Assembly: GCF_029607905.1 (NCBI RefSeq)
Contig: NZ_JAPHEH010000001.1
Span: 2,633,530 to 2,697,529 of the forward strand
DNA: 64,000 bases
From: Thiovibrio frasassiensis
GTDB lineage: Bacteria > Desulfobacterota > Desulfobulbia > Desulfobulbales > Desulfurivibrionaceae
Reading direction: 5' to 3'
Shown here piece after piece: positions 1-64,000 of this stretch; the stretch's first letter is position 1, and each line of letters starts with the position of its first letter. The position numbers and the translations under genes were made by a program. Under the pieces are notes generated by a model that was not told the DNA's origin, searched no databases, and saw only the letters and a list, made by a program, of their open reading frames with translations.

Positions 1-116
1 TCGGCCAGGGTGATTTTGAGCATCCTGGTCTCCAGCTCGTGGAACCCATCCGCCCGCTTGCCCTTGATGGCAAGATAGAGATTTATTTTTGCCGGAGCCT
101 CACAAACCAGTTCCAT
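1..116 (-). CDS. ispE: 4-diphosphocytidyl-2-C-methyl-D-erythritol kinase, N-terminal part
   Basis: The start codon is at 116 and the gene runs off the left edge. The first residues contain APAKINLYLAIKGKRADGFHEL, which matches the N-terminus of GHMP-family IspE kinases (typically APAKINLFL followed by R-x-DGYHEL). IspE phosphorylates CDP-methylerythritol in the MEP isoprenoid pathway in the cytoplasm. Only about 38 residues are visible, so the ATP-binding motif lies outside the window. It is transcribed in the same direction as the DUF1844 gene and serA, but a strong terminator (171-211) separates it from them. Confidence 0.85.
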   Translation of the reverse strand, partial: MELVCEAPAKINLYLAIKGKRADGFHELETRMLKITLA

Positions 117-170
117 TGCGCACCCATTCTCCCTCTTCAGCAAATGCTCCGCACCCTGCCCCGGGATCAT

Positions 171-211
171 AAAAAAAATCGCCTGATTTCAGTTTCTTAA
201 AATCAGGCGAT
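171..211 (-). terminator. Rho-independent terminator after the DUF1844 gene
   Basis: A perfect 12-bp inverted repeat (ATCGCCTGATTT at 178-189 and its complement at 200-211) has a 10-nt loop. On the minus strand it is followed by a run of seven to eight T. It begins 26 bp beyond the DUF1844 stop codon, so it should end the serA–DUF1844 transcript before ispE. Confidence 0.85.
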
Positions 212-236
212 CGTAACTATTGGCGTAGATCAAAAA

Positions 237-551
237 TCAGCTGCTGGCCTTCACATACCGCAGCTTCAAATCGGCAAGCACATGACCGAGGAGCTCTTCC
301 TCCTTGTCGGTCAAGTTGCCCCTGGTCCGGTCCTTCAGCAACTGCAAGGTGCTGATGGTGTGCTTGGCCAGGGCAAGATCGTTGCCGGCCTGCCCGGTTT
401 CCGGATCCTGGATCTCTCCCATATGATAGAGCGCCGAGCTGTTCAACGACATGACCAGGGTGGTAAAGGTTACCTCCGGCAGCACGCAGTTGCACCCTTG
501 CCGAACATACCCCTCGGGGCACTTTTTTTCGTTTTTCTCATTTTCGGTCAT
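237..551 (-). CDS. DUF1844 domain protein
   Basis: This 104-residue protein carries the DUF1844 pattern: a short central hydrophobic stretch (TLVMSLNSSALYHMG), then I-x-DPETG, then LAKHTISTLQLLKDRTRGNLT and an EEELL helix. The function of DUF1844 is unknown. It is a small, probably helical protein often found near serA or ispE in Desulfobacterota. The ATG at 551 is preferred over the upstream TTG at 563 because a GGGA lies about six bases before it. The N-terminus is charged (ENEKNEKK) and a Cys-x(6)-Cys-x-Cys segment follows. It lies 38 bp after serA and ends at a terminator. Confidence 0.8.
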   Translation of the reverse strand: MTENEKNEKKCPEGYVRQGCNCVLPEVTFTTLVMSLNSSALYHMGEIQDPETGQAGNDLALAKHTISTLQLLKDRTRGNLTDKEEELLGHVLADLKLRYVKASS

Positions 552-589
552 GGGCTGTCCCAATGGGCAGAAGGAGAAAACAAAAAACG

Positions 590-2197
590 CTAGGCGCTCA
601 CCAACTCGGGCAACTCAAGAACCATCGCTTCGTTGATGTTCGGCAGAGCACGGACCTTCTCCAGCAGAGGCTTGGGCACCAAGCCGTCGGTATTGAGCAG
701 GATCACGTTGAGATTCAAATTCCCTTCCCGCTGCTTGCCCACGGTCATCCGGGCGATGTTCACCCCGTCGTTGCCGAGGGTGGTGCCGAGCAGGCCGATC
801 ACCCCGGGGACATCGTTGTTCTGGACAAAGAGCATGGGGCCGGCGGGCAACGCTTCCATGCGGAAGCCGTTGAGGCGCACCAAGCGGGGCTCATTCTTGC
901 CGAACACCGTACCGGCGAGGACATTTTCGCCCTCGGTGGTTTTCACCCGAATGTTCACCAGATTGAGAAAATCATCGCTCTTGCTGGTTTTTGCTTCAAC
1001 CACCCGGATGCCCCGTTCCTGGGCAATGATGGGAGCGTTCACGTAATTGACCGCATCTTTCAAAATCGGGGTAAACAATCCCTTCAGAAAGGCAACGGTA
1101 ATCGGGCTGGTGATCATCTCGGAAAGATCGCCGCAGTATTCGATGGTGACCTCTTCCACCCCGCCCTTGGCGATCTGCATGTGGAAAGAGCCCAGCATCT
1201 CGGCCAAAGAGATATAGGGACCGACCTGGGAAAGAACCTCGGCACTTACGGAAGGCACGTTCACCGCATTGGTGATGGTGCCACGCAACAGATACGCAGC
1301 CATCTGTTCGGCGATGGCCACGGCGACATTCTCCTGGGCCTCCGCCGTGGAAGCGCCCAGATGCGGGGTGCAGACGAAATTATCCAGGCTCAACAGCTTG
1401 CAGTTTTCCCTGGTGGTGGGTTCCACCTCGAAAACATCCAGCCCGGCTCCGCGAATCTCTCCATCCTTCAGAGCATGGTACAACGCCTCCTCATCCACCA
1501 CGCCGCCACGGGCACAATCGAGGAAGACGCACTCTTTCTTCATCATCTTGAATTGCTCGGTGGAAAGCAGGTGCTTGGTTTCCTTGGTGAGCGGCACATG
1601 GACAGAGATAAAATCGGCCCGCTTGCACAACTCTTCCAGGCTCACCAGCTCGACGCCGATCTTCTCCACCAACTCCTTGGGCATGTGGGGATCGAAAGCG
1701 ATAACCTTCATCTTCAGCCCCTGGGCTCGGTCGGCAAAGATGCTGCCGATCCGGCCGATGCCGACGATACCCACGGTCTTGCCGGTTACCTCGCGGCCAC
1801 CGAACTTCTTTTTCTCCCACTTGCCTTCCTTCATGGAGGCGGTGGCCTGGGGGATGTTTCTGGTCAGCGACATCATCATGGCGATGGCGTGCTCCGCCGC
1901 GGTGGTGGCGTTGCCGTCCGGGGCATTCATGACGATGATCCCCTTCTTGCTTGCCGCGGGGATATTGACATTATCAAGGCCGATACCGGCCCGGCCGACA
2001 ACCTTCAGGTTGGTCGCCGCATCGATGATCTCCTCGGTAACCTTGGAGGCGCTGCGGATAACCAGGCCGTCGTACTCGGGGATTACGGCTTTAAGCTCTT
2101 CCGGGGAAAGGCCTGTTTTCACATCAACCTCAAGCCCGGCATCCTCGAGAATCTGAACACCAATGGGCGACAGGTTGTCACTGATCAGAACTTTCAT
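590..2197 (-). CDS. serA: D-3-phosphoglycerate dehydrogenase
   Basis: This 535-residue enzyme oxidises 3-phosphoglycerate to 3-phosphohydroxypyruvate with NAD, the first step of serine synthesis in the cytoplasm. Visible are the Rossmann motif GIGRIG near residues 146-151, the catalytic Arg near 230 (DCARGG), Glu near 259, and the His near 279 (TPHLGAST). An intervening ASB-like domain follows, then a C-terminal ACT domain (about 460-535, beginning near NNDVPGVIGLLG), the usual site of serine feedback. The length is typical of the long bacterial form. It is followed by the DUF1844 gene in one probable transcript. Confidence 0.97.
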   Translation of the reverse strand: MKVLISDNLSPIGVQILEDAGLEVDVKTGLSPEELKAVIPEYDGLVIRSASKVTEEIIDAATNLKVVGRAGIGLDNVNIPAASKKGIIVMNAPDGNATTAAEHAIAMMMSLTRNIPQATASMKEGKWEKKKFGGREVTGKTVGIVGIGRIGSIFADRAQGLKMKVIAFDPHMPKELVEKIGVELVSLEELCKRADFISVHVPLTKETKHLLSTEQFKMMKKECVFLDCARGGVVDEEALYHALKDGEIRGAGLDVFEVEPTTRENCKLLSLDNFVCTPHLGASTAEAQENVAVAIAEQMAAYLLRGTITNAVNVPSVSAEVLSQVGPYISLAEMLGSFHMQIAKGGVEEVTIEYCGDLSEMITSPITVAFLKGLFTPILKDAVNYVNAPIIAQERGIRVVEAKTSKSDDFLNLVNIRVKTTEGENVLAGTVFGKNEPRLVRLNGFRMEALPAGPMLFVQNNDVPGVIGLLGTTLGNDGVNIARMTVGKQREGNLNLNVILLNTDGLVPKPLLEKVRALPNINEAMVLELPELVSA

Positions 2198-2394
2198 TGT
2201 TTCTCCTTTATATATGAAAAGCGGCCAAAGCCATTTTCAGACCTTGGCAAATAGAGAGGGCGTGGATAATAGAGACCAAAAAAAAGTGAAATACCCGAGA
2301 TTCCGGGGGCAATCTAAAAACACGAATATTATGTGATCAGGGGAGTTTGTCAAGAATAAAACATCCGCAACAGCCCTGTCTTCCCGTCCGGAAC

Positions 2395-2862
2395 TCAGTC
2401 CTTAAAACATGCGGAAAAATCCGCCGGCCCTTCATCGGCCTCCCCGTCACACTCCGCAGCCTCCAGGCTCCGGTAATGCCGGGCCGTGGCGCACGCTTCC
2501 CGGAACTCCCCATATTTGCGGGCAAAAAGCCTTTCCGGGAATTCCGCTTTGTTCAGATAGGCCACCATGTTGGTCATGATTTCCGTGACCATGCTCTCCA
2601 CCAACGCGACCCGTTCGCTCTCGGCGACAAAGGTCCGCTCCTTGGTAGCCGAAAACGTTACCGATCCCCCCATGACCTGACGCACCTCTGCCTGCAGAGC
2701 GAGATCCGCTTCGGGTATTCGGGCAAAAAATTCCTCATCCACCGGCAGCTCCGCCTCGCAGATAATCTTGATCAGCCACCGGTCACCGACCATTTTTTTT
2801 GACTGGTCATAGACGGTAACGGTCATAGTATTGTCAAGTTTGCGTTGCTCGAGTATCTCCAT
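2395..2862 (-). CDS. Conserved-looking hypothetical protein, 155 aa
   Basis: I do not recognise this family. The ATG at 2862 has a clear AAGGAG eight bases upstream and is preferred over the upstream in-frame ATG at 2928. The protein is soluble and acidic: a beta-rich N-terminus (MTVTVYDQSKKMVGDRWLIKIICEA) is followed by a helical second half and an acidic tail ending in SACFKD. There is no signal peptide or membrane segment. It lies upstream of serA in the same direction but is separated by about 200 bp, so it is probably its own unit. It faces cysS across a 270-bp divergent region. Confidence 0.65.
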   Translation of the reverse strand: MEILEQRKLDNTMTVTVYDQSKKMVGDRWLIKIICEAELPVDEEFFARIPEADLALQAEVRQVMGGSVTFSATKERTFVAESERVALVESMVTEIMTNMVAYLNKAEFPERLFARKYGEFREACATARHYRSLEAAECDGEADEGPADFSACFKD

Positions 2863-2938
2863 GGGCAAAACTCCTTGGTCGCTGAAACACTTGGGACAAA
2901 AGCCCTGTTTTGATATTTGCATATGCACACAACAAGAC

Positions 2939-2967
2939 TTGCTCTCTTTCCTGGAAACGGGTATATA
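2939..2967 (+). promoter_or_regulatory. Possible promoter for cysS
   Basis: A TTGCTC box and a TATATA box are separated by 17 bp in the divergent region ahead of cysS, about 165 bp before its start. Only the TTG half of the -35 box matches consensus, so this is a weak sequence-only proposal. No T-box antiterminator-like structure was evident in the leader. Confidence 0.3.
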
Positions 2968-3132
2968 ACATATCTTTTTACAAAGGGGATAACTCCTTTA
3001 TCATAAAGACAGACGCGACATCGGCAAACGCCCTGGAGAGGGCAGAGGCAGGCGGATTTCAGCCAAGCAACATCGCCCCCTTTCCTCTCCTCAGCGTTCC
3101 CAGCCTCACATATCAACTCGATGGAACAGACC

Positions 3133-4602
<1,470 letters not shown>

Positions 4603-4627
4603 GCTCCTTTTTTCCTCAGCCTCGCCT

Positions 4628-4674
4628 CTGCGCATCGAGCAATCTCTTTGCTGTTGCGATTGCTCGATGCGCAG
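4628..4674. repeat. Perfect 17-bp inverted repeat after cysS
   Basis: CTGCGCATCGAGCAATC at 4628-4644 is repeated exactly in inverted orientation at 4658-4674, with a 13-nt loop. It lies 26 bp after the cysS stop. No strong T-run follows on either strand, so it is not a standard intrinsic terminator. It may instead protect or separate transcripts between cysS and the MEMO-like gene, or be a protein-binding palindrome. Confidence 0.75.
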
Positions 4675-4765
4675 ATATCTCTTTGATTCTCCTCCCCCTT
4701 CTGCGCTATAATTAGACAAACACGTTTTCCCGTCTGTTTCCCACAGTTGCGCCTGGAGGTCTGCC

Positions 4766-5569
4766 ATGAAACGAGAGCCTGCGGTTGCCTATCAGTTTTA
4801 TCCCGGAGACCCCGCCACCCTGAAAGAGACCCTTGACCGCCTCATCCCTGCCGCCACCGCCAAGCAAAAGGCCCTGGCCGTGGTTTCGCCCCATGCCGGC
4901 TATATCTATTCCGGCTCCGTGGCCGGGGAGACCTTCGCCGCCGTGGAGATTCCCCGCGACATCCTGGTCATGGGCCCCAACCATCACGGCTACGGCGCCT
5001 CCGTTGCCCTGATGGAGAAAGGCGCCTGGGACATGCCCTTGGGGGAGGTGGCGATCAACACCGTGCTGGCCCGCCACCTCCTGGCCCAGACGGAGATTAT
5101 CGAAACTGACACCCTGGCCCACCGGTTCGAACATTCCCTGGAGGTCCAGGTGCCGTTTTTGCAGTATTTCCGGCCGGACCTGACCCTGACCCCCCTGGTG
5201 ATTTCCCATCTTTCCTTCAAGTCCTGCCAGATTGTCGGCGAGGCGATCGCCGCAGCGATCGAACAATACGGCAAGCCGGTCCTCATCGTGGCCAGTTCGG
5301 ATATGACCCACTACGAATCCCGTGAGTCCGCCACCACCAAGGATGCCCTGGCCCTCAAGCAGCTCATGGCCATGGACCCTCAGGCACTGTATAATACGGT
5401 CTTGGGCAAAAAGATCAGCATGTGCGGGATCATGCCCGCCACCATCGCCCTCATCGCCGCCCTCCGCTTGGGAGCAAGCCAGGCCCGGCTCATCCGCTAC
5501 ACCGACTCCGGCGAGGCCAGCGGCGACATCAATCAGGTGGTCGGCTATGCCGGGGTGGTGATTTCCTGA
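4766..5569 (+). CDS. MEMO/AmmeMemoRadiSam system protein B family
   Basis: This 267-residue protein has the conserved histidines of the MEMO fold: VSPHAGYIYSG near residue 41, PNHHG near 74, HSLEVQVPF near 122 and SSDMTHYE near 178. The fold resembles nonhaem-iron extradiol dioxygenases. Family members often sit with AMMECR1 and a radical SAM gene, but neither partner is adjacent here, so this copy is solitary in the window. A GGAGG lies seven bases before the ATG. The biochemical role is unsettled; metal binding is likely from the conserved His residues. Confidence 0.9.
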   Translation: MKREPAVAYQFYPGDPATLKETLDRLIPAATAKQKALAVVSPHAGYIYSGSVAGETFAAVEIPRDILVMGPNHHGYGASVALMEKGAWDMPLGEVAINTVLARHLLAQTEIIETDTLAHRFEHSLEVQVPFLQYFRPDLTLTPLVISHLSFKSCQIVGEAIAAAIEQYGKPVLIVASSDMTHYESRESATTKDALALKQLMAMDPQALYNTVLGKKISMCGIMPATIALIAALRLGASQARLIRYTDSGEASGDINQVVGYAGVVIS

Positions 5570-5652
5570 AAAACCTAGGGAAAGACCACAATTCTCCTTG
5601 ACATAATCCCCCTGTTCCTCTATTTTTGGACGGTTCTTTGCCCGACACAATT

Positions 5653-5726
5653 TGGGGGATCGTCTAACGGTAGGACTGCAGACTCTGACTCTGCCTATTG
5701 GGGTTCGAATCCCTATCCCCCAGCCA
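5653..5726 (+). tRNA. tRNA-Gln (anticodon CUG)
   Basis: A full cloverleaf can be drawn. The acceptor arms are TGGGGGA and TCCCCCA with discriminator G. The anticodon stem is GCAGA/TCTGC around the loop CTCTGAC, giving anticodon CTG. The T arm is TGGGG-TTCGAAT-CCCTA, and a CCA end is encoded. It reads CAG codons. Confidence 0.95.
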
Positions 5727-6020
5727 CACAACTCTTCTTTTGTATTCCAGCACCCCCAGCCCGCAGGAGCGAACAAGAGTATCCGCACCCCCCTAGGGGA
5801 ATCTGCCCAGCCTTGCACCACAATCCTTTTTTGGCCAAACACCTCCCCACTCCGGACAAGACGCCAAACCCGCGCGCTTGCACAACATTGCCGAAAGACT
5901 TTAGAGCTGCCGGTAATTCGGCAACCGTTCTCTGTTGGGGGGCAGAAGAGGAAAGTGTAGGCGAGGCTTTCAGGCAGGCGAAATTGTGCTGATCCGATAA
6001 TTCCTTATTTCAAAAATAGC
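5727..6020. other. Intergenic region after tRNA-Gln
   Basis: I see no convincing gene here. Short open frames lack ribosome-binding sites and family resemblance. The stretch separates tRNA-Gln from the leftward radical SAM unit, whose terminator begins at 6021. Confidence 0.5.
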
Positions 6021-6068
6021 AAAAAATGCGCCATTTCCCATGGCCTGCTGAGCATGGAAAATGGCGCA
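6021..6068 (-). terminator. Rho-independent terminator of the radical SAM operon
   Basis: A 16-bp inverted repeat with one mismatch (6027-6042 and 6053-6068) has a 10-nt loop. On the minus strand it is followed by six T. It starts 17 bp beyond the stop codon of the radical SAM gene, so it should end that two-gene transcript. Confidence 0.85.
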
Positions 6069-6084
6069 CTCCAGCCGAACCTGT

Positions 6085-7131
6085 TTACCCCCTTATTTCT
6101 GCTGCTTCATCCTTGAAGCGTAACGCTTCCAGAAACCCTCTTTGCAGGGAAATCGCTTCGACTTTTTCATGGGCATGCTGCTTGATTGCCTTTCGGACAT
6201 CGTCCCTGGTGAAGATGTCGTTGCAGAGGTGACAGTGGTTGACATACTGATCTTGAAAATTGATCTCCGGCGCCTTTTCCCGAATGAAACGCATGATGCC
6301 GTAAGGGCCTTCCAGAGCAAGCCAATTGGCAATCAGGTCGGCGTTCCCTTCGCAAACGATCTCGGCCAGGGTCTGACTTTCAAGACTGCCAATGGTGAGT
6401 TCCGGAACCCGCTGGTCGATCATGCCGCAGCAAATCCGGACATCCTTGGCGGGGGAAACAATAATGGAGCTGAGAATGCTGCTGCAAGGAGAGCTGTATG
6501 CTGACGGACTTGTTGGGTAGATAATGTGATCGTCCAGGTTAAGCGTTTTGGCCCCGTGGCCAACTGGTATTGTCAGGGATGAACTATACAGATCGGTCTT
6601 CTGATTTACCCCACCCTCTTTGAATTCGCTCAGCTTTACACCGAAAAAATCAGAGATGGATTCGGGGGTGATCTGTCCGTTTTTTACCCGCTTGTGAGCG
6701 ATAAGAATCGGCAGCTCAAGTTCTCTGGCGGCCAGATAGGCATTGCGAACCCGCTCTAAGGGAATATGCTCCTGATGGAGATCATCGCAACTCAAGTTGA
6801 TTTCAGACAACCCAGCCTGCTTGAGATCGCCAAGTATCTGCAACGCAATATCCGGGGTGGCGGCCCAGAAGGAGTTGGTAACGATGCGAGTCCATAGCCG
6901 GTGTTGTTGCGCATAGCGAATTGTCTCCTTCACATCGCGCAGCTTGAGGAGAGGCTCCCCTCCCGTAAAGACAACGACGATGAGACTCCCCAATTCCAGG
7001 GCCTGATCAATTACCCTGCTCATAAAAGGGGCGTCGAGGGCGGGGCCATTCCATGGTCCCGACTCGGTCACACAGTATTTGCAGCTGATAGGACAATCGT
7101 AGGTAACGGAAAATACCACGCGTGAAATCAT
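6085..7131 (-). CDS. Radical SAM enzyme with SPASM-like C-terminal cysteines
   Basis: This 348-residue protein begins with a radical SAM core. The 4Fe-4S motif CPISCKYC (Cys-x3-Cys-x2-Cys) lies near residues 13-20, followed by a glycine-rich SAM motif (VVFTGGEPLL, near 52-61). Later cysteines (SPCSSIL, RICCGM and NHCHLCND) and a segment like the SPASM/twitch pattern (ELTIGSLESQTLAEIV) suggest auxiliary Fe-S clusters, as in peptide- and protein-modifying enzymes. It starts 9 bp after the 192-residue upstream gene; its GGAGG overlaps that gene's TAG stop, so the two are translationally coupled. Substrate unknown. The upstream partner is the obvious candidate substrate or chaperone, by inference only. 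Confidence 0.85.
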   Translation of the reverse strand: MISRVVFSVTYDCPISCKYCVTESGPWNGPALDAPFMSRVIDQALELGSLIVVVFTGGEPLLKLRDVKETIRYAQQHRLWTRIVTNSFWAATPDIALQILGDLKQAGLSEINLSCDDLHQEHIPLERVRNAYLAARELELPILIAHKRVKNGQITPESISDFFGVKLSEFKEGGVNQKTDLYSSSLTIPVGHGAKTLNLDDHIIYPTSPSAYSSPCSSILSSIIVSPAKDVRICCGMIDQRVPELTIGSLESQTLAEIVCEGNADLIANWLALEGPYGIMRFIREKAPEINFQDQYVNHCHLCNDIFTRDDVRKAIKQHAHEKVEAISLQRGFLEALRFKDEAAEIRG

Positions 7132-7140
7132 TTCCGCCTC

Positions 7141-7719
7141 CTAATATTTTCCCAACTCTTTGAGTTGGCTGTCCATTTTGGCGATCAGTGAGCCCAAAGT
7201 GACAGCGTCCAACAAGGGAACATGCGTAAAGCGGTCTTCCGGGCGCGCGATTCCTTTGCCGTCCCACTTGGTAGTACTCCAGTGATCGGTACGACTCTCG
7301 GTAATCGCGTCTTGGTTTTTAAACTCTGTGTTGGCTCCACGATGGCTTTCTGTTTGCTTTTCAGAATAGTAGACGTCAACCGAGGCTTCCGCCTTGGCCA
7401 TGACCCCGACCTTGATCGAGACATCTTTCAGCTGGGGGTTCACTACCACCACGCCGAATAACTCCTCAAATTTGGCCGAATTTATTTTTCCCTTGAGCAC
7501 GAAATCATGGGCACGGACTACCAGAAAGCGGAGCCGCATCAGCGCCTCTTCCGAAACGCAGGCATCCAATTCAATTCCGTTGCTTTTGAGAGCCCCGGCC
7601 GAGTTTTCCATAAACAGCGCAAAGGTCTCCTCGTCAAAGACCGCCTTGCGAAGGAACTTGCTGAATGCGTATGAGGGAAGGACAATTTTGTGCGTGATCC
7701 GACGGTTGCTGGCTACCAT
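7141..7719 (-). CDS. Unrecognised 192-aa partner of the radical SAM enzyme
   Basis: I do not recognise this family. The first 100 residues or so look like a compact helical domain (PSYAFSKFLRKAVFDEETFALFM, then ELDACVSEEALMRLRFLVVR). A beta-like segment follows (VSIKVGVMAKAEASVDVYY), then a polar, low-complexity tail rich in T, S, D, E and H (about residues 118-160, including TDHWSTTKWDGKG), and a helical C-terminus. It has one Cys and no signal peptide or membrane segment. A GGAGGTAGC precedes the ATG. Coupling to the radical SAM gene suggests it is a modification substrate, a recognition protein, or a subunit. Confidence 0.75.
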   Translation of the reverse strand: MVASNRRITHKIVLPSYAFSKFLRKAVFDEETFALFMENSAGALKSNGIELDACVSEEALMRLRFLVVRAHDFVLKGKINSAKFEELFGVVVVNPQLKDVSIKVGVMAKAEASVDVYYSEKQTESHRGANTEFKNQDAITESRTDHWSTTKWDGKGIARPEDRFTHVPLLDAVTLGSLIAKMDSQLKELGKY

Positions 7720-8309
7720 GTGCTACCTCCTTGATTTAGATCGTTTTTATTGAGCCCTTCATCAGGCAGATGTGCCTGAAAACAATTCGCCGCTTTTCTT
7801 CGCAAAGTATTTTTTTGCATACCCGACCATTCATGGTCACTGTCGTCACCGGAAAAACAGAACCTTTGACAACCTCCGGGATCGCCACCGGGGCCCCCTG
7901 TGCCGCTCCTTTTTGCGCACCAATTTTTTTTTGGATCCGGCTCCATACTTCGAACGACCGCCATGCCGAGTTATCCTCTGGCGCTAGGGAATCTTCACCC
8001 AAGGCCAGGAACAGGCATCGACCAACCCATATCACCCTAGCACACCCAATGATCATATTCTCTTGTATGCCAAGGAAAAATTCCTGACAAGTTTTTTTCG
8101 CAAGGCGAAAAAAAGGACAGATTTATTTGTCAACTTTTCTTGGTCGCCCTTGAACAGGCAGGAAAAATTGTTCCGAAGAAAAAAATCTGTCTCGTTGCTC
8201 TCTGTGTTTGGGAGGAAGAATCAGGACGTGAAAGGGGCCAAGCGCCCTTAAAGGAAGCGCCTTGGCCAGAGGATAAGCGAAAGGGATTTACGATTCGGCA
8301 GGCACGCTC
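7720..8309. other. Long AT-rich noncoding region upstream of the radical SAM pair
   Basis: No gene is supported. The stretch holds several homopolymer runs and many short inverted repeats: a perfect 10-bp repeat TTTTTTTCGC/GCGAAAAAAA with a 3-nt loop (8092-8114), GACAGATTT/AAATCTGTC 58 bp apart (8116-8124 and 8183-8191), and two GGAA/TTCC hairpins nearby. The promoter of the leftward pair must lie in its left part. Two leftward open frames here (7713-7964, 7736-8056) lack a good ribosome-binding site and known motifs. Confidence 0.5.
8236..8267 (-). terminator. Possible terminator after the 8310-8807 gene
   Basis: GGCCAAG-CGC pairs with GCG-(C)-CTTGGCC across an 11-nt loop, giving 10 bp with one bulge. 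It lies about 40 bp past the stop of the leftward membrane-protein gene. The T-run after it on the minus strand is weak (CCCCTTTC), so termination activity is uncertain. Confidence 0.4.
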
Positions 8310-8807
8310 TTAGCTGCGCACCAAGGCGTCGGGCAGGATGACCCTGTGGAGCAGCCAGACCTTTTCCTGTTTGATCAGAGAAAAAGCCAGCCGATGGGTT
8401 TCCGCGAAAAAGTCCGGCCGGTTCCGGTTACCGGTCACCTGCACCAGAGCGCTGACCTCAGCCCGCCCCTTGCTCGGGATCTCAACCAGAATCTCGGCAA
8501 AGGTGACCTGCAGGTCCGCCCGGCGGGAACGGTACATGATGAGGTAGCGGATGGCCAGCCCGGAATCCAGGACCTCGCGGTACTCGCGCTCCGGGACTAC
8601 CACCTCGCAGGCCGGGGCGAGAAAATCCTTCACTTCCTTCATCTTGAGGGCCAGCACCACCGGACTCTCCGCCCCCTTCTTAGCAAGGGCTGCGGCAACA
8701 CCGTGACATCTCCGGATGATCACCTGTTGGTCGCTGAAGTAATAGAGGAGAAAGCCCCCACCCCCGAGCAGCAACACGACAACGGCGATGAACAAATTTC
8801 TCTTCAC
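8310..8807 (-). CDS. Single-pass membrane-anchored hypothetical protein
   Basis: From the GTG at 8807, which follows a GGGAGG-rich tract, this is a 165-residue protein. It has a short basic N-terminus, a hydrophobic segment (IAVVVLLLGGGGFLLYYF, about residues 6-23) and an exported domain. The domain looks alpha+beta (EILVEIPSKGRAEVSALVQVTG, then HRLAFSLIKQEKVWLLHRV), reminiscent of NTF2-like or similar small folds, though I cannot assign it. An in-frame ATG at 8861 would add 18 basic residues. The stop lies 17 bp before the end of the zinc-ribbon gene upstream, so the two are probably co-transcribed. Confidence 0.7.
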   Translation of the reverse strand: MKRNLFIAVVVLLLGGGGFLLYYFSDQQVIIRRCHGVAAALAKKGAESPVVLALKMKEVKDFLAPACEVVVPEREYREVLDSGLAIRYLIMYRSRRADLQVTFAEILVEIPSKGRAEVSALVQVTGNRNRPDFFAETHRLAFSLIKQEKVWLLHRVILPDALVRS

Positions 8808-8824
8808 CCTCCCCTCCCTCACCC

Positions 8825-9097
8825 TTACAACTGCGGATCGATATTCCCGGGGCCGCCGCATTGGGGCGCATAGCAGGTAACATTTTTAAAATCACACACC
8901 TCGCCGCAACCCGGACATTTTTCCGGCGGTTTTGCGGCCTGGGTCGTCCGCCCGCACCCCCCGCATTTCCAGAAGGGATCGGCCGCCTCCTTCACATAGA
9001 CGCCATGGGGCGAATAGCCGCAATGGGCACAGGTGGTCTGGATATCCTCGTAATTCTTGCCGCAATCTTCGCACTTGCCCTGTTTGCCTTGGCTCAT
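8825..9097 (-). CDS. Small zinc-ribbon protein, 90 aa
   Basis: This 90-residue protein has several paired cysteines: CEDC near residue 9, CAHC near 23, CGGCG near 45, CPGCG near 61, and a C-terminal CYAPQC. That is enough for two rubredoxin-like zinc or iron knuckles plus a tail pair. It is soluble, with no signal peptide. The ATG at 9097 has AGGAGC upstream and begins MSQGKQGKCEDC. Similar small multi-Cys ribbons are common in sulfate reducers. The role is unknown; metal binding is inferred from the cysteine spacing. Confidence 0.75.
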   Translation of the reverse strand: MSQGKQGKCEDCGKNYEDIQTTCAHCGYSPHGVYVKEAADPFWKCGGCGRTTQAAKPPEKCPGCGEVCDFKNVTCYAPQCGGPGNIDPQL

Positions 9098-9273
9098 GAT
9101 GCTGCTCCTTATGTTTTTGGGGCCGGCAAAACCGTTCCAGTGAAGCCCTGGTTTCTTTTCAGTATGCCTCCGTCCGGAGGGAACCTCCAAACTTTTTTTT
9201 AAGATGCGGCCAAACATCGCTGCAGCAAGCATCTCCCCCTGCTGCTGCTTCCGGCGGGCATTCCCCCCCGGCC

Positions 9274-9786
9274 TCAACGCCTCCTTTTGCTCCGCTTGGC
9301 TTTCCTGGGACCGGCTTTAAACTCCGGCTCATACCGCACGCTGAACTGGCTTTCGCTGGTATTGCGGAGACTGAGAAAATGCGCATTGCTGGGCTCAAAG
9401 GGGCAGATCGGCATCACGCAGGGGCTGAAACCGAACCTCTGGTAAAAATGGGGCTCGCCGAGGACAAAGATGGTCGCATCCTTGATCCCCTCCTGGCGCA
9501 GGGCAAAGCGCAGCAGCTCCGAGCCGACCCCCTGGCCCTGAAACTCCGGCTTCACGGCCAAGGGCGCCAAGTGCAGGCCGCAAACCGCGGCGCCGTTATA
9601 CGCCTTACTGAAGGCGATATAGCCGATGACCGCATTGACATGGATGCAGATCCACTCATGCATCTCCTTGCCATTTGCATGGAGATTCTCCACCAGCTGC
9701 ACCTCCTCGCTGCTGTCAGGGAAGGCTTGGCGCAACAAGGCGGAAACCTTGGGATAATTTTCCGGGGTGAGTTTACGTATCTTCAC
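9274..9786 (-). CDS. GNAT-family N-acetyltransferase (YhbS-like)
   Basis: This 170-residue protein has the GNAT acetyl-CoA motif: LHLAPLAVKPEFQGQGVGSELLRFAL (about residues 72-97), with the pyrophosphate loop Q-G-x-G-x-G/S. It then has the YhbS-like FVLGEPHFYQRFGFSP segment (near 107-122). The acceptor substrate is unknown. The start is a GTG with GAGGT upstream. The C-terminus ends in an unusual basic run (RKAKRSKRRR) that could bind nucleic acid or be a composition quirk. It lies just downstream of the TIM homologue in the same direction. Confidence 0.88.
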   Translation of the reverse strand: MKIRKLTPENYPKVSALLRQAFPDSSEEVQLVENLHANGKEMHEWICIHVNAVIGYIAFSKAYNGAAVCGLHLAPLAVKPEFQGQGVGSELLRFALRQEGIKDATIFVLGEPHFYQRFGFSPCVMPICPFEPSNAHFLSLRNTSESQFSVRYEPEFKAGPRKAKRSKRRR

Positions 9787-9841
9787 AGTACCTCTGCTTG
9801 CAGTATTTTATTTTATAAAATTCAATGGTTACGTGATTTAT

Positions 9842-10549
9842 TCAACCAGGATTGCTTGCGCCGCCGGAGAGCGTGCGACCGATGGCACCGAATTCCTCCG
9901 CATCCAGGCTGGCCGTGCCGACCATCAAGCCGCTGCTCCCGGCCAGGGCACTATACTCGCTGGCGTTTTTCGCATTGATTGAGCCGCCGAAAAGAATCGG
10001 GGTGTCCGGCGCCATGCCCCGGATTGCAGCGATGGCCGCACCTGCCTTGGCAAAGGATTGCGGCACCTCGATACCGATGGCCTCCACCGGACCATAACCG
10101 ATGAGCAGCCCGGGCAAATCCTCTTCCTCGATGGCCGCCAGCTGGGCCCGGGCATAGGGCTGGTCCAGGCAGAGGATGGGGGTGATCCCGGCGGCAACCG
10201 CTTCACGCACCTTGTTGCCAATCTCCTGGTGGGTTTCATGGAAGTAGCGGCGCCGTTCCGAATGTCCGATAATGGCATACTCGGCAAAATCCCTGACCAT
10301 CTCGGCCGCCACCGCGCCGGTGTAGGCGCCCGGCGGAAAGGGGGAAAGATCCTGCACCGCCAGGGCCAGGTTGCTAAGGTTCATTTTTTGCAGTTTCCGC
10401 CACAATGGGATAAGAAAGGGAACCGGCGGGGCAAGGATCACCTGCAGGTGCGGGTCAAGACGATGGCTGCGGGCAAATGTTTCCAGCCACGCTTCCGCCT
10501 CACCCAGGGTTTTGTGTGCTTTCCAGTTGGCCAGCAGGTATCTGCGCAT
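9842..10549 (-). CDS. Triosephosphate isomerase homologue lacking the catalytic glutamate
   Basis: The 235-residue protein is clearly TIM-barrel triosephosphate isomerase-like. It has NWK (N8, K10), IIGHSERR with the catalytic His near 96, and the C-terminal phosphate loop FGGSINAKN and LMVGTASLD. The position of the catalytic base, normally the E of Y/V-E-P, reads Y-G-P (residues 152-154, codon GGT), so the expected Glu is absent; the nearby E156 is out of register. The protein is also shorter than the usual 250 or so residues. It may be inactive, repurposed, or use another residue. The N-terminus MRRYLLANWK fixes the start at 10549. Confidence 0.85.
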   Translation of the reverse strand: MRRYLLANWKAHKTLGEAEAWLETFARSHRLDPHLQVILAPPVPFLIPLWRKLQKMNLSNLALAVQDLSPFPPGAYTGAVAAEMVRDFAEYAIIGHSERRRYFHETHQEIGNKVREAVAAGITPILCLDQPYARAQLAAIEEEDLPGLLIGYGPVEAIGIEVPQSFAKAGAAIAAIRGMAPDTPILFGGSINAKNASEYSALAGSSGLMVGTASLDAEEFGAIGRTLSGGASNPG

Positions 10550-10739
10550 GGATGGACCTCGTTTCTGAGCGCGCTGCGCTTTACATCCTCTGGAGGAGCC
10601 GGTCACTCTTTCTTGCGTCGGCGGATAATTCAGTTTAGGGTGGGCCGCCGGATGGACACCGTGTACAATGGGGTTGCCGCAACCAGCCCCCTGTCTCCCT
10701 TGTAACAGACCAAGCAAACGAGCGCGAGAAGATCGTAGA

Positions 10740-12821
10740 ATGAAAGTGATTATTGCCGAGAAGCCCTCCGTGGCCCGCGACATTGCCGAGGTCCTCGATA
10801 TCAAGGCCAAGAAAAAGGGGTACATCGAGGGGCGGGGCTGCGCGATCACCTGGGCTTTCGGCCATCTCGTCACCTTACAAGAGCCGGGCGACTATGATCC
10901 GGCCCTCAAGCACTGGTCGCTCGATACCCTCCCCTTCGTGCCGGAGCAGTTCAAGCTCACCCTAATCAAGAACCGCGGGGTGGACGAGCAGTTCCGGGTG
11001 ATCGAAACCCTGTGCAAGCAGGCCGAAGAGATTGTCTGCGCCACGGATGCCGGGCGGGAAGGCGAGTTGATCTTCCGCTACATCCTGGCCCTGTGCAACT
11101 GCGAGGATAAGCCCATCCGCCGCCTCTGGCTCAACTCGCTGACCCCCGATGCCATTCAGGAAGCGTTCAAGGATCTCAAGGACGGCCACGATTACGACCC
11201 GCTCTATGCCGCGGCCCGCTGCCGCAGCGAATCAGACTGGATCGTCGGCCTCAACGCCACCCGCTACTATACCGTGCGCCACGGCCGGATCGGCGGGGGC
11301 AGCGACCGGGTGCTCTGGAGCATCGGCAGGGTACAGACCCCGGTCCTGGCCATGATCGTGGAGCGCGACGACACCATCCTCCAGTTCCGGCCCCAGCTCT
11401 TCTGGGAGCTGACCAGCAAGTACCGGGAGGTGGTGTTCAAGTACACGGGCAAGCGGTTTGAAACACCGGAAAAAGCGCAACTGCTGCTGGAGAAAATCAC
11501 CGACCACCCCTTTGCCGTCACCGGGATTGCGGCGAAAGAGAAAAAAGAACAGCCGCCCCAACTCTTCGACCTCACCACCCTGCAGCGGGAGATCAACAAG
11601 CTTCACGGGATCTCGGCCGCCGACACCCTGGCCGCCACCCAGAACCTCTACGAGAAAAAGTTCGTCACCTATCCGCGTACCGATTCCCGCTACCTGAGCA
11701 AGGACCTGCAGCCGCGGATCCCCAAGATCATGGAGCAGCTTAAGCCCAGCCACCCCGAGGCGATCGCGCCCCTCAACCTGGCGAAGCTCCCTTTCAGCAA
11801 GCGGATCATCGACGACACCAAGGTGAGCGATCACCACGCCATCATCCCCACCGGGGTCAAACCGCATGGCCTGGGGGCCAACGAACAGCTGGTCTACGAG
11901 GCCATCGCCACCCAGTTCATCGCCGCCTTCTACCCGGTCTGCGTCAAAAATCTCACCACGGTGGAGGGGATCAGCAACGGGGTGAAGTTTGAGGCCAAGG
12001 GGACCCAGATCGTTGCGCCCGGCTGGACCGTGCTCTTTGCCAACAAGAAACACTCCCAGGAGGCGGCGGAAGAACAGTCCTTGCCCCTTTTCAGCGAGGG
12101 GGAAACCGGGCCGCACGAGCCCGCCCTGCGCGAAGGCAAGACTATTCCCCCGAAGCATTTCAGCGAGAACTCCCTGCTCGGGGCCATGGAGGCGGCGGGC
12201 AAGTTCGTCGAGGACGACACCCTGCGCGAGGCCCTTAAAGAACGGGGGATCGGCACTCCGGCCACCCGGGCGGCCATCATCGAAACCCTGCTCAGCCGCA
12301 ACTATATCCGGCGCGACAAAAAACATCTGCGCTGCACCGACATGGGCCGCTGCCTCATCGCCCTGATTCGGGACCCGCTCCTCAAATCACCGGAGATGAC
12401 CGGAGAGTGGGAGGAAAAACTCAAGAAAATCGAGCGCAGCCAGCTGGACCCCGACGAATTCATGACCACCATCTCCGGCTACATCCGCACCCTGATTACG
12501 AGCAGCTCCGCCGCCCGGCTGGACACCAGCCGCTGGGGCAGCTGCCCGCTCTGCGGCAAGGAGGTGGTCAAGGGGAACAAAGCTTACGGCTGCTCGGGCT
12601 GGAAGGAGGGGTGCGGTTTTGTCCTCGACCCGGAATGCAAGGGAGTACCCCTGACCCCTAAGCAGATCCAGCTCCTGCTCCAGCAGCGCATCCTGGAGCA
12701 GCCGGTGCGGATCGAGGAAGAAGCGCGGATGCTGATCCTCTCCACCCAGGGCATGGTCATGGATCTCAAATTGCCTTCGGCCGAGCGGCAGAAGAAGGTG
12801 GAAAAAAATGATCGTCCTTGA
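10740..12821 (+). CDS. topB: DNA topoisomerase III (type IA)
   Basis: This 693-residue enzyme relaxes and decatenates DNA by single-strand passage. The TOPRIM domain is at the N-terminus (MKVIIAEKPSVARDIAEVL, then ATDAGREGELIFRYI). The active-site Tyr is near residue 311 in FVTYPRTDSRYLS, and the GIGTPATRA signature follows near 505. A C-terminal zinc-ribbon-like segment is visible (CPLCGKEVVKGNKAYGCSGW, about residues 603-622). The start at 10740 gives the family-typical N-terminus; the ribosome-binding site is weak. It is divergent from the TIM homologue. Confidence 0.95.
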   Translation: MKVIIAEKPSVARDIAEVLDIKAKKKGYIEGRGCAITWAFGHLVTLQEPGDYDPALKHWSLDTLPFVPEQFKLTLIKNRGVDEQFRVIETLCKQAEEIVCATDAGREGELIFRYILALCNCEDKPIRRLWLNSLTPDAIQEAFKDLKDGHDYDPLYAAARCRSESDWIVGLNATRYYTVRHGRIGGGSDRVLWSIGRVQTPVLAMIVERDDTILQFRPQLFWELTSKYREVVFKYTGKRFETPEKAQLLLEKITDHPFAVTGIAAKEKKEQPPQLFDLTTLQREINKLHGISAADTLAATQNLYEKKFVTYPRTDSRYLSKDLQPRIPKIMEQLKPSHPEAIAPLNLAKLPFSKRIIDDTKVSDHHAIIPTGVKPHGLGANEQLVYEAIATQFIAAFYPVCVKNLTTVEGISNGVKFEAKGTQIVAPGWTVLFANKKHSQEAAEEQSLPLFSEGETGPHEPALREGKTIPPKHFSENSLLGAMEAAGKFVEDDTLREALKERGIGTPATRAAIIETLLSRNYIRRDKKHLRCTDMGRCLIALIRDPLLKSPEMTGEWEEKLKKIERSQLDPDEFMTTISGYIRTLITSSSAARLDTSRWGSCPLCGKEVVKGNKAYGCSGWKEGCGFVLDPECKGVPLTPKQIQLLLQQRILEQPVRIEEEARMLILSTQGMVMDLKLPSAERQKKVEKNDRP

Positions 12822-12888
12822 CCGCAAGTACGAACGAGGTACACTCTGATCCGACCGCTCCCCGTTTTTCCCCAAAGGACCCCGCCCC

Positions 12889-13152
12889 ATGGCTGAAATA
12901 CTCCCGGACGATATCAAGGCAGACCTGGCAGAGGCCGCCATCCTCCACCAGCGCGCCTCTTCCGATTACGAAAAATGCGTGCAATTCAACAAGCTGATGT
13001 CCGAGCTGTTGGGCAGACTGGAAGACGCCCACTGCTATAAAACGGCGGACAAGGTGATGACCATCCTCCTCGACTGCAACCCCAAGCAGGGGTCCCAATG
13101 CGAAAAAGCCTCCCGGATCGGCGATAAGATGAAAAAATTTGAAAGGGGCTAG
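12889..13152 (+). CDS. Small helical hypothetical protein, 87 aa
   Basis: The product is a soluble, mainly helical 87-residue protein with two cysteines in DCNPKQGSQCEKA and one each in YEKC and AHCYK. I do not recognise the family. AAGGA lies about ten bases before the ATG. It follows topB by 67 bp and precedes the DUF3786 gene by 44 bp, all rightward, so it may be co-transcribed with one or both. Confidence 0.6.
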   Translation: MAEILPDDIKADLAEAAILHQRASSDYEKCVQFNKLMSELLGRLEDAHCYKTADKVMTILLDCNPKQGSQCEKASRIGDKMKKFERG

Positions 13153-13196
13153 GGAATTCCCTCGTTCTTTCTCCCTTTCTTCAGTACCCTGCCCTC

Positions 13197-13997
13197 ATGT
13201 CCAAAGCCGCCTACACCCCCCTTGAGGTCTATAAGATCCTGCCGCAATCCAATTGCGGCAAATGCCGGCTTCCCTCCTGCCTCGCCTTTGCCGCGGCAAT
13301 CGTGGCGGGGAGCAAGCAGCTCCAGGAATGCCCGGACCTGGACCCGACTACTGCGGCGGGATTTTCCGCCCGGTATCGGCAGCCAGGACTCAAGGAGGAG
13401 AATCAGGCGGAGTTCCTCGACAGGCTGCAAGCCAAGATGGCCCTGGTCGATCTGGCTGCGGTTGCCCCCCTGATCGGGGCGACGGTCAAGGGCGAGAGCA
13501 TCGTCATCAACTCCCTGGGCAAGGATTTCGTCCTGGACCGCCGGGGCAGGATGACCTCGGAATGCCATATCATCCCCTGGGTCCTGGCCCCGCTGCTCTC
13601 CTGCATCACCCACCAGAGCCATGCGGAGATCAGCGGCAGCTGGATCTCCTTTCGGGAGATTCCCGGGGGCATCGAATGGCAGGGGCTCTTCAGCAGCCGC
13701 TGCGAGGAACCGCTCAGGAGACTGGCGGACGCCAACCCGGAGCTGCTCACCGACCTGATCGGGCTCTTCATGGGGAAATCCATTGCCTGGTACGAGGCGG
13801 ATATCGCCCTGATCCTCCATCCCCTGCCGAAAGTCCCCCTGCTCATCTGCTACCAAGGGCCGGAGGGCGACCTGCACTCCAAGCTCACCATCTTGTTTGA
13901 TGCCTCCTGCAGCACCAATCTCCATATCAAATCCATCTACACCCTCTGCTCGGGACTGGTGCAGATGTTTGCCAAGATTAGCGAACATCACCGCTGA
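13197..13997 (+). CDS. DUF3786 protein with N-terminal 4Fe-4S motif
   Basis: This 266-residue protein starts with a motif (TPLEVYKILPQSNCGKCRLPSC, residues 7-28, then a Cys near 44) like the 4Fe-4S-binding FeS domain of corrinoid/CODH-linked proteins: Cys-x2-Cys-x4-Cys and a more distant Cys. The remainder matches the DUF3786 pattern, including SECHIIPWVLAPLLSCITH and the C-terminal HIKSIYTLCSGLVQMFAKI. Such proteins are typical of anaerobes. The reaction is unknown; an electron-transfer or corrinoid-related role is inferred from the motif alone. No strong ribosome-binding site is seen before the ATG. Confidence 0.8.
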   Translation: MSKAAYTPLEVYKILPQSNCGKCRLPSCLAFAAAIVAGSKQLQECPDLDPTTAAGFSARYRQPGLKEENQAEFLDRLQAKMALVDLAAVAPLIGATVKGESIVINSLGKDFVLDRRGRMTSECHIIPWVLAPLLSCITHQSHAEISGSWISFREIPGGIEWQGLFSSRCEEPLRRLADANPELLTDLIGLFMGKSIAWYEADIALILHPLPKVPLLICYQGPEGDLHSKLTILFDASCSTNLHIKSIYTLCSGLVQMFAKISEHHR

Positions 13998-14016
13998 TCG
14001 CTGACTCCCCTCATCC

Positions 14017-14874
14017 TCACTTTTTCCTGAAGAGCCGGATCTCCACATCCACATCCAGCTGCAAGCGGTTCAGGGCCGCCACCTTACCCTTGGTCTCCCG
14101 ATCGATGTTCCAGTAATAGGGGGTCATGGCCAGCAGATCCATGATCTCCAGATTGTTTTCAAGGGCGAGCGGATAGGTGATCCGCGCCACGGTGGCCGGG
14201 GCAAAAAGCGGATCGGCCTTTTCGGTGATCGCAGGCGCACCATGCTCCCGGGTGACCGGATAGATGATCTCCCGCAGACCATTGAGGTGACGCGGGCCGG
14301 GGCTGACGAAGAGGAGACTGCCGCCCTGTTTGAGGATCCGGGCGAACTCCGGGATATTGGCCGGGGAAAAGACATTGAGCACGATATCGAGAGAACCATC
14401 CAGATAAGGGAGATCGTTGATGCTCGCCACGAACCAGCCCAGGCTCCGGTCCCGCTGAGTGGCTTGGCGAACGGCAAACTTGGAGACATCCACCCCGTGG
14501 TATTCCATCCCCGGCTGCGCACCGCGACCCCGGCTCAACGCCTCTTTGAGGCGGGCAAGATAAAAGCCTTCGCCGCAGCCGGCATCGAGCACGGAGCATT
14601 CGCTGCCAAGCGCCACTTGCGCAAGCACGGAAGCGACGGCCTCGTTGACCCCGTCGGAGATCGGGTTGTAATACCCCAGATCCAGGAACCGCCTCCGGCT
14701 CAGGACCATCTCCGGGTCGTCCCCCGGCTCCTTGGAATGTTTGTTCTGGGCAAGCACCAGGTTGACATACCCCTGGCGGGCAACATCGAAGCTGTGCAAT
14801 GCAGCGCATTGGTAGCCGGAGGGGGTGGGCAGCAGCGGTTCCCGGCAAACCGGGCATTGGAGAAGAGAGGACAT
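14017..14874 (-). CDS. rlmA: RlmA-like 23S rRNA guanine-N1 methyltransferase
   Basis: This 285-residue protein has the N-terminal zinc knuckle and signature of the RlmA/RrmA family: LQCPVCREPLL, then YQCAALHSFDVARQGYVNLVLAQ, then GDDPEMVLSRRRFLDLGYY. A class I SAM-binding motif VLDAGCGEGFYLARL follows near residue 97. Family members methylate 23S rRNA helix 35 at G745 or G748; which position is modified here is inferred from homology. AAGGAT precedes the ATG. It converges on the DUF3786 gene. Confidence 0.85.
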   Translation of the reverse strand: MSSLLQCPVCREPLLPTPSGYQCAALHSFDVARQGYVNLVLAQNKHSKEPGDDPEMVLSRRRFLDLGYYNPISDGVNEAVASVLAQVALGSECSVLDAGCGEGFYLARLKEALSRGRGAQPGMEYHGVDVSKFAVRQATQRDRSLGWFVASINDLPYLDGSLDIVLNVFSPANIPEFARILKQGGSLLFVSPGPRHLNGLREIIYPVTREHGAPAITEKADPLFAPATVARITYPLALENNLEIMDLLAMTPYYWNIDRETKGKVAALNRLQLDVDVEIRLFRKK

Positions 14875-14968
14875 GTGCGCATCCTTTCAGTCATAAGCCC
14901 GAGCGCAGGTGCGCGAATGCGTCGGGGTTCAGAGGGATTACTGGGGGATCCTGGTTATAAGTGCAAAC

Positions 14969-15112
14969 CTAATTCCGTATCGCCGAGAACATAGGGCACA
15001 GCCCACAGAGGAGTTCCAACCCTTGGGGTATAGCGAAATCTCCCTCCGGGTGCCGATTCTCCGGGGTAATTCCCGCCAGAAGTTCTTCCAGTTCGTAATC
15101 TGCGTTGTTCAT
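14969..15112 (-). pseudogene. MazE-like antitoxin tail, truncated remnant
   Basis: The frame starting at 15112 overlaps the Fic stop (AATGA) and reads DYELEELLAGITPENRHPEG, then DFAIPQGLEL. This is the C-terminal toxin-binding segment of MazE-type antitoxins (typically LEELLAxxTPENxHxExxxGxPxGxExW). It then continues into an unrelated tail to a stop at 14969. The N-terminal DNA-binding half and the final Trp are missing. It may be a decayed antitoxin or a short peptide translated by coupling with Fic. Confidence 0.6.
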
Positions 15113-16116
15113 TGCTTCTTCAAAACATAATGACCGGTTTTTTTCCCGCCAATTTTTTCGACCAAACCCGCATCGAGCAACGGACGCAATAAGTCCATCG
15201 CCCCCTGTCGGGATACGGACAACGCCTGCCATATTTCGCTGGGGGCCATGCTTCCATGATCGCGGAGCAGATGGAGCAGCTGTTCCTGGCGCGGCCGCAG
15301 GACCAGTTTTTCCACGGATTTAATCTGGAAGGTTTGAATCCGCAGCCAGGCACGTTCCAGTGTTTGTTTGAGGCCCGTCGTGCAGTATTCCAGCCAACCT
15401 GTCAGGTCTTCTCCATCCTGCCGCACAGCAGCCAGCGCGGCATAGTACCTTGGTCGGTCTTCCCAGTAATATTCATCCACCGAAAAGATATGATGGGTGT
15501 CAAACCCTCGCCGGTAGAGTTCCCACAAAGCGAGCGCCCGGCCCGTGCGGCCGTTGCCGTCGGCAAAGGGATGGATGGCCTCGACGCGGTAATGGAGGAT
15601 GGCGGAACTGATCACCGGCGAGAGTTGTTGCGATGTTGTATTCCACCATTCCAGCAACTCAAACATCAACCCCGAGACAGCCTCCGGCGGAGGGGGGAGA
15701 TACTCCCCGACCCGCACCCCAATCGTCCGGTATTTCCCTGCCGTGCCCTGATCCATCACCTCTCCGGCCAGAATCCGGTGCAGCTCCAGAATGTCTGTAT
15801 GACGGATGGTTTTTATGGCCGCGTTTTTTTCCACATGCCGCAGTCCGGCGAAATAATTGAGAACCTCCCGCTCGTGTCTGGGGCCGACAGCGGAAAGCTC
15901 GCGCCCCTCATCGAGGACCCGGACTTGCTCAAGGGTCAGCGGGTTGCCCTCAATGGCCGTCGAGGCATGAACATTCCGGGTGCGGGTGTCTTTCTGTAAG
16001 GCGGGAATCCAGGCAAGGTCCACCACAGCGCTTTGGATCCGTTCGCGCAATGCCGCTACTTGTTCGACTTCGGCAAGTAGGTGCGGGGTTATGATAAATT
16101 TGGGGACGTAGACCAT
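15109..16116 (-). CDS. Fic-family protein with C-terminal winged-helix-like region
   Basis: This 335-residue protein has a complete FIC motif, HPFADGNGRTGRA (near residues 184-196), the hallmark of AMP- or other nucleotide-transferring enzymes. The N-terminal part contains TAIEGNPLTLEQ (near 58-69), resembling the inhibitory-helix region of class II Fic proteins (S/T-x-x-x-E-G/N). The C-terminal 70 residues (LVLRPRQEQLLHLLRDHGSM, then PSEIWQALSVSRQGAMDLLRPL) look like a winged-helix DNA-binding domain, suggesting autoregulation. MVYVPKF is the likely start. An operator-like triple repeat lies just upstream, and a MazE-like remnant overlaps its stop. Confidence 0.88.
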   Translation of the reverse strand: MVYVPKFIITPHLLAEVEQVAALRERIQSAVVDLAWIPALQKDTRTRNVHASTAIEGNPLTLEQVRVLDEGRELSAVGPRHEREVLNYFAGLRHVEKNAAIKTIRHTDILELHRILAGEVMDQGTAGKYRTIGVRVGEYLPPPPEAVSGLMFELLEWWNTTSQQLSPVISSAILHYRVEAIHPFADGNGRTGRALALWELYRRGFDTHHIFSVDEYYWEDRPRYYAALAAVRQDGEDLTGWLEYCTTGLKQTLERAWLRIQTFQIKSVEKLVLRPRQEQLLHLLRDHGSMAPSEIWQALSVSRQGAMDLLRPLLDAGLVEKIGGKKTGHYVLKKQ

Positions 16117-16135
16117 AAAAAAAGAGTAACTGAAA

Positions 16136-16165
16136 GTCAAGTATAAGTCAAGTTTTCTGTCAAGT
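16136..16165. promoter_or_regulatory. Three GTCAAGT repeats upstream of fic: operator candidate
   Basis: GTCAAGT occurs at 16136-16142, 16147-16153 and 16159-16165, spaced 11 and 12 bp, about one helical turn apart. On the minus strand these read ACTTGAC, and a TTGACT that is part of one copy could act as a -35 element for fic, with TACTCT 17 bp downstream. The arrangement fits a repressor site, perhaps for the Fic protein's own winged-helix domain. The repeats are seen directly; the role is inferred. Confidence 0.5.
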
Positions 16166-16264
16166 GATCTTCAGGTTGTTTGGCTGGCGCAACCTTGACA
16201 TTCCCCTCCCCCCTGCCAATAGTACTTGTATGCGGATCAAAAAAATAACCGAGGAGGTTTTTCC

Positions 16265-16621
16265 ATGCATATCACCATCAAAGAAAAAGCAGCAACGATG
16301 CTGAACAGCAAGCTGACCCCGGGGGAGTTCCTCCGGGTCTTCGTCAAGGAAGGGGGGTGTGCCGGTCTGACCTACGGGGCGGCCATCGCCAAGGAGATGC
16401 AGCCCAATGAGAGTGTGGTCCATACGGCGGGTGCGATCCGGATCGTGACCGATGCACCCAGTGTGCAGTTTCTCGACGGGCTGGTCATCGATTACTCCGA
16501 CGAGCTGCTCAACGGCGGCTTGCAGTTCACCAACGCCAATACGAAAACCACCTGCGGCTGCGGCCAGAGCTTCAACCTGCAGGGGTTTCCCAAGATCGAA
16601 GGCGGCAAGTGTAAGGTTTGA
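16265..16621 (+). CDS. A-type Fe-S cluster carrier (HesB/IscA-like)
   Basis: This 118-residue protein has the A-type carrier signature: MHITIKEKAATML at the start, RVFVKEGGCAGLTYG (Cys near residue 34), and the C-terminal pair TCGCGQSF (near 98-105), which with C34 can bind a 2Fe-2S or 4Fe-4S cluster. It would deliver clusters to apoproteins in the cytoplasm. GGAGG precedes the ATG at 16265. No isc genes are adjacent. The SUF-type genes in the window are 30 kb away. A terminator immediately follows the stop. Confidence 0.9.
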   Translation: MHITIKEKAATMLNSKLTPGEFLRVFVKEGGCAGLTYGAAIAKEMQPNESVVHTAGAIRIVTDAPSVQFLDGLVIDYSDELLNGGLQFTNANTKTTCGCGQSFNLQGFPKIEGGKCKV

Positions 16622-16655
16622 GCGGTCCGGCCTTGAAACAGGCAAACCGCTTTTT
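16621..16655 (+). terminator. Terminator of the IscA-like gene
   Basis: AGCGGT and ACCGCT pair with an inner GCCT/AGGC helix and are followed by five T. The hairpin begins on the last base of the stop codon. Confidence 0.75.
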
Positions 16656-16668
16656 CGCGAAAATAGTG

Positions 16669-16699
16669 CTTTACTTCTTCTTTTGAGAAGGCCTAGACT
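16669..16699 (+). promoter_or_regulatory. Promoter candidate for the orphan small RNA
   Basis: A TTTACT box (16670-16675) and a TAGACT box (16694-16699) are separated by 18 bp, each matching four of six consensus bases. It lies between the IscA-like terminator and a structured, terminated segment with no open frame. Confidence 0.5.
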
Positions 16700-16704
16700 A
16701 AAGC

Positions 16705-16815
16705 TAATGAGGGAGTGCCTAACCTTACAAATAAAAACGGCAGCCACAACGCTCGTATACTTTGTGTGAGGCTACTCCTCAGGAAGCAGGGTCGATTCTT
16801 CGGCCCTGTTTTTTT
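16705..16815 (+). ncRNA. Candidate small RNA, about 110 nt
   Basis: Between the IscA-like terminator and the convergent selenoprotein gene lies a self-contained unit: a promoter-like pair, a long rod-shaped hairpin, and an intrinsic terminator. The rod pairs 16709-16720 with 16769-16780 (GAGG-AGT-GCCT with AGGC-ACT-CCTC, small bulges). It continues inward through ACAAA/TTTGT, ACG/CGT and AGC/GCT. The terminator is a 9-bp stem (16787-16808) with loop TTCT followed by seven T. I do not recognise it as 6S, SRP or tmRNA. Existence and ends are inferred from sequence only. Confidence 0.55.
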
Positions 16816-16833
16816 GTACAGCCCCCCCGCCCC

Positions 16834-17178
16834 CTATTTCCCCGCCAGCCAGTGCTGATAAAAATCAGGGTGAAAGCCAACCACAAAGGCGTCGCCGACC
16901 CGCAAGGTCGGGGCGCGGAGATTGCCGCTCGGCCCCATCACAAGCTTAAGGACCGCCTCCTTCCCCTCCTGCTGCGGATTCAGCTCCGAAACCGCCTTGC
17001 CCTTGGCCACGGTGATCTTCGCCGCCTTGTGCAGCAACGCCCAAGCCGCCGCCGCATCCAGCCGCACCGTGCGGGCGTCCACCACCTCGGCCAGCACCGC
17101 CTTTTCCCGCTCAAGAACCTCCCGAGCATTCTTGCAGGATGTTCACCCCTTGCGCAGATAAGCCCAATCGATTTTCAT
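16834..17178 (-). CDS. ArsC-family selenoprotein, UGA read as selenocysteine
   Basis: The frame starts at an ATG (17178) preceded by AAGGAG and reads MKIDWAYLRKG-U-TSCKNAREVLER, with the twelfth codon TGA (17145-17143), then runs open to 16834 for 114 residues. The UxxC in place of CxxC sits exactly where ArsC/Spx-like proteins carry their redox motif. The rest matches ArsC-like proteins (AEVVDARTVRLDAAAAWALL, and NLRAPTLRVGDAFVVGF with the cis-Pro region). ArsC-like selenoproteins are known in Desulfobacterota. A hairpin just after the UGA is a plausible SECIS. The alternative, a pseudogene with a nonsense mutation, is less likely because the frame continues conserved on both sides. Confidence 0.85.
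17112..17145 (-). promoter_or_regulatory. Putative bacterial SECIS element
   Basis: Eight bases after the UGA, CAAGAA pairs with TTCTTG (17134-17129 with 17117-17112) around an 11-nt loop containing GGGAGG. Bacterial SECIS hairpins lie directly downstream of the UGA with a G-rich apical loop, so position and shape fit. The stem is short, so the assignment leans on the context. Confidence 0.5.
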
Positions 17179-17442
17179 CGTGATCTCCTTTTGTTTTGAT
17201 TTTTCGCAGGTTCAATCCCATTGGCACGCAGCCGTGGGGCGGAGAGGGACGGACACACCCTTCGACAGGGCTCAGGATTGCTGCCATGCCTTGTTGATCG
17301 CTATTGAGGAATAGTGCAAAAATCTCTTCCTCTAAAAAATCCCTTAAAACACCCCCGCTTGGCAAGGCAATTCCGTTGCCCAGACAAGAAATATCCCCCA
17401 ACCCCTTGCAATTCCGGGCCGAGTGGGTTCTCATAAGGAGTA

Positions 17443-19080
17443 ATGCTTATTAAAAACCAACAGACATCACCCGCAGCAAAAACAACCAACACTTGCAACA
17501 AGCCCATGATGCGCAAAAATATCCAACCCAACCTCCGTCAAATGGCAGCCTCCCTCTTTCTCCTGGCCCTGCTCCTCCTGCCGGTGGTCTCCTCGGCCAA
17601 ATCGGTCCCGCCCGCCAGCCGCTACGACGTGCTCTATATCTGGGACAAGGACCTGAGCAACCTCCAGGATTACAAAGAGGAGCTGGAAGGCCAGCTCGGC
17701 GACGAGGTCGGCAGACACTTGCGCCTGATCCAGCGCGGCGACCAGTACGGGATCATCTACGACTGCAACACCACCGCCCTGGCCGCCGCCAAGATGGCGG
17801 TGCGCCACAGCGTCCTCCTCAGTAAGGTCGAGCTGGGCGACGCCAGGGCGATCAAGGATGAAGACTACCACGAACTCTACAACGTCTCCTACGGCCACGG
17901 CGCCAACCTCGAGGCGCTGCACGAGCAGTACAAGCTCATCAACAGCTACCTCGGGGCAGAGGTCGGCAAAGAGCTCTTCATCGAAAAGAGCGGCGACGGC
18001 AAATACACCCTGATCTACCGGCGGCAAACCGATAAAGTCTCGGCCATGGCTGTGGCCCGCAAGCACGCCAAGATCCTGAGCAAGATCCACCTCTCCGCCT
18101 CCATCACCCGGGAGGACAACAACGAGGTGGTTTTCGGCGAGTCGAGCCTCCTGGACCACGAAGAAAAAGCAAGCGAAGCCGCTCCCGGACCATGCCTACC
18201 GGAACCCCAGGTGGCCGAAAAGAAGAAACCAGCGGCCGATGCGGTGCCCGTGCTCACCGGGGTGAAGAAACAATGCTTCACGGAAATTGGGGGCAAAACC
18301 AACGGCACACTGAAAAAACAGCTGGAGGAGTATATCGCCGAGTTGCGGCGCACCGGCCAGGTGGCCCAGGATGAAAAAACCGGCTGGCTGGTCATCGATC
18401 TGACCAAGGGGGAAACCATTGTCGATATCAACGTCGACAGACCCTACCAGGCGGCGAGCATGATCAAGCCGCTCATCGCCCTCGCCTATTTCCACCAATT
18501 CAAGGAGGGGAAACTGAAATACACCTCCAAGGCCCGGCGGAAAATGGAGGCGATGATCCAGCACAGCAACAACGCGGCCACCAACTGGGTCTTAAAGCAG
18601 GTGGGCGGCCCGAGAGCGGCGCAGAAGATCCTCAGCAGCCATTACGGCCATCTGCTCAAGGAAACCAGCATTGTCGAATACATCCCCGGCGGCGGGAGAA
18701 CCTACCGCAACAAGGCCTCGGCCAAGGATTACGGCCGCTTCCTCGTAGCGCTCTGGCGCAAGGAACTCCCCCAAGGCAAAGAGCTGCGGAGGCTGATGGC
18801 CCTGCCCGGCCGCGACCGCCTCTACTCCGGCACCCCGATTCCCCAAGGCACCCTGGTCTACAACAAGACCGGCAGCACCGCAAAACTCTGCGGGGACATG
18901 GGCATCCTGGCCCCCAAGGGGCAAAACGGCCGCCGCTATCCCTATGTGGTGGTGGGGATCATCGAGAAACAACGGGCGACCGGCAACTACGGGCACTGGG
19001 CAATGGCCCGGGGCAACGTGATCCGCCACGTTTCCTCCATGATCTATCAGGAGATGAAGGCCAACTACAATCTGCTTTGA
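17443..19080 (+). CDS. Periplasmic serine hydrolase (class A beta-lactamase/PBP-like) with duplicated N-terminal domain
   Basis: This protein has up to 545 residues, a signal-peptide-like segment (SLFLLALLLLPVVSSA) and a penicilloyl-serine transferase domain in the C-terminal half. The active-site motifs are SMIKP (SxxK), HSNNAATN (SxN) and NKTGST (KTG). The N-terminal half holds two similar units of about 80-90 residues, each with a YNVSYGHGANLEAL- or YIWDKDLSNLQDY-like start, GDxYxxIY and an A-x-A-x-x-HxxxLSK end, resembling SPOR-like modules. This suggests peptidoglycan targeting. The start at 17443 has AAGGAG only two bases away; MMRKN at 17506 is the alternative. A beta-lactamase activity is not implied. 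Confidence 0.8.
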   Translation: MLIKNQQTSPAAKTTNTCNKPMMRKNIQPNLRQMAASLFLLALLLLPVVSSAKSVPPASRYDVLYIWDKDLSNLQDYKEELEGQLGDEVGRHLRLIQRGDQYGIIYDCNTTALAAAKMAVRHSVLLSKVELGDARAIKDEDYHELYNVSYGHGANLEALHEQYKLINSYLGAEVGKELFIEKSGDGKYTLIYRRQTDKVSAMAVARKHAKILSKIHLSASITREDNNEVVFGESSLLDHEEKASEAAPGPCLPEPQVAEKKKPAADAVPVLTGVKKQCFTEIGGKTNGTLKKQLEEYIAELRRTGQVAQDEKTGWLVIDLTKGETIVDINVDRPYQAASMIKPLIALAYFHQFKEGKLKYTSKARRKMEAMIQHSNNAATNWVLKQVGGPRAAQKILSSHYGHLLKETSIVEYIPGGGRTYRNKASAKDYGRFLVALWRKELPQGKELRRLMALPGRDRLYSGTPIPQGTLVYNKTGSTAKLCGDMGILAPKGQNGRRYPYVVVGIIEKQRATGNYGHWAMARGNVIRHVSSMIYQEMKANYNLL

Positions 19081-19443
19081 GAAGTGCCTCCCGTTCAGCA
19101 AGACGAACGCCGCCATACCCCAAAAATCGCCTTTCAAGACCTGACCCCGATTTCCCCGCACCGCCTTGAAGAGAGCACGGAAGCTCCGCATTCAACCTCC
19201 TCTTGCCCCAGGTAGCGCGGAAACTCGGCCACCCCGCTTTCGCTCTTCTGCCCGACAGGGACCATTTTTTTTTGCGCCAACCCTGTCCTAAATCTCAAGG
19301 AGCTGCATGAGTGATTTTATTTACAGGCAATTATGGGTATCATGCAGGACTTACCCGTACGCGGACATATTCTTGCGGGTCAAGCAGAAAGCAATAGCTA
19401 TTGACTGAAAAATACCTTGCTGGCTTGAAGGGAGCGGAAAAAA
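19081..19443. other. Intergenic region before the PBP1B gene
   Basis: I see no gene in this 363-bp stretch. It presumably carries the promoter of the PBP1B gene; no box pair stood out. An AT-rich patch lies around 19300-19420. Confidence 0.5.
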
Positions 19444-21786
19444 TTGGCTCAGAAAAAATTATTCCCGAAAAAGAAGGGGGGCAAGGGCAGCAGGAGACGT
19501 CGCTGGAGTCTGCTCAAGATCCTGCTGACAGCGACGCTTCTGCTCCTGGCGGCCCTTGTCCTCTACGTCATGTATCTGGACCGGGTGATCCGCCTCAAAT
19601 TTGACGGCAAGCGCTGGGCCCTGCCCGCCGTGGTCTATGCCCGACCCCTGGAGTTGTATCCCGGCCTAGTGCTCACTCCGGCCATGCTGGCAGAAGAACT
19701 GGAGCTCGGCGGCTATCGGCGGGACAAGGCGGCAAAAGATCCGGGCGGCTATGACCGGACAGGCCAAGTCATGCATCTGGTGACCCGGGATTTTGCCTTT
19801 CCCGACGGCTTGGAAAAATCGGCCCACCTCACGGTGGAGTTTGACGGTTCCGCAATCAAGCAGATCTCCGCGACCCAGAGCGGGGCGGAAATCAGCCTGG
19901 CCCGCATCGATCCGGCCCGGATCGGCAGTTTTCATCCCCTGGAAAACGAAGACCGGGTGATCTACAAGCGCAATGAGCTTCCCGAGCTGCTGGTCAAGAC
20001 CCTGCTCGCGGTGGAGGACCGACATTTTTACAGCCATTCCGGCGTCGATCCGCTGGGAATCCTGCGGGCTATGTTCGCCAATATCCGCGCCGGCAAAACG
20101 GTACAGGGCGGCAGCACCCTGACCCAGCAGCTGGTGAAAAACTTTTTCCTCAATAACGAGCGCACCCTGCAGCGCAAGGTCAATGAGGCGATCATGGCCC
20201 TGCTGCTGGAGGCGCATTACAGCAAGGACGAGATCCTCACCGCCTATGCCAATGAGATTTTTCTCGGCCAGGACCGGGGCAGGTCGGTGCATGGTTTCGG
20301 CTTGGCGAGCCAGTTCTATTTCCGCCGCGAATTGCAGGATCTTTCCCCTGGTCAGATTGCCATGCTGGTGGGGATGATCAAGGGCCCTTCCTATTATGAT
20401 CCGCGCCAAGACCCCAAGCGCGCCCTGCTGCGGCAGCAGTTGGTCCTCGAGGTGATGCGTAAAGAAGGGGTGATCACCGAGAAGGCATACCGCATTGCCA
20501 TGGCTGCCGGCCTGGAGGAGAGCAGCTCGGTGCAGAGCGGCTTTAACCGCTATCCCGATTTTCTCGAACTGGTGCGCCGCCAGCTGACCCGGGAGTATCG
20601 CGAGGCAGATCTCACCTCCAATGGCTTGAAGATCCTCACCACCCTCGATCCCCAGGTGCAGCAGCAAGTGGAGATCAATCTCCGGCAAACCCTGCCGGCC
20701 CTGGAAAAACGGCGAGGGACCAGCAAACTTGAGGGGGCGGTGATTGTCAGCAGCCGGGAGGGCGGGGAGATCCTCGCCCTGGCGGGAAGCCGCAACGCCA
20801 TGCAACCCGGGTTCAACCGGGCCCTGGATGCCCAGCGCCCCATCGGCTCGCTCATCAAGCCGCTCGTCTATCTGACGGCCCTGAGCAACGGCTACACCCT
20901 GGCAACCCCGGTGGCGGACACCTCCTTCAACCTGAAAACTGCCGGGGCCAAGGCATGGCGCCCGGAAAATTATGACAAGCAAGAGCATGGGACGGTGCCC
21001 TTCTATGACGCGCTGGCCCATTCCTATAATCTGGCTACGGTCAAGATCGGCATGGATGTCGGGGTGGCAAAGGTGGTGGCCAATCTCAAGCGGGCCGGGA
21101 TCACCCGGGATTTCAAGCCCTACCCTTCCTTCCTCCTGGGCACGGCGGAGCTCTCTCCCCTTGAGGTGGCCCAGCTCTATCAGCTCTTTGCCACGGGAGG
21201 TTTCCATCAGCCGCAGCGGTGCATCAGCAGCGTGCTGACCGTGGAGAACACGCTGCTCCAGCGTTACGGCCTCACCGTGGAGCAGCATTTTGCCCCCCAG
21301 GAGATCTTTCTGCTCAATACCGCCTTACAGCGGGTGGTGAGCGAGGGCACCGCCCGGTCGCTGGCCCAGTATCTGCCACCCTCGGTGGGGGCTGCCGGCA
21401 AGACCGGAACCACGGATGAGCTGCGGGACAGCTGGTTTGCCGGCTTCACCGGAAACCGGCTGGCTGTGGTCTGGCTCGGCCGCGACGATAACAAGCCGAC
21501 CGGGCTTACCGGGGCCAGCGGCGCCATGGTGGTGTGGGGCAGGATCATGCAGTCGCTCCAGCCCCAGCCCCTGGAGCTGATTGAGCCGGAGGGGATCGAA
21601 TGGGCCAGGCTGGATGCGGGAAGCTATTCCCCCTCCGCGGATACCCCCCGTACCAATCTGATCCTCCCCTTTGCCCCAGGCACCATGCCCAGGGGGGCAA
21701 CCCCGACTTCCGGCCCGTCTGATCCCGGGCAGGAGAAGAAGAGCAGCCCGGGAATCTTGAACACGATCCGCGGCTGGTTCAATTAA
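19444..21786 (+). CDS. mrcB: Penicillin-binding protein 1B-like, bifunctional transglycosylase/transpeptidase
   Basis: This 780-residue inner-membrane protein polymerises and cross-links peptidoglycan. A basic cytoplasmic tail precedes one membrane helix (LLKILLTATLLLLAALVLYVMYL, about residues 23-45). A UB2H-like region and the GT51 domain follow (EDRHFYSHSGVDPLGILRA, then GGSTLTQQLVKNF). The transpeptidase domain shows SLIKP, HSYNLATVK and GKTGTT. The C-terminus is proline-rich. The start is TTG at 19444, with GGGAGCGG upstream. UB2H suggests PBP1B rather than PBP1A; no LpoB-like activator is adjacent, although a small lipoprotein gene follows. Confidence 0.93.
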   Translation: MAQKKLFPKKKGGKGSRRRRWSLLKILLTATLLLLAALVLYVMYLDRVIRLKFDGKRWALPAVVYARPLELYPGLVLTPAMLAEELELGGYRRDKAAKDPGGYDRTGQVMHLVTRDFAFPDGLEKSAHLTVEFDGSAIKQISATQSGAEISLARIDPARIGSFHPLENEDRVIYKRNELPELLVKTLLAVEDRHFYSHSGVDPLGILRAMFANIRAGKTVQGGSTLTQQLVKNFFLNNERTLQRKVNEAIMALLLEAHYSKDEILTAYANEIFLGQDRGRSVHGFGLASQFYFRRELQDLSPGQIAMLVGMIKGPSYYDPRQDPKRALLRQQLVLEVMRKEGVITEKAYRIAMAAGLEESSSVQSGFNRYPDFLELVRRQLTREYREADLTSNGLKILTTLDPQVQQQVEINLRQTLPALEKRRGTSKLEGAVIVSSREGGEILALAGSRNAMQPGFNRALDAQRPIGSLIKPLVYLTALSNGYTLATPVADTSFNLKTAGAKAWRPENYDKQEHGTVPFYDALAHSYNLATVKIGMDVGVAKVVANLKRAGITRDFKPYPSFLLGTAELSPLEVAQLYQLFATGGFHQPQRCISSVLTVENTLLQRYGLTVEQHFAPQEIFLLNTALQRVVSEGTARSLAQYLPPSVGAAGKTGTTDELRDSWFAGFTGNRLAVVWLGRDDNKPTGLTGASGAMVVWGRIMQSLQPQPLELIEPEGIEWARLDAGSYSPSADTPRTNLILPFAPGTMPRGATPTSGPSDPGQEKKSSPGILNTIRGWFN

Positions 21787-21843
21787 CCGCCGCAGAAGAA
21801 CCGGAAAGAAAGGGTTTCTCCGCGATGCTGCGGATTTGTAAAC

Positions 21844-21908
21844 CGTCATTCCCGCGAAGGCGGGAATCCAAAGAAATGGATGCCCGACGAAAGCCTTCGG
21901 GCATGACG
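21844..21908. repeat. REP-like double hairpin with CGTCAT ends
   Basis: Two adjacent stem-loops, ATTCCCGC/GCGGGAAT and TGCCCGA/TCGGGCA, are bounded by CGTCAT (21844) and its inverse ATGACG (21908). This is the shape of palindromic extragenic elements; the first hairpin resembles a motif dispersed in many proteobacterial genomes. It sits between the PBP1B and lipoprotein genes. Confidence 0.75.
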
Positions 21909-21973
21909 TATTGAGTCACCAAATCAATTGAATGCTTGTCTGAGCAGAAAAACACGAAACAAGGAAAAACGGG

Positions 21974-22492
21974 ATGCAGCGGAAAGCAGGGAACCACTTA
22001 TGGCAGATGGGCGTGAAGATCGGGTTGCTCCTGGCTTTGACTCTGGTTATGCACGGCTGTGCGGGGAAAACACTTGTCGAGCAGCCCAGCGCACCGGCGC
22101 CAAGCTCCCGGCCCGGCCAAGCTCCTGCGCCGAGTGAAGCTCCGGCTCCCGGCTATGAGTCGGTACCGGTGCCGAAAGAAGGCAAGGCTGCCGCGACCTT
22201 GCTGGCCAGTGCCCGCCAAAATCTGCGGGTCGGCCAGTTTGCTAAGGCGGAAATGACGCTGGAACGCGCCCTCCGGCTTGAACCCCGCAATGCCAGACTC
22301 TGGCAGGAGATGGGTCAGGTGAAGTACGGGCAGAAGGATTATCGGCAGGCGGTCCAGTTCTGTATCAAGTCGAAAAGCCTGGCCGGCAAGGACCGTGCTT
22401 TGATCCGGCAGAACTGGCTCTTGATGGAAAAGGCGTATCTAAAACTGGGGGAAACGGAGAAAGCGAGGCAGGCGGGAAGCAAGGCCAGGTGA
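21974..22492 (+). CDS. TPR-containing lipoprotein
   Basis: This 172-residue protein has a signal sequence with a lipobox-like MHGC (Cys near residue 29), a Pro/Ala/Ser-rich linker (about 38-65), and then two tetratricopeptide-like repeats (ASARQNLRVGQFAKAEMTLERALRLEPRNARLW, and a second partly degenerate copy near YGQKDYRQAVQFCIKS). It would be anchored to the inner or outer membrane and mediate protein contact. AAGG precedes the ATG. It follows the PBP1B gene by about 190 bp, with a REP-like element between them, so a link to PBP1B activation is possible but inferred from position only. Confidence 0.8.
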   Translation: MQRKAGNHLWQMGVKIGLLLALTLVMHGCAGKTLVEQPSAPAPSSRPGQAPAPSEAPAPGYESVPVPKEGKAAATLLASARQNLRVGQFAKAEMTLERALRLEPRNARLWQEMGQVKYGQKDYRQAVQFCIKSKSLAGKDRALIRQNWLLMEKAYLKLGETEKARQAGSKAR

Positions 22493-22528
22493 CGGTGTTT
22501 CTTCTTATCCATTTCTCCACAATTTTTA

Positions 22529-22792
22529 CTATCGTTTCAGCTGTCTATAGACGTCATCATCATTACGCTTGCCGATAAGCGCCACTTTCAGGATATCATC
22601 TTCCACTCGGTAAACGATCCGATATTCCCCAATATCGGCCCGACGAAAGGGATAACCAATCAGCTCTTTTGAGTCGTGAGGCTCCGGGTTTCCCATCAAG
22701 CCGAAACCCTTGTTCGCCACCTGTCTGAACTGCTTCGGCGGCAACTGTTCGAGAAAACCCAAGGCTCTTTTGGTCAGATCGAGCTTAAGCAT
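22529..22792 (-). CDS. RelE/ParE-type toxin
   Basis: This 87-residue protein has the RelE/ParE fold pattern: LDLTKRALGFLEQLPPKQFRQV, then the GYPFRRADIGEYRIVYRVEDDILKVALIGKRNDDDVY segment typical of this family, with basic residues near the C-terminus. RelE-type toxins cut mRNA at the ribosome; ParE-type ones poison gyrase. Which applies is not decidable here. Its start overlaps the upstream antitoxin stop by 8 bp, the usual organisation. Confidence 0.88.
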   Translation of the reverse strand: MLKLDLTKRALGFLEQLPPKQFRQVANKGFGLMGNPEPHDSKELIGYPFRRADIGEYRIVYRVEDDILKVALIGKRNDDDVYRQLKR

Positions 22793-23027
22793 GCTTCTCT
22801 TTCAGAAAGGCCATGCTCTTTTCCGTACCGACATACCCTTCCTGCTCCGCCCCAAAAGCTTTCTGTGCCCAGTAGGCGTCTTCCATTTCCGTGAGGCGTT
22901 TGTATTCCTCATAAGAGAGCAACACCGCTGTCTTTCTCCCGGTTTTGTCAACAATCACCGGTTCCACCCTGGAGATATCAAGGTATTTCCCGAACCTATT
23001 TTTTAATTCCGTGGCTGTAATTTCCAT
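22785..23027 (-). CDS. Phd/YefM-type antitoxin
   Basis: This 80-residue protein begins MEITATELKNRFGKYLDISR, followed by VEPVIVDKTGRKTAVLLSYEEYKRL. This is the classic Phd/YefM DNA-binding half; the acidic C-terminal half would bind the toxin. AGGAGG precedes the ATG at 23027. It overlaps the RelE/ParE-type gene downstream and probably represses the operon. Confidence 0.88.
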   Translation of the reverse strand: MEITATELKNRFGKYLDISRVEPVIVDKTGRKTAVLLSYEEYKRLTEMEDAYWAQKAFGAEQEGYVGTEKSMAFLKEKHA

Positions 23028-23101
23028 AAGACCACCTCCTAATAAAGCTATTACAAGCAATTTAGCTAAACTAGTCAACCAGGTTTACTGATCTCCGTTC
23101 T

Positions 23102-23425
23102 CTACTCCCCCTCTTCCCCTTCTATTTGCACCTCTTCCTTGGGCTTTTTGGTGCGACGGCCCGGTTTGGCCAGAATTTCCAAGTAAAAGGATTCGAGTTG
23201 TTTTGCTTCGGCCCCATCAATGGATTTGTTGATGGCGGAGACATGAATCACCTCGGCGCTATCCTCATCCGGTCCGAACCGGCAGTCAAAATCCCAAAAA
23301 TCGACCGTATCGGGCAGCGGCTTATTCCGTTCTCTTTTTAGGTATTTTCTCACTTCAAATTTGATGGCTTCAACCAGCCTTGGGATTTTGATCTTTGGGT
23401 GGGTCAACTTAAAGTTTTTTTTCAT
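23102..23425 (-). CDS. DUF6172-like protein
   Basis: This 107-residue protein starts MKKNFKLTHPKIKIPRLVEA and continues IKFEVRKYLKRERNKPLP. It then has VDFWDFDCRFG and IHVSAINKSIDGAEAKQLESFYLEILAKPGRR, the pattern I associate with DUF6172. It is basic in the middle with an acidic tail. The function is unknown. It lies between two toxin-antitoxin pairs, all leftward, but about 75 bp from the nearest. Confidence 0.7.
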   Translation of the reverse strand: MKKNFKLTHPKIKIPRLVEAIKFEVRKYLKRERNKPLPDTVDFWDFDCRFGPDEDSAEVIHVSAINKSIDGAEAKQLESFYLEILAKPGRRTKKPKEEVQIEGEEGE

Positions 23426-23600
23426 AGTGGGTCCAAGATGAAGGTGGGGATGATTCCCGGATTCTTTGATTTGGTGGAGGAAACTAGGTGAGTGTCCCTG
23501 CTTTTTCCACGCTTTCAGGCATTCACAGCGGATAGCTTGTCTTCGCCCCAGACGCGGGCGAGGTTTTTCAGAAAAAAGAGGAGTGGCGAAGCGAGAAAAT

Positions 23601-23861
23601 TTAGCCTCGGTAGACTTCCCGGCGGTGGCCGACCTTGACCACCCAAACGGTCAGTTGCGTGTCTTGTATCGAATAGATGATGCGGTAATTTCCCTGGCGA
23701 AGGCGGTATTTTTCCTGGCCGGAGAGTTTTTCGCAACCAAGGGGCCGGGGATTTGCGGCAAGGCTTTCTATCCCTTCGATGATCCGTCGCAGGTCGTTTT
23801 TGGGGATGGAATCCAGATCCTTCCTGACCGAATCCTTAAAAAAGAGGTTATAAACGGCCAT
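23601..23861 (-). CDS. RelE-type toxin, second copy
   Basis: This 86-residue protein has the RelE pattern: FFKDSVRKDLDSIPKNDLRRIIEGIESLAANPRP, then KLSGQEKYRLRQGNYRIIYSIQDTQLTVWVVKVGHRREVY. The C-terminal basic GHRREVY is typical of active RelE-like mRNA interferases. It overlaps the preceding antitoxin gene by 14 bp. Confidence 0.9.
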   Translation of the reverse strand: MAVYNLFFKDSVRKDLDSIPKNDLRRIIEGIESLAANPRPLGCEKLSGQEKYRLRQGNYRIIYSIQDTQLTVWVVKVGHRREVYRG

Positions 23862-24081
23862 TGGCCTTGAGCTCTTTCAGAACGGTTTCGTAGGAAACCA
23901 GCGGCTCGTTGAGCCGCTCTTCAAAGGCGGCCAAGTCTTCAGCGTCCTCGGCCAGTGCATGGTGGATCGCCTCGTTGACAATATCGGAAAGGGATCGGGA
24001 TGTCGCCAGAGCCTTGTGCTGAAGCGCCCGGTGCATGGCGGGGTCAAAATATACAGTTGCTCTTTTGGTAAGTGTGCCCAT
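23848..24081 (-). CDS. Ribbon-helix-helix antitoxin
   Basis: This 77-residue protein begins MGTLTKRATVYFDPAMHRAL, followed by QHKALATSRSLSDIVNEAIHHALAED. This is a ribbon-helix-helix DNA-binding domain followed by an acidic toxin-binding tail ending VLKELKANGRL. GGAGG precedes the ATG at 24081. It pairs with the overlapping RelE-type gene. Confidence 0.88.
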   Translation of the reverse strand: MGTLTKRATVYFDPAMHRALQHKALATSRSLSDIVNEAIHHALAEDAEDLAAFEERLNEPLVSYETVLKELKANGRL

Positions 24082-24204
24082 CGCTTGTTCCTCCTGTGGG
24101 CAATGTAACGTCATAACGTTATGGAGTCAAGCGGTTTGGTGTGTGCCCTGTGATCCCTGAGGCTCGCCCCTTCTCGATTGGCAAACCTTAATCCACGATG
24201 CCTT

Positions 24205-27200
24205 TTACGCCAACTGCCCCTTCAATCCGGTCTGAACGACATTCAGCGCTCCAAATATTCCGTCAATGACCTTGTTCTTGTCGGCAAACAACGCGTCAGG
24301 CCCACCGGCATGCAGGTTGCTGAACGGCGGTTCGTAGAGCGCCGAGGCTTCCATCACTCCACGGGCGGTGAGCTGGTCGATAATCGTCTCCACGAAGCGC
24401 ATCTGCGGTTCGGTGAGGCTGCGGTCGTTCAAAAATTGCGAGAATGCAGCCTGTGCCACGGCCCGGTCCATGCCGACCAGGCTGCGCACGAACCAGGCCA
24501 GTGAAGGGGCGCCGCTGCGAGCCAGCAAACTGCTGAGCAAGGTCTGGCCGTCTTCTTCGCCGATCTCGCACAGGGCCTGCTCCAATCCCTTCAGGTCCGT
24601 CTCGGTCAGCGGCTGGTTGGTTCGCAGGCGGTGGATCACGAGATGGTTCAGATGATTACGCAGATAGTCCCTGACCTTCTTTTCATACTGCGCCCCGGTC
24701 ATCCTGGGCATATAAACAGCCTCGGGCTCCCGCACCCCCAGCACCTCGTCCTTGAAGTCTGTGTAGACGATCTTGCGCTTCTTCTTGTCGAGGAACACCA
24801 CCAGGTTGCGTAGCCGCAACCGCATCTCCTCCAGCATCTCCAGGTTGAGCCCTTCCCAGAAGCCGGTTTCCTGAAGTGCAGCCAGGTAGCTCAACTGCGC
24901 CTTGACCGCCGGGATGGTCGCCTTTTCCTCAAGCAGCATGGCAATCTCAACCACCTTCTGACGATGCCGCTCCAAGGTGTTGGGTTCGTTCTGAGCCAGG
25001 GCGAGCTGCATGCGCAGCACGGTGAGGTCGAACATGCGCGATTCGATCTCGTCGGTTGCAAGCTCGCTCGGCAGACAGGCAACCTCGCGCTGCAACACCT
25101 CGCGGTCCTCTTCCCCGAGCTTGTCCCAGGCCCCGCGATCCTGATACTTCTCCACCGCCTCCAGGTGCATGCGAACGATGAAGTTCTCCCGGTTCATGGC
25201 GGTAACTTCCTCGTGGAGCCCCGAGGTGATCCCTTCACGCAGTTTGGCTTCGGGGTCCAGTTCCGGCAACTGCTGCATCTGCCCCAGCAACTGCACACGG
25301 GCTCGGAACAAACGGATGGCCAGAGGCACCCCGCCGCCGCCTTCGATGCCCTGCGGATTCTCGTTAAAAAAGTCGAAATTGAAGCAGAAGTCGAAAACGC
25401 GGAAGTCCTCTTTGTCTTCATCCGGGCCGAACAACTCGGGGCACAGGCGGGTGCCGCGTCCGATCATCTGCCAGAATTTGATCTTAGAGTACACCGGTTT
25501 AAAGAAGGCCAGATTGGCCACCTCGGGCACGTCGATACCGGTGTCGAGCATATCCACCGAGATGGCGATGTGCGGTGCCTTGCCCTTCTGTGAAAAGTCG
25601 TCGATCAGGCTCTGGGGGTACGTGGCGTAGTTGTCGATGATCCGTGCGAAGTGCCCTTTGTAGTGCGGGTAATGGTGATTGAAGCGCTCCTCGATGAACT
25701 CGGCATGCTTATGGTTGCGGGCAAAGATGATGGTCTTGGCCAACCGATCGCCGCCATCGACCTTGTGGCCGTGCTCCATCAGGTGCTGGAGAACCTTGTC
25801 CACCGTGTCCCGGTTGAACAGCCAGTTGTTGATCGCCGTTGCATTGACCTGGGTCGGCATGCCGCGCTCGTCGGCGTCATCCCCCCAGTCGAGGCTCTCC
25901 CACTGCTCCTTTTCTTCCTCGCTGAGCGACTCGTAGTCGATCCCCTCGCGGGGAAACTTGAGGTCGACCTGCTGCGCCCTGGGCGGCACCAGGAAGCCAT
26001 CGGCAACGGCGGTCTGCAGTTCGTAGGCATCGGTGGGCACCCCCGGCTCCAGCTCGAACAAATCGTAGGTGTTGTGGTCCACCTCTTCCCGTGGCGTGGC
26101 GGTGAGACCCACCAGCATGGAATCGAAGTAGCGGAAGATCGCCCCGTACTTCTGGTAGACCGAGCGGTGCGCCTCGTCGATTATCACCAGATCGAAGTGG
26201 CCGACCCCGAAACGGGCCTCGCCGCCATCGGTCTGGTCGATCAGGTTCAGCATGGTCGGGTAGGTACAGACGTAGACCCTGCCCTCGGTATCCCTTTCGG
26301 TGACCAGGTTGACCGGGCTCGATTCCGGCAGATGCGCCTTGAAGGCCCCGACCGCCTGGTTGACCAGCGACACCCGGTCGGCCAAAAAGAGCGCCCGCTT
26401 GACCCAGCCCGCCCGTTGCAGCACGTCCACCAGGGCAATGGCGGTCCGGGTCTTGCCGGTGCCGGTGGCCATCACCAGCAGCGCCTTGCGTCTGGCCTGG
26501 GTGAACTGGTTGAAGATGGAGCCGATGGCGCGCTTCTGGTAGTAACGCTCGACAATACCGTCCTTGATCTGGGCGACATCGAGATTGTTTTTCTGGCTGC
26601 GGCGCAGGATCAACCGTTGCAGCTCGTCCTTCTTGTAGAACCCGGCCACCCGGCGCGGCGGATAGCTCAGATCGTCCCACAGCCGGGTCTTGTAGCCGTT
26701 GGTATAGAAGATCAGCGGCCTCTGGCCGTGCATCTGTTCCAGGCAGTCGGCATAGAGCTTGGCCTGCTGTTGGCCAACTCGCGGGTCGACAGTGGTCTTC
26801 TTCGCCTCCACCACGGCCAGCGGCTTGCCGTCATCCCCCCAGAGCACGTAGTCGACGTAGCCAACCCCCTTGTTGTTCGGCATGCCAATGACTTCATATT
26901 CCCGGTCGCGTTTTTTATCCAGGGGCCAACCGGCGCGAAGGAGGTCGACGTCGATCAGGTAGCTGCGGGTCTCTGCCTCGGAGTAGTCGTGGGTGTCGGC
27001 GGTCTGTTCCGCCTGGGCGCGGACCTTGGCCAGCTCCTCGCGCAATCTCTGGAGTTCGGCATCGAGGGAGTCACGCTCCTGCTGTTGCTTGAGGTCTTTC
27101 CGGTTCTGCTCGGCCAGGGTCGCTTCCAGCTTCTCCAGTTCCTTGCGGGAGACGACTTCCTCGGCTTTCGCCGGTTTCGGCACCCGGTCGTCCTGCCAGA

Positions 27201-27597
27201 TCACCCCGGCAAGAGGGGTGGCGGGGGCATAGGTGCGCACCAGCCAGTAGCAGATATGGTGCAACTCTTTCACCACCTGCAGAGCGTCGTACTGGCGCAC
27301 CGGTCTCTGGCTGTGGACGGCTTGGTTGCCGAGCTTCTGGATGACGCGGGCTTTCTGAAAGACCGGCTGCGGTAGCAGGTTCTGGAAGGAGGGTTCGTGC
27401 AGCAGCGCCCCGAGGCTGTTGTCGTAGGGCATGCGCAGGCTGCGGTCGTGGCGGTAGAGCCAGTGCACCGCCGCCTCCAGGGTGAAGCGGGCGTGAAAGC
27501 AGGCGGCGCGCGGGTCGCCCATGATGTGGCCTTCCGCTCTGGCGGCGGATTCCGCGATGTCGCGAAATTCTTGGGGCAGGAAGGTGAAGTTGCTCAT
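24205..27597 (-). CDS. hsdR: Type I restriction endonuclease subunit R
   Basis: This 1130-residue protein is the motor and nuclease subunit of a type I restriction system. It starts with a DUF4145-like region (FLPQEFRDIAESAARAEGHIMGDPRAACFHARFTLE), then a coiled-coil stretch (about 170-215). The PD-(D/E)xK-type nuclease domain follows (LLRAGWPLD, then GKPLAVVEAKKT). The helicase core has MATGTGKTRTA (Walker A) and LVIIDEAHRS (DEAH), then motif SVDMLDTGIDVPEV. A C-terminal EcoEI-like region closes it. Its start overlaps the hsdS stop by 4 bp, completing an M-S-R operon. It seems intact. Confidence 0.95.
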   Translation of the reverse strand: MSNFTFLPQEFRDIAESAARAEGHIMGDPRAACFHARFTLEAAVHWLYRHDRSLRMPYDNSLGALLHEPSFQNLLPQPVFQKARVIQKLGNQAVHSQRPVRQYDALQVVKELHHICYWLVRTYAPATPLAGVIWQDDRVPKPAKAEEVVSRKELEKLEATLAEQNRKDLKQQQERDSLDAELQRLREELAKVRAQAEQTADTHDYSEAETRSYLIDVDLLRAGWPLDKKRDREYEVIGMPNNKGVGYVDYVLWGDDGKPLAVVEAKKTTVDPRVGQQQAKLYADCLEQMHGQRPLIFYTNGYKTRLWDDLSYPPRRVAGFYKKDELQRLILRRSQKNNLDVAQIKDGIVERYYQKRAIGSIFNQFTQARRKALLVMATGTGKTRTAIALVDVLQRAGWVKRALFLADRVSLVNQAVGAFKAHLPESSPVNLVTERDTEGRVYVCTYPTMLNLIDQTDGGEARFGVGHFDLVIIDEAHRSVYQKYGAIFRYFDSMLVGLTATPREEVDHNTYDLFELEPGVPTDAYELQTAVADGFLVPPRAQQVDLKFPREGIDYESLSEEEKEQWESLDWGDDADERGMPTQVNATAINNWLFNRDTVDKVLQHLMEHGHKVDGGDRLAKTIIFARNHKHAEFIEERFNHHYPHYKGHFARIIDNYATYPQSLIDDFSQKGKAPHIAISVDMLDTGIDVPEVANLAFFKPVYSKIKFWQMIGRGTRLCPELFGPDEDKEDFRVFDFCFNFDFFNENPQGIEGGGGVPLAIRLFRARVQLLGQMQQLPELDPEAKLREGITSGLHEEVTAMNRENFIVRMHLEAVEKYQDRGAWDKLGEEDREVLQREVACLPSELATDEIESRMFDLTVLRMQLALAQNEPNTLERHRQKVVEIAMLLEEKATIPAVKAQLSYLAALQETGFWEGLNLEMLEEMRLRLRNLVVFLDKKKRKIVYTDFKDEVLGVREPEAVYMPRMTGAQYEKKVRDYLRNHLNHLVIHRLRTNQPLTETDLKGLEQALCEIGEEDGQTLLSSLLARSGAPSLAWFVRSLVGMDRAVAQAAFSQFLNDRSLTEPQMRFVETIIDQLTARGVMEASALYEPPFSNLHAGGPDALFADKNKVIDGIFGALNVVQTGLKGQLA

Positions 27598-28772
27598 GGC
27601 AACAGCTCTCCGTTGAAGGCGCGCTGTTGCAGGGAGGCGAAGAGGGTGTCGAGTTCGGCCAGATGACTACGGAGCCGGGCTTTCTGCTGCTCGATTGATT
27701 CGACGATGGTGGCGAAGCGGTGTTGGAGGTCGAGAGGAGGCTGTGGAAACGGTACAGTCTTGAGTTTCACTCCGGTGAGGTGCGCAATTGTCGCCGAGTT
27801 AGTGAAGTCTCGAAAGCCTCCATTCTTAGCCATAAACCACATGCACTGCTGGACGTATTCAGGGACAGATTTAGAAGGATTCAGCCTTACTCTATGCAGA
27901 GCTTTTTGAAAGTAAACGTCCTTCATTTCGCCCCGCCAGATGGCAGTCCTTCCAACTTCACCGCCCTCGCAAACTAGAAGATCACCATCTTTCAGTTCAA
28001 ATTCTTTGCGATCTTTCTCTGTAAAGTCCATGCGCCTCAGGTCGTCCAGCACAAAACGGCCCCACTGCACATTGAAGTTCGCAAGGTACGGAAATTGACA
28101 ATTCCCGGCCTCCTTACCTTTATCGAGCATCTTTCCAAGGCGGCTGGTCCCGACCTCTTTGAAATCCACAACTCTCCACCCCTTCGGGTTGGTCACGGGA
28201 TCGCCGAACATGTCGAGGAAGGTCGATTGGAGCAGGGTGTCGAGCTGGGCGAGGGACTCGCGCCGCTTGGCCCGCAGCCCGTCCGCCGCGTCCAGGATGA
28301 CCGCAATCCGCTTCTGCTCGGCGAGGGGAGGGAGGGGGATTTGTATATCCTCAACAATCTTTTTGGAGACTTCCTTAAATGTTGCTCCGCGTCCAAGTCG
28401 TTGAACGTCCTCCCGGTGTATATCCAACCACCAGTAAAGGTAATCGGGAGAAAGAATGCCGTTGCGCGGCACCATGTTCTTAAAGCCCTGGTTGGTGCAC
28501 ACAGGAATTTTATTGATTGCCACCAGCCCTATCGGCGCACGTGAGCTGAACAATACCGAGTCAGCAGGTAGCATTTTTGCAGAACAGCTTCTGAGGCCGG
28601 CTGTCGTTATTTTCCTTGGTGTATCAGTCAAATATTTCTGCACATTGTCGCTCAGGTCTTTGGGCGTAACCCAAGGCACGTCACCATCCCAAAATGCCGG
28701 GGTCCCGGTTTTGGGAGTTGCGCCAGAAACTACTTCGCACACTTCCCCGATAGTGGCAGTTGCCCACTTCAT
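27594..28772 (-). CDS. hsdS: Type I restriction specificity subunit S
   Basis: This 392-residue protein has two target-recognition domains separated by helical spacers, the typical S-subunit plan. The first TRD begins KWATATIGEVCEVVSGATPKTG and ends in PLPPLAEQKRIAVILDAADGL. The second has VVDFKEVGTSRLGKMLDKGK and ends in PFPQPPLDLQHRFATIVESIEQQKARL. It sets the DNA sequence recognised by the methylase and endonuclease. It overlaps hsdM and hsdR by 4 bp each, so the three are tightly coupled. Confidence 0.94.
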   Translation of the reverse strand: MKWATATIGEVCEVVSGATPKTGTPAFWDGDVPWVTPKDLSDNVQKYLTDTPRKITTAGLRSCSAKMLPADSVLFSSRAPIGLVAINKIPVCTNQGFKNMVPRNGILSPDYLYWWLDIHREDVQRLGRGATFKEVSKKIVEDIQIPLPPLAEQKRIAVILDAADGLRAKRRESLAQLDTLLQSTFLDMFGDPVTNPKGWRVVDFKEVGTSRLGKMLDKGKEAGNCQFPYLANFNVQWGRFVLDDLRRMDFTEKDRKEFELKDGDLLVCEGGEVGRTAIWRGEMKDVYFQKALHRVRLNPSKSVPEYVQQCMWFMAKNGGFRDFTNSATIAHLTGVKLKTVPFPQPPLDLQHRFATIVESIEQQKARLRSHLAELDTLFASLQQRAFNGELLP

Positions 28773-30250
28773 CCCAACAACCCCTCCAGCTCCTCGCGCC
28801 CCTCACCAATCTCCTCCTCCAGCTTGGCCAGCCGCTGCAGGATCACCTTGGGCGGATCATAGTCCACTGCTTTATACTCCACCTCCTTGTAGCGGTTAAT
28901 GGAGAGGTCGTAGTCGTTCCCGGCGATCTCCACCTTGGGCACGCAGAAGCTCTGCTCGGTGCGCTTGCGCTTGGTTTCCGCCTTGCGGTTTTGCCAGCGG
29001 CTGAGGATGTCCGGTAGGTCACTCTTGTCCGGCTGCGGGGTGCGTTTGTCGTCCAGCGAAAAGCCGTCCGATTTCATGTCGTAGAACCAGACCTGGTCGG
29101 TGCCGCCGGAGTTGGTCTTGGTGAAGAAGAGGATGGCGGTGGAGACCCCGGCGTAGGGCTTGAACACCCCCGAGGGCATGGAGACGATCCCGTCGAGCTT
29201 CTGCTCCTCAACGAGCATTTTACGCAGGGCCTTATGCGCATTGGACGAGCCGAACAGCACCCCGTCCGGCACGATGACCGCCGCCCGGCCGCCGCTCTGC
29301 AGCAAGCGCAGGAAGAGGGCCAGGAAGAGCAGCTCGGTCTTCTTGGTTTTAACGATCTGCAGCAGGTCCTTGGCGGTGGACTCGTAGTCGAGGCTGCCGG
29401 CAAAGGGCGGGTTGGCGAGGAGTAGCGAGTACTTCTCGGCCTCGTTATCGTCGGCCTGGGCCAGGGAGTCGCGGTAGCGGATGTCCGGGTTCTCCACCCC
29501 GTGGAGCAGCATGTTCATGCTGCCGATGCGGAGCATGGTGGAGTCGAAGTCGTAGCCATGAAAGGTGCCCTCGTTGAAGCGGCGGCGGGAGGCTTCGTCA
29601 CGGTAGATGGCGTCGCTGTGGTGCTTGACCAGATACTCCGAGGTGGCGATCAAAAAACCGGCGGTGCCGCAGGCCGGGTCGCAGATCTTGTCTTTCGGAG
29701 TCGGAGCGGTCATCTCCACCATCAGCTTGATGATATGGCGCGGGGTACGGAACTGGCCGTTCTGCCCGGCGGTGGCAATCTTGCCGAGCATGTACTCGTA
29801 GAGGTCGCCCTTGGTATCGGTGTCTGCCATCTCGATGGAGTCGAGCTGATCGACCACGTTGGCCAGCACTCGAGGGGTCGGCATCATGAACAGGGCGTCC
29901 TTCATGTGGTGGGTGTAGGTGGAGTCTTCCGGGTCGCGGTCGCCGTTGTTGCCGAGCTGCTTGATGAAGGGAAAAACCTCGTCGCGCAGCGTGACGAACA
30001 TCTTATCCGGCGCCGTCTCTTTAAAGCGCGACCAGCGCAGGTTGTCCTGGGCTTTGGAGAAAACCGGCTCCTCAATGGGCTTGCCGGTGCGGGCCGCCTT
30101 GCTCTCTTTCAAAGTCTGTAGCTCATCGAGCCGCTTGATGAAAAGCAGGTAGGTCAACTGCTCGATGACCGACAACGGGTTCGAGATGCCCCCGGACCAC
30201 ATGGTGTCCCAAATTTTATCGATTTTGGATCGTATTTCGCCGGTGATCAT
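28769..30250 (-). CDS. hsdM: Type I restriction modification methyltransferase subunit M
   Basis: This 493-residue N6-adenine methyltransferase has an N-terminal helical HsdM_N-like region, the SAM-binding motif DPACGTAGFLIATSEYLV (about residues 186-203) and the catalytic NPPFAGS motif (near 280). It methylates host DNA to protect it from HsdR. Its stop overlaps hsdS by 4 bp. The ribosome-binding site is weak. The AbiF-like gene lies just 43 bp upstream in the same direction, so it could be co-transcribed. Confidence 0.95.
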   Translation of the reverse strand: MITGEIRSKIDKIWDTMWSGGISNPLSVIEQLTYLLFIKRLDELQTLKESKAARTGKPIEEPVFSKAQDNLRWSRFKETAPDKMFVTLRDEVFPFIKQLGNNGDRDPEDSTYTHHMKDALFMMPTPRVLANVVDQLDSIEMADTDTKGDLYEYMLGKIATAGQNGQFRTPRHIIKLMVEMTAPTPKDKICDPACGTAGFLIATSEYLVKHHSDAIYRDEASRRRFNEGTFHGYDFDSTMLRIGSMNMLLHGVENPDIRYRDSLAQADDNEAEKYSLLLANPPFAGSLDYESTAKDLLQIVKTKKTELLFLALFLRLLQSGGRAAVIVPDGVLFGSSNAHKALRKMLVEEQKLDGIVSMPSGVFKPYAGVSTAILFFTKTNSGGTDQVWFYDMKSDGFSLDDKRTPQPDKSDLPDILSRWQNRKAETKRKRTEQSFCVPKVEIAGNDYDLSINRYKEVEYKAVDYDPPKVILQRLAKLEEEIGEGREELEGLLG

Positions 30251-30293
30251 ATAATCTCGCTAAACTCCCAGTTTTTTAGCAACGACAGCACTA

Positions 30294-31193
30294 TTAATTC
30301 TTATTGCATGCAACCCAGAACGGTCGCTCTTGCCAATCATCCGGAAAGCCCATGGCTTGTGACCGCACATCCGGATGCTTGACAAAAAGGTTTGCTAACC
30401 GCTGCTTCCATGTATTTTGGTTAATGCTATCCATGAGGTATGCCAGCATAACCAGGGTATTGTAAAGACGTTTCCCGTCTGTGTGGTTAAAATTTCCCTG
30501 TAGATCAGCAGGTCTTTTCCGCGGCAGTTTCCAGGCAAAGGGAAATAATCGATTCCAGAGCCGGGCATGATGGGCGCAATGATTACGCACTATGCTGAGA
30601 TGATGGAGAAAGGAGGTGAGATTCACCTCGTCTACGTCATAGGCATGGGCAATGGCATTGCGGTCACTGCCATGCCTCAGATTGGCGTACCATTTTGAGA
30701 GTTGCCCCAGAGTCATGACCTCGCAGACAACCCAGAGGGGAGGGAGTTCTTCGTCGTATTTTCTGAAGTGCTTGATGAAAATCTCGGAACTTCTATTTAC
30801 CGTTTCCTTGAGTGCGGTGATATTTTCCGCGTGGTTCCAATTTGCCTTGAAGAGATCTCCTTGCAGGTGAGCATGAGGCCCATAGGTGTGCGCAAGGAGA
30901 TAGGCCCAACGGGTGCGCAGGGAAACTTCAACTCGCTCGATTGCATCCATGACCAACAGGCGCAACTCACGGTCAAATATGTAGTGCTCCAAAATCAGAT
31001 TAAAGTCGGTACCGGGCTTGAACTGATGAGTGGGATGGTCTTGCTCGTAGGGAAGCCAATAAGCGGCCAGACGGTAGTAATTGAGGTGGGCGAGATAGCG
31101 TTTAGCCCGGTCGCGGTCTGTGATTACCATGCCGCGGTCGATAAGCAGGCCAATCTGTTCATCAAAAGATTTAGGGGGCTTGGTAAATTGCAT
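30294..31193 (-). CDS. Abi_2/AbiF-like abortive infection protein with HEPN motif
   Basis: This 299-residue protein has the Abi_2 family hallmarks: a KPPKSFDEQIGLLIDRGMVI N-terminus, LAHLNYYRLAAYWLP, and the HEPN ribonuclease motif RNHCAHH (R-x4-6-H, in LSIVRNHCAHHARLWNR, about residues 201-217). AbiF-type proteins are RNA-guided or RNA-inhibited toxins in abortive infection and are related to Cas13. A hairpin RNA with its own terminator lies directly upstream, as described for abiF genes. GGGGGCTGG precedes the ATG. It sits next to an intact type I restriction operon. Confidence 0.88.
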   Translation of the reverse strand: MQFTKPPKSFDEQIGLLIDRGMVITDRDRAKRYLAHLNYYRLAAYWLPYEQDHPTHQFKPGTDFNLILEHYIFDRELRLLVMDAIERVEVSLRTRWAYLLAHTYGPHAHLQGDLFKANWNHAENITALKETVNRSSEIFIKHFRKYDEELPPLWVVCEVMTLGQLSKWYANLRHGSDRNAIAHAYDVDEVNLTSFLHHLSIVRNHCAHHARLWNRLFPFAWKLPRKRPADLQGNFNHTDGKRLYNTLVMLAYLMDSINQNTWKQRLANLFVKHPDVRSQAMGFPDDWQERPFWVACNKN

Positions 31194-31206
31194 TACCAGC
31201 CCCCAT

Positions 31207-31279
31207 AAAAAGAAACCCCCAATGGTGCGCAGATCTTACGAGATGCGTTGGGGGTGTTGTTCAAAATTAAGTAATAATT
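31207..31279 (-). ncRNA. Candidate abiF-type antitoxin RNA upstream of the Abi gene
   Basis: The minus strand carries a promoter-like pair (TTGCAT at 31314-31309, TATTTT at 31291-31286, 17 bp apart), then a hairpin. The outer stem is ACCCCCAA/TTGGGGGT (31255-31248 with 31222-31215), with an inner CGCA/TGCG and a TCT/AGA cap and an asymmetric 5-nt bulge. TTTCTTTTT follows. The hairpin therefore doubles as a terminator that ends 14 bp before the Abi start codon. A conserved structured RNA at this place is known for abiF genes. Whether this is a homologue needs a covariance search; the ends are inferred. Confidence 0.6.
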
Positions 31280-31356
31280 TAGCATAAAATATCGAACCTG
31301 AACAAAGGATGCAAGCTTTTTCTTATTGTCGCTGATCACAACTGCATGAAAGTAAC

Positions 31357-31382
31357 ACTAGATAAAACTAGGACAAAACTAG
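31357..31382. promoter_or_regulatory. Three ACTAG repeats upstream of the abi RNA
   Basis: ACTAG occurs at 31357-31361, 31367-31371 and 31378-31382, spaced 10 and 11 bp. The last two copies are part of a near-perfect 11-bp tandem repeat (AAAACTAGGAC then AAAACTAGGCA). They lie between the Mrr-like gene and the candidate promoter and could be an operator; this is inference. Confidence 0.4.
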
Positions 31383-31418
31383 GCACACTCCCCAATTTTA
31401 TCCCGCATCCAAAATATG

Positions 31419-32318
31419 TTATATGGTTATTGGTACTACGCTTCTACACTTTGGGTACTGCGAGCACCCCCAAAACTCTTTCCCGGCATTCGCCCCCTGC
31501 CTGGCAGTTCTTTTCACCATAGCATTATTACATTTCGGGCAAAACGGTGATGCGCTCGTCTCTTTGTTTGACCGGGGGGTGTCTTTAATTCCCGGCGGAG
31601 GAACATTTTTCTTTTCAAGCGGATGAGCGGCCAGGGCAGCATTGATCATCTTCACCAGCTTACCACCATCGATAAGCGTAATATTCTTATCTTCGGCAAA
31701 GCTCACTGCGTCATCGGTAAAGACACCGGAGGTAACGACAAATCCCCCTTTTGCGCCATTTGCCACCATCACCCCAAAGAATTCCCGCACCACCGCAACC
31801 CCGACCTTGAAAGCCTTCCATTGCTTGCACTGCACCAAATACTTCTGTCCATTCAAACTCATCTCAAGATCGATACCGCCGTCAGCGCCGCCACCGCCTG
31901 TTTCTTTTACCGTATACCCCTTGCGCCGGAAGGACTCTCCGACAAGCAGTTCGAATTCCTGCCAGGTTAACCGTTCAACTGCCTGCAAGGCGGAACTTTT
32001 CGTTTCCGTTGGTGAATGGGTGGCTATGGATTCGTAGAGTTGTTTGTTTTTTCGCTGCTTAAAAAAAGACAGCACTGCGCCAAACAGGAATGCAAGTGGC
32101 AGAAGCATTTGGGCAAAAACGGCGACCGTCACCCCTAATTGGTTGAGAGCAACGTTCCCCATGTTGCCAACAGTGGCCGGCTGGTCAACTGTAATCCCCG
32201 TGACAGCATGCAAAACGATATAAGATCCCACAGCCAGAAGCAGACAAGTTTTCCATGAGAATTTTGATGCAATTTCAACAAGGTCCTCAAAACCACTTTG
32301 TCTTCTTCGCCTCGCCAT
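31419..32318 (-). CDS. Mrr-like restriction endonuclease with membrane segments and zinc finger
   Basis: From MARRRRQ at 32318 (preceded by a G-rich tract) this is a 299-residue protein. Two hydrophobic segments near the N-terminus (LLLAVGSYIVLHAVTGI, and VFAQMLLPLAFLFGAVLSFF) suggest a membrane anchor. An Mrr-type PD-(D/E)xK domain follows (LTWQEFELLVGESFRRKGYTV, GGGADGGIDLEM, VQCKQW), then a C-terminal four-Cys zinc finger (FCPKCNNAM, then FWGCSQYPKC). Mrr enzymes cut methylated or foreign DNA. Its first part and upstream region are duplicated at 33951-34304. It starts 10 codons into a longer open frame beginning at 32348. Confidence 0.85.
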   Translation of the reverse strand: MARRRRQSGFEDLVEIASKFSWKTCLLLAVGSYIVLHAVTGITVDQPATVGNMGNVALNQLGVTVAVFAQMLLPLAFLFGAVLSFFKQRKNKQLYESIATHSPTETKSSALQAVERLTWQEFELLVGESFRRKGYTVKETGGGGADGGIDLEMSLNGQKYLVQCKQWKAFKVGVAVVREFFGVMVANGAKGGFVVTSGVFTDDAVSFAEDKNITLIDGGKLVKMINAALAAHPLEKKNVPPPGIKDTPRSNKETSASPFCPKCNNAMVKRTARQGANAGKEFWGCSQYPKCRSVVPITI

Positions 32319-32407
32319 ACCCGCCCCCAGCTCATTTTTTAACTGCATCCCATAGCGCCGGAATATCCTAGCAGGTTTTACACGCTATACCAATACCGAA
32401 AGAATAC
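32054..32407. repeat. Copy A of a 354-bp duplication
   Basis: This stretch covers the Mrr-like N-terminus and its upstream region. It aligns over its full 354 bp without gaps to 33951-34304: same lengths, several substitutions, and shared landmarks such as TATCCTAGCAGGTTTTAC in the upstream part. Confidence 0.8.
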
Positions 32408-32538
32408 TGATCTTCTGAGGGGAAAATCAGGGACATCCCCCATATTCTTTGTTTTTGAATTTGCTCAAATAAAAACCGTCGGGATATCCTCCCGCCACTC
32501 CACCCCGGAATCCTTGTCTTGCGGAGATGCCTGGGATT

Positions 32539-33612
32539 TCACTTGCGGCCTCTCGTTTTCCCAACCGGTTTTTTCCCCTCGGTCAGTTGCCTGGCCGCTG
32601 CCTCCAGTTGCTTGATCGATTCCGCCTCTCCCTGGCTTTCTTTGTCTTCCCTGCGGCGTTGGGCGAATTGTTCATATTCGGCACCGGCATGCTCTTCAGC
32701 GGTCTTCCGGCTCACCCCTCCGGCATTGGGCAACACCCGCCGGTCATTGAAGCGGAGGAAGTCGTCAAGCTTCTGCTCCCAGTCCTTCATGAACACCTGT
32801 TTGCGTCGTCGGGCCTGATCCTCGGCAAAATCGAGCCACATGACCACGATGCGGTTCAGCTCGTCGATCTCCTCTTCGCTCAGATAGTTCTTGGCAATGG
32901 TCACGTCGGTCTTGCGCACCTCGCCCGCCTTCCAATTGGTGAGCCCCATGTTGGGCAGCAGATGATCGGCGCGGGCGCGGACCAGTTCGGGGGCGGTCAG
33001 GCCGGTGGCGGCGAAGTGCAGCTTGTTCTGGATGATGCTGAAAAATTTGGCGGCTTCGGGCCGGCTCGGTTCGTAGTCCGCAGCCATGGCGAAGATTTCC
33101 TTCACCCGCAGATACATGCGCCGCTCGCTGGCCCGGATGTCGCGGATGCGGGCCAGCATTTCATCGAAATAATCGGGCACAGGGGAACCCGGCACCGGCG
33201 GGTTCTTCAACCGCTCATCGTCCATGACAAAGCCCTTGACGATGTACTCCTTCAGCCGCTGGGTGGCCCAGATGCGGAAACGGGTGGCGATCAGGCTCTT
33301 GACCCGGTAGCCCACCGAGATGATCATGTCGAGATTATAGAAATCCAGAGCGCGTTGAACTTGGCGAGAACCTTCCTGCCGAACCGACAAGAATTTCTTG
33401 TGAGTTGCCGTAGGGGCAAGCTCATCCTCGGAATAGATGTTCTGAATATGTTGACTGATGTTCTGCTGAGTGGTTTGAAACAGTTCGGCCATCAATTGCT
33501 GGGTGAGCCAGACTGTCTCGTTCTCCAGCCGGACATCGAGCTTCAGCTTGCCGTCATCGGTCTGATAGATGAGCACTTCACCTTCACTCGGCGGCAACAA
33601 TTTTTTACTCAT
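32539..33612 (-). CDS. RhuM-family protein
   Basis: This 357-residue protein has the RhuM N-terminal pattern: SEGEVLIYQTDDGKLKLDVRLENETVWLTQQLMAELF, then NISQHIQNIYSEDEL, and [29 protein letters not shown]. RhuM proteins are found in genomic islands and near toxin-antitoxin or restriction genes; their activity is not established, and the helix-turn-helix-like WLTQQLMAELFQTTQQNISQHI suggests DNA binding. The C-terminal third is charged and helical. GAGGTGA precedes the ATG at 33612. It lies between the Mrr-like gene and tRNA-Val, and inside the two copies of the 354-bp duplication. Confidence 0.88.
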   Translation of the reverse strand: MSKKLLPPSEGEVLIYQTDDGKLKLDVRLENETVWLTQQLMAELFQTTQQNISQHIQNIYSEDELAPTATHKKFLSVRQEGSRQVQRALDFYNLDMIISVGYRVKSLIATRFRIWATQRLKEYIVKGFVMDDERLKNPPVPGSPVPDYFDEMLARIRDIRASERRMYLRVKEIFAMAADYEPSRPEAAKFFSIIQNKLHFAATGLTAPELVRARADHLLPNMGLTNWKAGEVRKTDVTIAKNYLSEEEIDELNRIVVMWLDFAEDQARRRKQVFMKDWEQKLDDFLRFNDRRVLPNAGGVSRKTAEEHAGAEYEQFAQRRREDKESQGEAESIKQLEAAARQLTEGKKPVGKTRGRK

Positions 33613-33814
33613 TTCGTCACCTCGGCCGACATGGGCAATGAGGATTTCCCGGGACACCTTGCGCAATTCCTGTCTATCCCCAGATCAAAATCAAATTCCG
33701 GGGACACAATACTTAATTCCTGCCAAAAGAATTGAAACCAATCCCTATTTTTTATTCGGCAGCAAAGTTCGGTTGTTACCGGCGGCGGAATGCACTATTA
33801 TTCAAGAAAAGATA

Positions 33815-33889
33815 GGGCGATTAGCTCAGCGGGAGAGCACTGCCTTCACACGGCAGGGGTCACTGGTTCGATCCCAGTATCGCCCACCA
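33815..33889 (+). tRNA. tRNA-Val (anticodon CAC)
   Basis: The cloverleaf has GGGCGAT/ATCGCCC acceptor arms, discriminator A, and a CCA end. The anticodon stem is CTGCC/GGCAG around TTCACAC, giving anticodon CAC for GUG codons. The T arm contains GGTTCGATCC. It borders the defence island, a typical integration site, although no second copy of its 3' end was seen in the window. Confidence 0.95.
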
Positions 33890-33930
33890 TTGCAGACAAC
33901 GGGAGCATTCGCCCCCGGCTTTGCGATGTT

Positions 33931-34215
33931 TTAGATCTGTTCCTTTTCCCGCTGCTTAAAAAAAGACCACCCCGCCCCGATCAGAAAACAAAAAGGCAGA
34001 AGCACCTGCCCGAAGGCGGCAAACGTCACAACAAATTGTTTGAGCATAAAGTTTCCCATGATCCCGACACTGGCCGGTTGGTCAACCTGAATCCCCGCAA
34101 CCGCATGCAGAACCAGATAGGATACCAGCGCCAGAGCCAAGCCAACCTTCCACGGTAATTTTGAGGCGACTTCAACAATATCCTCAAAAACGCTTTGCCT
34201 TCTCCGCCTCGCCAT
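33931..34215 (-). pseudogene. Truncated copy of the Mrr-like N-terminus
   Basis: MARRRRQSVFEDIVEVASKLP begins a 94-residue frame that follows the first quarter of the Mrr-like protein, including both hydrophobic segments and SFFKQR. It then stops at 33931 without nuclease or zinc-finger domains. The end lies 41 bp from tRNA-Val, so the rest was lost at that boundary. It might still be made as a small membrane protein. Confidence 0.75.
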
Positions 34216-34304
34216 ACCCGCCCCCAGCTCATTTTTTAACTGCATCCATTATTGCCGGATTATCCTAGCAGGTTTTACCCTCTATACCAATACAGAAAGA
34301 ATAC
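33951..34304. repeat. Copy B of the 354-bp duplication
   Basis: This is the partner of 32054-32407, in the same orientation and of the same length. It ends close to tRNA-Val, while copy A has intact downstream sequence. The copies have diverged by scattered substitutions. Confidence 0.8.
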
Positions 34305-34325
34305 GGAGCGTCTGTGCCGATTTTT

Positions 34326-35180
34326 TCAATTTCCGGTGACATCATCGTCCGGCCGCAAGGGGTGCCCCCCAAGCGCATAGGCGCCAACCTCCAGTTCCAG
34401 ATGATACCGCCTATTCCATTCCGGCGCCGGGGCGAAACGCCAAACCCAGCTATCATTTGGGGACTCCAGATCCCCCTCCCCCAGAATAACCTCCCGCTCC
34501 ACCTCGCTTTCATCCAAGCCCCGTACCACCATGGCGCGGTCGCCAATGAGGAGGCGCACTCCGGGCAGACCCTGTAGCCATTCGAGGTGGCGCAGCGCTG
34601 CGGCCCGGCGGAGGTGCAGAGGGAAATCATCGTCCCGGGGACGCCCTTTTGCTAACCACTTGGCCGGCAGGGAGCCGAGCTGGGAGGCAAGATTGACAGA
34701 AACAACGAGGTCGCAGCCTGCGGCAAGATCGGCGGGCAGGCTTGGCGAGGCTTGGCGGAACAGGGTAATCGCCGCTTCGTCGGCAAGTCTGTTGCCTGCT
34801 TGGTACAGTTTCTCCACTGCTCCGGTACAGTCGAAATCAAGGCAGGTGATATTGGGGGCCACGGCCTTGGATTTGCGACGGTTGCGGGGCAGATGCAGGA
34901 TATCGGCCAGGACCACCTGCTGAAAACGTTCGGCCAGTTCGGCCAGGGGCACGTCGTTGATCAACCCGCCCCCCAGGATCAGGACGGTGCGGTGCTGGGT
35001 ACAACCATCGGCCGCGGCGAGGATGGCATTGCGACTGCGCGCAAGATGCGGCTCCCAGCTGGCGCGGTTGCGTTGGTAACGGTCTTCAATGGCCAGCTGT
35101 TCACGGAGAAAACCCATCCGCCGGAGATAGCGGGGGCAGGGGGTGAGCAGGCTTTCCAGCCAGAGGGTAATCAGGGACAT
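34326..35180 (-). CDS. Class I methyltransferase-like hypothetical protein
   Basis: From MSLITLWLESLLTPCP this is a 284-residue protein. A Rossmann-like stretch, RTVLILGGGLINDVPLAELAERFQQVVLADIL (about residues 65-96), resembles a SAM-binding motif I-II pair, and LAAGCDLVVSVNLASQLGSLP (about 153-173) fits motif IV-V. The substrate is unknown. There is no good ribosome-binding site before the ATG. It lies just outside the duplicated Mrr copy and is divergent from no gene; yheU lies upstream in the same direction. Confidence 0.65.
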   Translation of the reverse strand: MSLITLWLESLLTPCPRYLRRMGFLREQLAIEDRYQRNRASWEPHLARSRNAILAAADGCTQHRTVLILGGGLINDVPLAELAERFQQVVLADILHLPRNRRKSKAVAPNITCLDFDCTGAVEKLYQAGNRLADEAAITLFRQASPSLPADLAAGCDLVVSVNLASQLGSLPAKWLAKGRPRDDDFPLHLRRAAALRHLEWLQGLPGVRLLIGDRAMVVRGLDESEVEREVILGEGDLESPNDSWVWRFAPAPEWNRRYHLELEVGAYALGGHPLRPDDDVTGN

Positions 35181-35294
35181 AATGGGACGGGGAAAAAGAG
35201 GGATGTCACAGCGCACCTCGTATGGTTTGCATGGGAAACGATTCCCGCCTTGAATGTCACACTAGGCGTTTGGTTGTAAGGGCTCAGTCGCAAT

Positions 35295-35540
35295 TCAGCG
35301 GTTGACAACAATATTCGTTGTTTCCGAATTCAGCTCAAAAACGATCTTAATCTTCCGGCTGCGCAGTTGCTGCATGACCTGCCCCACCTTCTCCTCCAGC
35401 GTACCGCCGGCCTCCCCCCAATCCGCACCGTCTCTGGTGACAAACTCCTCGATCACATTCCGCAAGGTTTCCGGGTCGAGCCGCTCGTAGGGTACATCGA
35501 TACCTTCTTCGTCCAGACCGATGGATTTATGTTCTGACAC
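35295..35540 (-). CDS. yheU: YheU/UPF0270 family protein
   Basis: This 81-residue protein matches the YheU signature: VPYERLDPETLRNVIEEFVTRDGADWGE, then TLEEKVGQVMQQLRSRKIKIVFELNSETTNIV. It is a small soluble protein of unknown function, more common in gammaproteobacteria. It is followed (transcription direction) by the methyltransferase-like gene, with about 115 bp between them. Confidence 0.88.
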   Translation of the reverse strand: MSEHKSIGLDEEGIDVPYERLDPETLRNVIEEFVTRDGADWGEAGGTLEEKVGQVMQQLRSRKIKIVFELNSETTNIVVNR

Positions 35541-35610
35541 GCCTCACCTCAACCGGGCCATGGGTAATGGGAGCAGGGGCGGGATTCCTTCCCAAGTGCG
35601 CTGCCGGTTC

Positions 35611-36081
35611 CTAAACCTTTTCATGAAAAACGATCACCGCCGCCTGGTCCCGGCTCGCGATCTGGCGGGCCACCTTGGCCGGCACCACCTCGTAGCCGGT
35701 GCCGAGCCTGACAATGGCCAGCTGGCCGCGGCTGAGCTGATCTGCCATCTCATCGGAAACGAAGATCCGCTTGATCTTGTTGAGTTCGGCAAAGTGGTAC
35801 GGCTCGCCCCTCCCATCCTGGGGCAGGCGGTTGGTCTCGATGAGCTGTTTGACCTGGGCCTTGAGCTCCCTGACCCGGGTCTCCTCGGCGCGCTGGAGGT
35901 TGAGCTCGCGGTTGCGCTGCTCCTTGGCCGCCTGCTCTTCCCGCGCCGCGTTGCTGGCTGCGACAGGAGGGTTGCCGTCGTGTTGCTTGCGGCTGATCCG
36001 TTTTTCGTGCTCGGCCTTCTTGGCCTGTTTTTTACTGGCCAGCCCTGCCTTGAGCAGCTGTTCCTGCAACGGGTTTGCCAT
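35611..36081 (-). CDS. DUF2058 protein (YaiL-like)
   Basis: This 156-residue protein has the DUF2058 pattern: MANPLQEQLLKAGLASKKQAKKAEHEKR, a long charged coiled-coil segment (residues 25-95), and a C-terminal domain (PYHFAELNKIKRIFVSDEMADQLSRGQLAIVRL). The function is unknown. The ATG at 36081 is preferred to the in-frame ATG 12 codons upstream because it gives the family N-terminus. It is leftward and divergent from tex. Confidence 0.87.
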   Translation of the reverse strand: MANPLQEQLLKAGLASKKQAKKAEHEKRISRKQHDGNPPVAASNAAREEQAAKEQRNRELNLQRAEETRVRELKAQVKQLIETNRLPQDGRGEPYHFAELNKIKRIFVSDEMADQLSRGQLAIVRLGTGYEVVPAKVARQIASRDQAAVIVFHEKV

Positions 36082-36281
36082 GTGCGTTTCCTTGCTCTCT
36101 GTTTCAGCCGCCGGCAAAGGCAGCGTTTTGTTTTTATTTCAGCCAAACCCGAACGAATTGGTGTCCGGTATTTGACCATATTCGCTGGGGGATGCAAAGT
36201 GATATGATGGGGGGGGCGAGGGACAGCAAAAAAGAGCTCAGGCACGAAAAGGCAAAAAACAATTGGCGCTGTTGCGCAAAT

Positions 36282-38423
36282 ATGAATACAAAAGCAACCA
36301 TGAACCAACACCAGGAAATCATTGCCCAAGAGCTGAAGATCAAGACCACCCAGGTGGCGGCCGTGGCCGCCCTCTTGGCGGACGGCTCCACGGTCCCCTT
36401 CATCGCCCGCTACCGGAAAGAGGCCACCGGGTTGCTGGATGAAATCCAGATCAGCGCGGTCCGGGACCGGTTGCTGCAACTGGCGGAGCTGGACAAGCGG
36501 CGGCAGGCGATCATCGGATCCTTAAGCGAACGGGAGCTGCTGGAGCCCAAGCTGCACCAGGCCCTGCTTGGGGCCGCCAACCTGACCGTCCTGGAAGATC
36601 TCTACCTGCCGCACCGCCCCAAGCGCAGGACGAGAAGCATCATCGCCATGGAAAAGGGGCTGGAGCCCCTGGCCCGCGCCATCTTCCGCCAGGACAACAC
36701 TCCGCTTAAGCCGGAACACTTCATCGACCCGTCCAAAGGGGTCGCCACTGCGGACGAGGCCTTAGATGGAGCCCGCGACATCATCGCGGAATGGATCAAC
36801 GAGGATCCTGCCGCCCGGTCCGCTTTGCGGCATCTCTTTACCTCCAAGGGGGTGATCGTCTCGAAGGTAGTGAAAAAGAACCAGGAGGTGGGCGCTAAGT
36901 TTCGCGATTATTTCGACTGGCAGGAACCGGCCGCCAAGGTGGCTGGCCATCGGCTGCTCGCCATGCTGCGGGGGGAAAACGAAAAGGTGCTGACCCTGGC
37001 GGTGCGCCCGCCGGAAGAGGCACCCTGCGAGCTGTTGCGGAGGCGATTTGTCATGGGCACCACTGCGGCAGCGCAACAGGTTGAGCTTGCCGTGCAGGAG
37101 AGCTACAAACGGCTCCTGGCCCCGTCGCTGGAAAACGAGCTCCGCTCCCAGCTCAAGGAACGGGCGGACCAGGAGGCGATCCAGGTCTTTGTCGACAACC
37201 TCCGCGAGCTGCTTCTTGCCTCGCCCCTGGGGCGCAAACGGGTCCTGGCCCTGGACCCCGGCTTTCGCACCGGGGCCAAGCTGGTCTGCCTGGACGAACA
37301 GGGCACGCTCCTGCACCACGCCACCATCTACCCCACCCTCTCCGAGGCGCAGAGCCGGGAAGCCGGCAAGATCGTAACCGAACTCTGCCGACAATACCGG
37401 ATCGAGGCCATCGGTATCGGCAACGGCACCGCGGGCAGGGAGACCGAGACCTTTGTCCGCTCCTTGGGGCTGGCTCCCGAGATAATCATCACCATGGTGG
37501 ATGAGAGCGGCGCCTCGATCTACTCCGCCTCGGAGATTGCCCGGCAGGAATTTCCCGATCACGACCTGACGGTGCGCGGCTCGGTCTCCATCGGCCGAAG
37601 GTTGCAGGACCCCCTGGCCGAGCTGGTGAAGCTGGACCCTAAGGTTATCGGCGTGGGCCAGTACCAGCACGATGTTAACCAAACGGCCCTGAAAAAGAGC
37701 CTGGACGATACCGTGGCCAGCTGCGTCAACCGGGTGGGGGTGGAGCTGAACTCTGCCAGCGCCGAGCTGCTGGCCCATGTTTCCGGCCTGGGTCCGGTGT
37801 TGGCCCAAAACATCATCAAGTACCGCAACGAAAACGGCCCCTTTAGCCGCCGGGCTGAGCTGCTCAAGGTGCCCCGCCTGGGGAGCAAGGCGTTTGAGCA
37901 ATGCGCCGGATTTTTACGGATCCGGGGTGCGGCCAATCCCCTGGACGCAAGCGGGGTCCACCCGGAGCAGTACCGGATCGTGGAACAGATGGCCAAGGAT
38001 TGCGGCTGCAAGGTGGCGGACCTTATCGAGCTCCCGGAGCTCCGGGAGAAGATCGAGCTCAGCCGCTATGTCAGCGAGACGGTGGGGCTGCCGACCCTAA
38101 ACGATATCCTGGGGGAGCTGGCCAAGCCGGGCCGCGACCCGCGCGCCACCTTCAGCACCTTTGCCTTCAGCGAGGAGGTCAACTCCATCGCTGATCTCAA
38201 GGTGGGCATGCGGCTGCCGGGGTTGGTCACCAACGTGACCAAGTTCGGGGCCTTTGTCGATATCGGCGTGCACCAGGACGGGCTGATCCATATCAGCCAG
38301 CTGGCCGACCGCTATGTCAAGGAGCCCGGCGAGGTGGTCAAGGTGCGGCAGCAGGTAATGGTGCGGGTGCTGGAGGTTGATGCGTTGCGGAAGAGGATTG
38401 CGCTTTCTCTTAAAGAAGGGTGA
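36282..38423 (+). CDS. tex: Transcription accessory protein Tex
   Basis: This 713-residue protein has the Tex architecture: an N-terminal helical domain (IAQELKIKTTQVAAVAALLADGSTVPFIARYRKEATG), a YqgF-like RNase H fold (RVLALDPGFRTGAKLVCLDEQG), helix-hairpin-helix motifs (SGLGPVLAQNIIKYRNENGPF) and a C-terminal S1 domain (LPGLVTNVTKFGAFVDIGVHQDGLIHIS). It binds RNA and affects transcription. The start at 36282 is one of two close ATGs (36300); neither has a strong ribosome-binding site. A dispersed repeat follows. Confidence 0.95.
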   Translation: MNTKATMNQHQEIIAQELKIKTTQVAAVAALLADGSTVPFIARYRKEATGLLDEIQISAVRDRLLQLAELDKRRQAIIGSLSERELLEPKLHQALLGAANLTVLEDLYLPHRPKRRTRSIIAMEKGLEPLARAIFRQDNTPLKPEHFIDPSKGVATADEALDGARDIIAEWINEDPAARSALRHLFTSKGVIVSKVVKKNQEVGAKFRDYFDWQEPAAKVAGHRLLAMLRGENEKVLTLAVRPPEEAPCELLRRRFVMGTTAAAQQVELAVQESYKRLLAPSLENELRSQLKERADQEAIQVFVDNLRELLLASPLGRKRVLALDPGFRTGAKLVCLDEQGTLLHHATIYPTLSEAQSREAGKIVTELCRQYRIEAIGIGNGTAGRETETFVRSLGLAPEIIITMVDESGASIYSASEIARQEFPDHDLTVRGSVSIGRRLQDPLAELVKLDPKVIGVGQYQHDVNQTALKKSLDDTVASCVNRVGVELNSASAELLAHVSGLGPVLAQNIIKYRNENGPFSRRAELLKVPRLGSKAFEQCAGFLRIRGAANPLDASGVHPEQYRIVEQMAKDCGCKVADLIELPELREKIELSRYVSETVGLPTLNDILGELAKPGRDPRATFSTFAFSEEVNSIADLKVGMRLPGLVTNVTKFGAFVDIGVHQDGLIHISQLADRYVKEPGEVVKVRQQVMVRVLEVDALRKRIALSLKEG

Positions 38424-38492
38424 GGGGCTTGTTCCCTTAGTTTTTCCTGAGTACGCTGCAATCTCAGCAGCACAAGTGATATAGTTTGTTCT

Positions 38493-38842
38493 TCTGTTCA
38501 TTTCTTTGCGGAACTTTATGCCCGTCAGGGTACAAAGAAACGAACCAGCAGCGAAGCGGCGAAGAAAGGGCACCCGGTGTCCCTCGCCGCGTGATCAAGT
38601 CACACTGCTGTCCCGCCGTGGGCGGGATGCCCGGAGTTTATGCCCTGCGGGTACTCCTCAAGGCTGCCGGGTCTTTGCAAACTCGCGGAGTTTATGCTCC
38701 TTCGGGGTACCTCAAACAGTCGGAGTCTTCGCCACGTTGTGGCTCCGCTTACCTAAATCCCCTTTTCGGCAGCCTCTCCGGTGCTCGGCGGCGGGCCAAT
38801 GGGATTGTAACTGCGATGAAACTAAAAGACCCGACTGAGATT
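38493..38842 (+). repeat. Dispersed repeat, copy 1 (rightward)
   Basis: This element begins TCTGTTCATTTCTTTGCG and contains CAAAGAAACGAACC, a GGCACCC-rich stretch and CAGCCTCTCCGGTGCTCGG. It recurs in inverted orientation at 40653-40903. This copy has about 100 bp extra inside. It yields spurious open frames on both strands. It resembles an abundant short repeat class in several proteobacterial genomes whose ORF products contain KETNQRKG. Confidence 0.8.
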
Positions 38843-38867
38843 ATTTGGGAATCTTATATAATGGTGC

Positions 38868-40103
38868 ATGATGATGACTGAGATAACTGAAACGGAAACC
38901 GTCCCCAAGGAGAGAGACAACCAGCGGGAACTTTTTTTCAGCCTGCTGGAGGATTGCCTGAGCCACAACACCTTTGTCAAAATGGTGCTGGGGAAATACC
39001 ATGGCGCGGAGCCCGGGCTGGAACGGCTCTTTGTTCGCCGCCTTACCTTGAAAGAGGGGGAGTGCCTCTCCTTTCTCTATCGCTACCAAAGCAAGGACAT
39101 CACCAAGAACCTGCCCATCCCGGCGGGGATTGCCACCCTCCGCGACCTCTTTGCTACCAGTTTCAACAATCTCCATCTGCAAACGGTGAGTGAGGATATC
39201 CAGCTCTCCATAAACAAGAAGGGCAAGTGCACCCTGCAGCAGGGGAAAGCTTCTGGCAGGAGTGTCCCTCTCCAGGAACACGACCGGGAGAAGGAGCGGT
39301 TTCTCGAACTTACCTCCCCCTTTCTCAGGGAGCTTGGGGTCACCAATCAGCAGCACCAGCTGCTTCCCTCCATGGCGCGCAAGTGGAAGCAGATCAACAA
39401 GTTCATCGAGGTTCTCGACCACGCCATCGTCGCCGCCAAGCTCAAGGAAAAAAAGCGGCTGCGGGTGGTTGATTTCGGCTCGGGCAAGGGGTACCTCACC
39501 TTTGCCATGGAGGAGTATCTGCGCGCTGGTCTGGGGCTCAAGCCCAGCGTGACCGGGGTGGAGTTGCGGGAGGACCTCGTTAATCTCTGCAGCAAGGCGG
39601 CCCGCAAGCTCAAACTCGACGACCTCTCCTTTGCCCAGGGCGATATCCGCAGCTTCCCGCCGGAGAGTATCGACATCATCATCGCCCTGCACGCCTGCGA
39701 CATGGCCACGGATTACGCCATCCATTTAGGCGTCCGCTCAGGCGCTTCGATCATCATGTGCGCCCCCTGCTGCCACAAGCAGATCCGCCCCCAGATGACC
39801 AGCCCTCCCCTGCTCAAGCCCATGCTCAAGCACGGCATCCACCTGGGTCAGGAGGCGGAGATGGTCACCGACTCCCTGCGGGCGCTGCTCCTGGAGGCCT
39901 CGGGCTACGAGACCCAGATATTTGAGTTCGTCTCCCTGGAACACACCAGCAAGAACAAGATGATCCTGGGGGTGAAGACGGGGGATGTGAGCAAACAGGC
40001 GGAGCGGCTGGAGCAGATCCGGGAGATCAAGGCGTTTTATGGGATCCGGGAGCATTGCCTGGAGAGTCTGCTTATGGCGGAGGGCTTGGGCCAGGGCGGC
40101 TGA
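38868..40103 (+). CDS. Methyltransferase (Methyltransf_32-like)
   Basis: This 411-residue protein has a SAM-binding motif, RVVDFGSGKGYLTFAMEEYL (about residues 199-218), followed by VTGVELREDLVNL, DDLSFAQGDIRSF and IIALHACDMATDYAIHLG. The MCAPCCHKQI segment (Cys pair) is typical of the GSTCD/METTL25-like Methyltransf_32 group. The substrate is unknown; relatives act on tRNA or protein. Three adjacent ATGs (38868, 38871, 38874) are possible starts. The gene begins within 30 bp of the repeat copy 1. Confidence 0.85.
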   Translation: MMMTEITETETVPKERDNQRELFFSLLEDCLSHNTFVKMVLGKYHGAEPGLERLFVRRLTLKEGECLSFLYRYQSKDITKNLPIPAGIATLRDLFATSFNNLHLQTVSEDIQLSINKKGKCTLQQGKASGRSVPLQEHDREKERFLELTSPFLRELGVTNQQHQLLPSMARKWKQINKFIEVLDHAIVAAKLKEKKRLRVVDFGSGKGYLTFAMEEYLRAGLGLKPSVTGVELREDLVNLCSKAARKLKLDDLSFAQGDIRSFPPESIDIIIALHACDMATDYAIHLGVRSGASIIMCAPCCHKQIRPQMTSPPLLKPMLKHGIHLGQEAEMVTDSLRALLLEASGYETQIFEFVSLEHTSKNKMILGVKTGDVSKQAERLEQIREIKAFYGIREHCLESLLMAEGLGQGG

Positions 40104-40169
40104 AGATAAAGACAAGATGGTCGCAGCTCCGGCGGGCGTTTTCCGGAGCGAACTTTGAAGGAGGCAGCA

Positions 40170-40457
40170 GTGGAAAAAACCGATTCACTCACCAATCTGC
40201 TCAAAGAGCATATGGTGGAGATCTCCACGGTCAAGGCGAACAAGATCCTGGTCTCCCTCGGCCTGCTCGCGGAAAAAGAGCGGCCCAGCTCGAAGTATGC
40301 GGGCAAGATGAAAAAGTACAAGGTGCTCACCGAACAGGGGCTTGCCTACGGGGTGAACCAGGAAAACCCGAGCAGCCCGGGGCAGACCACGCCCCATTAC
40401 TATGGCGACACCTTTCCCGAGCTGCTGACCCTGATCCAACGGGCAGGCAAGCCATGA
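40170..40457 (+). CDS. Small hypothetical protein upstream of ywbE
   Basis: From the GTG at 40170, with GAAGGAGG six bases upstream, this is a 95-residue protein (VEKTDSLTNLLKEHMVEIST). It resembles the C-terminal winged-helix-like module of phage antirepressor KilAC proteins (KVLTEQGLAYGVNQEN and PHYYGDTFPELLTLI), but this is a loose impression. Its stop overlaps the ywbE ATG (ATGA). Confidence 0.65.
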   Translation: MEKTDSLTNLLKEHMVEISTVKANKILVSLGLLAEKERPSSKYAGKMKKYKVLTEQGLAYGVNQENPSSPGQTTPHYYGDTFPELLTLIQRAGKP

Positions 40458-40681
40458 GCAGCATCCCGCGCAGCGAGATCAAGCCCGGGCTGCGGGTCTG
40501 CATCGTGCTTAAAGAGGACCAGCGCACCGGCAACCTCACCGAGGGGGTGGTCAAGGATATCCTGACCAAATCCCCCACCCATCCCCACGGCATCAAGGTC
40601 CGCCTGGAAAGCGGGGCGGTGGGCCGAGTCAAAAAGATTCTGCTTACCGAGCAATCTCAATCAAATTCTTTGCTTTCATAG
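40454..40681 (+). CDS. ywbE: YwbE-family protein
   Basis: This 75-residue protein matches YwbE: RSEIKPGLRVCIVLKEDQRTGNLTEGVVKDILTKSPTHPHGIKVRLESGAVGRV. It is a small, basic, KOW-like domain of unknown function. The last dozen or so residues (TEQSQSNSLLS) come from the overlapping repeat copy 2, so the C-terminus has been altered by it. It is translationally coupled to the preceding small gene. Confidence 0.88.
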   Translation: MSSIPRSEIKPGLRVCIVLKEDQRTGNLTEGVVKDILTKSPTHPHGIKVRLESGAVGRVKKILLTEQSQSNSLLS

Positions 40682-40903
40682 CTGTTAAACTCCCATTGGC
40701 ACGCCGCCGAGCACCGGAGAGGCTGCCGAAAAGGGGATTTGCACTGTTTGAGGCAAAGCCGAGTTTGCAAAGCCCCGGCAGCCTTGAGGAGCGCCGGGTA
40801 TCCCGCCCATGGCGGGACAGCAGTGTGACTTGATTACACGGCGAGGGACACAGGGTGCCCTTTCTTTGGTTCGTTTCTTTGGGCACGCAAAGAAATGAAC
40901 AGA
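40653..40903 (-). repeat. Dispersed repeat, copy 2 (leftward)
   Basis: This is the inverted partner of 38493-38842, about 250 bp, reading leftward from TCTGTTCATTTCTTTGCG at 40903. Its end overlaps the ywbE C-terminus. Together the two copies enclose the methyltransferase–ywbE block. Confidence 0.8.
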
Positions 40904-40970
40904 AACATAACGCATATTGCTCTGGCTACCGGTATTGCTTGGCAATCAGAAAAAAATAGGAGAATCGTAA

Positions 40971-41657
40971 ATGGCGCAACCCTGGCATGTGGTTGACAGC
41001 ATTGAAACGGATGAGGGGCTCCTCGATCTGCGGCAGCGGGGCGAGAAGGATTTCCTGATCACCATCGACAGCCGGGTACTGATGAACTCCTCGGCCAATA
41101 TGTCCGAGATCGTCTTGTCGGAGCTGGCCTGTACCGGGCTGAAGGAAATCAAGCAGCCCCGGGTGTTGGTGGGCGGCTTGGGCATGGGCTTCACCCTCAA
41201 GGCGGCCCTGGATCATCTCCCCCTCGATGCCGAGGTGGTGGTGGCGGAGCTCAACCCGATCATGGTCACCTGGTGCCGGGGACCCATTGCCCAACTCACC
41301 TGCGGGGCGGTGGACGACCCCCGGGTCAGGGTGGTGATTAGCGATGTGGCCAAGGTCATTTCCGAGGCGGCAAAGCAGGGCAAGGAGCAGCGGTTTGACG
41401 CCATCATCCTCGACCTCTACGAAGGCCCCTACGAGGGGGACCAGGGCAGGGGGGATTATCTGTACGGCAAGAAGGCCTTGGCCTTAAGCCGGGCCGCCCT
41501 GAAACCGGGCGGGGTCTTTGCGGTCTGGGCCGAAGACCCGGATCAAGCCTTTGAAAAAAGGCTGCAGGCGGCCGGTTTCAGCGTAAACCGGCAACGCCCG
41601 GGGAGGGGCGGGCGCAGGCATGTGGTGTACATCGCCCACAAGAGCGGCAAAATTTGA
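40971..41657 (+). CDS. Spermidine synthase-like protein
   Basis: This 228-residue protein has the spermidine-synthase-type SAM-binding core: VLVGGLGMGFTLKAALDHLPLDAEVVVAELNPIMV (about residues 65-99), DPRVRVVISDVAKVI and FDAIILDLYEGP. It lacks the N-terminal extension of true spermidine synthases, so the aminopropyl acceptor, or whether it is a methyltransferase, is open. AGGAGA precedes the ATG. Confidence 0.82.
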   Translation: MAQPWHVVDSIETDEGLLDLRQRGEKDFLITIDSRVLMNSSANMSEIVLSELACTGLKEIKQPRVLVGGLGMGFTLKAALDHLPLDAEVVVAELNPIMVTWCRGPIAQLTCGAVDDPRVRVVISDVAKVISEAAKQGKEQRFDAIILDLYEGPYEGDQGRGDYLYGKKALALSRAALKPGGVFAVWAEDPDQAFEKRLQAAGFSVNRQRPGRGGRRHVVYIAHKSGKI

Positions 41658-41815
41658 GCGGGGCGCTCCTCGCGCAGGAAAATTGTGCAGGATGGCCGGA
41701 ACGGTTTCGCCCTCTCCTCTCTGGCAAAAAGAAGCAAACCGGCTTATGATGGAGCAAAGCAGGCGAGATCCTCGGATGGCGGCACAGCAACCCAGCGTAG
41801 TCTGGAGAAGGCGGA

Positions 41816-42844
41816 ATGAAAGAGCAACACCAACCCGAACAGGGCGAAATAATCATCTACCAGTCTGATGACGGCCAGGCCTCATTTGAGGTTCATCTTG
41901 CCGAAGAGACGGTGTGGCTGACCTTAACCCAGATGGCCGAGCTGTTTGCCAGAGATAAATCTGTTATTTCCAGGCATCTGGGGACAATTTTCTCTTCTGG
42001 CGAGCTGCAACGAGAGGGAACTGTTGCAAAAAATGCAACGGTTCAAATTGAAGGCAACCGTGAGGTCACAAGACATGTTGACTGGTACAATCTGGATGTA
42101 ATTATCTCAGTTGGCTACCGAGTGAATTCAAAACGCGGCGTGCGTTTTCGCCAGTGGGCCAGCAGGGTTTTAAAACAGCATCTCATCCAGGGCTATACGG
42201 CCAACGAGCGACGCCTGGCCGAAAAGGGCCTCGCCGAAATGAAAGAAACCCTGGCGCTCCTGACCCGGACCCTGGCACGACATGAAACCCTCAGCGAGGA
42301 GGGCAAGGCCGTTCTGGAGGTGGTCGGCAGATATGCCAAATCCTGGTCGCTGCTCCTGCAGTACGATGAAGACCGACTTGAACTGCCCAAGGAACGTCAT
42401 CCCTCCCGGCAGCCCCTTGATTATGAGCAAACCAGAAAATCCATTCGTGCGCTCAAGGACGATCTCCTTGCCCGGGGCGAGGCTTCGCAGCTGTTCGGCC
42501 AGGAGCGGGACCAGCACCTCCAAGGCATCCTCGGCAACCTGGACCAGACCTTCGGCGGCCAGGATCTCTACGGAAGCGTAGAGGAAAAGGCTGCGCATCT
42601 CCTCTACTTTGTCATCAAGGACCATCCGTTCAGCGACGGCAACAAGCGAATCGGCTCCTTTCTCTTTCTGCTCTTCCTCAGAGAAAACAGCCTGCTGGAA
42701 CAATCCGGTTTTAACGACAATGCCCTGGTCGCCCTGGCCTTGCTGGTTGCCGAAAGTGACCCCAAGCAGAAGGATCTGCTGATCCGCCTGATCCTCAACC
42801 TGCTCACCGGCAAGAAAGGCGAACCCACAAAGGACGTAGCATGA
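41816..42844 (+). CDS. RhuM-Fic/Doc fusion protein
   Basis: This 342-residue protein joins a RhuM-like N-terminal half ([45 protein letters not shown]) to a C-terminal Fic/Doc domain with the FIC motif [13 protein letters not shown] (about residues 270-282). Doc-type enzymes phosphorylate or AMPylate targets such as EF-Tu. The related stand-alone RhuM at 32539-33612 lacks the Fic part. GGAGAAGG precedes the ATG. It is coupled to a VF530-type gene by a 4-bp overlap, suggesting a two-gene unit in which the small protein might be an antitoxin or DNA-binding partner. Confidence 0.88.
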
Positions 42845-43107
42845 GCACAAACCAGACAAGCAACCCGCTGCACGGCATCACCCTGGAGATGATCCTCACC
42901 CGACTGGTGCAACACTACGGCTGGGAAAAGCTGGGGGAAAAGATTACGATCAACTGCTTTACCAAGGATCCCAGCATCAAATCGAGCCTCAAATTCCTGC
43001 GCAAGACCCCCTGGGCCAGAGAGAAGCTGGAGAGCCTCTATCTGCACACCCGGCTCCGCAAGGAGATTCTCGCCGCATCCACGCAGGAAAACCAAGGGGA
43101 GAGATGA
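42841..43107 (+). CDS. VF530/DUF2132-like protein
   Basis: This 88-residue protein matches the VF530 pattern: [61 protein letters not shown]. Structural work on a VF530 member suggested a DNA-binding fold. It overlaps the RhuM-Fic gene by 4 bp (ATGA), so they are translated together. Confidence 0.9.
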
Positions 43108-43170
43108 TGGAGATGGTCAGGGAGCAGACCGAAGTGAACTGCCCCATTTCTATCAGGCATATTCAGAAAC

Positions 43171-43209
43171 AAAAAAAAGGCAGATTTATTTATCACAAAT
43201 AAATCTGCC
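43171..43209 (-). terminator. Terminator of the halocin-like gene
   Basis: A perfect 13-bp inverted repeat (GGCAGATTTATTT at 43179-43191 and its complement at 43197-43209) has a 5-nt loop. On the minus strand it is followed by eight T. It lies 67 bp past the stop of the leftward gene at 43276. Confidence 0.9.
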
Positions 43210-43275
43210 CTCCTCATATTGCATTTGTGCAGTGGTTAAGCAATTACCGCTCTACATTTTGACTAAAAATTCAAC

Positions 43276-43644
43276 TCAGCAGATCTTCGCCTGTTGACAC
43301 CATATTTTCGCATATTTATCCGCCTCTTTACCCAGCACCTTAACTCCGATCTCACCACACACAGTCCCCCAAGCGACATTAATCACGACTTCCAAAGGGA
43401 CCAAAATTTCATCCGCTTCAACAAAAACAATATCTGCAAGAGCAAATATACCATCTAAAGCCGCTGCGCCTGCTGCACACGAACCTGTTGCCGCAGCTTT
43501 TTCAATTATCCATTTACAAATTTTCTTACATTTATCGCAAGAAGATTTACTTTTAGCAAAATCAATACGTGCGTCAGCGATTTCACTTGCAGAAATCTTC
43601 ATATCTCCCAATGATTTTAGTGCTTCTAATTTTTTTTTATTCAT
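43276..43644 (-). CDS. Cys-rich protein, halocin-C8-like candidate
   Basis: This 122-residue protein has seven cysteines: SSCDKCKKIC near residues 35-42, GSC near 55, TVC near 94, and a C-terminal pair in YAKIWCQQAKIC (C-x4-C), with a hydrophobic centre (GAAALDGIFALADIVFVEADEILVPLEVVINVAW). The end pattern and the Cys-x2-Cys start resemble the mature part of halocin C8-type bacteriocins, preceded by a leader-like region of about 35 residues. There is no Tat or Sec signal, so the family link is tentative. AAGGAGG precedes the ATG. The gene is visibly AT-rich compared with its neighbours, suggesting recent transfer. No immunity or export gene is adjacent. Confidence 0.6.
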   Translation of the reverse strand: MNKKKLEALKSLGDMKISASEIADARIDFAKSKSSCDKCKKICKWIIEKAAATGSCAAGAAALDGIFALADIVFVEADEILVPLEVVINVAWGTVCGEIGVKVLGKEADKYAKIWCQQAKIC

Positions 43645-43911
43645 TTCAAAGCCTCCTTTTCAAAATGAAAATTTCCCTGCATTTCTCAAATTATGCATTC
43701 AATTTAATAAAAAGTTGTATCACCCCCTTTCCGCTGCCTATTTATATAGTTTCTCACACGTCAGTTTGTCTGGCCCAAAAAAGACTTTTTTTATCCGCAA
43801 ACTTCCTCGCGGCCAACCAAACGCATACATGGAGCATCACATGCGAGACCAATGATTGTCAACTACTAAAACCAGGCACAACCTATAACGTAGAGGGATG
43901 ATACTGATGGG

Positions 43912-45183
43912 TCAGAACGCCCGCACCACCGGAAGCTCCCGCCAGCTGGTGGTGTAGGAGGGGGATTTCCTCTCCTGCCTGTGATGCCATTGCTTGCTGA
44001 AGCCGGCGGAGGCGTACTGGAGCGTGTCCTTGCCCCAGCGGAGGTTGATGCGGTCCAGGGCCTGCAGGAGGGTGTCGCGGTGTGGACTGGGAGTGACAAA
44101 GAGGTTGGCTTGGTGAAGATGCTCGGGGAGCAGATCGCTGAGCACCACCCCCACCTTCTGGTAGACGTAACCCTCCCGAAAGAGCTCCTTGAGACAGCGG
44201 CCTGCCTGGATGATGAGCTCGGCGGTATCGGCGGTGGGGCACGGCAGGGAGACGGTGCGGCTGTTGGCGTACTGGGGCTGATCGGTGCGGAAACGGTTGG
44301 TGGTGAGATAGAGGGTGAGGCAGCCGGCCTTGAGCCGTTGCGCCCGGAGCTTCTCGGCGGCGCGGGAGACATAGGAGACCGCGGCCTCGTGCATCTCGCC
44401 AAGCTCGCGCACCGGAGCGCCGAAGGAGCGGGAACAGGCGAGGGAGTGCTTGGGCTGCGGCATCTCCTCCAGGGGAAAGCAGGAGATGCCCTGCAGCTCG
44501 TACATGGTGCGAACCCCGGTGATGCTCAGATTTTTCTTGAGCCAGCGCTCGTCTGCCCGGCTCAGGTCGTAGGCGGTGCGGATGTTGTGCGCGGCCAGCT
44601 TTTGGGCGGAGCGGGACCCGATGCCCCACACCTCCCCTGCCCCGATATCCTTGAGGAACGCGGTGATATCGTGCTCCGGCAGGAGTCCGAACACCCCGCC
44701 ATGCTCCACCTGCTTCTTGGCCATCCGGTTGGCGAGCTTGGCCAGGGTCTTGGTGGGAGCGAAGCCGATGGAAACCGGGATACCGGTCTCCCGGCGGATC
44801 GTGCCCCGGATCTCGGTCCCCAGACGGCGCAGGGATTCCTCACCCGTCGCGGGCAGCCGGATGAAGGCCTCGTCGATGGAATAGACCTCCACCTCGGGCT
44901 CCAGCCGTCCCAGGACCTCCATGACCCGCTGGGACATGTCGCCGTATAAGGCGTAGTTGGAGGAAAAGACCCGGACCCGGTAGTACTCGAGCAGGGGCTT
45001 GCACTTAAAATAGGGCTCCCCCATCCGGATGCCCAGGGCCTTGGCCTCGTTGGAGCGGGCGATGATGCAGCCGTCGTTGTTGGAGAGCACCACCACCGGC
45101 TGGTCCGCAAGCCCGGGGTTAAAAAACCGTTCGCAGGAAACGTAGAAGTTGTTGCAGTCGAGCAGGGCAAAAAGGGAGGGCAT
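43912..45183 (-). CDS. umuC: Translesion DNA polymerase UmuC
   Basis: This 423-residue Y-family polymerase starts MPSLFALLDCNNFYVSCERFF and has the palm motif YSIDEAFIRLPATGEESLRRLG (about residues 101-122). An HhH region follows (GIGSRSAQKLAAHNIRTAYDLS), then a little-finger domain. With UmuD' it forms Pol V for error-prone bypass under SOS control. It starts 8 bp downstream of umuD. The length matches the E. coli protein. Confidence 0.95.
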   Translation of the reverse strand: MPSLFALLDCNNFYVSCERFFNPGLADQPVVVLSNNDGCIIARSNEAKALGIRMGEPYFKCKPLLEYYRVRVFSSNYALYGDMSQRVMEVLGRLEPEVEVYSIDEAFIRLPATGEESLRRLGTEIRGTIRRETGIPVSIGFAPTKTLAKLANRMAKKQVEHGGVFGLLPEHDITAFLKDIGAGEVWGIGSRSAQKLAAHNIRTAYDLSRADERWLKKNLSITGVRTMYELQGISCFPLEEMPQPKHSLACSRSFGAPVRELGEMHEAAVSYVSRAAEKLRAQRLKAGCLTLYLTTNRFRTDQPQYANSRTVSLPCPTADTAELIIQAGRCLKELFREGYVYQKVGVVLSDLLPEHLHQANLFVTPSPHRDTLLQALDRINLRWGKDTLQYASAGFSKQWHHRQERKSPSYTTSWRELPVVRAF

Positions 45184-45191
45184 GCGCGGGC

Positions 45192-45635
45192 CTAAAGGGC
45201 GTGGACCACGTAGGCAACCACCCCCCAGATCTCGCAGGTGATTCCTTCGGCCATGTGGATGTCCGGGTAATCGGGGCTCTCGGCCTTGAGGCAGATGCTC
45301 TCTCCCTGCATGACCAGCCGTTTCACGGTGAGCTCGCCGTCGAGCACCGCGATCACCACCTTGCCGCTGGTCGGCGTAAGCGAGCGGTCCACCACCAGGA
45401 TGTCGTTGTGATGGATGCCGGCCCCGAGCATGGAATCGCCCGCCACCTTGACAAAGAAGGTGGCGGCGGGATTAGCCACCATGAGCTCGTTGAGGTCGAG
45501 CCTGCCCTCGATGTAGTCGTCCGCCGGGCTGGGAAACCCCGCGGAAACGCGGCAGGCGAAGAGGGGGCGTTTGAGCTCGGTGGTGCGGTCGAAAGCATAG
45601 ACCGCCGTGACGGTTGGGGAAGATGCTGGATTCAT
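45192..45635 (-). CDS. umuD: SOS protein UmuD
   Basis: This 147-residue protein has the LexA/UmuD self-cleavage fold: the CRVSAGFPSPADDY cleavage region (Ala-Gly near residues 31-32), the catalytic Ser in KVAGDSMLGAGI (near 68), and Lys in GKVVIAVLDGELTVKR (near 105). It forms UmuD'2C with UmuC. A CTGTAT-N4-CTGTAT direct repeat immediately upstream may be the SOS operator. Confidence 0.94.
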   Translation of the reverse strand: MNPASSPTVTAVYAFDRTTELKRPLFACRVSAGFPSPADDYIEGRLDLNELMVANPAATFFVKVAGDSMLGAGIHHNDILVVDRSLTPTSGKVVIAVLDGELTVKRLVMQGESICLKAESPDYPDIHMAEGITCEIWGVVAYVVHAL

Positions 45636-45644
45636 GGAGCCACT

Positions 45645-45667
45645 ATACAGGAGAATACAGCCCCTGT
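45645..45667. promoter_or_regulatory. Possible SOS operator of umuDC
   Basis: ATACAG is repeated at 45645-45650 and 45655-45660, 10 bp apart (CTGTAT-N4-CTGTAT on the coding strand), and ACAG is followed by CTGT at 45657-45667. It differs from the E. coli LexA box (CTGT-N8-ACAG), so a lineage-specific LexA site is only a suggestion. Confidence 0.4.
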
Positions 45668-45688
45668 CATCGGGAGGAATGGGCGGGC

Positions 45689-46444
45689 TTAGGTATGCGG
45701 ATGTTTCTGCAAAAAGGGATGCAGAGAGGCGGTGAGCAGCCGGATGAAACGCGGGTTGTGGGCGGGATGGTCGGCGCTGAGCCGGTTTTCCTCGAAAAGA
45801 GCGAGATGCTGCTGCCCCAAGGGCCCGCTCTGCAGATGGTTTTTCAGGGAGTGCGGGAAGTGCTCCATAACGATGCTCGCCTTGGGTCCATGGCAGGAGG
45901 GGAGATAGAGCCGCCGCTCACCAAACTGCAGCATGCCGGAACCCTGGCAGGCCGAGACCACCTTCAGCCCCTTGATCCTTGCCAGCAGGCCGAGCGCCTC
46001 CTGCAGCGCCTCCTCGGCGCCGCGGTTCACCCGGGCCATCTCCGCCTGGTATTCTGGCCTGGACTCAATCCGGACCAGATCGCGGCGCAGCAAGTGGAAG
46101 AGCTCCCGGCAATTCTTTTCCAGGGCGGCCGGGCCAACGGGCTGCTCGTCTTGCAGGATCCGGGCGTTGGCCTCGTATAGCCGGGCCACCCGGCACCAAT
46201 GGGCGGCACCGTAGAGGCAGAGCTTGCGGTAATGGGGGTCGTAGGCGAACTCCTTGCAGAAGTTGTCGATATGGCCAAGAGATTGCTCGTCAAAATACAG
46301 GCTGCGGAGCAGGAGCAGAACCCCCTCCCCTTCGGGGACGGCGGCAAAGACCGCGATCTCCACCTCCCCGCCGGCCACCTCCCCTGCCGTGTGCTGCACC
46401 GCAAAGTAGAAGGCTCCCTCTTTGCGGCGTTCGCTCAGACGCAT
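45689..46444 (-). CDS. Hypothetical protein, 251 aa
   Basis: I do not recognise this family. It is a soluble protein with an alpha+beta N-terminus (GAFYFAVQHTAGEVAGGEVEIAVFAAVPEGEGVLLLLRSLYFDE) and a long helical middle (about residues 90-180). There is a short ACQGSGMLQFG and a conserved-looking C-terminal LTASLHPFLQKHPHT. No membrane segment or clear catalytic motif is visible. It is leftward, between umuD (on its left) and smsB (on its right), with gaps of about 50-80 bp. Confidence 0.6.
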   Translation of the reverse strand: MRLSERRKEGAFYFAVQHTAGEVAGGEVEIAVFAAVPEGEGVLLLLRSLYFDEQSLGHIDNFCKEFAYDPHYRKLCLYGAAHWCRVARLYEANARILQDEQPVGPAALEKNCRELFHLLRRDLVRIESRPEYQAEMARVNRGAEEALQEALGLLARIKGLKVVSACQGSGMLQFGERRLYLPSCHGPKASIVMEHFPHSLKNHLQSGPLGQQHLALFEENRLSADHPAHNPRFIRLLTASLHPFLQKHPHT

Positions 46445-46523
46445 GGGGTCTCCTTAAGGTGCCGCGAGGAAACGCTATTCCCCGGAGAGGTCCTTGCCTG
46501 TGGGCCGGCCCAGCTTGCCCTTA

Positions 46524-47459
46524 TCACCGCAGGATCCCCTTGACGATGACCTCCACGGCCTCTTCAGGCGTGAGTCCGTGCACCATGAGGGTTTCAAGCT
46601 GCCGCTTGTCCACGCTGCCGATGGCCGCCTCATGGGTCACCTTGGCCAGGGGGTTGGTCACCCGCACCACCGGGCTGGCGCTGGCAACGGCATGATCCTT
46701 GACAATCTCCAGACAGTCCACATGCCCTCTGGCCCCGGCGGCATTGCCTTCCGTGATCCCGGTTATCTCCGCCGTTGCCTCATCCTCGATCGCAACCCGT
46801 GTTTTTATCAGCCCCCGGGAGTTCTCTCCGGCCAGCACCACCTTTTCCTTGATCACAATGGCATCGGACCCATGGCCGAAGACCCTTGTCAGCAACTCGA
46901 CCACGCCATTTTCTTCCGCCTGGACCGCGTAATCAATGGCCAGCCTGCCGACCCGGCCGGTAATCAGCGTGAACGCACCCAAATATCTGCCGTTTTTTCC
47001 GACCCTGACAAGGGCCTTGGGGATGGCCTCAACCCCGCCATGCCTGCCGTGGAAGTGGATCTCAGTATAGCGCATTTCCGCGCCTTCCCCGATATCGATC
47101 GCCGCATCCATGGTATGGAGCACCTGCTCAGCCTCGGGGAAGATACAGTGGGCGATAAACGAGGCGGCGGCATTCTTTTCAAGCTGCACCTCCATCTGGA
47201 TATTCTGACTCCCCCTTGTATGGAGAACGCCGAAACAGAGATGGACCGGGTTCTTGAGCCGCACCCCTTGCCGCACCCTGACCTTGGCGCTGATCCCCGA
47301 CGCGGTTGCCTGCGCCTCGACCTCGATTCCCTCGATCTCCCGACTGCTCAAGATCGTATGCCCGTCGGCGACCAGATGGGCAGTGGCGCTGTCCGCCAGG
47401 ATCGCCCGGTCACCGCCGGCATTGCCGAAGGCCTTCATTAATTGCTCAAGGGCGTTCAT
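46524..47459 (-). CDS. SmsB/SufBD-family Fe-S assembly protein
   Basis: This 311-residue protein has the SufBD beta-helix features (HLCFGVLHTRGSQNIQMEVQLEKNAAASFIAHC, then GQNSRGLIKTRVAIEDEA-type repeats, and HEAAIGSVDKRQLETLMVHGLTPEEA near the end). It is much shorter than SufB (about 480) and close in size to SmsB of the two-gene minimal SUF system. It is the scaffold component with SmsC. The ATG at 47459 has GAGGT upstream and overlaps the smsC stop by 14 bp. No separate sufD, sufS or sufU is adjacent. Confidence 0.85.
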   Translation of the reverse strand: MNALEQLMKAFGNAGGDRAILADSATAHLVADGHTILSSREIEGIEVEAQATASGISAKVRVRQGVRLKNPVHLCFGVLHTRGSQNIQMEVQLEKNAAASFIAHCIFPEAEQVLHTMDAAIDIGEGAEMRYTEIHFHGRHGGVEAIPKALVRVGKNGRYLGAFTLITGRVGRLAIDYAVQAEENGVVELLTRVFGHGSDAIVIKEKVVLAGENSRGLIKTRVAIEDEATAEITGITEGNAAGARGHVDCLEIVKDHAVASASPVVRVTNPLAKVTHEAAIGSVDKRQLETLMVHGLTPEEAVEVIVKGILR

Positions 47460-48168
47460 CGACACATACCTCGGTTGCACAACCCGAACATTGCCGCGAC
47501 TTGTAATATGCCGCCACCTCTGCCGGAGTTCCGGAACAGACGACTTTCCCCCGGCAGATCTGCGACGCCTGGTCGGCAATCAGGGCAATCTCCTCGCGGT
47601 GGGTAATGAGCAGCACCGCCGAGCCGTGTTCCTTGCAGGCGGCGATCACATTGATGATGTCTTGGATGGAGAGCATGTCGATGCCGGAATCGGGCTCATC
47701 GAAGATGGCGAGCCTGGGATGCAAGGCCAGGATGGAGGCAAGCTCAATCCGTTTTCTTTCCCCGCCGCTCAACGATCGGTCCACCATCCTCGCCAAATAA
47801 CGGCCGGGCTCAAGACCGACCATCGCAAGGTAGGGGGCCGGGTCCAGATCCCTCTGCTTCAGGGTCAGATACTGGGCCACGGAGATGCCTTCAAATCGTA
47901 CCGGCTCCTGCCAGGCCATGGTGATGCCCAGTTGCGCCCTTTCATGGATCTTAGAGGTCTGGATGGCCTTACCGGCAAAGAGGATCGTCCCGGAGGTGGG
48001 ACGGTATCCCTCGCAGCCGGCGATGAGATAGGCCAGGGTGCTCTTGCCGGTGCCGTTGGTACCCAGCAGGGCATGGACCTCTCCCGCCTCAACCGAGAGG
48101 GAAAAGTCATCGAGAATCTTTGTCGTGTCCACCTGAAAGGAAAGGTTTTTTATCTCAAGCAGCGCCAT
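47446..48168 (-). CDS. SmsC/SufC ATPase of the minimal SUF system
   Basis: This 240-residue ABC ATPase has a Walker A (GTNGTGKST, about residues 36-44), the Q-loop (AWQEPVRF near 91), the signature SLSGGERKRIE (near 143), Walker B (LAIFDEPDSGID) and the H-loop (LLITHREE). The C-terminus carries four cysteines (SRQCSGCATEVC region), an unusual feature. It pairs with the downstream SmsB-like gene. The two-gene order C then B matches the SMS arrangement of many anaerobes. Confidence 0.88.
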   Translation of the reverse strand: MALLEIKNLSFQVDTTKILDDFSLSVEAGEVHALLGTNGTGKSTLAYLIAGCEGYRPTSGTILFAGKAIQTSKIHERAQLGITMAWQEPVRFEGISVAQYLTLKQRDLDPAPYLAMVGLEPGRYLARMVDRSLSGGERKRIELASILALHPRLAIFDEPDSGIDMLSIQDIINVIAACKEHGSAVLLITHREEIALIADQASQICRGKVVCSGTPAEVAAYYKSRQCSGCATEVCVDERP

Positions 48169-48265
48169 TTTGCTTTGCCAGCTCCAGAATCAAAACAAGA
48201 CAGGGGGGAGGTTTCTCTTATTTTTCCGCCTCGGGACAAGGCCGAAAGTCCGGGACAAATCGGTT

Positions 48266-48718
48266 TCAGCGCTCCCTGGTTCGGGCTTCACGGGCCTGTT
48301 CGCGGGGGGCAACCTTGGCCAGCGCGGCAAGCTCCTCGGCGAGAAGATCGAGCAGGTCATCCACCGACATGATCCCCACCAAGCCGCCATCCTGACCGAT
48401 CACCGGGATACGGCGGATGCCGTGCGCCCGCATGAGGCGAATGGTTTCCACCACCCCCGCTGTTTCCTGCACACTGACGAGCTGCCCTCCCATGATCTCG
48501 CCTGCGCTGAAGTCGGCAACCGGCAAGGATTTGGCCACGATCTCGATCACGATATCCCGGTCGGTCACCATGCCCACCGGCACCCGTTTTCCCGCGATCT
48601 CATCCACCACCACCAGATCGCCCACATGATACCGGCGCATGAGTTCCGCCGCCTCGATGATGCTGGTTGTTCTGGTGGCAAAAACGACTTCTCGGTTGCA
48701 AAACTCTCCAATAGGCAT
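48266..48718 (-). CDS. Two-CBS-domain protein
   Basis: This 150-residue protein has two CBS domains (about residues 10-65 and 76-130). Each has the typical ATT-x-xxxEAAELMRRYHVGDLVVVDE and TAGVVETIRLMRAHGIRRIPVIGQDG segments. CBS pairs bind adenine nucleotides and sense energy or ligand state. A charged helical tail follows. GGGAGG precedes the ATG. Confidence 0.92.
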   Translation of the reverse strand: MPIGEFCNREVVFATRTTSIIEAAELMRRYHVGDLVVVDEIAGKRVPVGMVTDRDIVIEIVAKSLPVADFSAGEIMGGQLVSVQETAGVVETIRLMRAHGIRRIPVIGQDGGLVGIMSVDDLLDLLAEELAALAKVAPREQAREARTRER

Positions 48719-48775
48719 AGTCTCATTCCTCCCGATCGCCCGATAGCTTGATGCGCGCCGTTCTTCTTTCTTTGA

Positions 48776-49303
48776 CTATTTCTCTGGGGTGCCGGACCGT
48801 TGCAAAAGTTCGGCAATTTTCTGGCCAAACAAGCGGGCGCTCTTGGGACCATCGGCGGTGACCAGATTACCGTCCACCGTGACCTCTGCCCCGGTGTAAT
48901 GCGCGCCCTTGCCCTCAATCCCCTTGATCTCACTGGAGAAAACCGTGGCCTGCTTGCCCGCGAGCAAGCCAGCATTGGCCAGGATTACCGGGGCCACGCA
49001 GATGGCCGCCACAACCTTGCCCTGGCCAGAGAACTCTTTGGCAATCCGCAGGGCCTCGGGGTTGCTAAAATAGAGCTTGGAGCCGGGCCCCCCTACAAAA
49101 ACCACCGCCTTGTATGCAGCACCCTTCACCTCGGCCAGGGTAAGGGTGGCGGTGGCCGCCCTGCCAAGCGAACCAGGGCAAACCCCCTTGACCAGACTGG
49201 CGATCACCGTTTTATGCCCCTCCTTTTCCAGCTCCGCCTGGGTAAGGAACAGCTCCTCATCCCTGAATCGCTCCGGGGCAATGATCATCAGCACTGTCGC
49301 CAT
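48776..49303 (-). CDS. DJ-1/PfpI-family protein
   Basis: From the ATG at 49303 (GGAGG upstream) this is a 175-residue DJ-1/PfpI fold protein. The nucleophile elbow is AAICVAPVILANAGLL (Cys near residue 102), and the oxyanion-site GGPGS is near 71-75. It may act as a glyoxalase, deglycase or redox chaperone; the exact activity cannot be told. Confidence 0.9.
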   Translation of the reverse strand: MATVLMIIAPERFRDEELFLTQAELEKEGHKTVIASLVKGVCPGSLGRAATATLTLAEVKGAAYKAVVFVGGPGSKLYFSNPEALRIAKEFSGQGKVVAAICVAPVILANAGLLAGKQATVFSSEIKGIEGKGAHYTGAEVTVDGNLVTADGPKSARLFGQKIAELLQRSGTPEK

Positions 49304-49533
49304 GGAAAAACCTCCGCTGCGCATCGGCTCGGGTCATCCGCCCGAGACCTTCCGCTCCGCTTCTCAATCCCGACCCCTTCGACCGAAACACCCGGTCTCG
49401 CCGATGGGGATCTCGGTTCATAATCAGCCTATCACATCTTCCCCCCTGTATTCCACGGAGATTTTTCCCCCGGGTTCTCGAACCAACAACGCACGATTGC
49501 CGGAAAAGCGCACTGGCCGCCGCCCCCAAAACG

Positions 49534-49565
49534 AAAAAAGGAGTTACGTCATATGACGTAACTCC
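49534..49565 (-). terminator. Terminator of tRNA-Glu
   Basis: A perfect 26-bp palindrome centred on CATATG (49540-49565) lies just beyond the tRNA 3' end and is followed on the minus strand by six T, a strong intrinsic terminator. Confidence 0.9.
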
Positions 49566-49578
49566 TTATATTCTCACT

Positions 49579-49654
49579 TGGTGACCCCTACGGGACTCGA
49601 ACCCGTGTTACCGGCGTGAGAGGCCAGCGTCCTAGACCACTAGACGAAGGGGCC
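49579..49654 (-). tRNA. tRNA-Glu (anticodon CUC)
   Basis: The acceptor arms GGCCCCT/AGGGGTC have discriminator A and an encoded CCA. The anticodon stem CTGGC/GCCGG surrounds CTCTCAC, giving CTC for GAG codons. The T arm CGGGTTCGAGTCCCG is canonical. Confidence 0.95.
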
Positions 49655-49755
49655 ATGCTGTGCGCCATTATCTAAATGATGGGAGGGAATTTGTCAATCT
49701 TTTATTCCGCGCCTATGCTCTTCCAACCAGGGGAAAACATCGCAACCATCCTGTT

Positions 49756-50328
49756 TCAATCCATAAATTTTCTCCCCGCCTCTTCCGCCCGGGTCAGGGT
49801 GGCCGCGTCCTTTGCCATGTCCCCGCGGCCATCCATGCCCTTAACGAGAAACTCACCGCCATAGCCCATGCCCATGGCGTCAAAAGCATACTTGGCCGTA
49901 AGAATCGCGCCCTCAAAAACCCTTTCCCCGTGGGTGGCGGATACCGCCAGCAAAAAACCCTTACGGCTTGGATCTTTGCGCCACTCTCCTTTTTCGGTGA
50001 GCAGCCGTTTCCTGTTCCACAACGCTTGGCAGCGGTCGACAAATCCCTTGGCCTGGGCAGTGATCCCGTAAAAATAGATGGGCGAGGCAAGAATCAGCCG
50101 CTGGCAGGCAAGGATCTTCGGATACAGCTCCTGCATGTCGTCTTCCAGCACACATTCCCCTGCCTTGTCGCAGCCGCCGCAACCGATACAGGGCTGAATA
50201 CGGAGATCGCAGAGACGGATCATCTCTATCTCGCCCCCAGCCGCCGCCACCCCTTGCAAGACAGTGCGGAGCAAGGTTTCGGAGTTCCCTTTTTTTCGCG
50301 GGCTGCCGCTCAAGGCCAGAACCTTCAT
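49756..50328 (-). CDS. Flavodoxin-family NAD(P)H-dependent FMN reductase
   Basis: This 190-residue protein has the flavodoxin-like FMN site LALSGSPRKKGNSETLL (residues 4-20), a ferredoxin-like Cys run CIGCGGCDKAGEC (about residues 48-60), and the ASPIYFYGITAQAKGFVDR loop. The cysteines suggest an iron-sulfur flavoprotein or a thiol-rich variant. The ATG at 50328 follows GGGGA. The malQ stop overlaps its upstream region (50330). Confidence 0.9.
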   Translation of the reverse strand: MKVLALSGSPRKKGNSETLLRTVLQGVAAAGGEIEMIRLCDLRIQPCIGCGGCDKAGECVLEDDMQELYPKILACQRLILASPIYFYGITAQAKGFVDRCQALWNRKRLLTEKGEWRKDPSRKGFLLAVSATHGERVFEGAILTAKYAFDAMGMGYGGEFLVKGMDGRGDMAKDAATLTRAEEAGRKFMD

Positions 50329-50329
50329 C

Positions 50330-51877
50330 TTATTTCCCCTTATTACAAGAAACAACAGGTGCGGCAGGCCGCCGGTTATAAAACACCACCTCATCGCGTA
50401 ACGCTCGTGCCGCGGTATCGTTCATAAATCTGGCCGCGCACCGCCAGCGCCAGTTCCCTTCGGAGGTGCCGGGGATGTTCATCCGGCAATCGCTGCCAAA
50501 CCCCAAGACATCCTGGAGCGGGACAATAACCAGATCGGCCACCGAGCCATAGGCAAGACGGATAAAATCCCAGTGGATGGCGCTGCCCGGCTGGCTATGG
50601 GCATAACGCAGGGCCCTGGCCTTACTGCTCTGCATCACCGTATCGCTGAAATACCAGCCCAGGGTGGTATCGTTATCGTGGGTCCCGGTATAGACCACAC
50701 AATTGACCGTCGTATAGTTATGGGGCAAATACGCGTTATGCTCGTCGGAATCAAAGGCGAACTGCAGCACCTTCATCCCGGGAAAGCCGAGGTTGTCGCG
50801 GAGCAATTCCACCTCGGGGGTGATAACCCCCAGGTCTTCGGCGATGATGGGCAGCGCACCGAGATGTTTTTTCATCTCGTTAAAAAATGGCAATCCCGGC
50901 CCCTTGATCCACTCCCCATTGACGGCGGTTTCCTCACTGGCCGGGATCTGCCAGTATGCCTCAAAGCCGCGGAAATGATCGATCCGGACCACATCCACTG
51001 TCTGACAGATATGGCGGAACCGCTGCCCCCACCAGGCGAGCAGGGACGCATTCAGCACCCCCCGATCGCTGTACCACTTAAAAAGCGGATTTCCCCAACG
51101 CTGGCCGGTATCGCTGAAATAATCAGGAGGCACGCCGGCCACATGGGTTGGCTGCCCGGTTTCGCGATCAAGGAGAAAGCACTCCTGATTCGCCCAGACA
51201 TCGGCGCTGTCCAGGGCGACATAGATGGGGATATCGCCGATGAGCCGGATGCCATGGCAATGGGCGTAATCCCAGAGGATCTGCCATTGGGAGAAAAAGC
51301 AGAACTGGACAAACTTATGAAAGAGGATGCGTTCCGCCAGGGTTTCCCGCCACAAAGCAAGGGCTTCCGGCTTGCGGCGGCCAATATCCTCGGGCCAGGC
51401 AAACCAGGGCTGCAAATGAAACTCCTCCCGCAGCGCCATGAAGAGGGCATAGTCGTCCAGCCACTCCATGGCCTGACAGAAAGCGGCGAAGGGGGATGAC
51501 GCTCCGGCCGCACGAAAGGCAAGAAAAGCGCGGGCCAGGATCTTCTCGTTGAAATCACGCACAGCGGAAAAATCGACCAGGTATTCGGAAAATGTCGCGG
51601 GGATCTCCACCTGCTCCGGCCGCAGAAAGCCTGCGCCAACAAGCTGCGCTGCATCGATGAGCAACGGGTTGCCGGCAAAGGCGGAGAGACTCATATAGGG
51701 GGAATTGCCGGAGATCTCGGTCACCGGGCCATAGGGCAGGATCTGCCAATGGGACTGACCGGCCGCCTTCAGATAATCGATGAACTCGAACCCCCCCTTG
51801 CCCAGGGTGCCGATGCCAAAAGGGCCGGGCAGGGAGGTGAGATGGAGAAGGAGGCCGCTGCTGCGCTGGGTGTGCAT
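50330..51877 (-). CDS. malQ: 4-alpha-glucanotransferase
   Basis: This 515-residue GH77 enzyme moves maltodextrin segments in glycogen or starch use. Visible are SGLLLHLTSLPGPFGIGTLG, the nucleophile region VVRIDHFRGFEAYW (Asp near 300), the acid/base IIAEDLGVITPE (Glu near 348), and YTGTHDNDTTLGWY (Asp near 400). It is transcribed with the reductase gene, ending 2 bp before that gene's start. Confidence 0.95.
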   Translation of the reverse strand: MHTQRSSGLLLHLTSLPGPFGIGTLGKGGFEFIDYLKAAGQSHWQILPYGPVTEISGNSPYMSLSAFAGNPLLIDAAQLVGAGFLRPEQVEIPATFSEYLVDFSAVRDFNEKILARAFLAFRAAGASSPFAAFCQAMEWLDDYALFMALREEFHLQPWFAWPEDIGRRKPEALALWRETLAERILFHKFVQFCFFSQWQILWDYAHCHGIRLIGDIPIYVALDSADVWANQECFLLDRETGQPTHVAGVPPDYFSDTGQRWGNPLFKWYSDRGVLNASLLAWWGQRFRHICQTVDVVRIDHFRGFEAYWQIPASEETAVNGEWIKGPGLPFFNEMKKHLGALPIIAEDLGVITPEVELLRDNLGFPGMKVLQFAFDSDEHNAYLPHNYTTVNCVVYTGTHDNDTTLGWYFSDTVMQSSKARALRYAHSQPGSAIHWDFIRLAYGSVADLVIVPLQDVLGFGSDCRMNIPGTSEGNWRWRCAARFMNDTAARALRDEVVFYNRRPAAPVVSCNKGK

Positions 51878-51911
51878 GGTTGTAAACCGCTCTTTTTTGA
51901 CTGGCTGTTAT

Positions 51912-51938
51912 GAAGCGAACCGTTCTGCTGTTCGCTTC
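51912..51938. repeat. 9-bp inverted repeat between malQ and the Na/Pi gene
   Basis: GAAGCGAAC at 51912-51920 and its inverse at 51930-51938 are separated by 9 nt in the divergent intergenic region. It could be an operator for either gene; no T-run follows. Confidence 0.4.
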
Positions 51939-52122
51939 GGGAGACACGGGCAGGCAGCTCTTATCATACAGAAAGGGCACTCCCGGCTCCAAGGAAAAAA
52001 CTCCTGGCCAACCGAGCAAACGGGGGGCAGGAAATATTTTCAATATCATCAAGCAATTGCCGATCCCTCGTACTCCAGGTATGATAGGACAAAACATCCT
52101 GTGAAAAAAAGGAGCGCATGGC

Positions 52123-53778
52123 ATGAACCTTTCCAGCCTTGGCAGTTTTATCGGGGGCATCGGTCTTTTTCTCCTCGGGATGCAGCTCATGACCGAGGGG
52201 TTCAAGATCGCCGCAGGCAACACCCTGCGCGCCATTCTGGAACGCTCCACCGCGACGCCGCTTAAGGGCATCCTTTCCGGCGCCCTCATCACCTCCCTGG
52301 TGCAATCCTCCAGCGCAGTGACCGTGGCCACCATCGGCTTTGTCAACGCCGGGCTCGTGGATCTCATGCAGGCCATCACCATTATCTATGGGAGCAATAT
52401 CGGCACCACCATGACCGGCTGGCTGGTGAGCCTGGTCGGCTTTCGATTCGACATCAAAATCATTGCTCTGCCCCTCATCGGCTTTGGCATGCTTCTGCGC
52501 CTCAGCAAGGGCAACAGCCGCGCCGGCGCCATCGGCGAGGCGCTTGCCGGTTTCGGTGTTTTTTTCATGGGCATCGACCTGCTTCGCACCACCTTTATCG
52601 GGACAGGCGTCAACCTGCCCCTCGCTCTTCTCGGCGGGGGGGTGGGGAGCAATTTCGCCTTCCTGGCCCTCGGCTTTCTGCTCACCGTGGCCATGCAGTC
52701 TTCCAGCGCGGCCATTGCCATCACCCTCACCGCCGCGGCCGGAGGCTTCATCCCCTTTGACAGCGGGGCCGTCCTGGTTATCGGCGCCAACATCGGCTCA
52801 ACCTCTACCGCCGCTCTGGCTGCGCTGGGCGCCACCCCCAATGCCAAGCGGGTCGCCACGGCCCACGTCATCTTCAACCTGGTAACCGGCGGCGTGGCCC
52901 TTCTGCTGCTCCCATTTCTCCTTAAGCTCCTGACCATCTTCCCCGAGCTCTTGCAAGTACAAGGCAACGCCACCTTCCTGCTGGCCCTGTTCCATTCCGT
53001 CTTCAACATTCTCGGGGTCTGCCTGATGTGGCCGTTTAGCCGCAGCTTGGCAAAACAGCTCAAGGGGTGGTTCCGCTCCCATGAAGAAAACGAGGCCCTC
53101 CCCCTCTATCTGGACAAAAATATCGCCGCCACCCCGGTGCTCGCCTTCCATGCCCTGGCCAAGGAAATTGAACGGATCGGCAACATTGCCCGCCGCATGG
53201 CCAAGGGCGCTATAAGCAGCGAATCCGGTCCCAGCCTCCAACTTGACACCGACCGTCAGGTTCTGCTCAAACTGGAGATCGAGGTGGGAAATTTCATCAA
53301 CCTGATCCGGAGGGGCAACCTGCCGGAGGAACTCGACCATGTCCTGCCCAATGCCCTGCGGGTCACCAGCTACTACCGCGAAGTTGCGGACGTGTCCCTG
53401 CGGATTGCCCAGATGCAGCAACAGAGCCGCCTGTTGGCGAATACAGCCCTCGCCCAGGAGATAGGTCTGTACAAACAGCATGTGGTGAAACTGCTTGATT
53501 TGACCGATGTGGCCAAGGAAGACTATGCGCCAGAGGAGTGTGCCGCGCTGTTTCAGGAAACCGAGGAAATGTACCGCCACCTCAAATCAAGCCTGCTCAA
53601 GGCGGGAACCAAGAACCTTCTGCCGGTGGGGCTAATGGTGTCGCTCATCGACCTGATGAGCGATGTGCGGCGCATTGCCGACCAGATCGAAAAAGGGGCC
53701 ATCTACCTGACCACCCTGACCAAGGCTACCCCGGAAGAGGATGAGAAAGAGACCGTGCCTGACGAGAGTGCGCCCTAA
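52123..53778 (+). CDS. Na/Pi cotransporter-family protein with PhoU-like tail
   Basis: This 551-residue protein has the Na/Pi symporter (NptA/YjbB) repeat QSSSAVTVATIGFVNAGLV (about residues 66-84) and its inverted counterpart MQSSSAAIAITLTAAAGGFI (about 192-211), with eight or so membrane segments. A cytoplasmic C-terminal PhoU-like helical domain follows (about residues 345-535). It likely imports phosphate with sodium. A GGAGC precedes the ATG. It converges on nadD with only 10 bp between stops. Confidence 0.92.
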   Translation: MNLSSLGSFIGGIGLFLLGMQLMTEGFKIAAGNTLRAILERSTATPLKGILSGALITSLVQSSSAVTVATIGFVNAGLVDLMQAITIIYGSNIGTTMTGWLVSLVGFRFDIKIIALPLIGFGMLLRLSKGNSRAGAIGEALAGFGVFFMGIDLLRTTFIGTGVNLPLALLGGGVGSNFAFLALGFLLTVAMQSSSAAIAITLTAAAGGFIPFDSGAVLVIGANIGSTSTAALAALGATPNAKRVATAHVIFNLVTGGVALLLLPFLLKLLTIFPELLQVQGNATFLLALFHSVFNILGVCLMWPFSRSLAKQLKGWFRSHEENEALPLYLDKNIAATPVLAFHALAKEIERIGNIARRMAKGAISSESGPSLQLDTDRQVLLKLEIEVGNFINLIRRGNLPEELDHVLPNALRVTSYYREVADVSLRIAQMQQQSRLLANTALAQEIGLYKQHVVKLLDLTDVAKEDYAPEECAALFQETEEMYRHLKSSLLKAGTKNLLPVGLMVSLIDLMSDVRRIADQIEKGAIYLTTLTKATPEEDEKETVPDESAP

Positions 53779-53788
53779 GCAAGGGACA

Positions 53789-54472
53789 TCACCGATAGAG
53801 ACCCTGGGCCGCAATGTAGTCCGCGACCGCCGAGGGGACAAGGGTTCCGATCTCCTTGCCCTGCCGGACTGCTTCCCGGATCTCGGTGGAAGAGACCTTG
53901 ACCGGCGCCATGGCCACCGGATGGATCCCCCCTTGGCCGGACTCGCCCTGCCAAAAGCCTTGGGCTTCGTTTAAGGTATAGCCGGGAAAATTCGCGGCCA
54001 CGGTCTGGCCGCACGACTGCTGACAGTGGTCGGGCCGGCCGATTACCACGAAGGAGGCGTAGTTCAGCAACTCGCGGTACGCCTTCCAGGTGTGGATCTC
54101 GGCAAAGGCATCCATGCCGATGATGAAAAAGAGATGCACCTGATTGCCAAGACTCTGGGCCAGGGTGCGCAGGGTATCGATGCTGTAGGATGGCCCGACC
54201 CGCTCCGCCTCGAGACGGGAGACGGAAAAACCGGGAGTATTGGCCACCGCCAGCTCCAGCATGGCGGCCCGATGCACAAAGGGAGAAATGGTATAGGTCG
54301 GCTTATGGGGGGGAAGAAAGGCGGGGACAAAAAGGATGTTCGACAGGGCCAACGCCTGGTGGACCGCCTCGGCCACAGCGAGATGGCCGTTATGCACCGG
54401 GTCAAAGGTGCCGCCCAGAATACCGACCCGGGTGCCGAGATTGCGCGGAAGTTCCACCCTACTCTCTCCCAA
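53789..54472 (-). CDS. nadD: Nicotinate-nucleotide adenylyltransferase
   Basis: This 227-residue enzyme forms deamido-NAD from NaMN and ATP. Motifs are GGTFDPVHNGHLAVAE (about residues 20-35, the (H/T)xGH site) and the C-terminal VSSTEIREAVRQGK (about residues 188-201). It lies 8 bp after proA in the same leftward direction. Confidence 0.95.
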   Translation of the reverse strand: MGESRVELPRNLGTRVGILGGTFDPVHNGHLAVAEAVHQALALSNILFVPAFLPPHKPTYTISPFVHRAAMLELAVANTPGFSVSRLEAERVGPSYSIDTLRTLAQSLGNQVHLFFIIGMDAFAEIHTWKAYRELLNYASFVVIGRPDHCQQSCGQTVAANFPGYTLNEAQGFWQGESGQGGIHPVAMAPVKVSSTEIREAVRQGKEIGTLVPSAVADYIAAQGLYR

Positions 54473-54479
54473 GTCCTGC

Positions 54480-55739
54480 TTAAGCGCGGACCTGCCCTTC
54501 GCCGTAGACGATGAACTTCCTGGTGGTCAATTCCTTGAGGCCCATGGGGCCATAGGCATGCAGCTTGGTGGTACTGATGCCGATCTCTGCACCCAGGCCG
54601 AACTGGCCGCCGTCGGTGAAGCGGGTTGAGGCGTTGATCATCACCGCCGAGGCGTCGACCTCGCGGAGAAAACGCTGCCCGTTCCCATAACTATTGGTGA
54701 CGATCACCTCGGTATGCTGGGAACCGTACTGGATAATATGGGCCATGGCCGCATCCAGATCATCCACCACCCGTACAGCCAGGATCAGCTCAAGAAACTC
54801 CATGCCGAAATCCGTGGGCAGGGCCGCAGTGATCTCAGGCAGGATCGCCTTGCTCTGCGGACAGCCGCGCAGTTCGACCCCTGCTCCTTTCAAGGCACTC
54901 CAGACCTTGGGCAAAAATGCCGCGGCAATATCCTTGTGGACCAGCAAACACTCCAGGGCATTGCACACCCCGGGCCGCTGCACCTTGCCGTTCATGACGA
55001 TATTCACCGCCATCTCCAGATCCGCGCTCCCATCGACAAAGACATGGCAGACGCCCTTGTAATGCTTGAGCACCGGGATACGGGAGTTCTCGGCCACGAA
55101 ACGGATCAAGCCCTCGCCCCCTCTGGGGATGATCAGATCGATCTGATCATCCAGGGCAAGCATCGCCGTTACCGCCTCGCGGTCGGTGACCGGGATCACT
55201 TGCACCGCCGCGGCCTCGATCTGCTCGGCGGCCAGCGACTCCTGCAGCACCTTGGCCAGGGCCAGATTGGAATGGATGGCCTCGGAACCGCCCCGCAGGA
55301 TAATGGCGTTGCCCGCCTTGAGGCAGAGGGCCGCAGCATCCACGGTCACATTGGGGCGTGACTCGTAGATCATGCCGATAACACCCAGAGGAATACGCAT
55401 CCGGCCGACGGTGATGCCGCTCGGCCGCTTGGCCATCTCGTCGATCTCCCCCACCGGATCGGGCAGGGCCGCAACCTCGCGCAAACCGCCGACCATGCTG
55501 TCGATCACCTTGTCGGTGAGCGCCAGCCGATCGAGCATGGCGCTGGACAGCCCCTTGGTGCGGCCCGCAACCAGATCCTTTTCATTCTCCTGCTGGATAT
55601 ACGGCTTCTGGGCAAGAAGCGCCTCAGCCATCTTCAGCAGAGCATTATTCTTGGCCACGGTGGAAAGATTGGCCATATTCCGGGACGCTTTTTTAGCCGC
55701 CACCGCCATCTGTTTGATCGTTTCCTGGATGGACATCAC
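54480..55739 (-). CDS. proA: Gamma-glutamyl phosphate reductase
   Basis: This 419-residue enzyme reduces gamma-glutamyl phosphate in proline synthesis. The catalytic Cys region is QRPGVCNALECLLVH (Cys near residue 256), and the NAD(P) segment includes IILRGGSEAIHSN. The start is ATGATG at 55739/55736. A long palindromic element separates it from proB. Confidence 0.96.
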   Translation of the reverse strand: MMSIQETIKQMAVAAKKASRNMANLSTVAKNNALLKMAEALLAQKPYIQQENEKDLVAGRTKGLSSAMLDRLALTDKVIDSMVGGLREVAALPDPVGEIDEMAKRPSGITVGRMRIPLGVIGMIYESRPNVTVDAAALCLKAGNAIILRGGSEAIHSNLALAKVLQESLAAEQIEAAAVQVIPVTDREAVTAMLALDDQIDLIIPRGGEGLIRFVAENSRIPVLKHYKGVCHVFVDGSADLEMAVNIVMNGKVQRPGVCNALECLLVHKDIAAAFLPKVWSALKGAGVELRGCPQSKAILPEITAALPTDFGMEFLELILAVRVVDDLDAAMAHIIQYGSQHTEVIVTNSYGNGQRFLREVDASAVMINASTRFTDGGQFGLGAEIGISTTKLHAYGPMGLKELTTRKFIVYGEGQVRA

Positions 55740-55774
55740 ATACCCCCAGCTGTTGAATAAAAAAAAGATTACAG

Positions 55775-55880
55775 GTAACGGTTAAGCAGTGCCGCAGATG
55801 CGCGAAAGAGGCCTGCGAAGTGTGCTATTGCACATGAGCAGGGCGATGACAAAGCAGATGTGGTGCTGCTTAACCGTTAC
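55775..55880. repeat. Long palindromic element between proB and proA
   Basis: GTAACGGTTAAGCAG at 55775-55789 is repeated exactly in inverted orientation at 55866-55880, about 76 nt apart. Inside are a nested CCTGC/GCAGG pair and a central TGTGC-TATT-GCACA hairpin, so the whole of about 106 bp can fold as one rod. The right arm includes the proB stop codon. The shape is that of a MITE-like or REP-like element. Confidence 0.75.
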
Positions 55881-57037
55881 AGGATGACAAGATTATCGCG
55901 GTGGATGACCTCATCGCTATCCTTGGGCCGTTCCAACACCGCTTCGATCTGACTGGTCTTGACGCCCTTGATCCGGTCGATATCGGTGGAAGCATAGTTG
56001 ACCAACCCGGCGGCAAGGGGGTCGCCCTTCTCGCTTAAGCAATGCACCGGAGCTCCGATGCCGAACTTGCCCCGAACCTCGATGATCCCGGAAGGAAGCA
56101 GGCTTTTCCCCCCCTGCAACAGGGCCTTGCAAGCACCCCCATCAAGGACCAGCGAGCCTTGGGGCCGCAGGGTATAGGCGATCCAGTGCTTGCGACTCGC
56201 CATTTTTTCCTTCTCAGGCAAAAAGAAGGTCCCGATCAAGTCCCCGGCAAAAAGACGGGAGATGGTATCCGGTTCCCGCCCCGGACCGATGAAGGAACAC
56301 CCGCCCCGCGCCGCCACCATCTTTGCGGCCTTGACCTTACTCCCCATACCACCGGTGCCCAGAGCGCTCTGCACATTGCCGACCATAGCCTGCACGGCCG
56401 CGTCGATTTTGGCCACGGTATGGACCGGTTTGGCCTCGGGATTGGTCAGGGGATTGGCGGAAAAGAGACCCGGCACATCGGTGAGACAGACAAAGATGTC
56501 CGCCTCGGTGAGATTGGTGACCATGGCGCCCAGGGCGTCGTTGTCGCCAAAGCGCAGCTCTTCGACGGAGACGGTATCATTTTCGTTGATGATGGGGACC
56601 AAGCCCCAGTCCAGCAAGGTAAAGAGGGTATTGCGGACATTGAGATAACGGTCCCTGTGGGACAGGGCGTCGTGGGTAAGCAGCACTTGGGCCACCTTCT
56701 GGCCCAGCTGTTCGAAGATCTTTTCATAGGAGCGCATCAGGCTGCTCTGGCCGATGGCGGCGGCAGCCTGTTTTTCCCGCAGGGTCAAGGCGCGGTCGCC
56801 AAGGCCCATCTTCCGCCGGCCGGCCGCAACAGCCCCGGAACTGACCAGGATCACCTGGTGACCACTTTGGCGAAGGGTACATATCTCCTTGGCCAAAGCG
56901 TCCAAGACAGGCAGGTTCAGCCCTTCACCGGTGGTGAGAACGGCACTGCCCACCTTGATCACGACCCTTTTGGCCCGGTCGAGAAACCGACGCCGCAGCG
57001 CCAGCTCTTCGTCATGCTCCATCGCTGTGGTCATCAC
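55877..57037 (-). CDS. proB: Glutamate 5-kinase
   Basis: This 386-residue enzyme phosphorylates glutamate in proline synthesis. The amino acid kinase domain spans about residues 17-270 ([47 protein letters not shown]). A C-terminal PUA domain follows (about 290-375). It overlaps obg by 4 bp (ATGA). The palindromic element covers its stop codon. Confidence 0.96.
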   Translation of the reverse strand: [386 protein letters not shown]

Positions 57038-58041
57038 GCCTCTCTTTCTGTCAGCATCTCTCCCAACGCTTCCTGCAACTGCACGAGCCCTTGCCCGGTA
57101 AGCGCCGAAATGGCAAGCGGCCTGACTCCTTCCGCTTTAAAAAACAGCTCCTGCAAGGCAGTAAGCCGTTGCTCGTCTTCCAACAGATCAACCTTGTTCA
57201 GCACCACCAACCGCTGCCTGTCCATCAACTCTTCATTGTATACACGCAACTCGTTTTCCAAAGTGCGGTATTCCTCCAAAGGCTGCTCGTCCGGGGTTGA
57301 GGCGTCAATGACATGGAGGAGGATCTGGGTGCGTTCGATGTGGCGGAGAAATTTGTGGCCAAGACCTGCCCCGGTATGTGCGCCCTCGATCAACCCAGGA
57401 ATGTCCGCAATGATATAAGCACCGGAATCGGGAAGATTCATGACGCCAAGCTGCGGCTCCAGGGTGGTGAAGGGATAGGGCGCGACCTTGGGGTTGGCGG
57501 CGGACAATTTGGAAAGCAGCGTAGATTTACCGGCGTTGGGCAGGCCGATCAGACCGATATCCGCCAGCAGCTTCAGCTCGATGCGCAACCAGCGCTCTTC
57601 GCCGGGTTCGCCCTTGGTGGCAATACGGGGCGCCCGGTTCTGGGCCGTGGCAAAATGGACATTGCCCTTGCCGCCCTCGCCGCCTTTGGCGGCAACAAAA
57701 CTGTCGCCTTCGTGCAGCAGTTCGGCGAGGATCTCACCGGTTTCCGCGTCTTTGAGAATGGAACCGAGGGGCACATACAGGGTAAAGCTCTCCCCCTTGC
57801 GGCCGTACATCCTCTTGCCGCGACCGGAAGTGCCATTCTGCGCGAGAAAATGGGATTTAAAACGAAAATCAAGAAGGGAGGCAAGCTTGCGTGAGGCCTC
57901 GATTGTCACCGAGCCCCCATCGCCGCCATCACCCCCGTCGGGGCCGCCTTTGGGAACAAATTTTTCCCGTCGGAAACTCAGACACCCATTGCCGCCGTCG
58001 CCGGCCTTGACAAAGAACTTTGCTTCATCGATAAAAGCCAT
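57034..58041 (-). CDS. obg: GTPase Obg
   Basis: This 335-residue GTPase has the glycine-rich Obg fold (MAFIDEAKFFVKAGDGGNGCLSFRREKF) and then the G domain: GLPNAGKST (P-loop, about residues 167-175), DIPGLIEGAHTGAGLG, and the NKVD segment LVVLNKVDLLEDE. It associates with the ribosome and growth control. It lies between rpmA and proB, the usual order in Desulfobacterota. Confidence 0.96.
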   Translation of the reverse strand: MAFIDEAKFFVKAGDGGNGCLSFRREKFVPKGGPDGGDGGDGGSVTIEASRKLASLLDFRFKSHFLAQNGTSGRGKRMYGRKGESFTLYVPLGSILKDAETGEILAELLHEGDSFVAAKGGEGGKGNVHFATAQNRAPRIATKGEPGEERWLRIELKLLADIGLIGLPNAGKSTLLSKLSAANPKVAPYPFTTLEPQLGVMNLPDSGAYIIADIPGLIEGAHTGAGLGHKFLRHIERTQILLHVIDASTPDEQPLEEYRTLENELRVYNEELMDRQRLVVLNKVDLLEDEQRLTALQELFFKAEGVRPLAISALTGQGLVQLQEALGEMLTEREA

Positions 58042-58203
58042 CGTCGCCGCCAGTAAAGGATTGCTGCCAGAGACTGCTACGGCAAGTTACAGTGCAAACG
58101 CAAACGCGGATACACACCATGAATAAGCCGTTGCAAAGTACCACAGCTTTCCTACTCTCGCCGTTAACAGCAGCCTCAAGGACCGCTGCTTGGTTACGGC
58201 TTT

Positions 58204-58482
58204 TTACGCAGCTACCTCTACCTTGGCTTCAACCGGGTAGATGCTGACCCTTTTTCTGTTACGACCGAACTCTTCGTATTTCACAACGCCGTCAATCTTG
58301 GCAAACAGGGTGTAATCGCGACCCAGGCCAACATTCTTGCCGGGATGGATCACGGTGCCGACCTGGCGGACCAGGATATTACCGGCCCGGACAATCTGTC
58401 CGCCGAATCTCTTCACCCCGCGCCGCTGTGAATTACTGTCACGACCGTTTTTTGAGCTACCGCCCGCTTTCTTATGTGCCAC
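58204..58482 (-). CDS. rpmA: 50S ribosomal protein L27
   Basis: This 92-residue protein starts (GTG) [30 protein letters not shown], the L27 signature, and binds near the peptidyl-transferase centre. GAGGTG precedes the GTG. Confidence 0.97.
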
Positions 58483-58567
58483 AATAACACCTCGTGTGTT
58501 TCAAGGCTGATGGAGCGTTAAACCCGCATCAGTTTTTTTTCGACTGCCCACACCGTTTCCTGCCTGA

Positions 58568-58879
58568 TTAGGCGGAAATCTCCTTGATCTCAAGGGAGGT
58601 AAACGGCTGACGATGACCAGTTTTTACGCGATAGGCCTTACGCCGTCTCTTCTTGAAGATCAAAACCTTTTTGGCTTTGTCCTGCTCAATGATGCAGGCC
58701 ATGACCTTGGCTCCGGCAAGAACGGGCTGGCCAATCTTGACCTCCTCCCCATCGGCAATGAGAAGAACATCGGACAATTCAATGGTATCACCAATATTGC
58801 CGGCAAGTTTCTCAACCCGGACGCGCTCGCCAGGTGCAACCTGATACTGTTTACCGCCGGTACGAATGATTGCGTACAT
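58568..58879 (-). CDS. rplU: 50S ribosomal protein L21
   Basis: This 103-residue protein is L21 (MYAIIRTGGKQYQVAPGERVRVEKL, then KVLIFKKRRRKAYRVKTGHRQPFTSLEI). GGAGG precedes the ATG at 58879. A promoter and a short palindromic hairpin lie upstream. Confidence 0.97.
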   Translation of the reverse strand: MYAIIRTGGKQYQVAPGERVRVEKLAGNIGDTIELSDVLLIADGEEVKIGQPVLAGAKVMACIIEQDKAKKVLIFKKRRRKAYRVKTGHRQPFTSLEIKEISA

Positions 58880-58914
58880 AATTCCTCCAACAACTGAACT
58901 CTTCAACAGACAAA

Positions 58915-58930
58915 CGGCTGATGTCAGCCG
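58915..58930 (-). promoter_or_regulatory. Small palindrome in the rplU leader
   Basis: CGGCTG-ATGT-CAGCCG, a perfect palindrome, lies 36 bp before rplU and after the promoter. It may be part of an L21 autoregulatory leader. This is inference from position. Confidence 0.4.
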
Positions 58931-59047
58931 ACTCGATGAACAATACTTCTTTTTTTGACCCGCGCCAGGATAGCTTCGCCTCACGACGAAAACCACCGAA
59001 CAAGAATGAGCCAACAAGCCAATCTCGCCTAGTGCGTGAAACCGATC

Positions 59048-59075
59048 TTAATACCATACAGGGCTACATTGTCAA
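59048..59075 (-). promoter_or_regulatory. Promoter of rplU-rpmA-obg
   Basis: TTGACA (59075-59070 on the minus strand) and TATTAA (59053-59048) are 16 bp apart, about 170 bp before rplU. The -35 box is perfect consensus. Confidence 0.6.
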
Positions 59076-59145
59076 GCAAGAATATTCCCATATCCCAGCA
59101 AAACCCATCCCAGCATCGCACTTTGCTAATTTGCTCTCGGGGAGA

Positions 59146-60687
59146 TTACTCCCTGCCCCAGAGAATTTCGTATTTTTCCAGATGCACATCCTTGACCGGC
59201 TCAATAATGATCTGCTTGCCCGTGGAGCCCTGGAGATAATCGATGGTGGACGCCTCTTCCTTGAGCATCATGGCCGCCACCCTCTGGTGCACCCGGAGGA
59301 CGACATTGTCCGCCGAGGCCTTTTTCGCCTCACGCTCCACCTTGCGGAAAATCTCATAGCAGATGGTCCGGCCCGACTTCAGCATCCCGTCGCCGTGGCA
59401 ATAGAGGCAGGGCTCGCACATCATGTGCCGCAGATCCTCGCGGTTACGCTTGCGGGTCATCTGCACCAGGCCGAACTCGGAAACCCTGAGGATGTTGATC
59501 CGGCTCTTATCCTTTTTGGCCGCCTCCTTAAAGGCGGAAAAGACCTCATCCCGGTGGATCTCCTCATCCATGTCGATGAAGTCCACAATAATGATCCCGC
59601 CGATATTGCGCAGCCGGAGCTGGTAGGCGATTTCCTTCACCGCCTCCATATTGGTCTTGAAGATGGTTTCCTCCAAACCGCTTTTCCCGACATAGCGACC
59701 GGTGTTGACATCGATCACCGTGAGGGCCTCGGTGGTTTCGATGATGATGTAGCCCCCGCAGCGGAGCCAGATCTTTTTGTCCAGCGCCCGGTTGATATCC
59801 ATCTCGACCCCGTGGCTGTCGAAGAGGGGAATCGGACTATCGGAAAGGTGCACCCTGCCCTGGAGCTTCGGGGCAAAGGTTTCGACAAAATGCTGCACCC
59901 GGTTGAAGGTTTTCAGGTCATCGACCACCACCCGCTCCACCTCCGGCGAGAAGATATCGCGCACCACCCGCAGGGTGATATCAAGATCCTCATACACCAG
60001 GCTCGGCACCGGGGCCTTGACCGCGATATCCTGAATCTCCCCCCAGGTATGGAGGAGAAACTCCATATCCGCTTCCAGATCCTCGTTGGTCGCGTTCTCC
60101 GCCACGGTCCGCACGATAAAACCGGTGCCGGCCGGCCGCAGGGTTTCGATATCCTGACGGAGCTGCTTGCGCACGTTTTCGTCTTCGATCTTGCGCGAGA
60201 TCCCGATATGATCGGTCATGGGCATGAAAACCAGGTTCCGGCAAGGCAGGGTGATATTGCAGGTCAGCCTGGCGCCCTTGGTGCCGAGAGGCTCCTTGCA
60301 GATCTGCACCAGGATATCCTGCCCCTCGCTGAGCAGATCGCCGATATTCAGACCGGGGGTGCGCCTGCAGAGGGAATCCGGAGTCTCGTTGCCGCAACAG
60401 CCGCCGCCGCAATCCTCGGGCCGGTCGCTTTTGGCCAGCCGCTTTTCAAAATCGTCGGTGGTGATATGGACATCATCCACATAGAGAAAACCGGTGCGCT
60501 CAAGGCCGATATCGACAAAGGCCGCCTGCATGCCGGAGAGCACCCGGACAACCTTACCCCGGTAAATGTTGCCGACCAGCCCCTTCTCCCGAGGCTGCTC
60601 CAGATAAAATTCCACCAGATTGCCGTGTTCCACCAGGGCAATCCGAATCTCATAGGGCGTGGCGTTGATCAGTAGTTCAGTAGACAT
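59146..60687 (-). CDS. rng: Ribonuclease E/G-family endonuclease (RNase G-like)
   Basis: This 513-residue protein has the RNase E/G catalytic core. An S1 domain is near the N-terminus (GNIYRGKVVRVLSGMQAAFVDIGLERTGFLYVDD), the magnesium-binding region is GGIIIVDFIDMDEE (about residues 344-357), and the zinc-link is CEPCLYCHG (about residues 422-430). Inside the S1 domain there is an odd Cys-rich insertion (DCGGGCCGNETPDSLCRRT, about residues 93-111), not typical of the family. It lacks the long RNase E C-terminal scaffold, so it is of the G type. Confidence 0.92.
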   Translation of the reverse strand: MSTELLINATPYEIRIALVEHGNLVEFYLEQPREKGLVGNIYRGKVVRVLSGMQAAFVDIGLERTGFLYVDDVHITTDDFEKRLAKSDRPEDCGGGCCGNETPDSLCRRTPGLNIGDLLSEGQDILVQICKEPLGTKGARLTCNITLPCRNLVFMPMTDHIGISRKIEDENVRKQLRQDIETLRPAGTGFIVRTVAENATNEDLEADMEFLLHTWGEIQDIAVKAPVPSLVYEDLDITLRVVRDIFSPEVERVVVDDLKTFNRVQHFVETFAPKLQGRVHLSDSPIPLFDSHGVEMDINRALDKKIWLRCGGYIIIETTEALTVIDVNTGRYVGKSGLEETIFKTNMEAVKEIAYQLRLRNIGGIIIVDFIDMDEEIHRDEVFSAFKEAAKKDKSRINILRVSEFGLVQMTRKRNREDLRHMMCEPCLYCHGDGMLKSGRTICYEIFRKVEREAKKASADNVVLRVHQRVAAMMLKEEASTIDYLQGSTGKQIIIEPVKDVHLEKYEILWGRE

Positions 60688-60804
60688 GATTCTCACCAGA
60701 CAGGTTCAGGTACAATTTAGCTCCATGCATGACCCAGCGCAGAAAAGGCGCCAAGGCCAATATTTTCAGCATCTCCCCATGCTCTGCACAGGAGATGCGA
60801 TCGT

Positions 60805-63345
60805 TCAGTTTTCCCTGACCACATAAGGCTCGCTTGCGATCTTCACAACCCGAGCCCGCCGGATCTCCTCTTCGGACAAGGCGAAAAGCTTGGCCGCCAC
60901 CTCGACCGGCTTGCCGCCCGGCTGACCCGGCGCGTTGAAAAGGGAAAGCTCCAGCTGGCCCTCCTCGGTCAGCCGCAAGCCGGAGAGCAGCGGCCGCAGA
61001 TCGAGCTGCCGTTCCAGGCCTTTGCGCATCACCACCACCGGCAGACTCTCCTGGGCCATGACCCGGTCCAGCTCCTCTTGCACGGGCAGCCGCGCCAACC
61101 GGAGATGGTAGGTGGTGAGCATGGTGCCGGCATGCTCTTTGCCGGCCAGCACGGCCTGGCTCACGAAGAGCCCCTCGGGAAGCTGCCGGTTCATTTCCTT
61201 TACAAAGGCGCCAAGATCAGCCAGCGGCTCAAAAAGATCAATCAGGACAAATTCCGCCAGACTTTCCGTACCCAGGGGCAGGGCCGGACTGAAAGAGACC
61301 TTGGGGGTCGGATTGAACCCTTGCGAAAAATTCAGCGGCAGTTTGGCCCGGTTGAAGGCCCGGAAAAACACCTGAAGCAGTTCCAGATGGCTGAGCAGCC
61401 GGGCATTGTTGAGCCGAGAATAGGTGAGTTTGTAGAGAAAGTGGGGGCGGAGGATCGGTTTACCGGAGGAACTCTCCGCCGGGGGCGCTTCTGCTCCGGC
61501 CGGATCCGGGACTGCGTCGTCGTGCTTGCAACGATGCACCACGGGCTTGAGGGTTTTCAGGTCGCAAACCCCGCATTGCTGGCAGCCATGCACCCGGCAG
61601 TCGGGGGTATACTCTTCCCGCAACGCCTTACCGTATTCCTCGGCAAAAAAATCATCCCGGACCCCAACGCCAAGATGCTGCCAGGGCAAAGGCTCATCGA
61701 CTTCCCGCCGGCGCAGGTAATGCTCCAGCTCCAGACCGCAGGCCGCAGCGGCTTCCTGCCAGCGCGTGAGATCAAAATGCTCGGACCAGGCGTCCATGCG
61801 GGCGCCCCGCTGCCAGGCCTCCTCAAGCAAGCGGCTCAAACGGCGGTCGCCCCGGGAAAAGACCCCTTCCAGAAAGCTCATCCGCGGATCATTGCGCTTC
61901 ATGGTGCAGTTCTTGCCATAGAGCCGTTTCTTGACCGCATCCATCCGCGCATACCCTTCGGCCATGGAAAGCTGCGGCTCCCGTTCGAACACGGTATGGG
62001 GCTTGGGGACAAAGGTGGCGGCGCTCACGTTCACCCGGCAGTTGCCGCCCCGCCCGGCCTTCAACACCTTCTGGGCCAGGGCCGGGATCGCGGCCACATC
62101 CTCCTCGGTTTCGGTGGGCAAACCGAACATGAAGTAGAGCTTGATCAATTTCCAGCCCAAGCCAAAGGCCGCCTCTGCCGTACTCAGCAGATCTTCCTCG
62201 GTGATCCCCTTGTTGATCACCCGCCGCAGCCGGTCGGAGCCTGCCTCAGGAGCCAGGGTAAAACCGGTCTTGCGCACCCGCTTGATCTGCTCCATGATCG
62301 CCGGAGTGAGGGTGCCGACCCGCAAGGAAGGCAGGGAGACGGAAACATGCTCCTTGGCAAAACGGTTCATCAAACGAACCAGCAACTCGCTTAAGCAGGA
62401 ATAATCGCCAGTGGAGAGCGACAACAAGGCCAGCTCTTCAAAACCGCCCTCGGCAATGCCTTTTTCCGCCATGGCAAAGATCTTCTCCGGAGTGCGCTCC
62501 CGCACCGGCCGGTAGATCATGCCCGCCTGACAGAAGCGGCAGCCCCGGGTACAGCCCCGGGCGATCTCCAACCCCAAGCGGTCATGGACGATCCGGGTAA
62601 GCGGCACCAGGGGAGGCTGTTCGATGCTGGCCCCTTCGAGGTCGGCAAGGATCCGCCGCCGAACCTGGCCTGTGCCGGAAAGGGTGCGCATGCCGAGAAA
62701 ATTACCGTTGCCATCATACTCCGGCGCAAAAAAGGAAGGGACATAGACCCCCTCGATCCGACTGAGCCGCTCAAGCAGCGCGGGCCGATCTTCCCCGTTT
62801 TCCTTCCCAAGGCGTACCGCCTCGGCCATCTCCAGCACCGCCTCCTCCCCGTCTCCAAGAAGAATGGCGTCAAAGAAATCGGCCACCGGTTCGGGATGGA
62901 AGGCGCAGGGACCGCCGCCGATCACCAGGGGATGGGCGGCACTCCGTTCCGCGCTGCGGAAGGGTAGCCCGGCCAGGGCAAGGATGGTGAGGATATTGGT
63001 ATAGCAGAGCTCATAGGGCAGGGTGATGCCGAGGATATCAAAATCAGCCAGCGGCCGCTGGGATTCCAGGGAAAACAGGGGCAGCCGGTGGGCGCGGAGC
63101 AGCTCTTCCAAATCGCGATCCGGGGTATAGACCCGTTCGGCCAGCATATCCTTCTGCGCATTGACGATGTGGTAGAGAATTTGCAGCCCCTGGTGCGACA
63201 TGCCAAGTTCATACAGATCAGGAAAGGCCAGAACCATCCGCAGGGAAACGGAGTCCCACGCCTTTTTCACCACATGCAGCTCATTGCCGCCGTACCTGCT
63301 GGGCTGTCTCACCTGCGGCAGCAGGGCGTCTATCTCACTATTCAT
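60805..63345 (-). CDS. B12-binding radical SAM protein (TIGR03960-like) with DUF2344 tail
   Basis: From MNSEIDALLPQVRQPSRYGGNELHV at 63345 this is a 846-residue protein. A B12-binding-like region is followed by the radical SAM motif IARGCTRGCRFCQAGM (Cys-x3-Cys-x2-Cys, about residues 258-273), and a DUF2344 domain with FSQGFNPTPKVSFSPALPLGTES. Family members occur ahead of rng in many Desulfobacterota. The reaction is unknown. AGGAATT precedes the ATG. Confidence 0.9.
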   Translation of the reverse strand: MNSEIDALLPQVRQPSRYGGNELHVVKKAWDSVSLRMVLAFPDLYELGMSHQGLQILYHIVNAQKDMLAERVYTPDRDLEELLRAHRLPLFSLESQRPLADFDILGITLPYELCYTNILTILALAGLPFRSAERSAAHPLVIGGGPCAFHPEPVADFFDAILLGDGEEAVLEMAEAVRLGKENGEDRPALLERLSRIEGVYVPSFFAPEYDGNGNFLGMRTLSGTGQVRRRILADLEGASIEQPPLVPLTRIVHDRLGLEIARGCTRGCRFCQAGMIYRPVRERTPEKIFAMAEKGIAEGGFEELALLSLSTGDYSCLSELLVRLMNRFAKEHVSVSLPSLRVGTLTPAIMEQIKRVRKTGFTLAPEAGSDRLRRVINKGITEEDLLSTAEAAFGLGWKLIKLYFMFGLPTETEEDVAAIPALAQKVLKAGRGGNCRVNVSAATFVPKPHTVFEREPQLSMAEGYARMDAVKKRLYGKNCTMKRNDPRMSFLEGVFSRGDRRLSRLLEEAWQRGARMDAWSEHFDLTRWQEAAAACGLELEHYLRRREVDEPLPWQHLGVGVRDDFFAEEYGKALREEYTPDCRVHGCQQCGVCDLKTLKPVVHRCKHDDAVPDPAGAEAPPAESSSGKPILRPHFLYKLTYSRLNNARLLSHLELLQVFFRAFNRAKLPLNFSQGFNPTPKVSFSPALPLGTESLAEFVLIDLFEPLADLGAFVKEMNRQLPEGLFVSQAVLAGKEHAGTMLTTYHLRLARLPVQEELDRVMAQESLPVVVMRKGLERQLDLRPLLSGLRLTEEGQLELSLFNAPGQPGGKPVEVAAKLFALSEEEIRRARVVKIASEPYVVREN

Positions 63346-63422
63346 CTGTAATTCCTGAACAAAACCGGCCAAGTGGACCGGTTGATCGTTAAAGTTGTAA
63401 CGGGGGCTCAAACAGAAAAAGA

Positions 63423-64000
63423 CTACTCTACAGGAACCAGTTGAAAGCCGGCAGGCAGATCCACCCGGAAATCTCCCGCGCTGAAGTTGGCCTCATACAG
63501 CCAATCCCCCAGGGTGAGCTCCATGACCGCGCCGTTATTGTTGGCATGAATCCTGACTAAGCCAGGCAGCCGACAGGTATCCTCCCCGCTTTCGGAAGGG
63601 GTGGTATAGTTCTCGTACCAAACATCGACCATGATCCGTCCCTCGGCATCCACCACCAGATGCCGGCGGATCACCTGTTGGCCCGGGTCAAATAAGACAT
63701 GGTGGCGAAGGGGTTCCCCATCCGCGGCGTCATCGGCGTAGGCGAGCTCCAGCCAGAGGCCATGGTCTTCCGGGTCCTCCGCCACGGAAAAAATCCGCAC
63801 CCTTGCCGAAGCCATTCTGCCGGTAAGCCAAAAGAACCCTTGCTCCGGGGCAAACCCAGGAGGGGCGTATTTTTTAAAAGCGGCAGCAGTGACCAACCCC
63901 TCATACCCCTTGCCTTCCGGCACCGCGACATACCTAAAGAAATTCCCGTCCGTGGCCAAGAACATCATGGGTTGGCCCAGGGGATTTAGGCCGGTAAATT
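63423..64000 (-). CDS. Partial lipoprotein-like (LolA/LolB/DUF4292-like) protein
   Basis: The frame has no stop up to the right edge, so the gene continues beyond the window. The visible 192 or so residues read FTGLNPLGQPMMFLATDGNFFRYVAVPEGK and then a beta-rich barrel-like pattern with HHVLFDPGQQVIRRHLVVDAEGRIMVDVWYENY. This is reminiscent of LolA/LolB folds or DUF4292 lipoproteins. The role is unsupported beyond fold impression. Confidence 0.55.
   Translation of the reverse strand, partial: FTGLNPLGQPMMFLATDGNFFRYVAVPEGKGYEGLVTAAAFKKYAPPGFAPEQGFFWLTGRMASARVRIFSVAEDPEDHGLWLELAYADDAADGEPLRHHVLFDPGQQVIRRHLVVDAEGRIMVDVWYENYTTPSESGEDTCRLPGLVRIHANNNGAVMELTLGDWLYEANFSAGDFRVDLPAGFQLVPVE

Follow-up and report, generated by a model that had tools for sequence, protein, structure and literature searches.

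In the 64,000-nucleotide stretch of Thiovibrio frasassiensis DNA analyzed here (the window), a gene for a partner protein and a gene for a radical SAM enzyme lie one behind the other on the minus strand (Table 1). The partner gene ends in a TAG stop codon (7143..7141) that shares bases with the AGGAGG in the ribosome-binding site of the enzyme gene, and the gap from stop to ATG is 9 bp, in agreement with the original prediction of two coupled reading frames.

Table 1 Features of the locus, in positions of the window.
Feature	Position	Strand	Description and basis
Partner gene	7141..7719	minus	192 aa, candidate RiPP-type precursor; ORF, no Pfam family
Helical N-terminal domain of partner	7456..7674	minus	Residues 16-88, NHLP-leader-like; AlphaFold2 helices
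Conserved polar core of partner	7264..7386	minus	Residues 112-152, predicted disordered, candidate target
C-terminal helix of partner	7147..7206	minus	Residues 172-191; AlphaFold2; aligned in 4/4 relatives
Partner stop codon running into enzyme Shine-Dalgarno	7131..7143	minus	Sequence
Enzyme gene	6085..7131	minus	348 aa radical SAM, YydG/EpeE-like clade
CX3CX2C motif (C13/C17/C20)	7072..7095	minus	Radical SAM cluster; alignments A2, A4
C234-C235	6427..6432	minus	Invariant in 16/16 rows; aligned to YydG
Intrinsic terminator	~6021..6069	minus	Fold, z -4.49
Promoter-like upstream stretch	8031..8114	minus	TTGTCA, 17 bp, TACAAG; inverted repeat AGGAATTTTTCCT
tRNA-Gln(CTG), border of integration hotspot	5653..5726	plus	ARAGORN and site comparison in congeners

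The pair also has a terminator of its own, as had been anticipated: the stretch 6015-6090 just downstream of the enzyme gene folds at -34.9 kcal/mol (z -4.49), none of 200 shuffles folded as well, and a T run follows the hairpin. This call rests on the fold and not on a pattern scan for terminators, because the scan picked up a single terminator-like site where shuffles would give 3.8. A long, structured upstream region had been claimed as well but did not hold up, as 7720-8040 folds no better than shuffles (z -0.61), 24 of 100 being equally stable. Farther upstream, ~85 bp at 8031-8114 are conserved among the three loci of the genus (82% identity to L002, and aligned in L003); this stretch, which is absent from the pattern-scan list, looks promoter-like when read by eye, with an overlapping inverted repeat. 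No exporter, protease, immunity, YydHIJ-like or SdpI gene was seen beside the pair when reading by eye the ORFs of at least 60 aa in window positions 1-16000 and of at least 70 aa in L004, a reading that a peptide of <60 aa would escape.

Distribution and mobility of the pair

A pattern scan of one genome per species (84,980 species), which misses distant relatives, returned three partner relatives besides the window, in L002, L003, and L004 (90, 85, and 57% identity, respectively). Three of the four loci belong to one genus, and L004 is a distant MAG, labeled Oxalobacter in its record, with a partner 57-61% and an enzyme 73% identical to those of the genus members. Both genes are present in the same order in 4/4 loci with the partner, at a spacing of 9-20 bp, so that the pair proposed as one system was found intact in every genome holding the partner, including the distant MAG. 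The partner is patchily distributed: within the genus, 3 of 17 genomes were positive (own genome included, some genomes being incomplete), and the same three were found among 58 relatives searched. Only the MAG itself was found in the family of L004 (1/195), and neither the plasmids searched with the partner nor viral contigs (98 pattern stretches) yielded a relative. Within Desulfobacterota, the partner profile at E 0.01 gave 4 of 297 genomes, namely our own and weak partial matches in G203, G075, and G273. The G203 match (L035) was rejected as a partner relative, since the 302-aa ORF around it looks unrelated, and the other two were left out.

The window and L002 copies adjoin tRNA-Gln(CTG), and the stretch behind this gene (window 5653-8309) is a variable cargo site across the genus. 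In the congener G004, ~170 bp separate the tRNA-Gln from the next gene, making it an empty site; G003 and G013 carry other small gene pairs there, HipA/HipB-like and RelE/Phd-like by eye; G010 has a 44-bp repeat of the 3′ part of the tRNA; and in G016 the pair is on another contig. The genes flanking the pair differ in L003 and L004. As the tRNA-Gln site is variably empty or otherwise filled in congeners, the pair looks like horizontally moved cargo in a tRNA-Gln hotspot.

A YydG/EpeE-like enzyme and its partner protein

The enzyme matches the Pfam family Radical_SAM (PF04055) at E 3e-12. Its best curated NCBIfam model is TIGR04078 (YydG), over residues 5-317 with 73.1 bits against a cut-off of 300, and the closest solved structures are YydG chains, at E 5e-10 when the sequence was used alone and at 2e-35 when a 16-row profile (A4) was used. 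The profile holds chosen rows, namely the four enzymes of the pair, nine plasmid enzymes, and those of G531, G472, and G867; neither the G942 enzyme nor the matches of the own-phylum search at 1e-30 were included. Judged by sequence, the closest described relative of the enzyme, which had gone unrecognized in the original prediction, is YydG/EpeE, a peptide epimerase of B. subtilis (PDB 8ai1-8ai6), though its score is well under the cut-off of that family's model. The two share near full-length similarity, the CX3CX2C motif, and auxiliary cysteines. With the PoyD model TIGR04517, a search of the own genome at E up to 1 gave nothing at the locus of the pair. An enzyme model from AlphaFold (mean pLDDT 51) was too poor for use.

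The core and auxiliary Cys motifs expected of the enzyme are present: C216, C234, C235, C300, and C303 are invariant in 16/16 rows, and the CX3CX2C cysteines nearly so, the row of L050 being without its N-terminus. As to the description as SPASM-like, the match to PF13186, the domain of SPASM-domain maturases, is sub-threshold (15.1 bits, under the Pfam cut-off of 21.5). In the alignment, C235 falls on the YydG cysteine replaced by alanine in the crystallized variants 8ai3-8ai5; from a 25-residue tag, we take this cysteine to be EpeE Cys223. In the excerpted text of PMC8326336, Cys223 is the H-atom donor of EpeE; the corresponding excerpt of PMC5808125 prints Cys 233 instead. The donor cysteine is thus kept in the window enzyme.

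For the partner, no Pfam family was found, and its sole NCBIfam match was NF038399 (Os1348-family NHLP; 14 bits, E 0.04, cut-off 40), a weak match seen in two of the four members. In the AlphaFold2 model (4 rows, mean pLDDT 52.8), five helices are predicted at model residues 15-87 and another at 171-190 (protein numbering is +1), while residues 89 to 166 are of low confidence and the core is disordered. The N-domain, whose block means of pLDDT are 54-84, is predicted helical apart from short bridges. The ordered N-terminal domain and polar tail first described from the sequence are hence retained as a predicted helical part and a disordered polar stretch, to which a C-terminal helix, unmentioned earlier, has to be added.

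A Foldseek search of the partner model against 350,542 chains gave four matches, none of them significant (E ≥6): the proteusin precursor 8tb1 at the top (E 6.0), then two yeast clamp loaders, and after them a nitrile hydratase. Upon realignment of 10 chains, 8tb1 reached Z 3.8, the SonA precursor complexes 3.5 and 2.9, and the nitrile hydratase 3.2, the best of these few values being at a level that may reflect only a common arrangement. We count the SonA complexes as RiPP precursors but claim no kinship of theirs to NHLP. With hhalign, the partner N-domain was aligned to 13 further partners and to a group of four; the lowest E was 0.03, where reversed controls reach 0.11 and several of the better alignments were out of register with the leader. 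This is not significant, and sequence homology among the leaders is therefore not claimed. Because RiPP precursors and a nitrile hydratase recur beside the NHLP sequence match, we nevertheless argue that the partner N-domain resembles nitrile-hydratase-like/NHLP (proteusin-type) leaders, each single match being weak. A proteusin leader combines a rigid and a disordered part, according to the excerpt of PMC10858898. In its model, the partner resembles a RiPP precursor, with a predicted helical domain, a variable linker, a disordered polar core, and a C-terminal helix. The protein had at first been recognized as nothing described, and no family with a defined unrelated role was matched. Since the pair also co-occurs in other genomes, the proposal of a system withstands both refutations first set for it.

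The polar core (GRAVY -1.40) contains no cysteine. Compared with the window, 40 of its 41 residues are identical in L002 and 38 in L003, with synonymous sites saturated, and in the three comparisons within the genus (window, L002, L003) the core has the highest identity among the four parts (38-40/41). Against L004, whose partner has a 16-residue insertion beside the linker, identities are 30/41 in the core, 58/89 in the leader, 23/39 in the tail, and 4/17 in the linker; at this distance, core and leader are conserved to a similar degree (73 vs 65%). Tyr117/118, Lys121, Asp137, His146, and Trp147 are invariant in 4/4 partner sequences. The only Cys of the window partner sits in the leader and is missing at that place in L003 and L004, and no cysteine is invariant among the four, which speaks against thioethers.

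Sister enzymes and their candidate precursors

A tblastn search with the enzyme in 72,556 plasmid records found 11 matches, eight covering at least 80%, which together with Eleftheria from a second search form a sister plasmid set of nine; two matches covering 47% of the query (Allochromatium) and a second place in the Enterococcus mundtii plasmid were left out. Judged by eye, a candidate precursor accompanies the enzyme in 9/9 of these loci, although in Rhizobium it lies ~3 kb upstream, behind a transposase-like ORF. Likewise by eye, it does so in G531, G472, G942, and G867. The loci of G531 and G328, the latter likewise holding a candidate precursor, also carry a RiPP radical SAM C-methyltransferase (511 and 634 bits, cut-off 281.85).

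A hydrophobic 40-residue stretch with a GRAVY of at least 1.2 is found in 9 of 14 sister partners (Streptomyces, Eleftheria, Halocatena, Lactococcus, Enterococcus, G531, G472, G942, and G867), hydropathy having been computed for all except Rhizobium. In four others (Thermus, Rhizobium, Klebsiella, and Collinsella), Asn alternates or short A/N repeats occur, the Klebsiella stretch also reaching GRAVY 1.21, and the G328 partner has neither type. The core of the window partner is water-loving, whereas membrane-seeking stretches occur beside many of the enzyme's relatives. NHLP models match 3 of 13 sister partners scanned with NCBIfam (G867 left out) at E ≤0.0012, none above cut-off, namely those of Streptomyces, G328, and Rhizobium. 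The SdpC match of the L041, L045, and L046 partners was not significant (E about 0.2).

YydG-clade enzymes are encoded on plasmids of Rhizobium (L040 257-6144), Thermus (L042 2599-6074), Klebsiella (L043 2868-6087), and Collinsella (L044 3231-6167), where the precursor cores have Asn at every second place or short A/N repeats and methyltransferases adjoin. Alternating-Asn runs reach 8 in Thermus (0/20000 shuffles) and 7 in Rhizobium. The methyltransferases of L040, L042, and L043 match HemK2/PrmC-type amide methyltransferase models, below cut-offs. These loci bring to mind a product of the polytheonamide type, which here a different clade of epimerases would make. L042 and L043 also contain SdpI genes above the Pfam cut-off, and literature joining SdpI, radical SAM, and epimerase amounted to a B. 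subtilis study and a mini-review. The part following the core in the candidate precursors L040 257-955 and L044 3231-3956 is the Pfam domain DUF5969 (82.7 and 32.8 bits, cut-off 25); this position suggests a role for the unnamed domain, of which no mention was found in the literature searched.

Genome searches with the enzyme profiles at 1e-20 gave 3/398 in the phylum of G382 and 3/198 in the family of G472, and at 1e-30 gave 10/297 in our own phylum, each count including the center genome. From the own-phylum matches (G097 and G170 left out), six regions were fetched and their non-overlapping ORFs of at least 60 aa read by eye: L064 has a candidate partner, no such partner was recognized in L063, L065, L066, and L067, and L068 has a TGA inside the enzyme match. 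L063 2711-5711 (G083) contains three consecutive YydG-like radical SAM genes, and a larger ORF beside them reads by eye like a B12-binding radical SAM protein.

For enzyme relatives in the order, found as matches to the first 145 residues, plus-strand ORFs were surveyed at 16 loci, some of them with the enzyme on the opposite strand; the readable ones are 303-aa cousins with no shared partner seen. Members of this conserved radical SAM family (~303 aa, C-terminal CELC motif) were noted at no fewer than ten loci of the order, where the surrounding genes vary and no partner is obvious (L015, L017, L019, L020, L021, L022, L025, L027, L029, and L036).

In a midpoint-rooted tree of 24 enzymes, where long branches may attract, the four polar-core enzymes group together (100/100) at the end of a long branch (1.79), inside a 15-row group (92/96, not starred) that also holds the hydrophobic and Asn-rich types. 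Outside it fall three rows of the 303-aa family, G328, G132, G070, and the three of G083. Among the rows outside are the enzymes of L063, L065, and L067, where no partner was recognized.

Proposed function and alternatives

PMC8326336 and PMC5808125 place the radical SAM epimerases of peptides in two settings, short secreted epipeptides and proteusins, and in the latter the enzyme acts at the alpha-carbon. YydG/EpeE has the short secreted peptide YydF/EpeX and a YydHIJ-like protease/exporter at its locus, whereas the window enzyme has a 192-aa protein as its neighbor and no such genes among the ORFs of at least 60 aa. Proteusins (PoyA/PoyD, OspA/OspD) have a long NHLP-type leader, to which that of the window bears a weak resemblance, and a C-terminal core, whereas here a helix follows the core; their PoyD-type epimerase differs too, the window enzyme having auxiliary cysteines and no TIGR04517 match. 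The pair also differs from the SDP system (SdpC/SdpI), as its core is hydrophilic and the SdpI genes of L042 and L043 have no counterpart seen nearby, and from sactipeptides and ranthipeptides, whose thioethers need conserved core cysteines, none being invariant in the four partner sequences. The window pair and its sisters thus seem to join the epipeptide and proteusin settings, with an EpeE-type enzyme next to a larger precursor protein. No such pair was found in print within the literature searched.

We consider it probable on balance that the locus is a two-gene peptide-modification system consisting of an epimerase and its protein substrate. The partner would be made as a precursor with a folded nitrile-hydratase-like leader, a variable linker, a flexible hydrophilic core of ~40 residues, and a C-terminal helix, and the radical SAM enzyme would be translated from the same message, presumably recruited by the leader. 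The enzyme would cleave S-adenosylmethionine at its CX3CX2C cluster and abstract alpha-hydrogens in the partner core, and C235 would quench the radical, so that selected residues would change from L to D, as with EpeE. The idea that the enzyme acts on its neighbor, with the polar tail as target, was already part of the original prediction; its pairing is seen in 4/4 genomes, and the modification, with epimerization as the reaction, is what we infer from kinship and one catalytic residue. Counted against this account are the weak leader assignment, the polar core, unlike those of the sister loci, the EpeE targets, which are Val and Ile in the excerpt of PMC8326336, the long branch of the window lineage, and the four of six own-phylum regions in which no such partner was recognized.

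Since no exporter, protease, or immunity gene was seen, the product probably stays in the cell or is handled by host proteins. With SdpI likewise missing from the ORFs read and the core hydrophilic, we do not think that it is a membrane-active bacteriocin, as some sisters may be. A bolder reading, in which D residues would be written into a hydrophilic segment of a folded, unexported, and uncleaved protein, giving a cytoplasmic stereochemical switch and not a toxin, is speculative, and we rate it as rather unlikely.

Of the alternatives, the strongest, still an improbable one, is that the enzyme modifies the core by another radical reaction, e.g., one that links conserved side chains through a C-C or C-O bond. 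The invariant Tyr117/118, Lys121, Asp137, His146, and Trp147 would offer such side chains, and other peptide radical SAM enzymes form such links according to the excerpt of PMC8326336, but the closest relative is an epimerase whose H-donor cysteine is kept; a thioether is unlikely given the position and loss of the sole partner cysteine.

We give a lower probability to defense or toxin-antitoxin-like cargo whose modified partner acts on phage or host cell, a reading of the role that is compatible with the epimerase-substrate account. It would fit the HipA/HipB-like and RelE/Phd-like pairs (by eye) in the same hotspot of two congeners and the presence in 3/17 genomes; however, the enzyme is like viperins at the superfamily level only (34.6 bits), and the partner had no match in PADLOC.

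Less probable still is a partner serving as adaptor or regulator of the enzyme and presenting some other molecule, as the ordered N- and C-terminal helices of the model and the lack of a transporter or protease among the neighbors read might suggest. The predicted helical N-domain is unlike an RRE, which has a winged-helix fold, conservation among the loci of the genus is highest in the flexible middle, and the sister enzymes are accompanied by precursor-like proteins. That the genes are chance neighbors without shared function is barely credible even with four genomes, three of them of one genus, as the stop codon overlaps the ribosome-binding site in the window, order and close spacing hold in 4/4 loci, and the pair stays together where the flanks differ.

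If epimerization is the true chemistry, this enzyme clade would serve very different cores, membrane-seeking, Asn-rich, and conserved polar ones, and the pair would provide a compact two-gene system to test how D residues in a hydrophilic segment alter protein function.
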